Shown piece by piece: positions 1-44,023 of a stretch of DNA of 44,023 nucleotides. The stretch lies in NCBI GenBank assembly GCA_021162615.1, contig JAGGYH010000084.1, forward strand, positions 1-44,023. Direction: 5' to 3'. Numbering within the stretch: position 1 is the stretch's first letter; the number at the start of each line of letters is the position of its first letter. Below the pieces are notes generated by a model. The model had not been told where the DNA came from and ran no database searches. It saw only the letters and a program-made list of their open reading frames with translations. Position numbers and translations under genes: made by a program. The stretch comes from Candidatus Aminicenantota bacterium (lineage in GTDB: Bacteria > Acidobacteriota > Aminicenantia > Aminicenantales > Aminicenantaceae).

Positions 1-157
1 AAAGCCGAGCTGTGAGTATGTTTGACCCACGGACGGGGGGAGTTACGCAGCAGCCGAGAACACAGTGCGAAGAATGGCGTTAAAAATCTGAAGGGAGCAC
101 AGGCCACACCTGAATTTCACATCGGCTCGCCTATGAAGGTAAAAAATGGCGATTATT
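1..157. repeat. Dispersed repeat copy (family R1, interior module)
   Basis: This stretch is nearly the reverse complement of 12970-13100. Shared blocks include the run ending CCCACGGACGGGGGGAGTTA, the segment around AATGGCGTTAAAAATCTGAA, and CACACCTGAATTTCACATCG. It ends in GGTAAAAAATGGCGATT, which is also found inside the complete element at 17082-17342. No open frame of note lies in it. It is cut by the window start, so its left end is unknown. Confidence 0.8.
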
Positions 158-188
158 ATTAAATTAATAACAAACAATAACCTTTTTG

Positions 189-1316
189 CTACGGCTGTTC
201 CCAGCTGACCCTGTAGCGTTTGATAAGGATGTATCCCTCATCCGATTCTTCGGTTGCGTAGAGTTTGTTGTTTCTCCAGAGGACGGGATTTGTTTTAAGG
301 GAAATTTGTGAGATGAAGCATCCTTCTGGGTCAAATATATCACAGATGTATTCTCCTTCTTTTTTCCCTTTTTCAAAAGTTCTGACGAATATCCGCCCTT
401 CATCATCGCAAGTAAAATTCTGAAAGGCGGGATAGTATTTAGGAAACTCGATCATGTCCTTTACATTAAGACCGCCGGTCTCTGGAATGCGGCTCAGGAT
501 TTCTTTTTTATCCTCTTCCGTGATTTTTATTGGGTCATACTCTTTAGTGATGCTTTTTATGTGCGTTCCGTCCGGATTTATGAATTTTATTTCATACTTT
601 TTTGAGGTCCCGTAGGTTATATTTCCCTTTTTATCCACATCAAATACGATCATGAGGTCGAACGGATTGATTTTTCCCTGAAGAGGATTTGGAGTGTCGA
701 CTTTACCCACAGTGAACATTTCGTTTAGATTCGCATCATACTTTTTGACGCACCATGTCATTTTGTTTTCTTCCAGAACAAGCTCTCTTCCTATCATGGT
801 ACCTTCAGGCCCAAGCCTCAATCCAGTGAGAGAGGTTTTGTCTGCCGTGGAAGTGCTCCGTAGGAATTCTCCTTTCGGAGTGAAAAAGGACAGCCTTCTG
901 TTTAGAACTTCTTCCACCATAAGTTCTCCGTTTGGGGTGACCTGGATCCCTGTGGGCATATTCAGTTCACCCGGGCCCTGTCCCTGTTTGCTAAAGGTCT
1001 TTATATGAGCACCTGAGCTGTCAAACACTTTGATATTGTTGAGTTTCATATCTGAGACATAGATATTTTCTTTGTCATCGACCGTTATGAATATGTTTTC
1101 CGAAAAAACCTCCTCATCTTTTTCGCCTCCTCCGATGGAATATTCTTCTGTCAGGATTATTTTGGCCAAGGCTCCTTTGGGAGGATTTGGCTTTTTATTG
1201 TTTATGATGTATTTAACGTCATCAATGACTTTTATTTTCTGGGACAGAACAGAGGGGGAATGAGAAATGAGGATGAGCGCCAGTATGGTGAGAAACAATT
1301 TTTTTGTGTTGTTCAT
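189..1316 (-). CDS. Secreted six-bladed beta-propeller protein
   Basis: A 375-residue exported protein of the 6-bladed beta-propeller/NHL-like type; its ligand is unknown. Residues 1-25 form a signal peptide (MNNTKK, a hydrophobic run, then a cut near LSQ). Residues 75-340 show repeated blades of the form 'D..gniYV.D...n.ikvFd.sG.f', for example ENIYVSDMKLNNIKVFDSSG and then GQGPGELNMPTGI, which is a typical NHL inter-blade signature. The start is supported by AGGAGG about 7 nt upstream of the ATG on the minus strand. It is monocistronic here. Such proteins are abundant in Aminicenantes and Bacteroidota, where they are generally unassigned surface or periplasmic proteins. The fold call is firm and the function is open. 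Confidence 0.85.
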   Translation of the reverse strand: MNNTKKLFLTILALILISHSPSVLSQKIKVIDDVKYIINNKKPNPPKGALAKIILTEEYSIGGGEKDEEVFSENIFITVDDKENIYVSDMKLNNIKVFDSSGAHIKTFSKQGQGPGELNMPTGIQVTPNGELMVEEVLNRRLSFFTPKGEFLRSTSTADKTSLTGLRLGPEGTMIGRELVLEENKMTWCVKKYDANLNEMFTVGKVDTPNPLQGKINPFDLMIVFDVDKKGNITYGTSKKYEIKFINPDGTHIKSITKEYDPIKITEEDKKEILSRIPETGGLNVKDMIEFPKYYPAFQNFTCDDEGRIFVRTFEKGKKEGEYICDIFDPEGCFISQISLKTNPVLWRNNKLYATEESDEGYILIKRYRVSWEQP

Positions 1317-1335
1317 AGTTTTTCCTCCTGATTAT

Positions 1336-1354
1336 CCTGGACTATTCATAAAAA
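1336..1354 (+). repeat. Solitary R1 terminal motif
   Basis: CCTGGACTATTCATAAAAA matches the left terminal motif of the R1 elements (CCTGGATTATTCATAAAAA at 38139-38157) with one mismatch. No partner end is visible nearby. It lies just upstream of the beta-propeller gene start. Confidence 0.5.
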
Positions 1355-1520
1355 CAGCCGGATCCTTCCTGATGAACAATCCCGATAATGACTGTAAACA
1401 TTATACGGGAACGAATTTGTTTGGTTCAAATAGAAAGATAAACTGGATAGATTTTCCTGTTGATAGTCCGTGACTTTGACAAGAGAGACCTCGGCTTTTT
1501 TCATCGGGATGTGTCTCTAT

Positions 1521-1871
1521 TTAATCCATTTTAAAAATTTGTTCCATGAGTTTCCATTTTTCTTTTGCAGATGATCCGGGGGCTGCTCTTTGATATTTTG
1601 AGACCACAGCTTCCCATTCTTTTTGGCGCGGCAGCTCTGCCAGTTCAGACATGGCCCGGTCGTGGTCAAAATCAGGCTCTGTGTCCATTATCATAAAGAG
1701 CGTTGTGCCGGAAAGATAGATTTCCATGTCAAGAATACCCGCTTTTTTCATCCCTTTCGTGATTTCCGGCCATACCGCTCCTTTTTTATGAAGGTCTTTA
1801 TATTCTTGAATGAGCTGCGGGTCATTCACTAGTTTCAGAGTTTTGCAGTAACGCTTGTATTCCTGCATCAT
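1521..1871 (-). CDS. rhaM: L-rhamnose mutarotase family protein
   Basis: RhaM/RhaU-family (DUF718) protein. The family interconverts alpha and beta anomers of L-rhamnose to feed rhamnose isomerase. Visible family marks are the N-terminal strand RYCKTLKLV, a YKDLHKKGAVWPEI block (E. coli RhaM has the Tyr and His of YxxxH in this place, followed by WPE), and IYLSGTTLFMIMDTE in the core sheet. The frame stays open to 1916, but the ATG at 1871 is preferred: AGAAGGAGA lies just upstream, and the 116-residue product is close to the usual ~105. No other rhamnose genes lie nearby, so its partners are elsewhere or the substrate differs. Confidence 0.85.
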   Translation of the reverse strand: MMQEYKRYCKTLKLVNDPQLIQEYKDLHKKGAVWPEITKGMKKAGILDMEIYLSGTTLFMIMDTEPDFDHDRAMSELAELPRQKEWEAVVSKYQRAAPGSSAKEKWKLMEQIFKMD

Positions 1872-2123
1872 AATTTCTCCTTCTTCTTTTTTTAAAATAT
1901 GACTTGGTTTGTTCATCTCAATATATCAGATTCAGGCATTGTCTTTAACAGATTTTTAATGTATAAAGGACACCTTAGATTAATATTGTCATCTTTCCCA
2001 GAGAAGAGTTCTGTTTAACGGTCATCGAGTTGTGTAAAAAGGCACGTTTGGCAGGATAAATGAATCTTAAAGCATTCCTGATATTTCATCTCAATGTGGG
2101 AGCCCGTCCTGCGCTAAACAAAT

Positions 2124-2417
2124 TAGTCCCTGTTTGCGGTCTATTTTATTTTCAAGCCGGAGCACATTTTTTTGGATGAGCCTTTGGAGGGAATGGACCG
2201 GAACATCCAGAAAGAAATACTGAAGTGGGTATTCAAGCGAAAAAACGAAGGAGCTTGTATAGTGGTTGTCTCGCATACCATAGAACCTTTTATTGAAAGG
2301 ACGTCAAAGGCTTGGGCTCTCAAAGACGGAGGCGTGATTATGCATGATGATCTGCCTGGCGGAACGGAAGAGAGGCTTTTTTTACTGGAGGCCTTATCAA
2401 AGGGGAAATCATTATGA
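2124..2417 (+). pseudogene. C-terminal stump of an ABC transporter ATPase
   Basis: The open frame runs from a TAG at 2124. It encodes FKPEHIFLDEPLEGMD (Walker B plus D-loop) and later IVVVSHTIEPF (H-switch), then a normal ABC tail. Walker A, the Q-loop and a clean LSGGQ signature are missing. The upstream sequence 1950-2123 has stops and no P-loop in this frame, although a degraded signature may sit in another frame around 2088-2120. No permease gene adjoins it. It is read as a 5'-truncated, decayed ATPase. A TTG at 2172 could start an 81-residue peptide, but it could not bind ATP on its own. Confidence 0.75.
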
Positions 2418-2459
2418 ATAATACAGATAAAAGGAATAGAACTATCGCTTTTATTTAGG

Positions 2460-2465
2460 TATAAT
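2460..2465 (+). promoter_or_regulatory. -10 box just before the prenyltransferase gene
   Basis: A perfect TATAAT lies 7 nt before the ATG at 2473, so transcription would begin at or within a few bases of the start codon. There is no Shine-Dalgarno sequence in between. No good -35 box is visible. This is inferred from spacing only. Confidence 0.5.
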
Positions 2466-2472
2466 TGAACGC

Positions 2473-3417
2473 ATGGAAACAAAAACAAAGAAAGTTCCTT
2501 TTTTAAAAAAATGGATTATTTCCATGAGGCCGTGGGCGCTGCCTGCATCGACCATGCCGGTGATATTCGGAACGTCGCTTGCGGTTATTTTTTATGGGAC
2601 TTCCCTGAATTTTTTTCGTTTTTTTCTGGCTTTTCTGGCGATGATTATCCTTCACTCTGCCGCTAATATGCTGAGTGATGTTTTTGACTACAGGAGGGGT
2701 CTTGACAGAAATACAACTCCTGTAAGCGGTGCTGTAGTCAGGGGCTGGCTGAACGAAAAAAAAGTAGCTGCCGGGGCTGCGGTTCTCTTTGCTGTTGGGT
2801 CAGCCATAGGGATTGTTTTGGTCTTTATGACCGGCAGGATACTGCTGGTTATTGGTGCCATTGGAGTTGTGATCGGGGTTTTCTATACCCTTTTGAAATA
2901 CAATGCGTTTGGCGATTTGGCTGTTTTTTTAGATTTTGGGATTCTCGGCTCCTTGGGAGCATGGGTCGTACAGACAAAAGAATTTTCTTGGATTCCGGTT
3001 GTATGGGCAATCCCCATGGCCATGCTTGTCAGTGCCATTCTTCATGCGAATAACTGGCGCGATATTGAATCAGATACTCAAAAGAAGATCAGGACTATCG
3101 CATCGATTTTGGGGGATAGGGGATCTCTGGCCTATTATTATTTCCTCATTCTCGGACCGTTTGTCGTGGTTCTTTTCCTTGTTATACTGCCTCGAATTTT
3201 TAAGATAGGGATACCTCCTATGCCGTGGGCTTTTTTGATCGTTTTTCTCTCCGTTCCTAATGCGGTTCATCTTTTAAAAAGGGCAGTGATGAGACGCAAA
3301 CCCAAACATCCCATGGATTTTGTGGTGCTTGATGGAGCCACTTCAAAACACAATCTTATTTTTGGGATTCTTTCCACAGCAGCTGTATGGCTGCATTTTA
3401 TATTGAGCCGGATTTGA
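2473..3417 (+). CDS. UbiA-family prenyltransferase (MenA-like)
   Basis: An integral-membrane prenyltransferase of 314 residues with about nine hydrophobic segments. The first aspartate-rich motif is at residues 65-78 (N65, D69, D72, D78), and the second is N193-N194-W195-R196-D197 with D201. The NNxRDxxxD form of the second motif is typical of MenA, which attaches a polyprenyl chain to 1,4-dihydroxy-2-naphthoate in menaquinone synthesis. No other men genes are adjacent, so UbiA-type transfer to another acceptor remains possible. The following CPBP gene overlaps its 3' end by 31 nt, suggesting coupled translation. The start lacks a Shine-Dalgarno sequence and has a -10 box 7 nt upstream. Confidence 0.85.
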   Translation: METKTKKVPFLKKWIISMRPWALPASTMPVIFGTSLAVIFYGTSLNFFRFFLAFLAMIILHSAANMLSDVFDYRRGLDRNTTPVSGAVVRGWLNEKKVAAGAAVLFAVGSAIGIVLVFMTGRILLVIGAIGVVIGVFYTLLKYNAFGDLAVFLDFGILGSLGAWVVQTKEFSWIPVVWAIPMAMLVSAILHANNWRDIESDTQKKIRTIASILGDRGSLAYYYFLILGPFVVVLFLVILPRIFKIGIPPMPWAFLIVFLSVPNAVHLLKRAVMRRKPKHPMDFVVLDGATSKHNLIFGILSTAAVWLHFILSRI

Positions 3418-4067
3418 AGCAAACAGCAAAAAACACACTGTTTCCAACTGTCATCATACCCTTTGTTTTAGCCTGCGCCCTTTTTTTTCCTCTGTTTGTC
3501 TTTCAAAATTTGGGATTTTTGGATTTCTGGTGGTGGATGAGTGTGAACATCGTCCTTCTGGTCTCCTTCGGTTTCCTTATTGATTCTTCTTATAAAGATT
3601 ATCTTAAGAGAGATTTTCAATCGGGTTCAGGCAAAAAAATAGTACTGGGAATCTTGTCTGCGGTTATTCTGTACGGGATTTTTTATGCAGCCGGGGAATG
3701 CTCCCGGATTATTCTTCATTCTGCAGAAAGAAATATTGACAGTATTTACGGTTTGAAACAGGGGAGTTCTTTGTTAAAGATATGGCTTCTTATGGCTTTA
3801 GTGATAGGCCCCGGGGAGGAGCTGTTTTGGCGGGGCTTTCTACAGAGAAACTGGGAGAGGAGGTTCGGAAAATATTCAGGTTTTCTTTTATGTGTTCTCA
3901 TGTATGCCTTTGTTCATTTAGGAAGCGGAAATCCGGTCCTTGTGTTGGCAGCGGCTTTATGCGGATTGTTCTGGGGAGGACTTTTCTTATGGAAGAAGTC
4001 CGTGCTTTTGGTTGCTGTCAGTCACGCTGTTTGGGATGTGTTGATTTTTCTTGTTTTTCCATTATGA
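3387..4067 (+). CDS. CPBP-family intramembrane metalloprotease
   Basis: A 226-residue, multi-pass membrane protein of the CPBP (CAAX protease/Abi) family. All three signature blocks are present: E144-E145 with R149 in GPGEELFWRG, H177 in YAFVHLG, and H213 in VSHAVWD. These Glu and His residues are the expected metal and catalytic ligands, so the enzyme looks intact. The first ATG overlaps the end of the prenyltransferase frame by 31 nt. Family members process prenylated or small membrane peptides, or act in bacteriocin immunity. The adjacency to a prenyltransferase is suggestive but does not define a substrate. Confidence 0.85.
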   Translation: MAAFYIEPDLKQTAKNTLFPTVIIPFVLACALFFPLFVFQNLGFLDFWWWMSVNIVLLVSFGFLIDSSYKDYLKRDFQSGSGKKIVLGILSAVILYGIFYAAGECSRIILHSAERNIDSIYGLKQGSSLLKIWLLMALVIGPGEELFWRGFLQRNWERRFGKYSGFLLCVLMYAFVHLGSGNPVLVLAAALCGLFWGGLFLWKKSVLLVAVSHAVWDVLIFLVFPL

Positions 4068-4092
4068 TAATAAAGACAGGAGGGAAAATCAT

Positions 4093-4275
4093 ATGAAGCC
4101 TAAAGTCATCATTATATTGGCCCTATCGATCATTTCTTTGATATTCATATTACAAAATTCTAAAGTTGTAACCATTCAACTTCTTTTCTGGACAGTCAGT
4201 GCCTCCAGAATCATCATGATATTGGGGCTTCTATTTATTGGGTTTGTAGTGGGTTTTTTATTGGGGCGTAAATAA
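4093..4275 (+). CDS. Small LapA-domain membrane protein
   Basis: A 60-residue protein with two transmembrane helices. The layout (hydrophobic helix, ILQNSKVVTIQLLFWT, second helix, GFLLGRK end) is that of LapA/YciS (DUF1049) proteins, which in E. coli help regulate lipopolysaccharide assembly. The ATG at 4093 is chosen because AGGAGG ends 9 nt before it; the frame extends further upstream but overlaps the CPBP gene without a better ribosome site. It is probably the last gene of the prenyltransferase-CPBP operon. Confidence 0.75.
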   Translation: MKPKVIIILALSIISLIFILQNSKVVTIQLLFWTVSASRIIMILGLLFIGFVVGFLLGRK

Positions 4276-4378
4276 ATTGTTCAGATACAATAAAGGATAT
4301 GCTTCTGGATCATTCTGTGTCGTTCTTTGATTTTTTTTCATAACATTAGGTCCTAATAACGACTAAAGGGACGGAAAG

Positions 4379-4933
4379 ATGAAAAGAAACCATATTTTTT
4401 TGTGTCTGTTTCTCTTTATTTCAATTATCATCATCCATAACTGCGAATCTCCTCTTTCCAGCGGTTCTTCGCTTTCAGAGGAACAAGGATTTTTCCGGTT
4501 GATGCTCACAGATGCCCCCTTGGATTTAAGTGATGTGGAAGCGATCTATATCACTGTGAGTGAAGTGGCGGTAAAAAAGGCTTCCTCGGATAATTATATT
4601 GTGGTTCTCGATGAAGAAACAGAATTAGAGCTTCTTGAGCTTATGGATAATCCCCAGCCACTTGTTGAGACATATCTTGAAGCCGGTCATTACACTGGAA
4701 TAAGAATTGTGCTGGAGTCTGCAAGGATCATCGTTGGGGGCGTTGAGTATGAATTAAAAGTTCCTAGCATGGAGATCAAAATTAATGTGGAATTCGATGT
4801 GACTGAAGACGGAGAGGTCACAGTAACTCTTGATTTTGATGCGGAAAATTCAATTCACGTTACGGAGGCAGGTCAATCCGGACTTTTCATTTTAAAGCCG
4901 GTGATTCTGGTTGATGATATCAGTTATGAGTGA
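4379..4933 (+). CDS. DUF4382 lipoprotein
   Basis: A 184-residue exported protein. Its N-terminal hydrophobic stretch ends at Cys22 (IIHNC), an acceptable though non-canonical lipobox. Residues 38-130 match the DUF4382 pattern: FFRLMLTDAPLDLSDVEAIYITVSEVAV at the start, then an alternating beta region with HYTGIRIVLESARI. The family is thought to form a beta-sandwich on the cell surface and has no known activity. Upstream, ATTAGGTCCTAAT at 4346-4358 is a short inverted repeat, and GGGACGGA provides a weak ribosome site. It appears to be transcribed alone. Confidence 0.8.
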   Translation: MKRNHIFLCLFLFISIIIIHNCESPLSSGSSLSEEQGFFRLMLTDAPLDLSDVEAIYITVSEVAVKKASSDNYIVVLDEETELELLELMDNPQPLVETYLEAGHYTGIRIVLESARIIVGGVEYELKVPSMEIKINVEFDVTEDGEVTVTLDFDAENSIHVTEAGQSGLFILKPVILVDDISYE

Positions 4934-5039
4934 GGCATAAGCCCTTTTTTCTCAAGGAGCATTTAACTCCTTTCTATATTTCCCTTTAAAATTTATCCAT
5001 TTTGATTTAAACTGGCCTGACAGAGATGGTAAAGTAAAA

Positions 5040-5858
5040 ATGAGGGAGAAAAGCACTGGGAAACTCAGAAAGCTCAGGCAGGAATTGAGCTCCATGGAGA
5101 GCCTTGTGATTGCTTTTTCAGGAGGAGCGGACAGCAGTTTTCTGGCCAGTGCAGCCTATGAAGCTCTGGGCGATAAAGCTCTGGCCGTAACTTTCTCCTC
5201 TGAAGTCCATTCGCGTTTTGAGATGAAGGAAGCTCGGGAAATAGCTGAGGAGATAGGGATCAAACATGAAGTCATCGATGTAAAACTGCTTGATGACAGA
5301 AATTTCACAGAAAACTCTCCTCTTAGATGCTATTTTTGCAAGAAAGCACTGTTCTCACGGCTGATAAAGATTGCTGAGAGCAGAGGATATAAACATTCGG
5401 CATGTGGTGAGAATGTTGAAGATAAAGACTCTTACAGACCTGGAACGAAAGCGTGCAGAGAACTCAATATTTCAACTCCGCTCGTCAATGCAGGGATTAC
5501 AAAGCAGGACATAAGAGAGTTATCAAGAGAGAGAAATCTGAGTACTTGGAATAAGCCCTCCTTATCCTGCCTAGCGACCCGGATTCCTTATCATACGCAG
5601 ATCCTGCCCCGGACTCTTTCAATGATTGAGAGATCTGAAGATTTTATCCGTCAGCTTGGAATAAGCCAGTTCAGGGTAAGACATCACGGCAGTACAGCAA
5701 GAATAGAGGTCTTACCTGATGATATGAATTTTTTAACAAAAGAACCGGTCAGGAAAAAAATATTAAAGAGACTTGGTCAAATAGGCTATACGTATATCTC
5801 TTTGGATTTAAAGGGTTACAGGACCGGAAGCATGGATGAGAATGATCAGATTGAGTGA
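5040..5858 (+). CDS. larE: ATP-dependent sacrificial sulfur transferase LarE
   Basis: A 272-residue PP-loop protein. Residues 27-33 (SGGADSS) are the PP-loop that binds ATP. C177 in NKPSLSCLATRIPY corresponds to the conserved cysteine (Cys176 in Lactobacillus plantarum LarE) that gives up its sulfur to build the nickel-pincer cofactor of lactate racemase. C97 and C100 (RCYFC) are also conserved in many homologues. No larA, larB or larC is nearby, so the target racemase must be elsewhere or the protein serves another nickel-pincer enzyme. The start codon has only a weak purine stretch upstream. Confidence 0.88.
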   Translation: MREKSTGKLRKLRQELSSMESLVIAFSGGADSSFLASAAYEALGDKALAVTFSSEVHSRFEMKEAREIAEEIGIKHEVIDVKLLDDRNFTENSPLRCYFCKKALFSRLIKIAESRGYKHSACGENVEDKDSYRPGTKACRELNISTPLVNAGITKQDIRELSRERNLSTWNKPSLSCLATRIPYHTQILPRTLSMIERSEDFIRQLGISQFRVRHHGSTARIEVLPDDMNFLTKEPVRKKILKRLGQIGYTYISLDLKGYRTGSMDENDQIE

Positions 5859-5865
5859 TTTTCTT

Positions 5866-5895
5866 TTGTCTTTTGCAATTTTATCATGATATGAT
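5866..5895 (+). promoter_or_regulatory. Sigma70-like promoter for the DhaL-DegV fusion gene
   Basis: TTGTCT (5866-5871), an 18-nt spacer, then TATGAT (5890-5895). The GTG start at 5905 lies 9 nt after the -10 box, leaving almost no 5' leader and no room for a Shine-Dalgarno sequence. Confidence 0.45.
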
Positions 5896-5904
5896 TGCTC
5901 AAAA

Positions 5905-7707
5905 GTGAACAATTCGGCCTTTATTAAAATTCGCTACCTTGACGGCATCCGGTACGCCCGTGCTGTTTTGAAGGGTTGTCAAGAGGCGGTCTCTCATATA
6001 AAAGAGCTTAATAAGATCAATGTCTTTCCTATTCCTGATAAAGATACAGGTTCTAACTTAAAAAAGACATTCCAGCATATAAGCTTAAAAGAGCTGTTCC
6101 TGGGAGCCTCTCTCAGACAAAGCAGCCGTAAGGTTGCTGAGATAGTCCAGTTCTCTGCATTGGGATATTCCGGTACGGTGTTCGCTGAGTTTTTTTCAGG
6201 ATTTAAAGAAGAATTCAAAAATTTCGATAGGATTTTTGTCGAAGATTTTGCTGCAGCTGCGGAAAAAACCGTGGAGAGAGTGTACGCATCGTTTGAGAAT
6301 CCTGTAGAGGGGACCGTTCTTTCAGTGATGAAAGCCTGGGCCGGACATATAAGAAACCTGGTTTCAGAAACGGATGATTTTTATGATCTCTTAAAAGAGT
6401 CGTATAAAGAAGCTGTTTTGGCTCTAAAAAAGACTCCTGACCAGCTGGATGTTTTAAAAAAAAACGGGGTCGTAGATGCAGGGGGAAAAGCCTTTGTGTG
6501 TTTTCTGGAGGGGATCCTTAATTATATTGAAAAGGGAGAGGTCACCTGCGAGTTCAGAAAAGCAAAATATGTTGATCAGAGACTGGAATCCGAAAAGAAA
6601 AAGCAGCAGCAAATTTTTTGTGTAGAGTTCTGTGTCAGGAAGGAAAATCTCAACCGTGCAGATTTAGTGAAAGAACTCAATTCATTAGGGAGTGATTTGA
6701 TGTTCTATGGTTCCTTAAATTTTGCAAAGATTCATATGAGAGCTCAGGACCCAGAGAAAATACTGTCTTGTGTATCCAAATTCGGAAACATAACGTCTGA
6801 GAGAGTCCTGGACTGTTCGACAGAGCTCCCTTCAGAGAAAAAAAAGCCTCTTGCCATAGTGAGTGATACGACCTGCGATATTCCTGAAAAATATGTGGAA
6901 GATCATGACATCTATTTTGTGCCGGTTAAGTTCCATGTAAAGGACAGAGTGTATACGGATAAAGTCGATATTATCCCGGAAGAATTCTATGATATACTGG
7001 AATCTTCTCCTGAAATCCCAAAAACATCAAAACCTTCGGTAAAGGATTTTACAAAGGTATATATAAACCTTCTTTCCCATTACCGGTCCATTCTTTCCAT
7101 ACATTTGGCCGGTGCACTAAGCGGGACTTTTCAAACAGCTTTTCAAGCGGCTAAAAATATCAGTCCCCAAAAGATAACAGTACTGAACAGCAAAAACCTT
7201 TCTGTAGGGCTGGGATTGATTGTGCTGGAAATCATTGAGTCATTAAAAAAAGGGATAGGGTATGAAGCGGTTTTAAAAAAAGCTGAAAAAGCAGTCAGAG
7301 ATATAGAGATATTTATAGGGATCCCTGATTTGAAATATCTTATCAAAGGGGGAAGAGTAACGAAAACCAAGGGATTACTGGCCAAAATACTCAATATAAA
7401 CCCTATTCTTTCACTCGATTCTGAAGGGGCTCTTATACCTATAGGGAAAGCAAGAGGAAGGAAGAAACTCGAGGAAAAGGTTTTGTCACTGGTGTTTGGT
7501 AAGATACAAAAAGAAGGGGCGCATGAAAATCAGGGATTTTTGACCGCCGTGGCCCACGTTAATGCTCTGGAATCAGGGAAGAAAATTGCGGAAAGAATCA
7601 AGCAGGAGACAAAAAAAATTCCAGTGATGATCATGAACGCCTCCCCGGCTTTAGGGGCTCATGCGGGTCCCGGAACTATTGGCGTGGCTGTGCTTAAAAG
7701 CGAGTAA
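5905..7707 (+). CDS. DhaL (FakA-like) and DegV (FakB-like) fusion protein
   Basis: A 600-residue cytoplasmic protein joining parts that are normally separate. Residues 1-210 are a DhaL/DAK2 kinase domain with the Mg-ATP motif D45-D47-T48-G49-N51 (NVFPIPDKDTGSN), a GYSG loop at 87-90, and DVLKKNGVVDAGG at 182-194. Residues 235-300 resemble the FakA linker domain. Residues 315-600 are a DegV/EDD fatty-acid-binding domain: SDTTCDIP at 320-327, KTSKPSVKDF, an AGALSGTFQ block and KGGRVTK. In Firmicutes, FakA phosphorylates fatty acids carried by FakB; the fusion would put kinase and carrier on one chain. The GTG start is the only one fitting the N-terminus. DPP IV follows closely. Confidence 0.85.
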   Translation: MNNSAFIKIRYLDGIRYARAVLKGCQEAVSHIKELNKINVFPIPDKDTGSNLKKTFQHISLKELFLGASLRQSSRKVAEIVQFSALGYSGTVFAEFFSGFKEEFKNFDRIFVEDFAAAAEKTVERVYASFENPVEGTVLSVMKAWAGHIRNLVSETDDFYDLLKESYKEAVLALKKTPDQLDVLKKNGVVDAGGKAFVCFLEGILNYIEKGEVTCEFRKAKYVDQRLESEKKKQQQIFCVEFCVRKENLNRADLVKELNSLGSDLMFYGSLNFAKIHMRAQDPEKILSCVSKFGNITSERVLDCSTELPSEKKKPLAIVSDTTCDIPEKYVEDHDIYFVPVKFHVKDRVYTDKVDIIPEEFYDILESSPEIPKTSKPSVKDFTKVYINLLSHYRSILSIHLAGALSGTFQTAFQAAKNISPQKITVLNSKNLSVGLGLIVLEIIESLKKGIGYEAVLKKAEKAVRDIEIFIGIPDLKYLIKGGRVTKTKGLLAKILNINPILSLDSEGALIPIGKARGRKKLEEKVLSLVFGKIQKEGAHENQGFLTAVAHVNALESGKKIAERIKQETKKIPVMIMNASPALGAHAGPGTIGVAVLKSE

Positions 7708-7757
7708 ATACAATGATTGAAAAAAGCAGATTGATTAAAAATTTTAAGGAGACATCA

Positions 7758-9962
7758 ATGAGTAAGAAGTGCACGCAAAGGATGATAATTTTATTTGCAG
7801 GGATATTTGTTTTTTCATTTTCATCCGTATTGTTTGCTCAGGTCCGCGGGAAGGCCTTGTATGAAAAATTATCCAAAGACAGAGAGCTGATAAAACCGGC
7901 AAGGCTTGAAAGATACAGCTGGCTTCCTAACGAAACCGGCCTGTATATCAAAGAAGGAAATAGTTATAAAAAAATAGATATCAAAACAGGGGAGAAAAAA
8001 AATCTGTTTGATGAAGGCAGAATCATCTCCCGATATAATGATTTGACTGGGAAAAATCTGGAAAAACTCCCATTTAAAGACTTCGAATTTATCAAAAACG
8101 GGAACCGGATCAGATTTAAAGTCAAAAGCAAGGCGTTTATTTATGACCTTGGTTCCGGAGAGATGATTTCCTATGTTCCTGAGAAGGAATTTGAGGGCGT
8201 ACGTGGAAGGCTCTATTCTGAAGTGCTGTCTCCGGACCTTAAGTATAGAGCGTTTATACGGGATTTCAATCTTTATATAAAGGATTTTGAGGAAAACGAA
8301 ACACCTCTGACTAAAGGAGGAAACAAAGACCTGCGTAAAGGTTTTCCGGATTGGGTCTACCCCGAAGAACTGGGCCAGTACGAGGCTTTCTGGTGGTCTC
8401 CTGACTCCTCAAAGATAGCCTATATGGAATTTGACGAAAAGCCTGTGAAAAAATACCCCATTGTTCATGATATAGATCCTGTTCCTTTGCTGGAGATGCA
8501 AAGTTACCCGAAGTCAGGGGAAAACAATCCTATAGTGCAGCTCTACATCGTGGATGTCAAAACCAGAAAAACCGTAAGAGTCAAGACGGGTATGGAAACG
8601 AATGTCTATCTTTTTAATGGAGAATGGACCTGTGATGGAAAATATTTTACGTACCAGCGTTTGAACAGGCTTCAGAATGTGCTGGAATTATTTGCTGCTG
8701 ACCCGGATACAGGAGATACTAAACTTATACTGCGGGATGAAGATAAATGCTATATAGAGGCTCAGAATGACCTCAGGTTTTTAAAAGACAACAAACATCT
8801 CATCTGGACCTCAGAGAGGAGCGGATGGAGGGAGATTTATCTTTATGATATTTCAGGAAATCTAGTCAGACAATTAACAGATGCGAAACTTCCTGTGACT
8901 CGAGTGGTCGGAGTTGACGAAGAGGAAGGCTGGGTCTATTTCACCGGCCGGGAAAACAGAGGCCTAGAGTCTTATCTTTACAGAGTGGGGATGGACGGGC
9001 ATGGTTTTAAAAAGCTGACCAGGGAAAAAGGCACACACAATGCGTCCATGTCTCCTGATTGCCGCTATTTTATCGATACTTTTTCCTCTTTTGACGAACC
9101 TCAACGAGCAAGTCTTTGCACGGCATCCGGAGAAAAAATAAGAGAGCTCAGCCGTTCCGTAGTCACAAAGGAATTCAAAGATCTCAAATTAATCAAACCG
9201 GAGCACTTTGTTTTTGAATCAGCGGATAAAAAATATCAATTGGATGGGGTGCTTTATAAACCGGCTCATTTTAATGAAAAGAAGAAATATCCATTGATCA
9301 TGGCTGTTTATGGAGGGCCCGGAGCCAAAATGATCTATAACAGATTCAATATGAACGACCGCAACCAGGCTCTTGCCCAACTGGGTTTTATTGTCGCTTC
9401 CATAGACCACAGAGGGGTATCCGGTAGGGGAAAGGATTTCCAGAACCTGATGTATATGAACCTGGGACAGATCGAATTAGCCGACCATGTCGCCGCTGTT
9501 AAATATCTTACAAAGAGGCCTTATGTCGATGGGCAGAGAGTGGGGATCTCCGGGCATTCTTACGGCGGTTATTTAACATGCATTGCCATGCTGAAGGCTC
9601 CTGATGTTTTTCATGTGGGAGTTGCAGGGGCACCGGTTACTGACTGGAGGAATTATGACACGATTTATACCGAAAGATACATGAGAAGGCCGCAGGATAA
9701 CCCGGAGGGATATAAAAAAGGCTCGTGTATGAATTATGCAAAGGATCTCAAAGGCCACCTCGCTATCCATCACGGGGCTGTGGATAACAATGTTCATCCC
9801 GGGAATACTATCCAGCTGATTCAAGAGCTTTTGAAACACAATAAGAAATTTGATTTGATGATCTATCCCGAACAAAAGCACGGGATCCGCTTTAAACGTT
9901 ATGGAGAGGCAAGAATAGAATTTTTCATAGAATATCTGAAGCCGGAAGTGATAGAGCGTTAA
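7758..9962 (+). CDS. Dipeptidyl peptidase IV, S9 family
   Basis: A 734-residue secreted serine peptidase that removes X-Pro or X-Ala dipeptides from peptide N-termini. Residues 1-28 are a signal peptide (SKKCTQRM, a hydrophobic core, VLFAQ). Next comes the beta-propeller domain, with the substrate-amine Glu pair in DWVYPEELGQYEAFWWSPDS. The C-terminal hydrolase carries Ser601 (GISGHSYGG), Asp676 (AVDNNVHP) and His708 (EQKHGI), so the triad is complete. An upstream ATG at 7713 is in frame, but 7758 is preferred because AAGGAG ends 6 nt before it and the signal peptide then starts properly. It lies 50 nt after the DhaL-DegV gene. Confidence 0.92.
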   Translation: MSKKCTQRMIILFAGIFVFSFSSVLFAQVRGKALYEKLSKDRELIKPARLERYSWLPNETGLYIKEGNSYKKIDIKTGEKKNLFDEGRIISRYNDLTGKNLEKLPFKDFEFIKNGNRIRFKVKSKAFIYDLGSGEMISYVPEKEFEGVRGRLYSEVLSPDLKYRAFIRDFNLYIKDFEENETPLTKGGNKDLRKGFPDWVYPEELGQYEAFWWSPDSSKIAYMEFDEKPVKKYPIVHDIDPVPLLEMQSYPKSGENNPIVQLYIVDVKTRKTVRVKTGMETNVYLFNGEWTCDGKYFTYQRLNRLQNVLELFAADPDTGDTKLILRDEDKCYIEAQNDLRFLKDNKHLIWTSERSGWREIYLYDISGNLVRQLTDAKLPVTRVVGVDEEEGWVYFTGRENRGLESYLYRVGMDGHGFKKLTREKGTHNASMSPDCRYFIDTFSSFDEPQRASLCTASGEKIRELSRSVVTKEFKDLKLIKPEHFVFESADKKYQLDGVLYKPAHFNEKKKYPLIMAVYGGPGAKMIYNRFNMNDRNQALAQLGFIVASIDHRGVSGRGKDFQNLMYMNLGQIELADHVAAVKYLTKRPYVDGQRVGISGHSYGGYLTCIAMLKAPDVFHVGVAGAPVTDWRNYDTIYTERYMRRPQDNPEGYKKGSCMNYAKDLKGHLAIHHGAVDNNVHPGNTIQLIQELLKHNKKFDLMIYPEQKHGIRFKRYGEARIEFFIEYLKPEVIER

Positions 9963-9974
9963 ACAGGGTTTGGT

Positions 9975-11921
9975 TCATTCAGAGGAAAGGCCGAAAATTC
10001 GAATTCTGTTGCTGTCCCTGTCCACAACATAAACCAAGCCCTTAGAGTCAACGGCGATTCCAATCGGGAAATTTAGCCGCTCTTTCTCAGGGCCGGAATT
10101 CCCCCATTCAGCTATGAACCGGCCGGTTTCATCAAATTTTTGGATCCGGCGGTTATACGTATCTGATATATAAATGCAGTTGTCACCGTCACCATAAATG
10201 CCCATGGGCCTGTCAAATTCTCCCGGCGCTGTGCCTTTATCTCCCCAGCCTGAAATGAATTCCCCGCTGTTTGTGAATTTTTGCAGGTTGTTCTGGTCAG
10301 TGACAAATATTTCATCCTTTTCGTTTATGAAAATACCTGCAGGGTATACAAACTCACCTTCGGAAGCGCCTTCTTGCCCCCAGGAGTATTGAAAAACACC
10401 CAAATGTGTGAACTTTTTAATTTTATGGTTTCCCGAGTCCGCAACATATATATTGTTCTCCCGGTCAACCGCGATTCCCAACGGAGTGTTGAATTCGTTA
10501 TCTCCGGAGCCTAATTTCCCCCATTTGAGAACAAAATTTCCTTTGCTATCAAACTTCATGACACAGTGTTTTTTGATGTCAGTGACATAAAGATATCCCT
10601 CGCTGTTTACAGCGATTCCAAAGGGGTTTTTTAGTCTATTGAGATCCCGTTTATTTACCGCAAGATCATTCTTGAATATTCCTTCCGGACTGATTTTATT
10701 AATTTTTAAATCGCTCTCATCAACGACAAAGAAGTTGCCCTGCCTGCCCATGACTATTCCTGTAGGGGAGGTAAAGAAATTGGAATTTTCTCCTCCCCAT
10801 TGGTCGACACTTATATATGTTTTGGGCTCTAATGTGATTTCCAGCACGAGAGGGCCTTCTCCTTTTGTCACCTTGAGGTCCTGTAACCAGTCCTTATAAT
10901 TGTTCTTAGATATCCTTAATTTGTGGATCCCGAACTCCATCAAGGGAAGTTCTGAATCTGTATCCATACCGGTGTATTCTCCGTTAAGGAAAATTTTTGC
11001 ACCGGGTGGAGAAGAGCTTATATGAACCGTTCTTCCGATTTTCTGGAGGATAAATTCTTTTTCACTCGTCTCAGCTATAAGGAAGACGTCTTCTTTGATG
11101 GTATCATAACCTTCTTTTTCTATTTCAATAGTGAATTTGGGGGAATCCGTTTTTATAGTTGTGGGGGTTTTACCTGCCTCCTCCCCGTTTAGTTTTATTA
11201 TGGCATCCTGGGGTCTTGTGGATATTTTAAGATAATACTCTTTAATGAGCCCCAGGTATTCTTTTTCTGCAAGAGTTATTATCTTGGCTATGTTCGGGTC
11301 GTATATGTTTCGGGAGATTTCTAAGGCATAGGAATGATCGACCTCAAACATGTTTTTCATTTCTTTTAGGGCCAGAAACTCATTCTTCTGGGCTGCATAT
11401 CCGAGCCCTATCCAGAGATATATTTCTGCTGCCAGTCTTTTCTGTTTGTCGAAATCTGACACCCTGAAAACTTTAGGGATAAGAGGCCTTAGTGAGGCAA
11501 TAGCCGTGTCTAATTGCTGCTCTTTACGAATGAGTTTTTTACTGCTTTCAACAGCTGTTTCTATATTTGCAATTATTTCTTCCTGGCTTATCTCATTGGA
11601 CAAAGGAATATCTGTATCTGATTGGGAAGTTTCATCATCTATGACTTTGACCAGCATTTCGTGTATAAAGCCCGAAATTGATTTCCCCTGTATCTCAAAA
11701 CTGACCTTATACCATTCTCCTTGTTTTTCTTCTCCGAGAAGTATTGTGCCGGCATTGACATTGGCAATATTCTCGCCGCCTATTTCAGGCTTCAATTTTA
11801 TATTGGCGTTGCTGGCAATCACTTCTAACTTAAGGGAAGAAGAACCAAGCAGTATACAGAAGGCAAGAACAGAAAGGAAAATAAATGCTTTTTTTTGGAT
11901 GCCTAATCCCCATGTTTTCAT
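9975..11921 (-). CDS. SH3b-PEGA-NHL repeat protein
   Basis: A 648-residue exported multidomain protein. A signal peptide or N-terminal anchor (residues 1-30) is followed by an SH3b-like domain (about 30-95, LKPEIGGENIANVNAG...GEWYKVSF), a helical region, and two PEGA modules (about 225-365; STRPQDAIIKLNGEEAGKTP and SSPPGAKIFLNGEYTG). It ends with roughly six NHL blades (about 375-648) of the type GIAVDRENNIYVADSGNHKI. PEGA modules are usually surface-exposed, and NHL propellers bind ligands. An in-frame TTG at 11933 exists, but GGGAGA is spaced correctly only for the ATG at 11921. It lies 37 nt downstream of the kinase remnant and was probably its operon partner. Confidence 0.85.
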   Translation of the reverse strand: MKTWGLGIQKKAFIFLSVLAFCILLGSSSLKLEVIASNANIKLKPEIGGENIANVNAGTILLGEEKQGEWYKVSFEIQGKSISGFIHEMLVKVIDDETSQSDTDIPLSNEISQEEIIANIETAVESSKKLIRKEQQLDTAIASLRPLIPKVFRVSDFDKQKRLAAEIYLWIGLGYAAQKNEFLALKEMKNMFEVDHSYALEISRNIYDPNIAKIITLAEKEYLGLIKEYYLKISTRPQDAIIKLNGEEAGKTPTTIKTDSPKFTIEIEKEGYDTIKEDVFLIAETSEKEFILQKIGRTVHISSSPPGAKIFLNGEYTGMDTDSELPLMEFGIHKLRISKNNYKDWLQDLKVTKGEGPLVLEITLEPKTYISVDQWGGENSNFFTSPTGIVMGRQGNFFVVDESDLKINKISPEGIFKNDLAVNKRDLNRLKNPFGIAVNSEGYLYVTDIKKHCVMKFDSKGNFVLKWGKLGSGDNEFNTPLGIAVDRENNIYVADSGNHKIKKFTHLGVFQYSWGQEGASEGEFVYPAGIFINEKDEIFVTDQNNLQKFTNSGEFISGWGDKGTAPGEFDRPMGIYGDGDNCIYISDTYNRRIQKFDETGRFIAEWGNSGPEKERLNFPIGIAVDSKGLVYVVDRDSNRIRIFGLSSE

Positions 11922-11958
11922 TGTTTCTCCCAAAACCCTTTTCTATTATAAACATCCG

Positions 11959-12912
11959 TTATTTATTTTCAATGATTTTCCATTGATTTTCAATTTTTTT
12001 CACAGTCCATTTCTTTGTTCCATCGAAAAGGACTTTTCTTTGATTGGTTTTCTTGTAAACAGCGATCAGCATATGGGAAAAGTTCACTTCCGCTTCTTCG
12101 GTATTTTTGAAATGGATGGTGATGTCAGAATAAACAGACTGGATATCTTTATAATGGTCGAACAGAAGAGCCAGGTCAGCTTTTCTCTGCTCCAGAATCT
12201 TCTCAGATCCTATATCAGCGAGTATGGTTTCCAGGTTTTTTTCTTCTTCTGCTTTCTTTTGTTTTTTAAGCATATTTGTGATTTCGATTTTAGATAGGGC
12301 TGTGTCAGCTAGATAGATATATTTTTTGGCTTCCCTGTTGTCTTTATCCCGTTTCAGGACCTGATTCATATCCTCGATGCATTCTCTGTAAAGACCTTGT
12401 TTATAGTGATCAATCCCTGTTTTTAAATACTGGGATGCTGCAGCTTTGTTGGATATGCTCTGGATTTTATCCTGTGCCTGTCTAAGATATTTCAGGGCTG
12501 TTTCGTTATCAGGCTCTGTGGAAAGGATTTTTTCTGCTAAATCCATTGTTTCTGAGTAGTTTTTGTTTTCAAAGCTCTGCATCATTTGTTTTACTGTGTT
12601 ATCCGGGGGATTGGTTAATTCCTTTAGATGGATTGGTTCAGGAAGAGGGGATTCGACTGTGATCTCTACTGATTTTTCTGAAGTCAGGAAAGAAAGGTTT
12701 ATATTTTGATTGAGAAACAAAACAAAAACCGTTCCCAAGATGAGAAGGAGCACCGCAGCGGCACTGACCCTGATCCAAATCCTTTTTATTCTTCTCGGAA
12801 GTTTTTGAGTTGTATTTAGATGCGTAAGAAAGGCCTGTTTGAGCTGCTCGCATGTTTGATAGCGTTTTTTGGGGTCTTTGGCTAAAGCTTTTGAAATGAT
12901 TGTTTCGAATCC
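11959..12912 (-). pseudogene. 5'-truncated Ser/Thr protein kinase, C-terminal half
   Basis: The open frame begins just after an in-frame TAA and reads GFETIISKALAKDPKKRYQT. This is subdomain XI of a Hanks-type kinase, followed by a basic stretch, one transmembrane helix (about 55-75) and an extracytoplasmic TPR-like region of about 190 residues. The ATP-binding and catalytic lobes (GxGxxG, VAIK, HRD, DFG) are absent upstream. The R1 repeat begins about 24 nt from the break, at 12936. The 264-residue tail could be translated from the GTG at 12753, but it would lack kinase activity. The missing catalytic domain suggests loss through a repeat-associated rearrangement. Confidence 0.82.
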
Positions 12913-12935
12913 TTATATAATAGACAAATTATTTT

Positions 12936-13120
12936 AACCTGACCTATTCATAAAAAATGAATATCGTCCTTTTTTTATCTTACAGGCAAGCCGATATGAA
13001 ATTCAGGTGTGGCCTGTGCTCCCTTCAGATTTTTAACGCCATTCTCCTTCGTTTTTCTCGGCTCCTGCGTAACTTCCCCCGTCCGTGGGTGATCCTGGTC
13101 ATTCATAAAATATGGTTGCG
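12936..13120 (-). repeat. R1 repeat copy beside the truncated kinase
   Basis: AACCTGACCTATTCATAAAA at 12936-12955 is the reverse complement of the right terminal motif seen at 31677-31694. The interior (12980-13090) is almost the reverse complement of window bases 20-140, including GAAATTCAGGTGTGGCCTGT and CCCCCGTCCGTGGGT. A second terminal-like motif, ATCCTGGTCATTCATAAAA, occurs at 13091-13109 in the same orientation. No coding potential. Confidence 0.8.
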
Positions 13121-13208
13121 TTTCCAACACATTTACCATGATAGGCTCTCTTATCATTCTTAATTCATTAAGAACATACTTCTTACGTTAGTACATATAA
13201 TAATTTTA

Positions 13209-13477
13209 CTTTATGCAGCCATATTTTACCTTACAGGCGAGCCGATCTCACAGCATCTGCTTTGTTGCAGGGCATTCGCGGTGAAGGACCACAGCTTCAT
13301 ACCCTGCGCCTCGCATCTGCAGCAAGCTTGGCTCGTGAATAACCAGGATCGACTTCCTGCATCCGAAGGCTAAATCTTCAATGTCGCCACGTCCACACCT
13401 GAATTTCGCAAGGTAAAAAGGTGGTGTGGCCTGCGCTCCCTTCAGATTTTTAACGCCATTCCTCGCACTGTGTGCTT
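13209..13477 (-). repeat. Composite R1 repeat copies upstream of ssrA
   Basis: Bases 13212-13352 are nearly the reverse complement of the left 140 bp of the element at 17082-17342 (blocks TGCAGATGCGAGGC and GAAGCTGTGGTCCTTCACCG), ending with GTGAATAACCAGGAT, the inverted left terminal motif. Bases 13390-13475 then carry the other interior module (CACACCTGAATTTCGC, TTCAGATTTTTAACGCCATT). Two copies, or fragments, are therefore nested. They end about 5 nt before the ssrA -35 box. Confidence 0.8.
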
Positions 13478-13481
13478 TATA

Positions 13482-13509
13482 TTGACTTTTTTTTTCTCTT
13501 AAATATAAT
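13482..13509 (+). promoter_or_regulatory. ssrA promoter
   Basis: TTGACT at 13482-13487, a 16-nt T-rich spacer, then a perfect TATAAT at 13504-13509. The predicted start at about 13516 is some 7 nt before the mature tmRNA 5' end. The -35 box sits next to the end of the repeat cluster. Confidence 0.75.
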
Positions 13510-13522
13510 TATATATGAGATC

Positions 13523-13867
13523 GGGGGCGAATTGGGTTCGACGGAGGTAAAGAGACTGAGGAAGCATGTCGAGGCCCCACCCACCTCGTTAATCAGGTGG
13601 AAATTTACAAGTGCAGAATCAATGCCATTAGCTGCCTAAAAAGAGGTATGCCGTTTCTTTTGCGTTTTCCTGCAGCGCTCAAGAAACGCCGACTAGCAGG
13701 ATAGCGAACCTGGCATGCTCCTAGCCAGGCAAGTGAGTTTTTTTGGAGCTGGTTTCAAGGTAGTTTTCCTCTTTGACAGCCTTGAAGCGAGACAAAAGAA
13801 GAGGATAAACATGTAGCGTCCTCTCGTTGAATGCCTTCGGACGCGGGTTCGATTCCCGCCGCCTCCA
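13523..13867 (+). ncRNA. ssrA: Transfer-messenger RNA (tmRNA)
   Basis: A one-piece tmRNA of about 345 nt that rescues stalled ribosomes. The 5' end GGGGGCGAATTGGGTTCGACGG is diagnostic. GGGGGCG (13523-13529) pairs with CGCCTCC (13860-13866) as a 7-bp acceptor stem with one G-U, and a T-arm GCGGGTTCGATTCCCGC precedes it. The discriminator A is 13867; CCA is not encoded. The tag frame starts with GCA at position 91 of the RNA, as in E. coli, and reads A-E-S-M-P-L-A-A before TAA (13613-13639). The ending LAA is the usual degradation signal. Eight encoded residues is short for a tag (E. coli encodes ten). Confidence 0.95.
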
Positions 13868-13908
13868 TAAAGATTGTTTTTGGATAAAGATAGATTGAGC
13901 TAGAAAAA

Positions 13909-15054
13909 ATGAGAAAAAGGCTGTTAATGATTTTTTTGGTTTTGACAGTCATCCAAGGACTTCTTCTTTCCCAGGAAAGCCCTTCTATTCAGTTGTCGGT
14001 TAGAGACTATTCTGATTATTCCCGTGTATTTTTGGAATCTTCTAAACCTTTGAGCATAAGCACGGAAAGAAGCGGTCTTTACATCCTTGTTAGAGTCAGA
14101 GCGGGTGATCCGTTTCAAATAAACAAGGGCGATTTTCAAAGCAGCAGGGTGGATTCAATAGAATGGGGAAGAGGGTCTGATTATTATATATTCACCATAA
14201 AAATGGCTCATAAAGACCTTCTCTGCCGTCCTTCCATTTCTCGGGATTCTTCAACGGTCCTTATAGATATAACGTCTTCACCAGAGACGTTTAAAGAGGA
14301 CAACCATAACGGTTCCCATTATGATGCCAATTCTTTTTCAAAAGAGCCTGCAAATGGTTCCATGCAGGAGGGATTAAAGACCATAGTCATAGACCCAGGT
14401 CACGGAGGACTGGAAACAGGTGCTGAAGGAAGGTATGGAACCAAAGAAAAAACAATCACTCTGGAAATCGCGCTTAAATTAAAAGCCATTATCGAGAGAA
14501 ATCTTCCTTACAGAGTCCAATTGACAAGAGAGGAGGATGTGGATGTCTCGCTTGAGAAAAGAGCCGCTATTGCCAATAATTATAAAGCCTTTGTTTTCAT
14601 CAGTATCCATGCCAATGGTTCTTACAGAAAAACAGCGCAGGGATCAGAGACGTTTTTTTTGAGCTTAAATGCCACTGATGAAGAAACCCGCAGGCTTGCC
14701 TATATGGAGAACAATTCCACTGATTTGGAGAGTATCCAGAGCGATAATGTGGATGACATAAAGTTGATCTTATGGGATATGGCCCAGTCATCTTATATCC
14801 GGCAGAGCAGTCGTCTTGCCGAGAAGATACAGACCAAGCTTAATACCCTCAGCGGGACATTAAACAGAGGAGTCAAGCAAGCTCCTTTTAAGGTTTTAAC
14901 GGGAGTGGCATGCCCTGCTGTTCTTGTTGAGACAGCATTTATTTCCAATCCCAGGGAGGAAAAGAATCTGATTACGGATGAATTTCAGAACAGCATTGCA
15001 CAGGCGGTGTATCTGGGATTGGCTGAATTTTTGGATGAATACATCAACCAGTAA
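13909..15054 (+). CDS. N-acetylmuramoyl-L-alanine amidase
   Basis: A 381-residue periplasmic peptidoglycan hydrolase of the AmiC type, which cuts the bond between MurNAc and the stem peptide during cell separation. A signal peptide (1-23) is followed by an AMIN-like beta domain (about 24-120), a linker, and an Amidase_3 zinc domain (about 158-378). The zinc and catalytic residues are present: H165 (DPGHGG), E180, H234 (SIHAN) and E341 (VETAFISN). It starts 42 nt after the tmRNA 3' end with no terminator seen between, and the GerMN gene follows after 6 nt, so the two form an operon that may also receive read-through from ssrA. Confidence 0.92.
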   Translation: MRKRLLMIFLVLTVIQGLLLSQESPSIQLSVRDYSDYSRVFLESSKPLSISTERSGLYILVRVRAGDPFQINKGDFQSSRVDSIEWGRGSDYYIFTIKMAHKDLLCRPSISRDSSTVLIDITSSPETFKEDNHNGSHYDANSFSKEPANGSMQEGLKTIVIDPGHGGLETGAEGRYGTKEKTITLEIALKLKAIIERNLPYRVQLTREEDVDVSLEKRAAIANNYKAFVFISIHANGSYRKTAQGSETFFLSLNATDEETRRLAYMENNSTDLESIQSDNVDDIKLILWDMAQSSYIRQSSRLAEKIQTKLNTLSGTLNRGVKQAPFKVLTGVACPAVLVETAFISNPREEKNLITDEFQNSIAQAVYLGLAEFLDEYINQ

Positions 15055-15060
15055 AAAGCC

Positions 15061-15639
15061 ATGGAATTGAAAAAATTAATTCTTCCTGCTTCCCTTTTGG
15101 TATTGCTGATCATTCTGATGGTTCTTTTTTTTGGAAGCCAGGGGAAAGAGAAAACTCCTGATGTGTCTTCTGCTGATTTGTTGGAGGAGGAACGTTCAGG
15201 AGAGGAAGAGCTGGATACAAAAAAAATAGTGTTGTTTTTTATCTCTGAGGATGATTACCTCCTGCATAAGGAGGAGAGAGAAATACTCAATGGTTCGATA
15301 CTGGAAAACCAGATAGAACGTTTGGTAAAAGAACTGATTTCCGGTTCTGAAGAAGGGCTGTTGTCTCCGTTTCCTCCGGAAACAAAGGTCAGAGGTATCT
15401 ATATTACAAGGGATGGTATCGTATACATAGACTTTTCTCCTGAGTTTCAAACAGCACATCCTTCAGGTTCCTCTGCAGAGATTTCTTCCATATTTTCCAT
15501 TGTTAATTCCATTGCTTATAATTTTAAATCAATTAAAAGGGTTTTTATTCTGGTTAATGGAACGGAACAGGAAACATTAGCCGGCCATATTGACCTCAGG
15601 AGGCCGTTTCTTCCACGCTATGACCTTATAAGCGATTGA
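15061..15639 (+). CDS. GerMN-domain membrane-anchored protein
   Basis: A 192-residue protein with an N-terminal membrane anchor (residues 8-27, LILPASLLVLLIILMVLFF), an acidic linker, and a GerMN domain at about 55-180. The domain shows LLSPFPPETKVRGIYITRDG, VYIDFSPEFQ, then SSIFSIVNSIAYNF and VFILVNGTEQETLAGHID. GerMN domains occur in spore-germination protein GerM and in envelope proteins of non-sporulating bacteria, often beside amidases. Here it follows the amidase by 6 nt, which suggests a shared cell-wall role. Spore formation is not implied. Confidence 0.87.
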   Translation: MELKKLILPASLLVLLIILMVLFFGSQGKEKTPDVSSADLLEEERSGEEELDTKKIVLFFISEDDYLLHKEEREILNGSILENQIERLVKELISGSEEGLLSPFPPETKVRGIYITRDGIVYIDFSPEFQTAHPSGSSAEISSIFSIVNSIAYNFKSIKRVFILVNGTEQETLAGHIDLRRPFLPRYDLISD

Positions 15640-15686
15640 TATTTCTTTTCTGATAATATTTACTGATTTTTCGGGCCAACAGGGAA

Positions 15687-17003
15687 ATGAATAAACTGAC
15701 CAGGGTTGTTATCGTCGGATTTCCAAATGTAGGGAAGTCGACTTTATTCAACCGGCTTCTCAGAGAAAAAAAGGCCATTGTGCACTCTTTACCGGGCATG
15801 ACACGAGATATGAACTCAAGTGTGTGCACTATAGGTGATAAAAAATTCGAACTTGTGGATACGGGCGGCTTTTTTGACTCTGAATCAAATCCTCTCTCAG
15901 CTCAAGTCAAACTCAAGGCATGGGAGGCTTCAAAACAGGCTGATGTACTGATATTCATGCTTGATGCCAGAAAGGGGATCGTGCCTTCCGAGCAGGAGCT
16001 CTTTATCTCCCTAAAAAAGCTTGATAAGCCCATAATCATAGTGGTTAATAAAATGGACTCACCTGCAATGGAAGAGAAGTATCTATGGGAATTTTTCAAG
16101 CTGGGCGGGGATTTTCTCGTCCCCGTATCCGCAGAGCATAAACGGAATATAGAACTTCTTGAAGAGGCGATCGCCAACGCTATACCTGGTATGTCTTATA
16201 ATAAACAAGAGTTAAGACCTATAAAAATAGCAGTTGTCGGCAGGATCAATGTAGGCAAATCTTCTATAGTCAATCTCATAATCGGTCAGGAAAAGATTAT
16301 TGTGAGTGAGACTCCCGGAACCACAAGAGATAGTATTGACACGGTTGTTTTAAGGTACGGTCGTCCTTTTTGTCTTATTGATACGGCAGGGATTCGAAAA
16401 TTAAGCAGGACCAGGGATGAAAAAGAAAAGGCAGGTATCATCAGAGCAAAGAAAAACATCAGCAAAGCAGATGTGGTTTGTCTTTTAATGGATTCCACTG
16501 AATTTCCGACCCGCCAGGATGCGGCCATAGCCCATTTGGCGCATGACTCAGGAAAACCTCTTATGCTTGCCCTGAATAAATGGGATTTAATTCCCTCTAA
16601 AGAAAAGGCTTATGAGGCGTTTAAAATAAAGGCTTATGAAAGACTTGATTTTGTTTCATATGCGCCTCTTCTCTTTGTATCAGCTCGCACCGGGAAGCGG
16701 GCTGTTAAAATACTGGATTTAGCTGAAGAGATTTATAACAATGCAAAGACGTGGGTTCCTACTCCCCATCTCAATAAATTTCTGGTTTCCATAACCCGGG
16801 AGAAACCGCCTCTATCCAAAAAGAAAAAGAAGATAAAGATCAAGTATATGGTGCAGCAGAGTATCCTTCCTCCCACTTTTATTCTTTTCACCCACTCCAG
16901 AAGCGCGCTTTTACCTTCCTATGAAAAATATTTTTCAGCTCATTTAAGAGAAAAATTTAATATATGGGGGACTCCCATACGGCTTCGCCTTAAAAGGAAC
17001 TAG
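15687..17003 (+). CDS. der: Ribosome-assembly GTPase Der (EngA)
   Basis: A 438-residue protein with two tandem GTPase domains and a C-terminal KH-like domain, the standard Der architecture; Der acts in 50S subunit maturation. The first G1 motif is GFPNVGKST (residues 8-16), with DTGG and NKMD following. The second is GRINVGKSS (about 182-190), with DTAG and NKWD. The KH-like tail spans about 355-438. It begins 47 nt after the GerMN gene. The length is normal and nothing appears missing. Confidence 0.95.
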   Translation: MNKLTRVVIVGFPNVGKSTLFNRLLREKKAIVHSLPGMTRDMNSSVCTIGDKKFELVDTGGFFDSESNPLSAQVKLKAWEASKQADVLIFMLDARKGIVPSEQELFISLKKLDKPIIIVVNKMDSPAMEEKYLWEFFKLGGDFLVPVSAEHKRNIELLEEAIANAIPGMSYNKQELRPIKIAVVGRINVGKSSIVNLIIGQEKIIVSETPGTTRDSIDTVVLRYGRPFCLIDTAGIRKLSRTRDEKEKAGIIRAKKNISKADVVCLLMDSTEFPTRQDAAIAHLAHDSGKPLMLALNKWDLIPSKEKAYEAFKIKAYERLDFVSYAPLLFVSARTGKRAVKILDLAEEIYNNAKTWVPTPHLNKFLVSITREKPPLSKKKKKIKIKYMVQQSILPPTFILFTHSRSALLPSYEKYFSAHLREKFNIWGTPIRLRLKRN

Positions 17004-17081
17004 GATGTGAAAACATCAGGTATGTTTTACTTGACTTTAACGAGGCTTTTTATTATAAATTCAAATTACTGACGTGAATTA

Positions 17082-17342
17082 TTAACCTGGATTATTCACA
17101 AGTCGAGGTTGCTGCAGATGCGAGGCACAGGGTGCGAAGCTGTGGTCCTTCACCGCGAGTACCCTGTAACGAAGCAGATGCAGTGAGATCGGCTTGCCTA
17201 TATGGTAAAAAAATGGCGATTAAAATGAAAGTGAAAACAGACAAAGATATTTCAGTTGTCCTTTCTGTAGAAAGCATGTATATCCTTAAAGGCAAAACAA
17301 AAAAATGCTCATCGCCATTTTTTTATGAATAGTTCAGGTTAA
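17082..17342. repeat. Complete R1 MITE-like element
   Basis: A 261-bp element bounded by TTAACCTGGATTATTCA (17082-17098) and TGAATAGTTCAGGTTAA (17326-17342). These form imperfect terminal inverted repeats beginning with TTAA. The left 140 bp match, inverted, the copy at 13212-13352. The right end carries CATCGCCATTTTTTTATGAATAG, as at 31662-31684. A frame across it gives only a 66-residue peptide with no family resemblance, so it would need a transposase acting in trans. TTGTCC (17256-17261), a 17-nt spacer and TATATC (17279-17284) could form a promoter pointing at the TPR gene. Confidence 0.82.
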
Positions 17343-17374
17343 CTTGAATAAAGATAAAGATTAAGGAGGTCATA

Positions 17375-18400
17375 ATGTCTCTAAAAAAGATGAATCCCGC
17401 TCTGATTGCCGTGTTAGCTGTCATTATAGTTTTTGCATCGGTAGGCTGTGAAAAGCTTAAGGTAAACAAATTGCAAGCAAATCATTATTTTATCAAGGCC
17501 AATCAGGCTTTTTCAGAGCAAAAGTATAGAGACGCCATAGAAAATTATGAGAAGGCTTTAGAATTAAATCCAAATTTGGTTCAAGCGCACCGTTTTTTGG
17601 GAGAAAGCTATAAGGCTGTCTTTAGCCCGGGAGTAGAAACTGAGAGAAACATGGAGCGTGCGGATAAAGCTCTTGAGGCTCTGAAAAAAGCATATGAGAT
17701 AAGTCCAGAGAATGAAGAGATTATCCATTCATTGGCGGACATGTATGATAAATTGAGAAATTTTGAAGAAGCTGAAAAATTGTTTTTAAAGATTTTGGAA
17801 ATGAATCCTACCAATATGAGCAATTACTATGTTGTGGCTGAGTTCTACAAGAAATATGCAGGCAGTAGAAGCGAGGAAGAAGAGGGAGAAAAGGCTGAAA
17901 ACGGGGAAAAAACACCTTTTGAAAAAGCAGAACAGATGTATTTAAGAAGAATCGAGCTGGATCCTGAAAATCCTCAGGGTTATGCCTATATTGCCCAGTT
18001 TTATGAAGATTTAGAAATGAGTGTGAAAAGAATAGACCAAGCCTATTTTTATCATGATAAAAGGACTGACTTAGAACCTGATAACCCGGCTGCCTGGCTT
18101 TCTAAAGGAGTGAACAGATGGTCCAAGGCTTACAGGCTTCAGAATAGGCTTTCCCGGGCTCAGCGTCTTCAGGCTGCTAAAGAGAGCGAAAGCGCCCTTC
18201 TTAAAGCGAGTGAACTGGATCCCAAGTATCCGGAACCTTATTCTTGGTTGAGTGTCATATACCAGAGCGTGCTGGCTAAAATAGACCCGGACAGAGCTCA
18301 ACGCTATATTCAGGATGGCCAAATGTATATAGAGAGATATAAAGAAGCAAGAGAGGCTGAGGCAGAAAGACAAAAATTAGCCCAAGAACTTAAAAAGTAA
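17375..18400 (+). CDS. TPR-repeat lipoprotein
   Basis: A 341-residue exported protein. The N-terminus is a lipoprotein signal ending at Cys25 (FASVGC), so it should be anchored to a membrane. The rest is tetratricopeptide repeats: QAFSEQKYRDAIENYEKALELNPN (44-67), ALKKAYEISPENEEI, then NFEEAEKLFLKILEMNPTN, with an acidic Lys/Glu insert at about 168-185 and further repeats beyond. TPRs mediate protein contacts; the partner is unknown. AAGGAGGT lies 6 nt before the ATG. The gene starts 33 nt after the R1 element and ends before a strong terminator, so it is probably a single-gene unit. Confidence 0.87.
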   Translation: MSLKKMNPALIAVLAVIIVFASVGCEKLKVNKLQANHYFIKANQAFSEQKYRDAIENYEKALELNPNLVQAHRFLGESYKAVFSPGVETERNMERADKALEALKKAYEISPENEEIIHSLADMYDKLRNFEEAEKLFLKILEMNPTNMSNYYVVAEFYKKYAGSRSEEEEGEKAENGEKTPFEKAEQMYLRRIELDPENPQGYAYIAQFYEDLEMSVKRIDQAYFYHDKRTDLEPDNPAAWLSKGVNRWSKAYRLQNRLSRAQRLQAAKESESALLKASELDPKYPEPYSWLSVIYQSVLAKIDPDRAQRYIQDGQMYIERYKEAREAEAERQKLAQELKK

Positions 18401-18447
18401 AGCGACTGAAATTTCTGTTTTGTAGTTTTAACTATAAAATAATAATG

Positions 18448-18477
18448 AAAGGCCTATTGTAAATAGGCCTTTTTTTT
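18448..18477 (+). terminator. Rho-independent terminator after the TPR lipoprotein gene
   Basis: The perfect stem GGCCTATT / AATAGGCC with a 3-nt loop (GTA) is extended by A-T pairs and followed by an unbroken T run (18470-18477). Confidence 0.9.
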
Positions 18478-18481
18478 AAAG

Positions 18482-18571
18482 ACCTATGTTCATACCTTTG
18501 AGAGACGATAATCCTATACAGCGTGTTGCCTGGTTCGCTCATATAGGTGGTTTTCTTCCGGGCATTTTTTT
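18482..18571 (+). ncRNA. Possible structured RNA with alternative hairpins
   Basis: No gene fits this intergenic stretch, but it folds on paper in two ways. Hairpin one pairs CCTATA-AGCG (18513-18523) with CGCT-TATAGG (18536-18547). Hairpin two pairs TGCCTGG (18527-18533), which is the loop of hairpin one, with CCGGGCA (18558-18564), followed by seven Ts. The second looks like an intrinsic terminator. The two could compete or form a pseudoknot. It does not match any RNA family I recognise. Confidence 0.35.
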
Positions 18572-18659
18572 GAACAAGCAGTTCAATCCCAGACGACCTA
18601 GAGTAATTGTGGAATGATCAAGAAAAGCGTATTGTTTGAGTTTTTAAGAATTTGAGCAG

Positions 18660-18688
18660 TTGACAATTATCTGAAGATTTAGTATATT
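18660..18688 (+). promoter_or_regulatory. Promoter of the rplM-rpsI-rpsB-tsf-pyrH-frr operon
   Basis: A perfect -35 box TTGACA (18660-18665), an ideal 17-nt spacer and the -10 box TATATT (18683-18688). The predicted start is near 18695, leaving a leader of about 68 nt. The strength fits a ribosomal protein operon. Confidence 0.85.
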
Positions 18689-18692
18689 TCTT

Positions 18693-18706
18693 CACCAATA
18701 TTGGTG
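18693..18706. promoter_or_regulatory. Palindrome at the predicted rplM transcription start
   Basis: CACCAATATTGGTG is a perfect 14-bp palindrome lying over the predicted start site. It could be a repressor operator, or, if transcribed, a 5' hairpin involved in stability or autoregulation. No known family is assigned. Confidence 0.5.
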
Positions 18707-18762
18707 TCTTTTACCATCATTATTATATTATCATATATCGTTAAGTTCTAAGGATTAGTGTT

Positions 18763-19191
18763 ATGAAGACTTACATACCGAAAAAGGATGAGATCGAGAG
18801 GAATTGGTGGCTTATCAATGCTGAAGGAAGAGTTCTGGGAAGATTAGCCACTGAAGTAGCCGGTTTACTCCGAGGAAAAGGGAAGCCTCAGTATGTCAAT
18901 TTTTTAGACTGTGGAGATCATGTGATTGTTATCAATGCAGAAAAAATAATTGTCTCCGGAAATAAAACAGCTCAAAAAAAGTATTATTCCCATACAGGTT
19001 ATCCTGGAGGGATTAAAGAAAAAACCTTAGGAGAAATGATTGAGAACAATCCGGAAGAAGTCATAAAAAAGGCTGTCCGCGGAATGATTCCAAAGAACAA
19101 GCTGGGTCAGGCCATACATAAAAAACTAAAGGTTTATCGGGGACCTGATCATCCCCATGAAGCACAGAAACCAAAAGAATATAAGTTTTAG
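18763..19191 (+). CDS. rplM: 50S ribosomal protein L13
   Basis: 142 residues, the normal length for L13. It has the family's WWLINAEGRVLGRLATEVAGLLRGK block, a HVIVINAEKIIVSGNK core, and the C-terminal KLKVYRGPDHPHEAQKP. L13 binds 23S rRNA early in large-subunit assembly. It is the first gene of a six-gene operon and has a leader of about 68 nt with AAGGAT ahead of the ATG. The spacer to rpsI is 8 nt. Confidence 0.97.
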   Translation: MKTYIPKKDEIERNWWLINAEGRVLGRLATEVAGLLRGKGKPQYVNFLDCGDHVIVINAEKIIVSGNKTAQKKYYSHTGYPGGIKEKTLGEMIENNPEEVIKKAVRGMIPKNKLGQAIHKKLKVYRGPDHPHEAQKPKEYKF

Positions 19192-19199
19192 GAGGAGAT

Positions 19200-19604
19200 T
19201 TGAGTTTAATACAATATTACGGCACGGGAAGACGGAAGTCATCAGTTGCCAGAGTCTATCTTAGGCCGGGCAAAGGGGACATCACACTATATGTCAACAA
19301 GAGGCTGCAGCCTTTTAACAATTTTTTTTCTTTGGAAAGCCATCGAAAAACAATAAAGAAACCTTTGCTTTTAACAGAGACGAGTGATAAATTTGATCTT
19401 TTTATCAGAGTCAACGGCGGAGGAATATCAGGCCAGGCAGAAGCGATCCGGTTAGGTGTCTCGAGGGCTTTGGTTGAGTTCAACAAAGAGTTAAGGCCCG
19501 TATTAAAAGAATCAGGACTGCTGACCAGAGATGATAGAGTGAAGGAAAGGAAAAAGTATGGATTAAGAGGAGCCCGTAAAGCCCCTCAGTACCATAAGAG
19601 ATAA
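19200..19604 (+). CDS. rpsI: 30S ribosomal protein S9
   Basis: 134 residues. [21 protein letters not shown] at the N-terminus, [19 protein letters not shown] in the middle, and the basic end [19 protein letters not shown], whose final KR reaches the P-site tRNA, identify S9. The start is TTG, with GGAGGAG 4-10 nt upstream and no ATG at a suitable position. It is the usual neighbour of rplM. Confidence 0.97.
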
Positions 19605-19618
19605 ACGGAGGATTACAG

Positions 19619-20599
19619 TTGGTTTCGGTAAATATGAAGGAATTGTTAGAGGCAGGTGTTCATTTTGGCCATCAGACAAGACGGTGGAATCCAAAAATGG
19701 AAGAATATATTTTCTGCCAGAGAAATGGGATTTATATTGTAGACTTACAGAAGACCATAAAGATCTTTAAAGAGGCTCTGGATTTTATCGGAAAGCTTGT
19801 TGAAGAGGGGAAAGATTTGCTTTTTGTTGGGACTAAAAAGCAGGCTCAGGATATCATCAAAGAGTATGCAGAGAAATGTGAATCAAATTATGTCAATCAG
19901 CGATGGTTAGGAGGACTTTTAACCAATTTTGATGTGATACGAGGAAGTGCTGAGAAGCTGATCGAGCTGGAAGAGATGAAGGAAGATGGGAGGTGGGACC
20001 TTCTCTTAAAAAAAGAACAGTCAAAGCTGGATAAGGTCTATAAAAAACTCCAGAAGAATATAGGTGGTGTTAAAAACATGACAGAAATGCCCGGAGCCAT
20101 TTTTGTCGTTGATTCGATAAGAGAGAATATAGCCATTGCTGAAGCAAGGAAGATCAATATCCCTATCATTGCTATTGTGGATACGAACGGAGACCCGGAT
20201 AACATCGATTTTCCCATTCCGGGAAACGATGATGCTTTGAGAGCTATAGAGCTGTTTACCTCTAAAATCGCGGAGGCTGTTATCGAAGCAAAGAAAAAGC
20301 GTGTAGAAAAAGAGCTTATTGAGTCAGAAAAAAAAGAGGAAGTTATAGAGGGAGAAGAACCAGAAGCTTCTGAAGAAGCGGATAAATCGGAACCTTTAGA
20401 ATCTGATGAGTCAATTAAAGCTGAAATAAAAAAGGAAGATAAGACAGAAGACGAGGATAAGGCAGTAGAGAGAGAAGCTGCAGAGGATAAGAAGACAGCA
20501 GAAGGTAAAGATGAAGATAAAAACAAAAAAGGGCCAGAAAAAGAAAAGGTCGGCTCCGAGTCAAAAAAAAAGACCGGGTCATCTGGAAAGTCTGAATAA
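19619..20599 (+). CDS. rpsB: 30S ribosomal protein S2 with a charged C-terminal extension
   Basis: 326 residues. Residues 1-225 are canonical S2 ([60 protein letters not shown]). Residues from about 230 to 326 form a low-complexity tail rich in Glu, Lys, Asp and Ser, making the protein about 90 residues longer than E. coli S2. The start is TTG, with GGAGG about 7 nt before it; the N-terminus then aligns with E. coli S2. An in-frame ATG follows at codon 6 but lacks a ribosome site. It sits 14 nt after rpsI. Confidence 0.96.
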
Positions 20600-20616
20600 G
20601 GAAAGGATTTCATAAA

Positions 20617-21213
20617 ATGAAAATCACAGCAAAACTTGTAAATGAACTGCGTCAAATTACAGGAATAGGAATGATGGACTGCAAAGAAGCTCTGCAGGAA
20701 AGCGACGGAGATATTGAAAAAGCCATTACCTATCTAAGAAAAAAAGGATATGATAGGGCTAAGGACAAAATGGGGAGAGAAACCACAGAAGGAGTCGTGG
20801 GTTCCTACATCCATTCGGATAATAAGCTTGGAGTGTTGGTCGAGGTTAACTGTGAGTCTGATTTTGTGGCAAGGAATGAGGAGTTTAAAGAACTGGTAAA
20901 GAATCTCTCTCTGCACATAGCCGCTGCCAATCCCAAGTACATCACTTCAGAGGAAATTCCTGAAGATGTTATCGAAAAGGAGAAAGAGATCATAGTAGAA
21001 CAGTATAAGGATTCTGATAAACCCCCTGAGATTCTGGAAAGGATTGTCGAGGGGAAACTGAAGAAGTTTTACTCTGAAGTCTGCTTATGGAATCAACCCT
21101 ATATCAAGGATGATAAAATAACTATAGAAAAATTAGTCTCGACTTATATCACTAAATTCGGTGAGAATATTAAAATAAACAGATTTGCAAGATTTTCAAT
21201 AGGCAGGCCTTAA
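20617..21213 (+). CDS. tsf: Elongation factor Ts, short form
   Basis: 198 residues. The N-terminal UBA-like helix bundle (LRQITGIGMMDCKEALQESDGDIEKAI, 11-37) and the EF-Tu-contacting motif SDFVARN (81-87) are intact. The protein is the short type, as in Thermus (about 196 residues), rather than the roughly 283-residue E. coli form. EF-Ts exchanges GDP on EF-Tu. It starts 17 nt after rpsB, in the usual operon position. Confidence 0.96.
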   Translation: MKITAKLVNELRQITGIGMMDCKEALQESDGDIEKAITYLRKKGYDRAKDKMGRETTEGVVGSYIHSDNKLGVLVEVNCESDFVARNEEFKELVKNLSLHIAAANPKYITSEEIPEDVIEKEKEIIVEQYKDSDKPPEILERIVEGKLKKFYSEVCLWNQPYIKDDKITIEKLVSTYITKFGENIKINRFARFSIGRP

Positions 21214-21221
21214 AAATTAAA

Positions 21222-21941
21222 ATGCCAGAAGAGAAGCCGGAATATCAGAGGGTTCTTTTAAAGCTTTCCGGTGAAGCTCTTTCTGGAAACAAATCCTTTG
21301 GAATAGATATAAAGAAAGCCAGGTCCATTGCTCAGGAAGTCAAGGAACTGCACACATCAGGTGTGCAGGTTGCGATAATGATAGGGGCCGGAAATATATT
21401 TCGCGGGACCAGGGGGCGCGAAGTCGGCATAGATAGAGTTTCAGCAGATTATATGGGGATGCTGGCCACGATCATCAATGGAATCGCTTTGCAGGACATT
21501 TTGAGTAAGGAAGGGCTGTCTGTGCGTCAGGTTTCTGCTCTTGAGTTAAGGGCGGTTGCTGAGCCGTTTGTTAGAGGAAAGGTTCTCCATTACCTTGAGA
21601 GAGGAGAGATCGTTATTTTTACCTCGGGTATAGGAAGTCCTTATTTCACAACAGATACAGCGGCTGCGATGAGAGCTCTGGAAATAAAGGCTGAAGTGAT
21701 TTTGAAGGCTACAAAAGTGGACGGTGTTTATTCTGCTGACCCTGTCACAGACAAAAACGCAAAAAGATATAATGAAATAAGATATATAGATGTCCTCAAA
21801 CAGGACTTAAAAGTTATGGATGCGACGGCTATTTCCCTTTGCAAGGATAATGGGCTGCCTATTATCGTGTTCAATATAAAAAAAAGGGGAAATATCAAAA
21901 AAATCGTTCTGGGAAAAGACATAGGGACTAAGATTTATTGA
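21222..21941 (+). CDS. pyrH: UMP kinase
   Basis: 239 residues, the usual size for the bacterial hexameric UMP kinase, which makes UDP from UMP. Family marks are VLLKLSGEALSG at the N-terminus, MIGAGNIFRG, the TSGIGSPYFTTDTAAAMRALEI block, KVDGVYSADP, and VFNIKKRGNI near the end. It follows tsf by 8 nt, within the translation operon. The start ATG lacks a strong ribosome site, so translation is probably coupled to tsf. Confidence 0.96.
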   Translation: MPEEKPEYQRVLLKLSGEALSGNKSFGIDIKKARSIAQEVKELHTSGVQVAIMIGAGNIFRGTRGREVGIDRVSADYMGMLATIINGIALQDILSKEGLSVRQVSALELRAVAEPFVRGKVLHYLERGEIVIFTSGIGSPYFTTDTAAAMRALEIKAEVILKATKVDGVYSADPVTDKNAKRYNEIRYIDVLKQDLKVMDATAISLCKDNGLPIIVFNIKKRGNIKKIVLGKDIGTKIY

Positions 21942-21995
21942 TAGGGACTTTATTTCTCTTGACTTATAAATTTATTTCATTAAAAGGATAAAACA

Positions 21996-22553
21996 ATGGT
22001 CAAACAAGAATTAATAGACTTAGAGAAAAAAATGAATAAGTCAGTTGAACATTTCAGAAAGACTTTATCCAAGTTAAGAACCGGCCGCGCAAACATCAAT
22101 ATATTTGAAGATATTAGGGTCGACTATTACGGTTCAAAGACCCCTGTTAATCAAATTGCGACACTGGCGATACCCGATCCTACTTTGATCACCGTAAAGC
22201 CTTATGACCCGTCAATGACTGAAGAGATAGATAAAGCGATCCGTGCCGCTGATTTGGGTCTGAATCCTATTAATGAGGGAGAGATACTGAAGGTCCCCAT
22301 TCCTCCATTAGATGGGGAAAGACGGAAAGAGATCGCCAAGCATATAAAAAAGTTGCTGGAAGATGAAAAGACAGCCCTTCGCAATATGAGAAGAGATTCC
22401 AAAGACATGATAGAAGAGATGGAAAAGGAAAAAGAAATTACCGAAGATGACAAGTTCTGGGGACTGGATAAGCTCCAGGAGATTTTGGATAATTATTACA
22501 AAAAAGTTGAAAACATGGCTGAGGCCAAACAAAAAGAGATCTTAGAGATCTGA
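21996..22553 (+). CDS. frr: Ribosome recycling factor
   Basis: 185 residues, normal for RRF, which splits post-termination ribosomes together with EF-G. The signature LRTGRANINIFEDIRVDYYGSKTPVNQIA spans about 27-55, followed by PYDPSM, the LNPINEGEILKVPIPPLDGERR block, and the long C-terminal helix EEMEKEKEITEDDKFWGLDKLQEI. AAAGGAT precedes the ATG. It is the last gene of the operon and converges, 4 bp apart, with the bactofilin-like gene on the other strand. Confidence 0.96.
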   Translation: MVKQELIDLEKKMNKSVEHFRKTLSKLRTGRANINIFEDIRVDYYGSKTPVNQIATLAIPDPTLITVKPYDPSMTEEIDKAIRAADLGLNPINEGEILKVPIPPLDGERRKEIAKHIKKLLEDEKTALRNMRRDSKDMIEEMEKEKEITEDDKFWGLDKLQEILDNYYKKVENMAEAKQKEILEI

Positions 22554-22557
22554 TCTA

Positions 22558-23478
22558 TCAAGTATTTGTTTCTTCTGGCAGTTTTCTTTTAAACCAGTTT
22601 TCAGTTGTTCCGAATTTTGTTCTGATCACGACTCCCCATGCCATAATGGTCAAAAGGAAAGAGATAAGAACGCCAAGAATCGGAATGCTGGTCAGCAGGG
22701 TTATGAGAATAAAGCCCAGGAATATTGACATAAGAATCGAGGGATGGCTGGTTCCAAATGGCTTTGCGATGCTTTTCCCGAAAAAGTGAAAGATAATCAC
22801 ATTTCCCAGTATTTTGATGATAAGAGCCAGCAGAATGAGCGAAAAAAGAATCGGAATGCCTATGACCAATAGAGAGAGGAGCACAGAAAAGAGACAAAGA
22901 GCCATAAACAGGATCAAACTCAATAATCCTGTTCCAAAGATCGGCCCAAAAGATTCATTGATTTGGTCAGAGGCATAATATATTTGTCTGGGAAGTATCA
23001 GAGCCAGTACAATGGCAAAAATGAGCCAGATAAACGATGTGATCAATTTGAATATTAAGTATAAGGAGAATATATGGGATGAGCGGAGCGTCTTTTTTGT
23101 AAAAAGGTCCCCGGGAGATTTGAAGTACAGGGTGTCTCCATTAATAGTGGTTCCCGGATCCCTGGTGATGCTTCCTCCAATGGAGACGATGTCTCCCATG
23201 ACTGTGGAACCGGATTTTAGATAGATATCTGAACCTATCCCCAGTATTTCTTCGCCCACTTCCCCTTCCACAGTTATGGAACCCCCGAGAGAGACAACGC
23301 TTTCTTTGACTTTCCCCTTTATGATTATATTTCCTCCGAATGAAAAAACATTGGCCCGGATTTCGTCTTCAGCCACATAGATATCACTTTTTATCGTGAC
23401 TTTATCCTGGGCATGGATTGATAACGGAGCTGAAATCAAGAGAATGGAAAGAACCGTGTATAATAATTTCGATTTCAT
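22558..23478 (-). CDS. Exported bactofilin-like/polytopic membrane protein
   Basis: 306 residues. A signal peptide (1-24, ending SIHAQ) leads into a repetitive beta-helix region at about 28-118, with short repeats such as NVFSFGGNIIIKGKVKESV, VVSLGGSITVEGEVGEEI and DIVSIGGSITRDPGT; these resemble bactofilin (polymer-forming) turns. The remaining half contains four or five transmembrane helices and a short basic tail. The signal peptide puts the beta-helix outside the cytoplasm, unlike classical bactofilins. The start overlaps the anti-sigma stop by ATGA, so it is co-translated with the sigma/anti-sigma pair and may be part of that envelope response. Confidence 0.82.
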   Translation of the reverse strand: MKSKLLYTVLSILLISAPLSIHAQDKVTIKSDIYVAEDEIRANVFSFGGNIIIKGKVKESVVSLGGSITVEGEVGEEILGIGSDIYLKSGSTVMGDIVSIGGSITRDPGTTINGDTLYFKSPGDLFTKKTLRSSHIFSLYLIFKLITSFIWLIFAIVLALILPRQIYYASDQINESFGPIFGTGLLSLILFMALCLFSVLLSLLVIGIPILFSLILLALIIKILGNVIIFHFFGKSIAKPFGTSHPSILMSIFLGFILITLLTSIPILGVLISFLLTIMAWGVVIRTKFGTTENWFKRKLPEETNT

Positions 23479-24053
23479 CTCTTATCTCCTAAAATATATT
23501 TTTGTTTCATTGACAATATGACCAAAAGGGTGATCAAAATAGCAAAGAGAACACTGAAAATCTGTATCTCAGTACTCACGACAGGAGTGACAGAACGAAT
23601 GCTTTTAAGAATGAGCCCTATGAGCTGAAGGGATATATGTATGAGAACACCCATGGATTTAAAGAATTTTATGGATGTTACGAGGGCTTCCCGGGATAAG
23701 TTGATTGCTGATTGAAAGAAATTGACGGCAAAATCAGCCAGCCCCTGTTTTGAGAAGGCAAAGAACAGCAAAGAAACAGCAGTAATAAAGATCACAGCGG
23801 CTGTTCCGGCTTTAAACCAATCAGACGGGGATGGTCTGACAGGCTTGATTTTTGACATGATTTGGTTGGTGAATCCTTTAGGAGTTTTGTAGCAGGGGAT
23901 GTTTTTTAGGGCTTCAAGCATACGCTGCTTTTTCTCCATGGATTGTCTGCATTTCCGGCAGGAAGCTAAGTGATTTTCGACATCAGCTTTCTTTTGATCG
24001 GTCAGGTCTTCATCCAGATAGGAATACATTTCAGCCGGGTCAAGGCATTTCAT
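23475..24053 (-). CDS. Membrane anti-sigma factor with zinc-finger ZAS motif
   Basis: 192 residues. The cytoplasmic N-terminus has the zf-HC2/ZAS pattern H28-x3-C32-x2-C35 (ENHLASCRKC), which binds the cognate ECF sigma factor. Hydrophobic stretches at about 82-103 and near the C-terminus (about 160-183) would anchor it in the membrane. It overlaps the sigma gene by 4 nt upstream and the bactofilin-like gene by 4 nt downstream, a classical coupled arrangement. It probably releases the sigma factor on envelope stress, by inference from the family. Confidence 0.88.
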   Translation of the reverse strand: MKCLDPAEMYSYLDEDLTDQKKADVENHLASCRKCRQSMEKKQRMLEALKNIPCYKTPKGFTNQIMSKIKPVRPSPSDWFKAGTAAVIFITAVSLLFFAFSKQGLADFAVNFFQSAINLSREALVTSIKFFKSMGVLIHISLQLIGLILKSIRSVTPVVSTEIQIFSVLFAILITLLVILSMKQKYILGDKR

Positions 24054-24613
24054 AATTTTTCCTCCAGATGAGTTCTGAGCAGTTCTTTGGCTTGAAAAAC
24101 TCTGTTTTTTACGGTCCCTACAGGGAGATTTTTTATTTCAGCAATTTCTTGATAACTCAGGTCGTTCATATGCCTGCATACAAAAAGCTCTCTCAATCTA
24201 GGGGGAAGAAGGTCCAATGCTTTTTCTATCTTTATCCCTAATTCCCTTAGTTCAAGCTGTTTAGGAGCGACCATTTCATTTGATTCGATCTGGGGAGGCG
24301 AAAAGTTCTCGTTTTCTTTTATTGGATGGTCAATGGATATGTATTCGATTTTTTTCTTTCTCCAGTGGTCTATTATGTGATTTGATGCGATTTTGAAAAG
24401 CCAGGTTTTGAATGTGTACTTGGGATTGAAAGTATGAAGGGCTTTATAGGCTTTTAAAAACACTTCTTGAGTGAATTCAAGGGCGAGATTATAGTTTCGT
24501 ATGGTCTGACCTATATAATTGATGATTGGATTTTCGTACTTTTTCACGATCATCTCAAAGGATTTGTCATCGCCTTCAATTGTTTTTTTAACAAGTAATT
24601 TGTCTTCACTCAT
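24050..24613 (-). CDS. ECF-type RNA polymerase sigma factor
   Basis: 187 residues. Region 2 (about 10-80; FEMIVKKYENPIINYI, EFTQEVFLKAYKALHTF, FKTWLFKIASNHIIDHWRKKK) binds the core enzyme and the -10 element. Region 4 (about 125-180; LPPRLRELFVCRHMNDLSYQEIAEIKNLPVGTVKNRVFQAKELL) is the helix-turn-helix for the -35 element. It is RpoE-like in arrangement and is followed by its own anti-sigma gene, so autoregulation is likely. GGAGGA lies upstream of the ATG. lolA is 62 nt upstream on the same strand. Confidence 0.93.
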   Translation of the reverse strand: MSEDKLLVKKTIEGDDKSFEMIVKKYENPIINYIGQTIRNYNLALEFTQEVFLKAYKALHTFNPKYTFKTWLFKIASNHIIDHWRKKKIEYISIDHPIKENENFSPPQIESNEMVAPKQLELRELGIKIEKALDLLPPRLRELFVCRHMNDLSYQEIAEIKNLPVGTVKNRVFQAKELLRTHLEEKL

Positions 24614-24675
24614 GGAGGAGGTTTAATCCCCTTACTTACATACGTATTATAGGTATTTCGGTTTTTTTGAAGCGT

Positions 24676-25299
24676 TTACTTTATTATTTCCACGTCTTCC
24701 GGGACAATTAAGTCAAAGGTTCTGTCAGGCATATCCCTGTTTATTTGAATGCGGCTGAATATGAATTCCTGTTTGTTTCCTGCCCAATCAAAGAATGTAG
24801 CTTTTATGATAAACAGAGATTTTTTATCTATATCAAGAAGGATAAAATTCTCTATATCGTTATATTTGGGGATTAATTTGATGTGATAGTTGCTGCCGGC
24901 AGCATCTTCTTCTGCGGTTTCAGCGTCATAATCCTGAAGGATATGCGTTTTCCCTGTAAGAAGCGACATGATATTGTTGCTCTGTTCTTCATCCGTTGTA
25001 TCTTGGATCAAAAGCTGGTTATCTTCCGGGAAATAATATTGGATTTTGTTTTCCGTCAACAGGACCGTTTTTTCCTCCGGTTCCGTGTAAGCCCATTTCA
25101 TCAATCCCGGTCGCTTGTAATAGACGGTCCCATATTCTGTAAGAGGAGTCGAGACTGAGGAAGAATAATAGACCTGTTTGAACTCGGCCTGGAAGGAAAT
25201 GAGTGATCGGAGTTTCTGTTCGGTCCGGCTGGCTATATCCGCCGCGTTTTGAGAAAAGCCGGACAGGGATAGGATAAGATAAAAAACAACGCATTTCAT
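24676..25299 (-). CDS. lolA: Outer-membrane lipoprotein carrier protein LolA
   Basis: 207 residues, typical of LolA, which carries lipoproteins across the periplasm to the outer membrane. A short signal peptide (1-16, ending GFSQ) is followed by LRSLISFQAEFKQVYYS, YGTVYYKRPGLMKWAYTEPEEKTVLLTENKIQYYFPEDNQL and a half-barrel of beta strands. This implies a diderm envelope. Its minus-strand -10 box TATAAT (25309-25314) ends 9 nt before the ATG, so the mRNA may be almost leaderless. It is divergent from the symporter gene, and its product could be linked functionally to the envelope sigma pair downstream. Confidence 0.9.
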   Translation of the reverse strand: MKCVVFYLILSLSGFSQNAADIASRTEQKLRSLISFQAEFKQVYYSSSVSTPLTEYGTVYYKRPGLMKWAYTEPEEKTVLLTENKIQYYFPEDNQLLIQDTTDEEQSNNIMSLLTGKTHILQDYDAETAEEDAAGSNYHIKLIPKYNDIENFILLDIDKKSLFIIKATFFDWAGNKQEFIFSRIQINRDMPDRTFDLIVPEDVEIIK

Positions 25300-25308
25300 T
25301 TAGGCTAA

Positions 25309-25314
25309 ATTATA
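25309..25314 (-). promoter_or_regulatory. -10 box before lolA
   Basis: A TATAAT on the minus strand, nine bases before the lolA ATG, with no Shine-Dalgarno sequence in between. The -35 region is weak. Confidence 0.45.
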
Positions 25315-25378
25315 TCAAACAATTTCATCAAGGTCTTGTTTTTTTCGGCTTTCCCTTTTAAATTGGAATTCTTTTTGT

Positions 25379-25384
25379 TATAAA
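25379..25384 (+). promoter_or_regulatory. -10 box before the sodium:solute symporter gene
   Basis: TATAAA ends 7 nt before the ATG at 25392, again with no room for a ribosome-binding site. No convincing -35 box is present at 16-18 nt. Confidence 0.4.
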
Positions 25385-25391
25385 GCCTATT

Positions 25392-26786
25392 ATGCAGGGT
25401 GTTTATTTTGCTGTTCTCCTCGGCTATATGGGACTGCTGCTTCTTGTCAGCTTTCTGTTCTCCAGGCGTATACGCAGTGTGGAGGATTTTTTCTTGGCTT
25501 CCCGAAGGCTTCCCGGAATTTTGGTTTATCTTTCTGTCACAGCATCATGGATCGGAGCGGCAGCTACTCTCGTATCCGTGGATGAAGCCTATATCAATGG
25601 ATTGAGTTCGTTCTGGGTCATGGGATTTCCTTCAGTGGTAACAGTGCTTATTTTTGCTGTTTTTCTTGCGTCCCGTATTCAAAAGCTTCCTATCGTCAGC
25701 CTGCCTGACCTTGTGGAGATGCGGTACGGCAGAGCTGTCAGGCATATGGCCTCTGTGATCATTGTATGGTATATGGTTGTACTGGCATCAAGTCAAATGG
25801 TGGCCGCCGGAAAATTCCTGTGTGAGTTTATTGGAACGACTTATGTCAACGGGTTGCTTTTAGGAGTCGGTGTGGTTTTGATTTATTCCGTTTTTGGTGG
25901 TTTTTTTTCAGTAGTGATCACGGACGGATTTCAATTTTTTTGTATCGTGGTTGGCATGACAGGACTTTGTATTTTTCTGTTCAGCTCCTCTTCTCTTTCA
26001 GATGTTTCTTTTTTAGCGCAGGAGTTTGGGAAAACCAATTATTTTAATTTTTTTTACAATTTTGAAAGAAGCTTTCTGGTGTTTGTTTCCTTTACGGCAG
26101 CATGGACTATCTCCCCTATCGTCTGGCAGAGGATTCAATCTGCCCGCACAAAAAAGGAGGCTCAAAAGGGCCTTTTTGCTTCGTCAGCGACTTTTTTATT
26201 GTACTACGGAGCTGTTACCCTCATAGGGATGCTTTCTTTAGCCTTGTTTTCCTCCGCGGATCAGGGGGAACAGATTCTTTCTGCCATTATATCCGGGAAG
26301 TCAGGATATATACTGGGAGGGATTTTATTCATAGCCATTACCGCAGCATTGATGTCCACCATGGATACGGCCATAAATACAGGCGCTCTATCTTTGACCC
26401 GTGATGTGTTTCAACAAATATTCCGCATCAGCCAATCAAAGCATACTGTTTTTCTGAGCAGGGCCGCAACTCTGGTAGTGGGAGGAATGGCCTTTCTCAT
26501 AGCGACCAGGATGCAGAGTATTTTAAAAACACTGGGATTGGCCTCGGAGATAATGTGTGCGGGTTTTTTTATTCCCGGGATTGCGATGCTTTATTTCAAG
26601 AAGAAAAAATTTTTTGCAGGACTTCTAAGTCTTTCATCAGGAACACTTTTTTCATTCATTGGTTTTTTATCAGGTACCGGAATGATCCATTTGAAATGGC
26701 CGGAATGGCCTTATTCCGTTCCCTTGGGATTAGGGATCAGTGGTTTGAGTTTTTTGGTGGGATGGGTCATAGACGGCCGCCATTAG
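25392..26786 (+). CDS. Sodium:solute symporter family protein
   Basis: 464 residues with about thirteen transmembrane helices, matching the SSS (SLC5-like) family that couples solute uptake to sodium. Family marks are the N-terminal FFLASRRLPGILVYLSVTASWIGAAATL, LPDLVEMRYG, a YSVFGGFFSVVITDGFQ block, and the signature AITAALMSTMDTAINTGALSLTRDVF in helix 8. The substrate cannot be told from sequence alone; amino acids, sugars or organic acids are all possible. It appears to be the first gene of a short operon with the DUF374 gene 37 nt downstream. Confidence 0.88.
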   Translation: MQGVYFAVLLGYMGLLLLVSFLFSRRIRSVEDFFLASRRLPGILVYLSVTASWIGAAATLVSVDEAYINGLSSFWVMGFPSVVTVLIFAVFLASRIQKLPIVSLPDLVEMRYGRAVRHMASVIIVWYMVVLASSQMVAAGKFLCEFIGTTYVNGLLLGVGVVLIYSVFGGFFSVVITDGFQFFCIVVGMTGLCIFLFSSSSLSDVSFLAQEFGKTNYFNFFYNFERSFLVFVSFTAAWTISPIVWQRIQSARTKKEAQKGLFASSATFLLYYGAVTLIGMLSLALFSSADQGEQILSAIISGKSGYILGGILFIAITAALMSTMDTAINTGALSLTRDVFQQIFRISQSKHTVFLSRAATLVVGGMAFLIATRMQSILKTLGLASEIMCAGFFIPGIAMLYFKKKKFFAGLLSLSSGTLFSFIGFLSGTGMIHLKWPEWPYSVPLGLGISGLSFLVGWVIDGRH

Positions 26787-26823
26787 ACTTTTCCTCTTTA
26801 CTCTTTAGCGGCCACTGATTATT

Positions 26824-27483
26824 ATGTATCTAATGTCTGTTTTTGAGAGAATTTATTGGGCTATAATAGGCCTGTCAGGGAGGTTCCTGATTTGGCTTTT
26901 AGGGATATCGACCCGGAAGACGGTGCTGGGGGAAAAACCGTATATCAAATTAAGAAAATCTCAAAAGCCTGTCATTTTTATTCTATGGCATGGAAGGATT
27001 CTGTTTGCTTCTTATTTTTTCAGGAAGAGAGGCATATCCGCTTTAGTCAGTCCCAGCAGGGATGGAGAAATCATAGCCCGGATTTTATCCGGATGGGGAT
27101 ACAAATTGTTGAGAGGTTCCGGTTCTCATCCTGTAGTGGACGAATGGAAAAAAATGATAAAATTGATGACCTCAGGTGGTGAATTGATCATAGTCGCAGA
27201 TGGTCCAAAAGGTCCTGAGAGAGAAATGAAACCCGGCGCTGTTCGTCTTGCACAGGAAACAGGAGCTTATTTGGTTCCGTTTACTTATTCTTCAAAAAAG
27301 GGGAAGTTTTTTAAAAGCTGGGATCGTTTTCTGTTTTTTTATCCTTTTACAAGATTGGTTGTGGTTTATGGGGAGCCCATAAAGATCAATACGGATTTGA
27401 AACCTGAGGAATTTGAAAGAGAACGCCTTAGGGCTGAAAAATCATTGAGAGAGCTTGAAGAAATGGCTGATAAGTATTTTTAA
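26824..27483 (+). CDS. DUF374-family lysophospholipid acyltransferase
   Basis: 219 residues with a hydrophobic N-terminus. ILWHGRILFASYFF holds the conserved HGR block of DUF374, and ALVSPSRDGEIIARIL, GYKLLRGS and IIVADGPKGPEREMKPGAVRLAQETGAYLVPFTYS follow in family order. DUF374 proteins are acyltransferase-like; some act on lipid A (LpxL-like position). A second ATG at 26833 is equally plausible as the start. Its end overlaps that of the convergent TPR gene by 4 bp. Confidence 0.85.
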   Translation: MYLMSVFERIYWAIIGLSGRFLIWLLGISTRKTVLGEKPYIKLRKSQKPVIFILWHGRILFASYFFRKRGISALVSPSRDGEIIARILSGWGYKLLRGSGSHPVVDEWKKMIKLMTSGGELIIVADGPKGPEREMKPGAVRLAQETGAYLVPFTYSSKKGKFFKSWDRFLFFYPFTRLVVVYGEPIKINTDLKPEEFERERLRAEKSLRELEEMADKYF

Positions 27484-28229
27484 TCCCTTTGGAACTTTTT
27501 ATCCTTGATAAGCTCCTCAGCGCTTTTTTTTGCATTGCCCACATCGGATTTCCAGCAGGGATCGTCTTCCATGGAAAGCACAAACTCAAGTTCTTCCCTG
27601 GCTCTTTCTATTTCGTTCATAGCAAGGAGAGTCTCTCCTAAAAAGAGTCTTGTGTTTGCATCCTCCGGCCCTATCTCAATGGATTTTTCCAGCAGTTTCA
27701 AAGATTCCTCATTATCCCCGCCGGCAAAACCGGGAAGCTTGAAATAAACCCGGCCCAGCACTCTGTAAGCGCCTCCGTCTTCATATTTCGGGTCTAGTTC
27801 AATCACTTTATTCATATCGCTTTTTATTGGCTTGACAAGGAACAAACTTTTTAAGACACCTCTGCTCTCCCCGTATTTTCCATTGTTGACTCCCCTCCAG
27901 TAATATCCATCCGGTTGTTCGGGACTGAGCTGGATGGCCTTTTCAGCATAATAGATAGCTTGAGAAAAAATATTCTTTCTTTCTTTATTACTCTTAGTGT
28001 GTTCTCCGATGTAATAGAACATTCTTGCAATCTTCCAGTAGGGTTCATATTTGTCTTCTGTCAGGTTCAGGGCTTTTCGATAGAGATCCAGGGCTTTCTC
28101 TGCTGTTTCCATGTCTGACATGGTTTCATACAATTCATCTGCTTGGGTGAGTATCTGCTCTGCATCCTGACTCAAGAGAGCGAGCGGGAAGATAAGTATG
28201 ACAAGGAGTTTAAAAATTGTAGCCCTCAT
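27480..28229 (-). CDS. Secreted TPR-repeat protein
   Basis: 249 residues with a signal peptide (1-20, ending ALLSQ). It contains TPR units such as EKALDLYRKALNLTEDKYEPY, QAIYYAEKAIQLSPEQPDGYYWRG, MNKVIELDPKYEDGGAYRVLGRVYF and LLEKSIEIGPEDANTRLFLGETLLA. It resembles periplasmic tetratricopeptide proteins that act as scaffolds. AAGAAGGAGAAAGCA precedes the ATG, so unlike several neighbours it has a normal ribosome site. Confidence 0.85.
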   Translation of the reverse strand: MRATIFKLLVILIFPLALLSQDAEQILTQADELYETMSDMETAEKALDLYRKALNLTEDKYEPYWKIARMFYYIGEHTKSNKERKNIFSQAIYYAEKAIQLSPEQPDGYYWRGVNNGKYGESRGVLKSLFLVKPIKSDMNKVIELDPKYEDGGAYRVLGRVYFKLPGFAGGDNEESLKLLEKSIEIGPEDANTRLFLGETLLAMNEIERAREELEFVLSMEDDPCWKSDVGNAKKSAEELIKDKKFQRD

Positions 28230-28299
28230 TGCTTTCTCCTTCTTTGTTTATTTTGAATATATATATCACTTATGTGTAAAAAATGACAGAATAATTTGT

Positions 28300-28305
28300 T
28301 ATAAT
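28300..28305 (+). promoter_or_regulatory. -10 box before the MPN-like gene
   Basis: A perfect TATAAT lies 7 nt upstream of the ATG at 28313, separated by A residues only. Transcription would start at the codon itself. No -35 box at normal spacing. Confidence 0.5.
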
Positions 28306-28312
28306 AAAAAAA

Positions 28313-28702
28313 ATGGGTGTGTATCTAGGCTGTGAAGCACGGAAGTACTTAGAGGGTCTGGCCCTCGCCCGTTCCTGTTTGGAAGGGATCCTTATCGGCC
28401 ATAAGCGGGGGCATGAATATTATATTGAACAGGTTTTTCCCTTACATAAGGCTCTTTGTATGACGGAAGAGAGCTTCACGGAGATCAACCGGCATTTTGA
28501 TGATAAAGTGGTTGGGTTTTACACCTTTTCTTTAGAAGAAAGAGAAGCTGAAAAATTTTTTGTTCCTTTTGCTGTGGGAAAAGTTCTTTTAAGGATAAAA
28601 ACGGACAGAAAAAAGGGTATTTCAGTGAATTCTTTTTGCATAGATTATGATGATGCGTTTATCCTGAAATCAGTTGATACCCACATCATTAACAGGGAGT
28701 AG
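28313..28702 (+). CDS. Hypothetical protein, possible degenerate MPN/JAB fold
   Basis: 129 residues of unknown function. CLEGILIGHKRGHEYYIEQVFPL resembles the first strands and the conserved Glu of MPN/JAB (Mov34) proteins. KVVGFYTFSLEEREAEKFF occupies the place where active members carry the zinc motif HxHP, but no His pair is present, so it cannot be a normal JAMM protease. The remainder is beta-rich. It ends 6 nt before AMMECR1, so the two are co-transcribed. The fold assignment is a guess from pattern. Confidence 0.6.
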   Translation: MGVYLGCEARKYLEGLALARSCLEGILIGHKRGHEYYIEQVFPLHKALCMTEESFTEINRHFDDKVVGFYTFSLEEREAEKFFVPFAVGKVLLRIKTDRKKGISVNSFCIDYDDAFILKSVDTHIINRE

Positions 28703-28708
28703 ATTTTA

Positions 28709-29266
28709 ATGGAAAGGGACCTTGATAAAGACAAGCAAAGATTTTTACTCAAATTAGCGCGTGATTCCATAAAGTATTATCTGGAAAAGGGGAAACACAT
28801 AGATGTTGAGGCCGAGGAAGGTGTTTTAAAGGAAAAAAGGGGAGCTTTTGTAACTATCAAACACAATCATCAATTAAGAGGATGCATAGGATATCCCACT
28901 CCCAGTTACCCTTTGTACAAGACCATTATCGAAGCTTCTGTCATGGCAGCCGCAAAGGATCCGCGGTTTCTGCCCGTTGGGAAAGAGGAATTTCCTGATA
29001 TCGATATTGAGATTTCCGTGCTTTCCGTTCCAAAAAGAATAAAGGATATTTCTGAAATAGAAGTAGGGAAACACGGTATCATCATTTCCAAAGGCTTTCA
29101 TTCAGGCCTTCTTCTGCCACAGGTTCCTATGGAATATGGATGGGATTTGGAGACATATCTCAGACACGGATGTCTGAAAGCGGGGTTGGAGGAAGACGCA
29201 TGGAAAAAAGGGGCGGAAATAGAGATATTCACTGCCCAGGTTTTTTCAGAGGGTTCATCACAATAA
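28709..29266 (+). CDS. amrA: AMMECR1-domain protein (AmmeMemoRadiSam protein A)
   Basis: 185 residues matching AMMECR1 throughout: EKRGAFVTIKHNHQLRGCIGYPTPSYPLYKTI with the signature LRGCIG, MAAAKDPRFLPVGKEEFPDIDIEISVLSVP, GKHGIIISKGFHSGLLLPQVPMEYGWD and GCLKAGL near the end. In many bacteria it is grouped with a Memo protein and a radical SAM enzyme in the AmmeMemoRadiSam system, whose role is unresolved. Neither partner is visible here; an MPN-like gene precedes it instead. Confidence 0.88.
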   Translation: MERDLDKDKQRFLLKLARDSIKYYLEKGKHIDVEAEEGVLKEKRGAFVTIKHNHQLRGCIGYPTPSYPLYKTIIEASVMAAAKDPRFLPVGKEEFPDIDIEISVLSVPKRIKDISEIEVGKHGIIISKGFHSGLLLPQVPMEYGWDLETYLRHGCLKAGLEEDAWKKGAEIEIFTAQVFSEGSSQ

Positions 29267-29822
29267 TGAGTACCTGGTGGCATGTAAGTTGTAGATTTTC
29301 AGCTTAAAATAAACAAGGTCTCGATAGCCATAAGCTCTTCACATCCCATGTACTGCAGACCCCGCAGCGCTTCTTGGATCGAACAGCCTCCAAGTACAAA
29401 GCGCCGCCTTTTTGCCAGAATCTTAACTGATGAAATCCATAAAGGCCCAAAGCATGATATAACAATAACAGGGATATCGTTATTCCTCCTTTTTGTAAAT
29501 AGTTTTTTTCAATGAGGAATTTAATACGGTGTCCCCCTTTTTTTCAATCCCAGGTATCCATTTCCGTGATGAACCAGAAAAAAATCTCCCTTGTCCCTGA
29601 AATATGGGATTAAAATATTACATATATTCTGATAGTTCCTCAGCACAGGCTGTTCAGCAGGAACTGTCAGCCGGGAGTTTTGCAGAATATTTTTAAAGTT
29701 AAGACATAACAAGCTGGTAAAGCCGATATTGCTATGTCCTCATCCCAAATGTCAAACGGATCTGTATCTTGTAAATCGCCACATCATAATGTATATTACT
29801 CTGGGATATTAAAAACAGCATC
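29267..29822. other. Long spacer with a decayed minus-strand reading stretch
   Basis: No intact gene. On the minus strand, about 29305-29465 reads open without a proper start codon and gives a peptide containing KRRRFVLGGCSIQEALRGLQ, faintly like the end of a STAS domain; AAAGGAGG lies upstream of it. This may be a gene remnant. A repeat shared with 38019-38086 sits at 29571-29640. Nothing else was recognised. Confidence 0.4.
29571..29640. repeat. Second dispersed repeat (R2), copy 1
   Basis: Similar to 38019-38086: both have ATCTCCCTT, CCCTGAA, GGGA and the identical 24-mer core AATATTACATATATTCTGAT plus AGTT (29614-29637 and 38061-38084). The CTCCC/GGGAG segments form an imperfect hairpin. 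Confidence 0.6.
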
Positions 29823-31220
29823 ATGGCCACTTCGTTATCGCAAATAACCGATCGGATGGACAATCTGTATGAGTTCGATCGCGAGCCTGTTTCTTTGGAT
29901 AAGCTGCAAACCGGGGCCCGTTTTGCAGGGCTTTTTGCCGGCGAACATGTGGCAGCCACGGAATTTGTGATCGGTGCTTTTTTTGTACTCCACGGCGTAA
30001 GCCTACATGATTTGCTCCTTGGCTTGATGCTGGGAAATCTGCTGGCAGTCCTGTCTTGGACATTCATCTGTGCTCCGATTGCCACCCAGACACGCCTGAC
30101 TTTGTACTGGTATTTAAGGAAGATGGCCGGTCCCGGGCTCAATGTTATCTATAACCTTGCCAATGCCATCCTCTATTGCATACTGGCCGGGGCTATGATC
30201 GGTGTTTCTGCTACCGCTCTCGGGCTTGTTTTCGGGATCGACATCCCTTCCCTGGATGATGTGTTTCCCAGCAGCTTGGGTTGGGTTTGTTTGACCTTGG
30301 CCATCGGGATCCTTTTTACTGTATTGGCTGTACTGGGATTCGAGAAGTTGAGCCGGTTTGCCCAGGTGTGCTCACCATGGATTTTTGTTTTGTTCATTGC
30401 AGGAGCTCTGGCTCTTCTTCCTCGCCTGGGGGTACATGCCAATTTCGATAATTTTTTTGCTGTAGCCAAAACCAAGATTTGGAGCGGAGTGGCAGCTGAA
30501 GGCCAAGAAAAATTCCGCATGGCGCATGTCCTGTTTTTTGCATGGTTCTGCAATCTTGCCATGCACATCGGACTTTCGGATATGGCCCTATTCCGGTATG
30601 CTAAGAAGTGGACCTACGGGCTTTATTCTGCGTTTGGAATGTATGGCGGGCATTTTCTCGCATGGATTTGTTCAGGAATAATGGTTGCAGCTATAGGGCG
30701 TGAGATGCATCCTGGACTAATGGCTTTTGAAGCTGCGGGATTGGCCGGCGCCGCCGGTGTTTTCATAGCAGGTTGGACCACGGCAAATCCCACGTTGTAT
30801 AGAGCAGGCCTTGCTCTGCAGGTCATAACGCCCAATTGGCCCCGCTGGAAGGTAACCCTGACTGCAGGCCTTTTGACAACCATCCTCTCATGTTTCCCTG
30901 TCTTTTTCGTGAAGCTTTTGGATTATGTGGCGATTTATGGTCTGGTTTTAATGCCCATCGGTGCAATCGTCCTTGCCGAGCATTGGTTTTTTCCCCTGTT
31001 TAAGATCGAACAATTTCAAGCCGAAAAAAATAAAAAGCTTTTCAATGGGAGGGCATTGATCGTATGGATCGGGACATTAGCGGTCTGTTCTTTCTTGCCT
31101 TTGCATCTTTTTTTTCGATGGCTGCCGGGATACTGCTTGGCCCTGATTGCCTATATCCTGCTCCATGTCATACGGAAAAAGGAAGGAGCCAAACCAAGGG
31201 ATTCGAAGGAGGTGATATGA
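29823..31220 (+). CDS. NCS1-family nucleobase:cation symporter (cytosine permease-like)
   Basis: 465 residues with about twelve transmembrane helices. The N-terminus LDKLQTGARFAGLFAGEHVAATEFVIGAFF, GNLLAVLSWTFICAPIATQTRLTLYWYLRKMAGP and DMALFRYAKKWTYGLYSAFGMYGGHFLAW place it in the NCS1/CodB group, which moves cytosine, hydantoins, allantoin or related compounds with a cation. No catabolic partner (deaminase, hydantoinase) is adjacent to settle the substrate. The last bases overlap the start of a small membrane gene by ATGA. Confidence 0.85.
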   Translation: MATSLSQITDRMDNLYEFDREPVSLDKLQTGARFAGLFAGEHVAATEFVIGAFFVLHGVSLHDLLLGLMLGNLLAVLSWTFICAPIATQTRLTLYWYLRKMAGPGLNVIYNLANAILYCILAGAMIGVSATALGLVFGIDIPSLDDVFPSSLGWVCLTLAIGILFTVLAVLGFEKLSRFAQVCSPWIFVLFIAGALALLPRLGVHANFDNFFAVAKTKIWSGVAAEGQEKFRMAHVLFFAWFCNLAMHIGLSDMALFRYAKKWTYGLYSAFGMYGGHFLAWICSGIMVAAIGREMHPGLMAFEAAGLAGAAGVFIAGWTTANPTLYRAGLALQVITPNWPRWKVTLTAGLLTTILSCFPVFFVKLLDYVAIYGLVLMPIGAIVLAEHWFFPLFKIEQFQAEKNKKLFNGRALIVWIGTLAVCSFLPLHLFFRWLPGYCLALIAYILLHVIRKKEGAKPRDSKEVI

Positions 31221-31420
31221 TGCGAAAAATAGCGCTGTCATCCCTTTCCGGAATCAGCCTTCTGTGCTGCCTGGCCTCGCCTTTTTTATTCCTTTGGGGT
31301 CAAGTAAGTGAAAAGAACTACAAATGGATCTTTTTATTGGCTTCTTTTTTCTGGTTTTTCTTTGCTTCTCTGCGGGTTTTGATTCAAAAAAGAAATCAGC
31401 GGTCCGACGGAAACCACTGA
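31217..31420 (+). CDS. Small two-helix membrane protein
   Basis: 67 residues. Two hydrophobic segments (about 8-28 and 36-56) are separated by a short charged loop, and the tail is basic (LIQKRNQRSDGNH). AAGGAGGTG lies just before an ATG-ATG pair, and the first ATG overlaps the permease stop by 4 nt, so it is translated with the permease. It could be an accessory subunit of the transporter; I recognise no family. Confidence 0.7.
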   Translation: MMRKIALSSLSGISLLCCLASPFLFLWGQVSEKNYKWIFLLASFFWFFFASLRVLIQKRNQRSDGNH

Positions 31421-31611
31421 TAAAACCAATTTCCGGATGAGGGCGGCCCGGCTGCAGGGAAAGTCACTGGGAGTGGGGAGATCTATATCCTTGATCACCC
31501 TCAATGCCTCCTGCCGACTGCCTATAGATCACTTCAAAGTCGCGCTGCGGGATGTCTCCCGAAGTTTTCCATCCACAGAATTTTTCTTCCCAAGTGCCAT
31601 TCTTAATATAA

Positions 31612-31694
31612 TCTTGTTAATATAATCTTGCATGTCGTTGGAACAAAATGAATAATAAATACATCGCCATTTTTTTATGAATAGGTCAGGTTAA
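31612..31694 (+). repeat. R1 right-end fragment upstream of homoserine dehydrogenase
   Basis: CATCGCCATTTTTTTATGAATAGGTCAGGTTAA (31662-31694) is a near-perfect right end. The preceding 50 bp match the element at 38135-38287 (AATCTTGCAT, GAACAAAATGAATAATAAAT). No left end was found upstream, so it is a partial copy. TTAATATAATCTTG is duplicated just before it (31604-31630), giving two TATAAT-like boxes. The rest of the spacer 31421-31611 holds nothing I recognise. Confidence 0.75.
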
Positions 31695-31727
31695 CATACA
31701 TAAAACACAATAATTTAAGAGGTTCTA

Positions 31728-32753
31728 ATGAAAACATACAAACTAGTACTGCTTGGTTTTGGCAATGTAGGACAGGCGCTGGTCCGGCTGCTTCTTGAAA
31801 AACGCTCAGAACTCGAGCACCGCTACTCAATCCGCTTTTTGGTTGCTGCTGTAGCCACCCGCACTCACGGACGGGCGTTAAACCCTGATGGGCTTGACCT
31901 GGGAAAAGCGCTTGAGATCATGGAATCTGGCAACTCGCTGGATGAACTCTCACCCTCGCCGGCACCCATAGACAATCGCGAATTGATCAAAGCTAGCGGT
32001 GCGGATGTAATGTTCGAGAACACGCCCGTCAGCTACAAGGATGGGCAGCCTGCTATCTCTTATATCGAGACTGCGCTGGAGAATAACATGCATGCCATCA
32101 CCGCTAACAAAGGAACTGTGGTTCACGGCTGCCACCACCTCCAAGACTTAGCTGCCGATCATGGTGTTAAATTCTTTTTTGAATCAACGGTGATGGACGG
32201 AGTACCGATTTTCTCCTCCTTCCGTCAATTACCAGTCGTGGGTTTGATCTCCATCTGGGGCGTGCTGAATTCCACTACCAACCTGATTCTCTCCCGCCTG
32301 GAAGCAGGTGACAGCTTTGATGAGGCGGTCAGGTATTCTCAAGAGATCGGCATTGCTGAGACTGATCCCAGCGGAGACATTGATGGCTGGGATGCAGCTG
32401 TCAAGCTGGCGGCCTTGATCACGGTGCTGATGGACCACCCCTTTACGCCCCATATGGTTGATCGCACTGGAATCAGAAGCATCACTCCCGAGATGATCGC
32501 TAAAGCGAAAGCGGAGGGCAAACGCTATAAGCTTGTGGCCCATGCCTGGAAGAAGGGCGAGAAAATCAAAGCTAAAGTTTCTCCGGAGCTGGTTAGTTCG
32601 AATTCAATACTCTACAACATCAACGAGACTACTGCCATCGTCCAGTTCAAATCAGATGTGCTGGGAAAGTTATCCTTCATTGAGGAAGACCTCGGCCCCC
32701 GTACCACCGCTTACGGTCTGCTGGCGGATTTTATCAATGCAGTGAGAGGGTGA
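31728..32753 (+). CDS. hom: Homoserine dehydrogenase
   Basis: 341 residues. The Rossmann motif GFGNVGQALVRLL (residues 10-22) binds NAD(P); NNMHAITANKGTV, FFFESTVMDGVPIFSSFRQL, GVLNSTTNLILSRLE and ETDPSGDIDGWDAAVKL follow. D222 and K226 match the catalytic pair of the family. It reduces aspartate semialdehyde to homoserine for threonine and methionine synthesis. It is short and lacks the C-terminal ACT domain of many bacterial forms, so threonine feedback through that domain is unlikely. It starts 33 nt after an R1 right end and converges with the M28 gene 4 bp away. Confidence 0.88.
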   Translation: MKTYKLVLLGFGNVGQALVRLLLEKRSELEHRYSIRFLVAAVATRTHGRALNPDGLDLGKALEIMESGNSLDELSPSPAPIDNRELIKASGADVMFENTPVSYKDGQPAISYIETALENNMHAITANKGTVVHGCHHLQDLAADHGVKFFFESTVMDGVPIFSSFRQLPVVGLISIWGVLNSTTNLILSRLEAGDSFDEAVRYSQEIGIAETDPSGDIDGWDAAVKLAALITVLMDHPFTPHMVDRTGIRSITPEMIAKAKAEGKRYKLVAHAWKKGEKIKAKVSPELVSSNSILYNINETTAIVQFKSDVLGKLSFIEEDLGPRTTAYGLLADFINAVRG

Positions 32754-32757
32754 TTTT

Positions 32758-34833
32758 TTATTTCGTCTTAAGCTCAATCACCCCTTTTTTCTCAAGACTA
32801 TAGAAAAATTCTGCCGATTTTTCGGGCAGAGGACCGCCACATTCAGCCAGAACAGCCTGGGCTATCTCAAGCATGGTTCTTTTACCATCAATGAAATTGG
32901 CCAATTCCCAAGCAGCATACGGATACTTAAAAACCTCATGTGATTCGGGGAGACCGGAATCCATATCTACCTCCATCTGAGCCACCATGCCTTTTGCTTT
33001 TTTTGCAGGGATCAGTTTGCTCATCTTTTCTTCTTCTGGAGCTAATCCCAATTTCTGAGGCTTAATACCATGCTCTCTACACCAAAATTTATAAAATTCA
33101 TTAAGGGATTTTAATGACGCCTTCATTTCATTATTAAAATTAGCTGACTCGATTTCAATACTTCTTATCGCATCTTTATCATCTTCAGCTATTAACTGGA
33201 TAGTCTTTAAATTCGCAATTTCATGCTTGTAAGACTGCTCCATCGTTATGGCTGCTTTTTTATAGGCTGTATAAAGGTCAGCAGCTTCTGCCGTCTGTAT
33301 CAAATTTACGGAATACTCATACTTATCCGCTATTCTTCTCCGGCCTTTACCAGCCGACAAGGCCGCAAAAGTGCGGGCATCTTCCAGCTTGGCCCTTGTG
33401 ACCGTTATGGCGGAAACTGCAGCAATAAAGGCCACCCGCTTTAACTGAGTCGGATCACATTTATCAGGAGTATCCAGGCTGCTGTGGTAAAAATCATCAG
33501 GCCAGCAGTTGAAAAACGCCATCGGAATTTTAACATTGCTGTTACTGAAAACCATATGGTCGCTGCCCGAGTCAAAACCTATGATATTCAGGAGGAAAGG
33601 ATGCTGAGCACCTAAAGGGCTGGCTATCTGAAGAGCTAATTTTCCATAATAAGGGCTTACACCGTTGTTATTCATTTCCCGCGTTAGCTCTGCGAACTCT
33701 TGGATAATATCATTAAAAAAAGTGGGCCTAGCCCAAGCTGACCTACTGAGATAAAAAATTGAGCGGGTCTTGAATAAATTTTCACCGACCATGTCCATGT
33801 TGATACCGGCAAAGATACGTTCCATCTCATCCGGATGTTTCTTAACATATGCTCTTGAGCCGGAAAATTCAGGAACCCATAAAAAGCGGATACTCCTTCT
33901 CGGCTTTTTTATCACTCCCTTTTTGACTAGCTCAAGGATTGTTCTTCCTGTCTCCAGAGTACAGGCAACGCCGCTTAGGTTGTCATTGGCGCCCTGTTTG
34001 GCAATCCCTTCAAAAAGATGAGCAACAAGCAGTAGTTCCTGTTCCGATCTGTCTGTTCCTGGAATAAGGCCGGTTACCACTTCCAGTTTACCGGGATATT
34101 CTTTTGTTTCCACCTCCGCCTGGACAGTTATCTTTTTCCCTTGTTTAAGTTGGGCGATTAACTCCCGTCCTTTGGTGTAGCTAATCAGAAAACCGAACCC
34201 CCCCTTGGTGTTTTCTGCCGGATGGACGGAACTCCAGACCAGCATATCAGGATATCTTTCCGGGTATCTGACTTCGTAGGCTACTGCCCCGGCCGCCCCA
34301 TATTTATTGACAGCGGCTTTGAAGATTGAGCTGATATTGCCTTCGGAAATGACTACTTTCCCTGTCACATCTATGTCTTTATAACTTTCTTCACTGTTAC
34401 CGTGGGGAACATAGACCAGCTCTGTCTTCACATTGCTGCTTTTTGACCCTTTTGCCAGTGAAGCTGCCACCCTATCATGGTCGGCAATTACCTCTCTGCG
34501 GGGACTGGTGATGGTTAATCTGCCCCTGACCGCGTCCCACTGCGGATTGGAATCAAATTTCTCAACATGAACATCCGAGAAGCCGTATTGCTTCAGGATA
34601 TTAAGCATAAAATCCGTTTCTCGGTAATTTTCGAGGTACTCTCTTTCTGGTCTGTTCATCTCGTAGGGAGCCATCTGCATTATATTATTTACCTGTAACT
34701 GCCCTGATACTTCTGCAATAATTTCCCAGATAAGGTTCTCTTTCAGTAAAATTGTCTTCTGGGCCAAAGCACTTCCTGAGAACAGTAAGCATAAGGCAAT
34801 TAATAAAGAACTGATCTTCTTAAATGAAAACAT
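32758..34833 (-). CDS. Secreted M28-family metallopeptidase
   Basis: 691 residues with a signal peptide (1-24, ending ALAQ). After an N-terminal region with a PA-like insert (about 140-240), the M28 zinc domain shows all expected residues: H272 (VAHLFEG), D284 (ANDNLSG), E322 (PEFSGS, in place of the usual EE pair), D347 (NMDMVG) and H450 (YHSSLDTPD). The last 150 residues are helical and unassigned. M28 enzymes are zinc aminopeptidases or carboxypeptidases; this one probably trims extracytoplasmic peptides. AGAGGAGAG precedes the ATG. Confidence 0.87.
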   Translation of the reverse strand: MFSFKKISSLLIALCLLFSGSALAQKTILLKENLIWEIIAEVSGQLQVNNIMQMAPYEMNRPEREYLENYRETDFMLNILKQYGFSDVHVEKFDSNPQWDAVRGRLTITSPRREVIADHDRVAASLAKGSKSSNVKTELVYVPHGNSEESYKDIDVTGKVVISEGNISSIFKAAVNKYGAAGAVAYEVRYPERYPDMLVWSSVHPAENTKGGFGFLISYTKGRELIAQLKQGKKITVQAEVETKEYPGKLEVVTGLIPGTDRSEQELLLVAHLFEGIAKQGANDNLSGVACTLETGRTILELVKKGVIKKPRRSIRFLWVPEFSGSRAYVKKHPDEMERIFAGINMDMVGENLFKTRSIFYLSRSAWARPTFFNDIIQEFAELTREMNNNGVSPYYGKLALQIASPLGAQHPFLLNIIGFDSGSDHMVFSNSNVKIPMAFFNCWPDDFYHSSLDTPDKCDPTQLKRVAFIAAVSAITVTRAKLEDARTFAALSAGKGRRRIADKYEYSVNLIQTAEAADLYTAYKKAAITMEQSYKHEIANLKTIQLIAEDDKDAIRSIEIESANFNNEMKASLKSLNEFYKFWCREHGIKPQKLGLAPEEEKMSKLIPAKKAKGMVAQMEVDMDSGLPESHEVFKYPYAAWELANFIDGKRTMLEIAQAVLAECGGPLPEKSAEFFYSLEKKGVIELKTK

Positions 34834-34945
34834 AAGGAACTCTCCTCTAAATTAATTTGGATTTTTTGGTTTTGTTAAACAATTCTGAATAATTTAATAT
34901 ATACTCAAAATACAAATTTATACAATTTTCCACTTCACCACTGCA

Positions 34946-35137
34946 TCAATCAGCTCGCGGCTCACCAGACTGACCTGGGAATAGCTTATCCGCCTGCCAA
35001 TCAACTGCATTGAGATCATGGAAAGAGTCAGGGTGCCGATTCACCTCGTAATACTGCACGCCTCTTGACACTTCTTCAATCCACAGCCTAATCAACTCTT
35101 TTGTGCTTATATTATCGTATCGATTCATAGATCCCAC
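34946..35137 (-). CDS. Small hypothetical protein, uncertain
   Basis: 63 residues (MNRYDNISTKELIRLWIEEV, then a polar C-terminus) with no recognised family. A second minus-strand frame overlaps its 3' end (about 35020-34920) and encodes a plausible SLVSRELIDAVVKWKIV ending, so the original gene may have been one longer protein now frameshifted. There is no strong ribosome site. The surrounding stretch 34834-35296 has no other gene. Confidence 0.3.
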   Translation of the reverse strand: MGSMNRYDNISTKELIRLWIEEVSRGVQYYEVNRHPDSFHDLNAVDWQADKLFPGQSGEPRAD

Positions 35138-35296
35138 TTATATATTTTATTAATATTATTATTTTATTAGTAGACAAATCTTTCATGTGACAGATTCATT
35201 TGAAAAGCGCTGAAGCTATGGTATTACTGTGTGCATTTTCAGTTATAGGGTGGTACCTTATGGAGCGTCCCCATTTTATTTTGGTTTTGGCATCTT

Positions 35297-37831
35297 TTAT
35301 ATCCTCATCTTGTATATTTCTTTTGCAATCTCAATTCGGCATTTAGAACCTTTTTCACTTACAAAAGTGACCTCGCCACCCAATTGATGCCTGGCCAGAT
35401 CAATCACCATTTGCAACCCCAAATGGCCGTCTTTTTCCACATCAAAACCTTCGGGGAATCCTGCGCCATTGTCGGAGACTTCAATGATCATCCTTTTTTG
35501 AGCATCCCTTTTTAAAACCACCTGGATCTCTCCCTTCTTTTCGGCAGAAAAAGCGTGCTTCACCGCATTGGTGAGCAGTTCATTCAATATCAATCCAAGC
35601 GGAACTGCCGTATCGATCAAAACAGGCATATCTTCGGGCGCATAAAAATGAAATTGAATTTTATCACCTTCCGAAAGAAAACTTTGCCGGATCATAGAAA
35701 TTAAGCTGCTGAAATAGGATTTCAGATTCAAAGAAGACAAATCCTGTGATTCGTACAGTTTTTGATGCACAAGAGCCATTGAACGAATTTTCAGTTCAAT
35801 TTCCCGGAAGGCGGTTTGTACCGTTTCATCCGGCATGGTTCGCGCCCTGAGCCGCAGCATGGCGGAAATCACCTGCATGTTGTTTTTGGTCCGGTGATAG
35901 AGTTCGCGGAGCAGCACTTCTTTTTCCTTAAGGTCTTTTTTAATTTGTTCTTCGGCCTGTTTTTGTTCCGTGATGTTTTCGGAAATAACCAAAACGCCGC
36001 GCCGGCCTTTTCCTATGTTGATTGGATATTTCCCTGTCCTAAACCAGATCTGTCTATCCTGACTGTCCGTTCCAAGTTCGATCAGATGTTTCGGCTGAGC
36101 GGTTTTAATTACCTCTTTATCATTAGCCAGCCAATTCTGAATCTGTTTTGGATCTACTCCGAATCGGCGATGCAGGTCGGATTGGCGCTGACCCGTGACA
36201 TCTTCAACAGACAGGTTATAGAAATTTGCCATGACTTTATTGGCTAACAGAATTCGAGAATCTTTATCCTTTACAAATATGACAGACGGATTGGTATTGA
36301 GCACCTGACGCAGCAGGTATTCACTCTGCTTTAACCGCTCTTCTGAGCGCTTGCGTTGGGTGATATCAGTGAATATTGTTGCAAATTTTCCTTTTTCCGG
36401 ACAATATACCGAGATATGGAAATATTTTTTCATCGGCGGAAAATATTCTTCGAATGTCACACTTTTGCCTGTTTCTGCCACATTTGCGTAAATATCAAGA
36501 AATGGAGCTTCTTTTGTTCCGTAAAGTACGGTTGCCAGTTTTCCTATGGCGTATTCGGGTTTTATATTGAGATATTTTTCAGAAGCCGGATTCGTTTCAA
36601 TTATTCGATAATCAATTGCTTTCGCTTTCTTGTTATAGACAATTTCGTGGAGATAGACACCTTCTCTCATTTCTGAAAATAGCAAACGGAATTTTGCCTC
36701 GCTTTCCTTCAGCACCTTTTCCGTTTGCTTTCGTTCGGTGATGTCTCGTATAGTAACATGAATTATCTGTTTATTTCCAAGTGCATATTGACAGGGAGTT
36801 GCTTCGGCAAAAAAAACAGACCCGTCCTTTCTTTTAAACTTTGTCTCTACGGTTAACATATCTGTTTTTTTCATCGCAGATAATACTTGTTTTGAATAAA
36901 TGAGTTCATCTTCGGTATGTAAATCTGTTACCTTTTTTCCCAGCAGTTTATCTCTTGAATAGCCAAACACTTCCACCGCATGCTTATTAGCATCCAGGAT
37001 ATTCATATCAAAATCATGGAGCAGAATCGCATCGGGTGAAAATTGAAATATCTGTTTGAATCTTTCTTCATTTTCCCGCAGCGCCGTTTCCGCCTTTTTG
37101 CGTTCGGTGATATCTAGCATGGAGACCACGCTTTGCTTAGTGCCGGGAATCATGGCAACAAAAAGAATGGCATTTCTGATTTCTCCTTTGGCATTGATCA
37201 GGCGCACTTCATATTTTCTTTCAACCGAATTCGGATTTTCTCTGCACGCCTTATGCCGGCTCAGCATCAACGCCAAATCTTCTTTGTGAACGAATTCGGT
37301 CCAGCGTTTCCCGATAAGCCGGTCAGGGGAATATCCGGTAACTTCTTCACATTCATTATTGGCAAGTACAATAGTCGTATCTTCGTCAATGATTATGGTT
37401 GCCGTTCCGGTGGCTTTAAAAACAGCTCCGTACTTCCGCTCGCTGTTTTCAATTATCTCTTCCGATTGGGCACGTAGTTTCAAGAAAGAATTTATCCGTG
37501 ACTGGAACTCGGCTTTCCCGACAGGCATTCGGATAATGTCATCAAAACATTTGCTCAGCCAGGGTTCAGCCGGCGCTTTTAGGGGCAAAAGGGCCAGAAT
37601 AGGTAGATATGGCCCGGCTGATTCCTTTATTTCTTTCAGGAATGAGCAGACCTTTGGGCCGGTCATTTCGTCCACAAGAACAGCATCGGCTTTCTTTACA
37701 AGCTCCATTCTGTCGGTGCCGGTAAGTTTTTTTACCCGGTGTCCTTCCTTTTGCAGTAAATCGGCGAGCAGATTATAATCGGTCGGGTTTTTTACCGAAA
37801 GAAGAATAGTTCTCTTTTTCATAACGCTCAC
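35297..37831 (-). CDS. Multi-PAS sensor histidine kinase (HisKA_2 type)
   Basis: 844 residues, no transmembrane segment, so a soluble sensor. Residues 5-120 resemble a response-regulator receiver domain but lack a clear C-terminal Lys. Four PAS domains follow (about 130-250, 255-375, 380-490, 500-625), several ending in DITERK linkers. The kinase core begins at about 635: His646 in LRELYHRTKNNMQ is the phosphorylation site of the HisKA_2 group, and ELLTNAVKHAF and DNGAGFPEGF are N and G boxes of HATPase. No response-regulator gene adjoins it. The GTG at 37831 is taken as start; an ATG at 37822 is possible. Confidence 0.87.
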   Translation of the reverse strand: MSVMKKRTILLSVKNPTDYNLLADLLQKEGHRVKKLTGTDRMELVKKADAVLVDEMTGPKVCSFLKEIKESAGPYLPILALLPLKAPAEPWLSKCFDDIIRMPVGKAEFQSRINSFLKLRAQSEEIIENSERKYGAVFKATGTATIIIDEDTTIVLANNECEEVTGYSPDRLIGKRWTEFVHKEDLALMLSRHKACRENPNSVERKYEVRLINAKGEIRNAILFVAMIPGTKQSVVSMLDITERKKAETALRENEERFKQIFQFSPDAILLHDFDMNILDANKHAVEVFGYSRDKLLGKKVTDLHTEDELIYSKQVLSAMKKTDMLTVETKFKRKDGSVFFAEATPCQYALGNKQIIHVTIRDITERKQTEKVLKESEAKFRLLFSEMREGVYLHEIVYNKKAKAIDYRIIETNPASEKYLNIKPEYAIGKLATVLYGTKEAPFLDIYANVAETGKSVTFEEYFPPMKKYFHISVYCPEKGKFATIFTDITQRKRSEERLKQSEYLLRQVLNTNPSVIFVKDKDSRILLANKVMANFYNLSVEDVTGQRQSDLHRRFGVDPKQIQNWLANDKEVIKTAQPKHLIELGTDSQDRQIWFRTGKYPINIGKGRRGVLVISENITEQKQAEEQIKKDLKEKEVLLRELYHRTKNNMQVISAMLRLRARTMPDETVQTAFREIELKIRSMALVHQKLYESQDLSSLNLKSYFSSLISMIRQSFLSEGDKIQFHFYAPEDMPVLIDTAVPLGLILNELLTNAVKHAFSAEKKGEIQVVLKRDAQKRMIIEVSDNGAGFPEGFDVEKDGHLGLQMVIDLARHQLGGEVTFVSEKGSKCRIEIAKEIYKMRI

Positions 37832-38018
37832 ATCATGTTGAACTTCCTTGCAAATATCTGTTTTTTGGTTGCTGCTGATTTTTCTTCCATTTTATCAAAT
37901 TTCCGCCCTCAAAGCGACTTCACCATTAATAATATACGCAAAAAATACGTCCGGTCAAAAAGAAACCCGCAAAAAAGAGAAAACACCAGAAAACCAGTCT
38001 TTATGAGGCTTAAAAAAG

Positions 38019-38086
38019 AAAAGAGATCTCCCTTCGTCCCCCTGAACTAAGGGAGTTTAGAATATTACATATATTCTGATAGTTGC
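38019..38086. repeat. Second dispersed repeat (R2), copy 2
   Basis: Counterpart of 29571-29640. CTCCCTT (38028-38034) and AAGGGAG (38049-38055) are inverted arms around CGTCCCCCTGAACT, followed by the shared 24-mer core. No gene covers 37832-38301; this repeat and the R1 copy fill most of it. Confidence 0.6.
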
Positions 38087-38134
38087 TCATCCGCCATAGA
38101 GAGCTGAGCCTGAGGAGGAGGGGGGGATTGCTAA

Positions 38135-38287
38135 TTAACCTGGATTATTCATAAAAAAATGGCGATTGAAAATAAAAATCATAACAAGAAAAATGTGCAG
38201 AGATTGGTTCTTGATAAAATCTTGCATATCGCTTGAACAAAATGAATAATAAATACATTATCATCTTTATGAATAGGTCATGTTGAT
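38135..38287. repeat. Short complete R1 element upstream of the M24 peptidase gene
   Basis: About 153 bp from TTAACCTGGATTATTCATAA (38135-38154) to TGAATAGGTCATGTTGA (38270-38286). ATGGCGATTGAAAAT follows the left end, as in the longer element at 17082. The right half matches 31612-31690. It contains no gene and ends 15 nt before the peptidase start. Confidence 0.8.
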
Positions 38288-38301
38288 TAAAGGAGGATCA
38301 C

Positions 38302-39684
38302 ATGTTTAGCGCAAAAATCTACAAGGAGCGCCGGCAACGGCTTAGAACCCAAGTCTCTTCAGGTTTAATCCTTTTGCTAGGAAACGACGAAAGCCCTATG
38401 AACTACCTGGATAATCCATATCCTTTCCGTCAGGACAGTTCTTTTTTGTACTTTTTTGGCCTGTCTTATCCTGGTCTGGTTGGTGTAATCGATGTTGAAG
38501 AAGGGCGGGACATCATTTTGGGAACAGACCTGACTGTGGAAGACATCGTTTGGATGGGGAAACAGCCCAGCCTCGAGGAGAACTGCGCCAGAGCAGGGGT
38601 TAAAGAAACTTTGGATATGGCAGAAATCAAAAACCTTCTCACCGAAGCGCGTTTAAAAAAGCGGCCAATCCATTTTCTCCCGTCCTACCGCTGCGAACAT
38701 ATCCTTAAATTGTCAGATTGGCTGGAAATGCCGCAGGAGAAGGTCGAGAAATCCGCATCCATTGAGCTCATTATGGCTGTTGTGGATCAGAGACAATGCA
38801 AAACACCAGAAGAAACAGAAGAAATTGGAAAAGCTGTGAATATTTCCGCTGATATGCATCTTAAAGCCATGAGGATGGCCCGACCAGGCATCACTGAAGC
38901 TCAGATAGCTGCAGCCGTTCACCAAGTTGCGCTGGCTGCGGGAGGACAAATCTCTTTTCCGATCATAGCTACAGTTAACGGGCAAATACTTCACAATCAT
39001 AGTTATGACAACGTCCTTAAGAGCGGGCAGATGTTTCTTTTAGATGCTGGGGCTGAAACAGCCATGGGTTACGCCGGTGACCTGTCCAGCACCATGCCCG
39101 TGGACAAACATTTCACTCCACGCCAAAAGGAGATCTACCAGATCTGCCTAAACGCCCATGAAGCTGCCATTGCTGCTTTGAAACCGGGTATACCCTTCAA
39201 GGATATCCATCTCTTAGCCTGTCGAGTCATTGCTCAAGGATTAAAAGATCTGGGTTTCATGAAGGGAGATGTAGAGGAAGCAGTGGCTGCAGGCGCTCAT
39301 GCCCTGTTTTTTCCATGCGGGACAGGGCATATGATGGGACTTGATGTTCACGACATGGAAAACCTTGGGGAAACGTATGTTGGGTACTGCGGTAAGGAAA
39401 AAAGCACCCAATTCGGACTCAAATCTCTCCGGCTGGCCAGAAAACTAGAGCCCGGATTTGTCATCACCATTGAACCTGGGATCTATTTTATCCCCGAGTT
39501 AATCAATATGTGGAAAGCAGAAGGCAAATTCACCCAGTTTATAAATTACGATAAGGTTGAAACCTACAAGGACTTTGGTGGCCTTCGGAACGAAGAGGAC
39601 TTTTTGATTACCGAGGATGGTTACCGCCTCTTGGGAAAGCCTATCCCCAAGACCATCGAAGATGTGGAAGCCATGAAAGCTTGA
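38302..39684 (+). CDS. pepP: Xaa-Pro aminopeptidase (M24B)
   Basis: 460 residues. An AMP_N domain (about 1-150, LLLGNDESPMNY and FRQDSSFLYFFGLSYPG) precedes the creatinase-fold M24 domain. The dinuclear metal ligands are present: D248 (LLDAGAE), D260 (YAGDLSST), H343 (GTGHMMGLDVHD), E391 (TIEPGIYF) and E431 (GLRNEEDFLIT). It removes an N-terminal residue before proline, complementing the DPP IV and M28 peptidases of the window, though probably in the cytoplasm since no signal peptide is seen. AAAGGAGGA lies 4 nt before the ATG. Confidence 0.92.
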   Translation: MFSAKIYKERRQRLRTQVSSGLILLLGNDESPMNYLDNPYPFRQDSSFLYFFGLSYPGLVGVIDVEEGRDIILGTDLTVEDIVWMGKQPSLEENCARAGVKETLDMAEIKNLLTEARLKKRPIHFLPSYRCEHILKLSDWLEMPQEKVEKSASIELIMAVVDQRQCKTPEETEEIGKAVNISADMHLKAMRMARPGITEAQIAAAVHQVALAAGGQISFPIIATVNGQILHNHSYDNVLKSGQMFLLDAGAETAMGYAGDLSSTMPVDKHFTPRQKEIYQICLNAHEAAIAALKPGIPFKDIHLLACRVIAQGLKDLGFMKGDVEEAVAAGAHALFFPCGTGHMMGLDVHDMENLGETYVGYCGKEKSTQFGLKSLRLARKLEPGFVITIEPGIYFIPELINMWKAEGKFTQFINYDKVETYKDFGGLRNEEDFLITEDGYRLLGKPIPKTIEDVEAMKA

Positions 39685-39882
39685 GAGAACACATGGGAAA
39701 GGGAAGCCTGGAAACTTGGTGATATATCCTGCCCAATTTCCATCTGGGGAGAATAATAAGATAACATGATGATGTGAAGCACCTCCCGCGACCCTGATTA
39801 ATACTTCTTGACAGGTTGAGGTTTCTGATTTATGTTGTTTTCATCTCAATCGACGATCTCAACCACTGGATTGAGCCCCCCG

Positions 39883-41022
39883 TTAGCCACCGAGCTCAGT
39901 GATCAGTTCGTGGATGCGGTCCAGCCCTGGGCGCAGATAGTCCGGAGGCAGGCCGAAGCTGATTCGGAGATGATGGTCCAGGCCGAAGTGATCGCCGGGT
40001 ACGATAAGCACGCTCTTCTCCCGCATGAGACGATCTACAAGTTCAGTCGAATTGATATTCAAGTGGTAGCGCACAAAAGCGATGGCGGCCGCCTGCGGGG
40101 GGACCACACTGAATGTTCCCTCGTGTTCTTTCATCCAAGCGTCAAGGATCGGATAGCCCCGGCGGATGTAATCACGGCCGCGCTGAAGGAGACGCGGGCG
40201 CACTTCAGGCGATAGAGCAATGGCTGCCAGTTTATTGGACAGTGTAGCTGCGCTGATGGTTGTGTATTCGTGACGGGCCCAGATATCGTCCACTGTCTCC
40301 GCGGGTCCCACCACCCAGCCGATGCGTACGCCGGGGATGCCGTAGGCCTTGCTCAAGCTGTTGTGAGCCAGCACCTTGGGGTAACGTCCCCAGAAAGAAG
40401 GTGTCTGCGTGTCGGTCAATCGTTCTCCGCCGCTGTACACCTCGTCGGCAAGGATCCACGCCCCGACTCTGTCTGCGACAGCGATAACAGCGTCCATCTC
40501 GGCTTCAGTCAAAATGCGGCCGGTGGGGTTGTTGGGATTGCAGACAGCGATGAGTTTGGTCTTATTGGAAACGGCCTTATTCAATTCGTCCAGGTCGGGA
40601 GCCCAGCTTTCTTCCTCTTTCAGGTTGAAGGTCTTGACCCGGAAACCCAGGTTGTGGGCGATACCCCAAATCTGCATATAGTTGGGCAGCATCATCACCA
40701 GTTCTTCCCCCGGGCGGAGCAGAGTCTGGAGAGTGATGAAATTCGCCTCGGCACAGCCCACGGTCACGAGCACGTTGTCAGCGGCTGCATTGGGATAAAG
40801 GGCGGCGATCCGCTCCCGCAGCTCGATAATCCCGTTGGCCTGGGCATAGTTCAGCTCGGTGGACAGCAGGTTGTCAATCGCAGCCGGATCATCCACCAGC
40901 TCGCGGACCGGCATAGGATGAACACCGCTCTCTGAAAGGTTGTAGTCAACGGCATTCTCCCATTTGGACATCATCCGTTCCATCAAAAAAGGCTGGAAGC
41001 CGGATTTTTCTTTAGCTGTCAT
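39883..41022 (-). CDS. PLP-dependent aminotransferase, class I/II
   Basis: 379 residues, fold type I. ANGIIELRERIAALYP, AVCNPNNPTGRILTEAEMD, ILADEVYSGGERL and the PLP lysine K225 in NSLSKAYGIPGVRIGW are all present, with HHLRISFG holding the C-terminal substrate Arg. The amino donor cannot be fixed from sequence. It is visibly GC-richer than the genes to the left, consistent with acquisition. The adjacent gene, on the same strand 222 bp upstream, is an ornithine-cyclodeaminase family member, so both may act on the same amino acid. GGAGGAG precedes the ATG. Confidence 0.88.
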   Translation of the reverse strand: MTAKEKSGFQPFLMERMMSKWENAVDYNLSESGVHPMPVRELVDDPAAIDNLLSTELNYAQANGIIELRERIAALYPNAAADNVLVTVGCAEANFITLQTLLRPGEELVMMLPNYMQIWGIAHNLGFRVKTFNLKEEESWAPDLDELNKAVSNKTKLIAVCNPNNPTGRILTEAEMDAVIAVADRVGAWILADEVYSGGERLTDTQTPSFWGRYPKVLAHNSLSKAYGIPGVRIGWVVGPAETVDDIWARHEYTTISAATLSNKLAAIALSPEVRPRLLQRGRDYIRRGYPILDAWMKEHEGTFSVVPPQAAAIAFVRYHLNINSTELVDRLMREKSVLIVPGDHFGLDHHLRISFGLPPDYLRPGLDRIHELITELGG

Positions 41023-41244
41023 AAGCTCCTCCTCAAGATATTTAAGCCTTGCACGCTCACTCTTCAGCGTGTATTACATTATATCTTATATACCACATTT
41101 CTGTCTGAAGAGCCAGAAGGATGCTTTGGGAGCTGGATGTGAATGTCAAATCATCACACCTGAAAACCGGCATTTTCCATGGACCTTGCAAAAGACATGA
41201 GGACATCAAGGATGAGTCACCGGGTTATGTCATACAAAACCCAG

Positions 41245-42201
41245 CTATTCCATGATTTCCAAGGCATGATAGACGGCCTTGGCGATCTGAATGTCTTGAA
41301 CTGCCACCCCGGTCAGGTCTGCGATGGTAATCTGTTCCTCGGATGTTCTGCGGAGTTCTGGACGGACGATCACGTTCCCCAATTCCACGATCCGCTCTTT
41401 TTCCAGCACTCCGGCCTTCAGGGCCTGATGGATCTCACCCCGCACGAGACACTGGCTGATACTGTCGGCGACGACGATATCGGCTTTTTGGAGAATTTTT
41501 GGATCCAGCTCAATCTTCTCCGGAGTGTCCGATCCCATCGCGGTAATATGCGTTCCCTTACGGACCTTATCGGCGGACAACAAAGGAGATTTAGAGGGTG
41601 TTGCCGTGACGATAAGATTGCAGTGAGCGGCAATATCTTCGGTATTCAAAGTCGTTTGGATGCGGTATTCCAAAGGTTCCATGTCCTTTCTGTACTCGTC
41701 CAGTTCGTTCTGATTCATGCCCCACACCATGACATCCTTGCAGTCAATGACAGACGCTAAATATTCAAGCTGCATTCGGCCTTGGGTGCCAGCACCTATG
41801 ACTCCTATACAATCGATGTTTTTCGGAGCCAGATATTTAGCGCTTACAGCGCCTGCGGCTGCGGTACGTACGTTCGTGAGATGGCACTCGTCCAGAAGAG
41901 CACAGGCCAGCTCGCCTGTTCCTTTTTTAAAAAGCAGTATGAGTCCATCACTTGTATACCGGCTTGAAGAGGGACTCTCGAAAAATCCGGAAGCGATTTT
42001 GATGGCATAATAATCATCATCTAAGAGATAGCCGTATTTTATGTGGACATCGCCTGGAGGCTCTTTGAAAAGCAGCTCCCCAACAGGAGGGATCACTGCT
42101 TTGCCTTGGGAATAGGCAACAAATCCTTCTTCGATCTCTTGGATGGGTTGAAGTGACTTCAATACGCCCTTGATTTGAGCGAGATTATAAATTTTATTCA
42201 T
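41245..42201 (-). CDS. Ornithine cyclodeaminase/mu-crystallin family protein
   Basis: 318 residues. The NAD-binding motif GVIGAGTQGRMQLEYL lies at about 130-145, preceded by LTNVRTAAAGAVSAKYLA and followed by ATPSKSPLLSADKVRKGTHITAMGSDTPEKIELDP and CLVRGEIHQALKAG, all typical of the OCD/mu-crystallin superfamily. Members include ornithine cyclodeaminase, alanine dehydrogenase (archaeal type) and ketimine reductases; which applies here is unclear. AAAAGGAGATCTGAA precedes the ATG. It points toward the aminotransferase. Confidence 0.88.
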   Translation of the reverse strand: MNKIYNLAQIKGVLKSLQPIQEIEEGFVAYSQGKAVIPPVGELLFKEPPGDVHIKYGYLLDDDYYAIKIASGFFESPSSSRYTSDGLILLFKKGTGELACALLDECHLTNVRTAAAGAVSAKYLAPKNIDCIGVIGAGTQGRMQLEYLASVIDCKDVMVWGMNQNELDEYRKDMEPLEYRIQTTLNTEDIAAHCNLIVTATPSKSPLLSADKVRKGTHITAMGSDTPEKIELDPKILQKADIVVADSISQCLVRGEIHQALKAGVLEKERIVELGNVIVRPELRRTSEEQITIADLTGVAVQDIQIAKAVYHALEIME

Positions 42202-42259
42202 TTCAGATCTCCTTTTCCGGTTTACAACAATTATAGAATCAATGGCAGATGTTTACAAA

Positions 42260-42439
42260 TCTGGATGATGAACGAGTCGAGGTTGCTGTGATATTGCGAA
42301 GAACAAAGTGATGAAGCCGTCTCATTGGAAAACGAAGCATATTGAGATCACTACGTCGCTGCGCTCCTCGTGATGACATGAGGAACGACAGCTACATCTG
42401 AATGTCGCAAAGGTGCGGGCTGATTTTATGAATAACTAG
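42260..42439. repeat. R1-related element with an internal REP-like hairpin
   Basis: The left end TCTGGATGATGAACGAGTCGAGG resembles CCTGGATTATTCACAAGTCGAGG at 17087-17109. The right end TTTATGAATAACTAGG resembles the inverted left terminal motif. Within it, 42281-42318 and 42345-42382 are imperfect inverted arms (one reads GTCGCTGCGCTCCTCGTGAT). The sequence type recalls hairpin repeats common in uncultured bacteria. The GT87 gene stop codon at 42436-42438 lies inside its right end. Confidence 0.65.
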
Positions 42440-43590
42440 GAGATTTTGCGGAAGCGGAGATATACAAGATACAACACCAATATCAAGAAGTTGACCGTAA
42501 TAACGGAAAGAGACATGAACGAGTCGTACAGTTCCTTTCCCATCAGGTCATAGAGTGAAAAAAATATGACACATAGGTTTATGACAAGAAGAATCTTTCC
42601 TGCTTTTGGGAAGGATGAAAAGTGATATAAAATGATCATAAGGCCGGAAAAAGCCATCAGAAGAGTGTAGTCCCAACCTAGAGGAGAGACCAGGGGTATG
42701 CAGAGGAGGAGGAGCGAAGACTCCAGTGCAGTGGGGGATGTGACCTGGGACCGTTTCTTCATAACGAAAAGAACAACAAGGGCCAGTCCTAAGACACAGA
42801 CCACAGCTGGATACACAGCCCATCCGGCACTGTTTGTCCATTTGGGAAAAAAGGCAAAGATTGAGATGTTATCCTGTGTGGACAGCAGTCTTGGGGTGGA
42901 TTGAGAAAGAGTAGAGATCCATTCCTTAAAAACTTCCCTGTTTCCATTCCACCCATAGTAAAGAGCGGGTGCGGCAAGGAACAGGCAGATGGATAGGAAG
43001 CCTGAAATAAGCGGGACGATTTTTTTCCTTAAAATGAAATAAGGGAAAAATATGAGAGCATAAGGTTTCAGTATAACTGCAGTCCCCCATAGGATTCCCG
43101 AGGCAGCTTCCAGTTTTATGGTATGTTTTTTTTCAGATCGGATCAGAAATACGGTCATGATAAGAAGGAGCGCTGTGATTAACGCATTGATCTGCCCTAG
43201 TTCGATTTCCCGGAAAAAATATCTGGCCAAAACAAGAAAAGCAAGAAAAAGAGACCATCTGACAGGGCGTTTATCTTCGGGAAAAAGGTTCCTGGAGAGC
43301 CCTATGATGGCGGCTGAACTCAGGATCACAACGATGTACCAGACGGCTTTGGCAAGATCCAAAGGGAGGTAGGATAAGGGTGCATAAAGGATGGCCGCAG
43401 GTGGCGGGTATTTAAACATGTAGTGTTCATCTTCGACTCTGTAAAGGGTTTCCCCCCATGTCAGTCTTTTTCCTGCGGTGTAGTTGACTTCAAAATCGAC
43501 CATGCTGGATCTGACTCTAGCAAAAAACAGAAAGGCCAGCGCACTTATAAGAGTGATAAGGACCAGCGTTTTTATGAGCGTTCTTTTCAT
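42436..43590 (-). CDS. GT87-like (DUF2029) membrane glycosyltransferase
   Basis: 384 residues with about nine transmembrane helices. SSMVDFEVNYTAGKRLTWGETLYRV and MFKYPPPAAILYAPLSYLPLDLAKAVWY are the DUF2029/GT87 signature, whose Asp in DFEVNY is thought catalytic; mycobacterial members are polyprenyl-phosphate mannosyltransferases. LKPYALIFFPYFILRKK and SPLGWDYTLL follow in family order. The donor and acceptor are unknown here. The stop codon is in an R1-type repeat end, so the C-terminus may have been trimmed or replaced by the insertion. AAAATGGCGG lies near the start without a clear ribosome site. Confidence 0.82.
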   Translation of the reverse strand: MKRTLIKTLVLITLISALAFLFFARVRSSMVDFEVNYTAGKRLTWGETLYRVEDEHYMFKYPPPAAILYAPLSYLPLDLAKAVWYIVVILSSAAIIGLSRNLFPEDKRPVRWSLFLAFLVLARYFFREIELGQINALITALLLIMTVFLIRSEKKHTIKLEAASGILWGTAVILKPYALIFFPYFILRKKIVPLISGFLSICLFLAAPALYYGWNGNREVFKEWISTLSQSTPRLLSTQDNISIFAFFPKWTNSAGWAVYPAVVCVLGLALVVLFVMKKRSQVTSPTALESSLLLLCIPLVSPLGWDYTLLMAFSGLMIILYHFSSFPKAGKILLVINLCVIFFSLYDLMGKELYDSFMSLSVITVNFLILVLYLVYLRFRKIS

Positions 43591-43896
43591 TGTCTAAAAA
43601 TGGCGGTTTGTATTATTATAATTCATTTTAGAGATGTATGTGATTTTTTCAAGAACGCCCATTGCTTCTTTTTCATTATTTTAGGAAAGGTCTCCCCTTT
43701 TGTTTTGATGCTTTTTTGACAGCGAAATATCCCCGTACGGCAGTTATTTCAAAGACCTGCACTGGGTGTGTATGACACTATCCAAGTTGACCTTGTAGTT
43801 GTCTTTCAGGAAATGGATTAGGAAAAAAAGCAAGAAGACTGAAAGGATTAGTACTTTCGTCCTATGGAAAGGTCTCTGAAACAATAATAAAATTTA
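43591..43896. other. Spacer without recognised gene
   Basis: AT-rich sequence between the GT87 gene start and the putative insertion-sequence end. I see no open frame of family quality, no repeat shared with the rest of the window, and no clear terminator. Confidence 0.5.
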
Positions 43897-44023
43897 GAGT
43901 TTGTCCCAAAGTGACGGGAAAAGGTTGACATGAAAACAAGAAAAGGGCTACAACCTTCAAAAGAAGTTATCAAAAACAATGGAGGTGTAGCCCCATGGAC
44001 GAACTCGAAATCAAGATCGCCCT
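43897..44023 (+). mobile_element. Probable left end of an insertion sequence
   Basis: GAGTTTGTCCCAAAGTGACG at 43897-43916 looks like an IS terminus. About 80 bp later, GGAGG lies just ahead of an ATG. The arms GGGCTACA-a-CCT (43945-43956) and AGG-TGTAGCCC (43983-43993) pair perfectly except for one bulge and would bury the ribosome site, as many transposase genes do. The other end is outside the window, so the family cannot be assigned. Confidence 0.4.
43995..44023 (+). CDS. Start of a probable transposase gene (cut by window end)
   Basis: Only ten codons are visible (MDELEIKIAL). GGAGGTG precedes the ATG by 7 nt and is part of a hairpin. The transposase call rests on the hairpin and the terminus-like sequence upstream, not on protein similarity. 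Confidence 0.35.

Follow-up and report, generated by a model that had tools for sequence, protein, structure and literature searches.

Comparative evidence suggests an undescribed structured domain in IS1380-type MITEs of Candidatus Aminicenantes

What are the short repeats that recur throughout the 44,023-nucleotide stretch of DNA analyzed here (the window), how do they move, and why do their interiors fold? An earlier note on this DNA had listed the places where they occur and had read them as a dispersed MITE-like family; genome and window comparisons confirm that all of these places are real and mutually related. The focal copy is an intact element of 253 bp (17086-17338), which runs from left to right on the + strand, has matches genome-wide and folds strongly. 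It is framed by TTAA on the left (17082-17085) and on the right (17339-17342), the two halves of a target-site duplication. The terminal inverted repeats are CCTGGATTATTCAC on the + strand (17086-17099) and CCTGAACTATTCAT on the - strand (17325-17338). Between them lie a left module, termed A (17099-17198, + strand), which alignment, covariation and folding identify as a long covarying hairpin, and a right stem with its left arm AAAAAAATGGCGAT at 17207-17220 and its right arm ATCGCCATTTTTTT at 17311-17324, both on the + strand.

Other copies lie elsewhere in the window. The contig starts inside a repeat, a truncated element with a different module, termed B (1-188, + strand). A composite on the - strand (12938-13477) consists of a module-B element that is interrupted by a nested module-A element (13094-13347, - strand) with the right stem AAATATGG/CCATATTT; the same A-in-B composite is also present on three further contigs of this genome (C94, C106 and C24). 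On the + strand there are, in addition, a right-end fragment followed by TTAA (31617-31690), a 144-bp element without the GC-rich module, which has the right-type stem at both ends and the flanks TTAA/TTGA (38139-38282), and a degenerate element (42260-42440) whose left end is a variant (TCTGGATGATGAAC) and whose interior is of a third kind. A solo right-type end, CCTGGACTATTCATAAAAA, follows TTAT at 1336-1355 (+ strand) and is an additional end remnant. Three interior layouts can be distinguished, with module A (253 bp in total), without a module (146 bp) and with the larger module B, and all three are represented inside the window. The modules do alternate between copies, as had been proposed for two swapped units; they are better described as two versions of one folded domain. 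A candidate widespread repeat that resembles part of the copy at 42260 was rejected, with just 3 matches in 802 kb.

Next we examined where the elements begin and end. The elements start on the left with CCTGGATTATTCAC and close on the right with CCTGACCTATTCATAAAAAAATGGCGAT; the true termini are CCTG...CAGG. Among 34 close facing end pairs in the sample from the element's own genome, 15 have identical 4-bp flanks, compared with a mean of 5.4 and a maximum of 14 in 5000 shuffles; in the other 19, i.e. in more than half, the duplication is imperfect. When TTAA/TTAA pairs are excluded, 8 of 27 pairs still have identical flanks (2.2 in shuffles; p=0.0004). In relatives the same holds for 14 of 53 end pairs, against 2.5 in shuffles, and 41.5% of the flanks fit YTAR compared with 1.2% of the background. 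The excess of identical flanks, which persists without the TTAA/TTAA pairs, and the preference for YTAR together indicate that TTAA is the target and not a part of the element. The target-site duplication measures 4 bp with the consensus YTAR; consistent ends do exist, and TTAA lies outside them, which corrects the boundaries given in the earlier note. In G001, a genome from the same genus, both flanks of 17086-17338 are adjacent and the element is missing; at this one site examined the junction differs additionally by a 13-bp indel, so that it demonstrates a clear absence and not an exact empty site. No copy encodes a transposase, as had been noticed from the outset. The repeats are short, lack a transposase gene, have inverted ends, occur in high copy number, duplicate their target and are polymorphic for insertion; their classification as MITEs is thus supported.

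The number of copies was estimated in the draft genome to which the window belongs (2.85 Mb in 146 contigs, 93% complete), an assembly that is broken by repeats. The focal element has 44 strong blastn matches there, many of them at contig ends; the repeat thus helps to explain why many draft contigs end inside an element. A 17-base end pattern with up to 2 mismatches was found 204+193 times (397), while the reversed pattern used as a control gave 9+9 matches (18). A sequence profile run on 802 kb of stretches from this genome detected 61 loci, which occupy 1.06% of the sequence. Extrapolation from this sample together with the end counts implies some 200 elements genome-wide, so the family is far from the few copies that would have spoken against the MITE reading. 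Pairwise identity among the full-length copies of the sample reaches a maximum of 98% with a median of 85%; some insertions are hence fairly recent and most are not. Across all records, nearly all matches of the end pattern come from Candidatus Aminicenantes MAGs.

Elements without a transposase depend on a partner, and the earlier note had proposed looking for a full-length relative with the same ends. Such a relative exists. The locus L213, in genome G046, contains an intact IS1380 transposase of 446 aa (NF033539 IS1380 equivalog, 2e-119; PF13701, 8e-157) inside a 1626-bp element with the ends CCTGAATAATTCATAAAAAAAGC and CCTGATTTATTCATAAA; the second end, opposite CCTGAATAATTCATAAAAAAAGC, can also be written CCTGATTTATTCATAAATT. 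Both ends match the end motif of the MITEs, and one of them also has the A-tract. The flanks of this IS copy are not identical (TAAA/TTTA). Partial or deleted IS copies with ends of the L213 type occur in two further genomes (G021 and G045). Furthermore, contig C15 of the window's own genome harbors two internally deleted copies of the L213-type IS, C15:26248-26480 with a CTAA duplication and C15:23750-23942, which both join IS positions 152 and 1558 and which share their left end with the MITEs. The ends of L213 and these deletion derivatives tie the MITE ends to IS1380. An internal deletion of an L213-type IS does not account for the 253-bp interior; in the sample only the ends match. A search with the PF13701 profile found no IS1380 transposase in the 93% complete draft of the window's genome, and matches were obtained in 17 of the 38 genomes of its family. 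An L213-type element is therefore the likely candidate for mobilizing the MITEs, presumably in trans as judged from the shared ends.

Several other candidates for this role were rejected. The IS1380 copies L214, L215, L217, L219 and L230 have different ends or none that match. A 2.4-kb segment with facing ends and TTAA on both sides (C75:4075-6509) was considered as an autonomous copy, and its ORFs, inspected by eye, include no recognizable transposase. The five DDE_Tnp_1 fragments or genes of the same genome would be the obvious source if a different transposase, e.g. IS5- or IS701-like, mobilized the family and the match to IS1380 were a coincidence. YTAR sites are also duplicated by other families, e.g. 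IS5- or IS701-like elements. None of the five is enclosed by these ends as an element of its own, however, while the IS1380 element fits the end motif on both sides and the deletion derivatives have the left end of the MITEs; we consider mobilization by another transposase highly improbable. Two observations were made in passing. The segment C75:4075-6509 (L109) apparently encloses, by eye, a ribbon-helix-helix/PIN pair and a gene for a thioredoxin-like membrane protein; it may be a cargo unit mobilized through the MITE ends, or else a pair of unrelated remnants. L217 and L219, from the relatives G010 and G004, form a second IS1380 subgroup, and the inverted ends around L219 (CCCAAATAATCGGATAAG) are unrelated to the MITE family.

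The interior was analyzed on an alignment of 47 copies of module A, which were collected by sequence profile. RNAalifold predicts a single long hairpin, in which 97.2% of the cells are paired and 15 pairs have changed on both sides; a control with slid positions gave just 22-42% pairing. Double changes occur in 72 cells, compared with 17.6 in shuffled alignments, and none of 500 shuffles reached this number. Full-length copies gave covariation similar to module A alone. Related copies may exceed shuffles even without structure; because kinship alone can have this effect, the evidential weight lies with how many pairs have changed on both sides and with the recurrence of the result in other families. 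The right stem is retained while its sequence has been replaced: it reads AAAAAAATGGCGAT in most copies, AAATATGG in the nested copy and AAAACGCCGG in another family.

The fold has a preferred strand. The window copy 17086-17338 has a folding energy of -94.9 kcal/mol (z -7.8), against -70.5 (z -4.7) for the complement. The consensus energy of module A is -35.5, against -14.5 for the complement; that of module B is -48.8 against -28.1, with 97 G-U versus 6 A-C deviations. Two other families contributed 24 copies, which were picked with the covariance model and are hence biased toward its fold; their values are -58.1 and -19.8. In module A, deviations at Watson-Crick pairs are G-U in 60 cases and A-C in 13, an excess that is partly built in by fold prediction under RNA rules; at pairs predicted from both strands the counts are 20 and 6. 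Since the support for the fold is far better on the left-to-right strand, selection probably acts on this strand in the form of RNA or of single-stranded DNA, two possibilities that the data do not separate. A known structural RNA was rejected as the identity of the element: the Rfam 15 scan of the window at gathering thresholds detected the tmRNA only, and a lenient scan of 16980-17400 gave a best E of 0.64. The suspicion that the shared blocks belong to a structural RNA is in part justified, in that the interior does fold, but it matches no known RNA and the fold sits inside a mobile element. Together, these results suggest an IS1380 MITE family with an undescribed structured domain, whose function we infer below.

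A covariance model of the left module (R1) matches 48 of the 94 genomes of the order. Of the 38 genomes in the window's family 34 have a match, and further matches come from some genomes of two other families; in a phylum-wide sample of 396, none beyond the order was matched. Carriage by phages or viruses was rejected, given that blastn found no match in phage records and that viral contigs contained no exact match to the pattern. In G055, from another family of the order, the folded module occurs on contigs C3, C5, C10 and C15 in pairs or triplets about 150-190 bp apart, a spacing that would fit clustered insertions or tandem multiplication of the elements.

We consider it very probable that the repeats are non-autonomous IS1380-family MITEs, moved in trans, and that their interior fold is under selection at the level of RNA or single-stranded DNA. 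An IS1380 element would supply the transposase in trans, and this enzyme would recognize the CCTGNNNTATTCAY ends, excise the element and insert it at YTAR targets with duplication of 4 bp. The left-to-right strand is predicted to fold as a closed Y with paired ends, a long left hairpin (A or the larger B) and a right stem of A-tract and T-tract. Transcripts through an inserted copy would then fold compactly, which may reduce the harm of insertion or may serve the element's own spread; this is the account that we prefer. In ordinary IS1380 MITEs, the same covariation might also arise without selection, as a by-product of correction between hairpin arms at replication (template switching at quasi-palindromes). 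The replacement of right stems in both arms (AAAAAAATGGCGAT, AAATATGG, AAAACGCCGG) is what such correction would produce, and the lack of an orientation bias would also fit. Arm correction tends toward perfect palindromes, however, while here internal loops persist and so do G-U pairs (one pair is UG in 37 of 47 copies), and three sets show a strand asymmetry of the fold; we regard this reading as unlikely. Somewhat less doubtful is a left module that is a non-coding RNA gene with a job of its own, as an sRNA or a protein-binding RNA, which came from the host or from a parasite and was captured and dispersed by IS1380 ends. The occurrence of a same-fold module in 48 of 94 genomes would fit, as would the fact that two unlike interiors (A and B) both fold and that the element could yield a self-contained hairpin RNA with a stem plus T7 at its end. 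Most of the inspected copies from other families start at IS1380-like ends or remnants, however, with no clear free-standing host gene among them; the + strand has no promoter-like site above chance, and Rfam gave no match. As a tentative proposal, the left module may represent a new class of structured non-coding RNA turned mobile domain, which has at least two forms (A and B) between identical IS1380 ends and is under selection at the RNA level, and it may aid the persistence or spread of the element, e.g. through binding to a host protein or to the transposase.

The position of the elements relative to genes bears on whether terminating transcription or insulating neighboring genes might be the main reason for their retention. 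The right stem ends in a T run and the elements are mostly intergenic: only 8.6% of their bases fall in ORFs, against a coding density of 89.7% in the 802-kb sample. For 54 elements the gene setting is tandem in 37 cases, divergent in 15 and convergent in 2, whereas about 6 convergent settings are expected from intergenic length. About 90 bases lie inside the right stem, which sets it apart from an intrinsic terminator, and a terminator scan makes no call. Cis-regulation through orientation was likewise rejected, with 34 sense versus 23 antisense in tandem settings, a near random distribution that is not significantly skewed. With neither an orientation bias nor an enrichment between convergent genes, a role in mRNA or in termination is unsupported by position, and we judge the terminator or insulator reading improbable. 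The position argues against a general role as 5' leader or terminator and favors selection that is linked to the element as such.

How does the preferred reading, MITEs of the IS1380 family with a selected fold, compare with known systems? MITE interiors are usually regarded as free to decay. BOX, RUP and ERIC/RU are likewise dispersed intergenic repeats with hairpins, a likeness of type; BOX is also modular, and the ends and hosts of all three differ from those of the Aminicenantes MITEs. The terminal repeats of the IS1380 family (NCBIfam NF033539, Pfam PF13701), in the form found in the L213 IS, are common to the MITEs, which differ in that they have no transposase and, except for the C15 deletion derivatives, an interior unrelated to the IS. 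The 4-bp, AT-rich duplication is close to the 5 bp that are reported for IS1247 (PMC3281130). Prokaryotic MITEs are known as small, high-copy, intergenic elements with terminal inverted repeats, whose transcripts are predicted to form stem-loops; the review that describes them reports T-box-like motifs in BOX and does not mention IS1380 (PMC10969869). A MITE with a stem-loop transcript is thus already known as a type (PMC10969869), and what is new is the undescribed structured domain in IS1380 MITEs, with a fold that is kept by compensatory change across genera and families and not merely predicted for one sequence. The titles and abstract openings of the open-licence papers searched describe no IS1380 MITE family of this kind, and the titles of those that name both MITEs and Aminicenantes are unrelated. 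The eukaryotic relative of IS1380 is piggyBac, for which IS1380 transposases serve as an outgroup (PMC10813416); it has the TTAA target in common with the MITEs, which differ in their degenerate target (YTAR), their bacterial host and their lack of a transposase. The family draws attention to an IS1380 element that targets YTAR and is related to piggyBac. In at least three bacterial families, compensatory changes have maintained the interior fold, with a matching transposase in few genomes. Selection on RNA, or on single-stranded DNA, inside a non-autonomous mobile element can thus be put to the test in this family, and annotation gains an RNA motif that had not been described.

Two further features of the window lie next to or outside the elements. 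A tmRNA gene (13523-13870) adjoins the composite element, and ARAGORN assigns to it the short tag peptide AESMPLAA. A separate 33-bp repeat (TTAAAATATTACATATATTCTGATAGTT) occurs at 29610-29642 and at 38057-38089, outside the elements, and its two copies are 94% identical.
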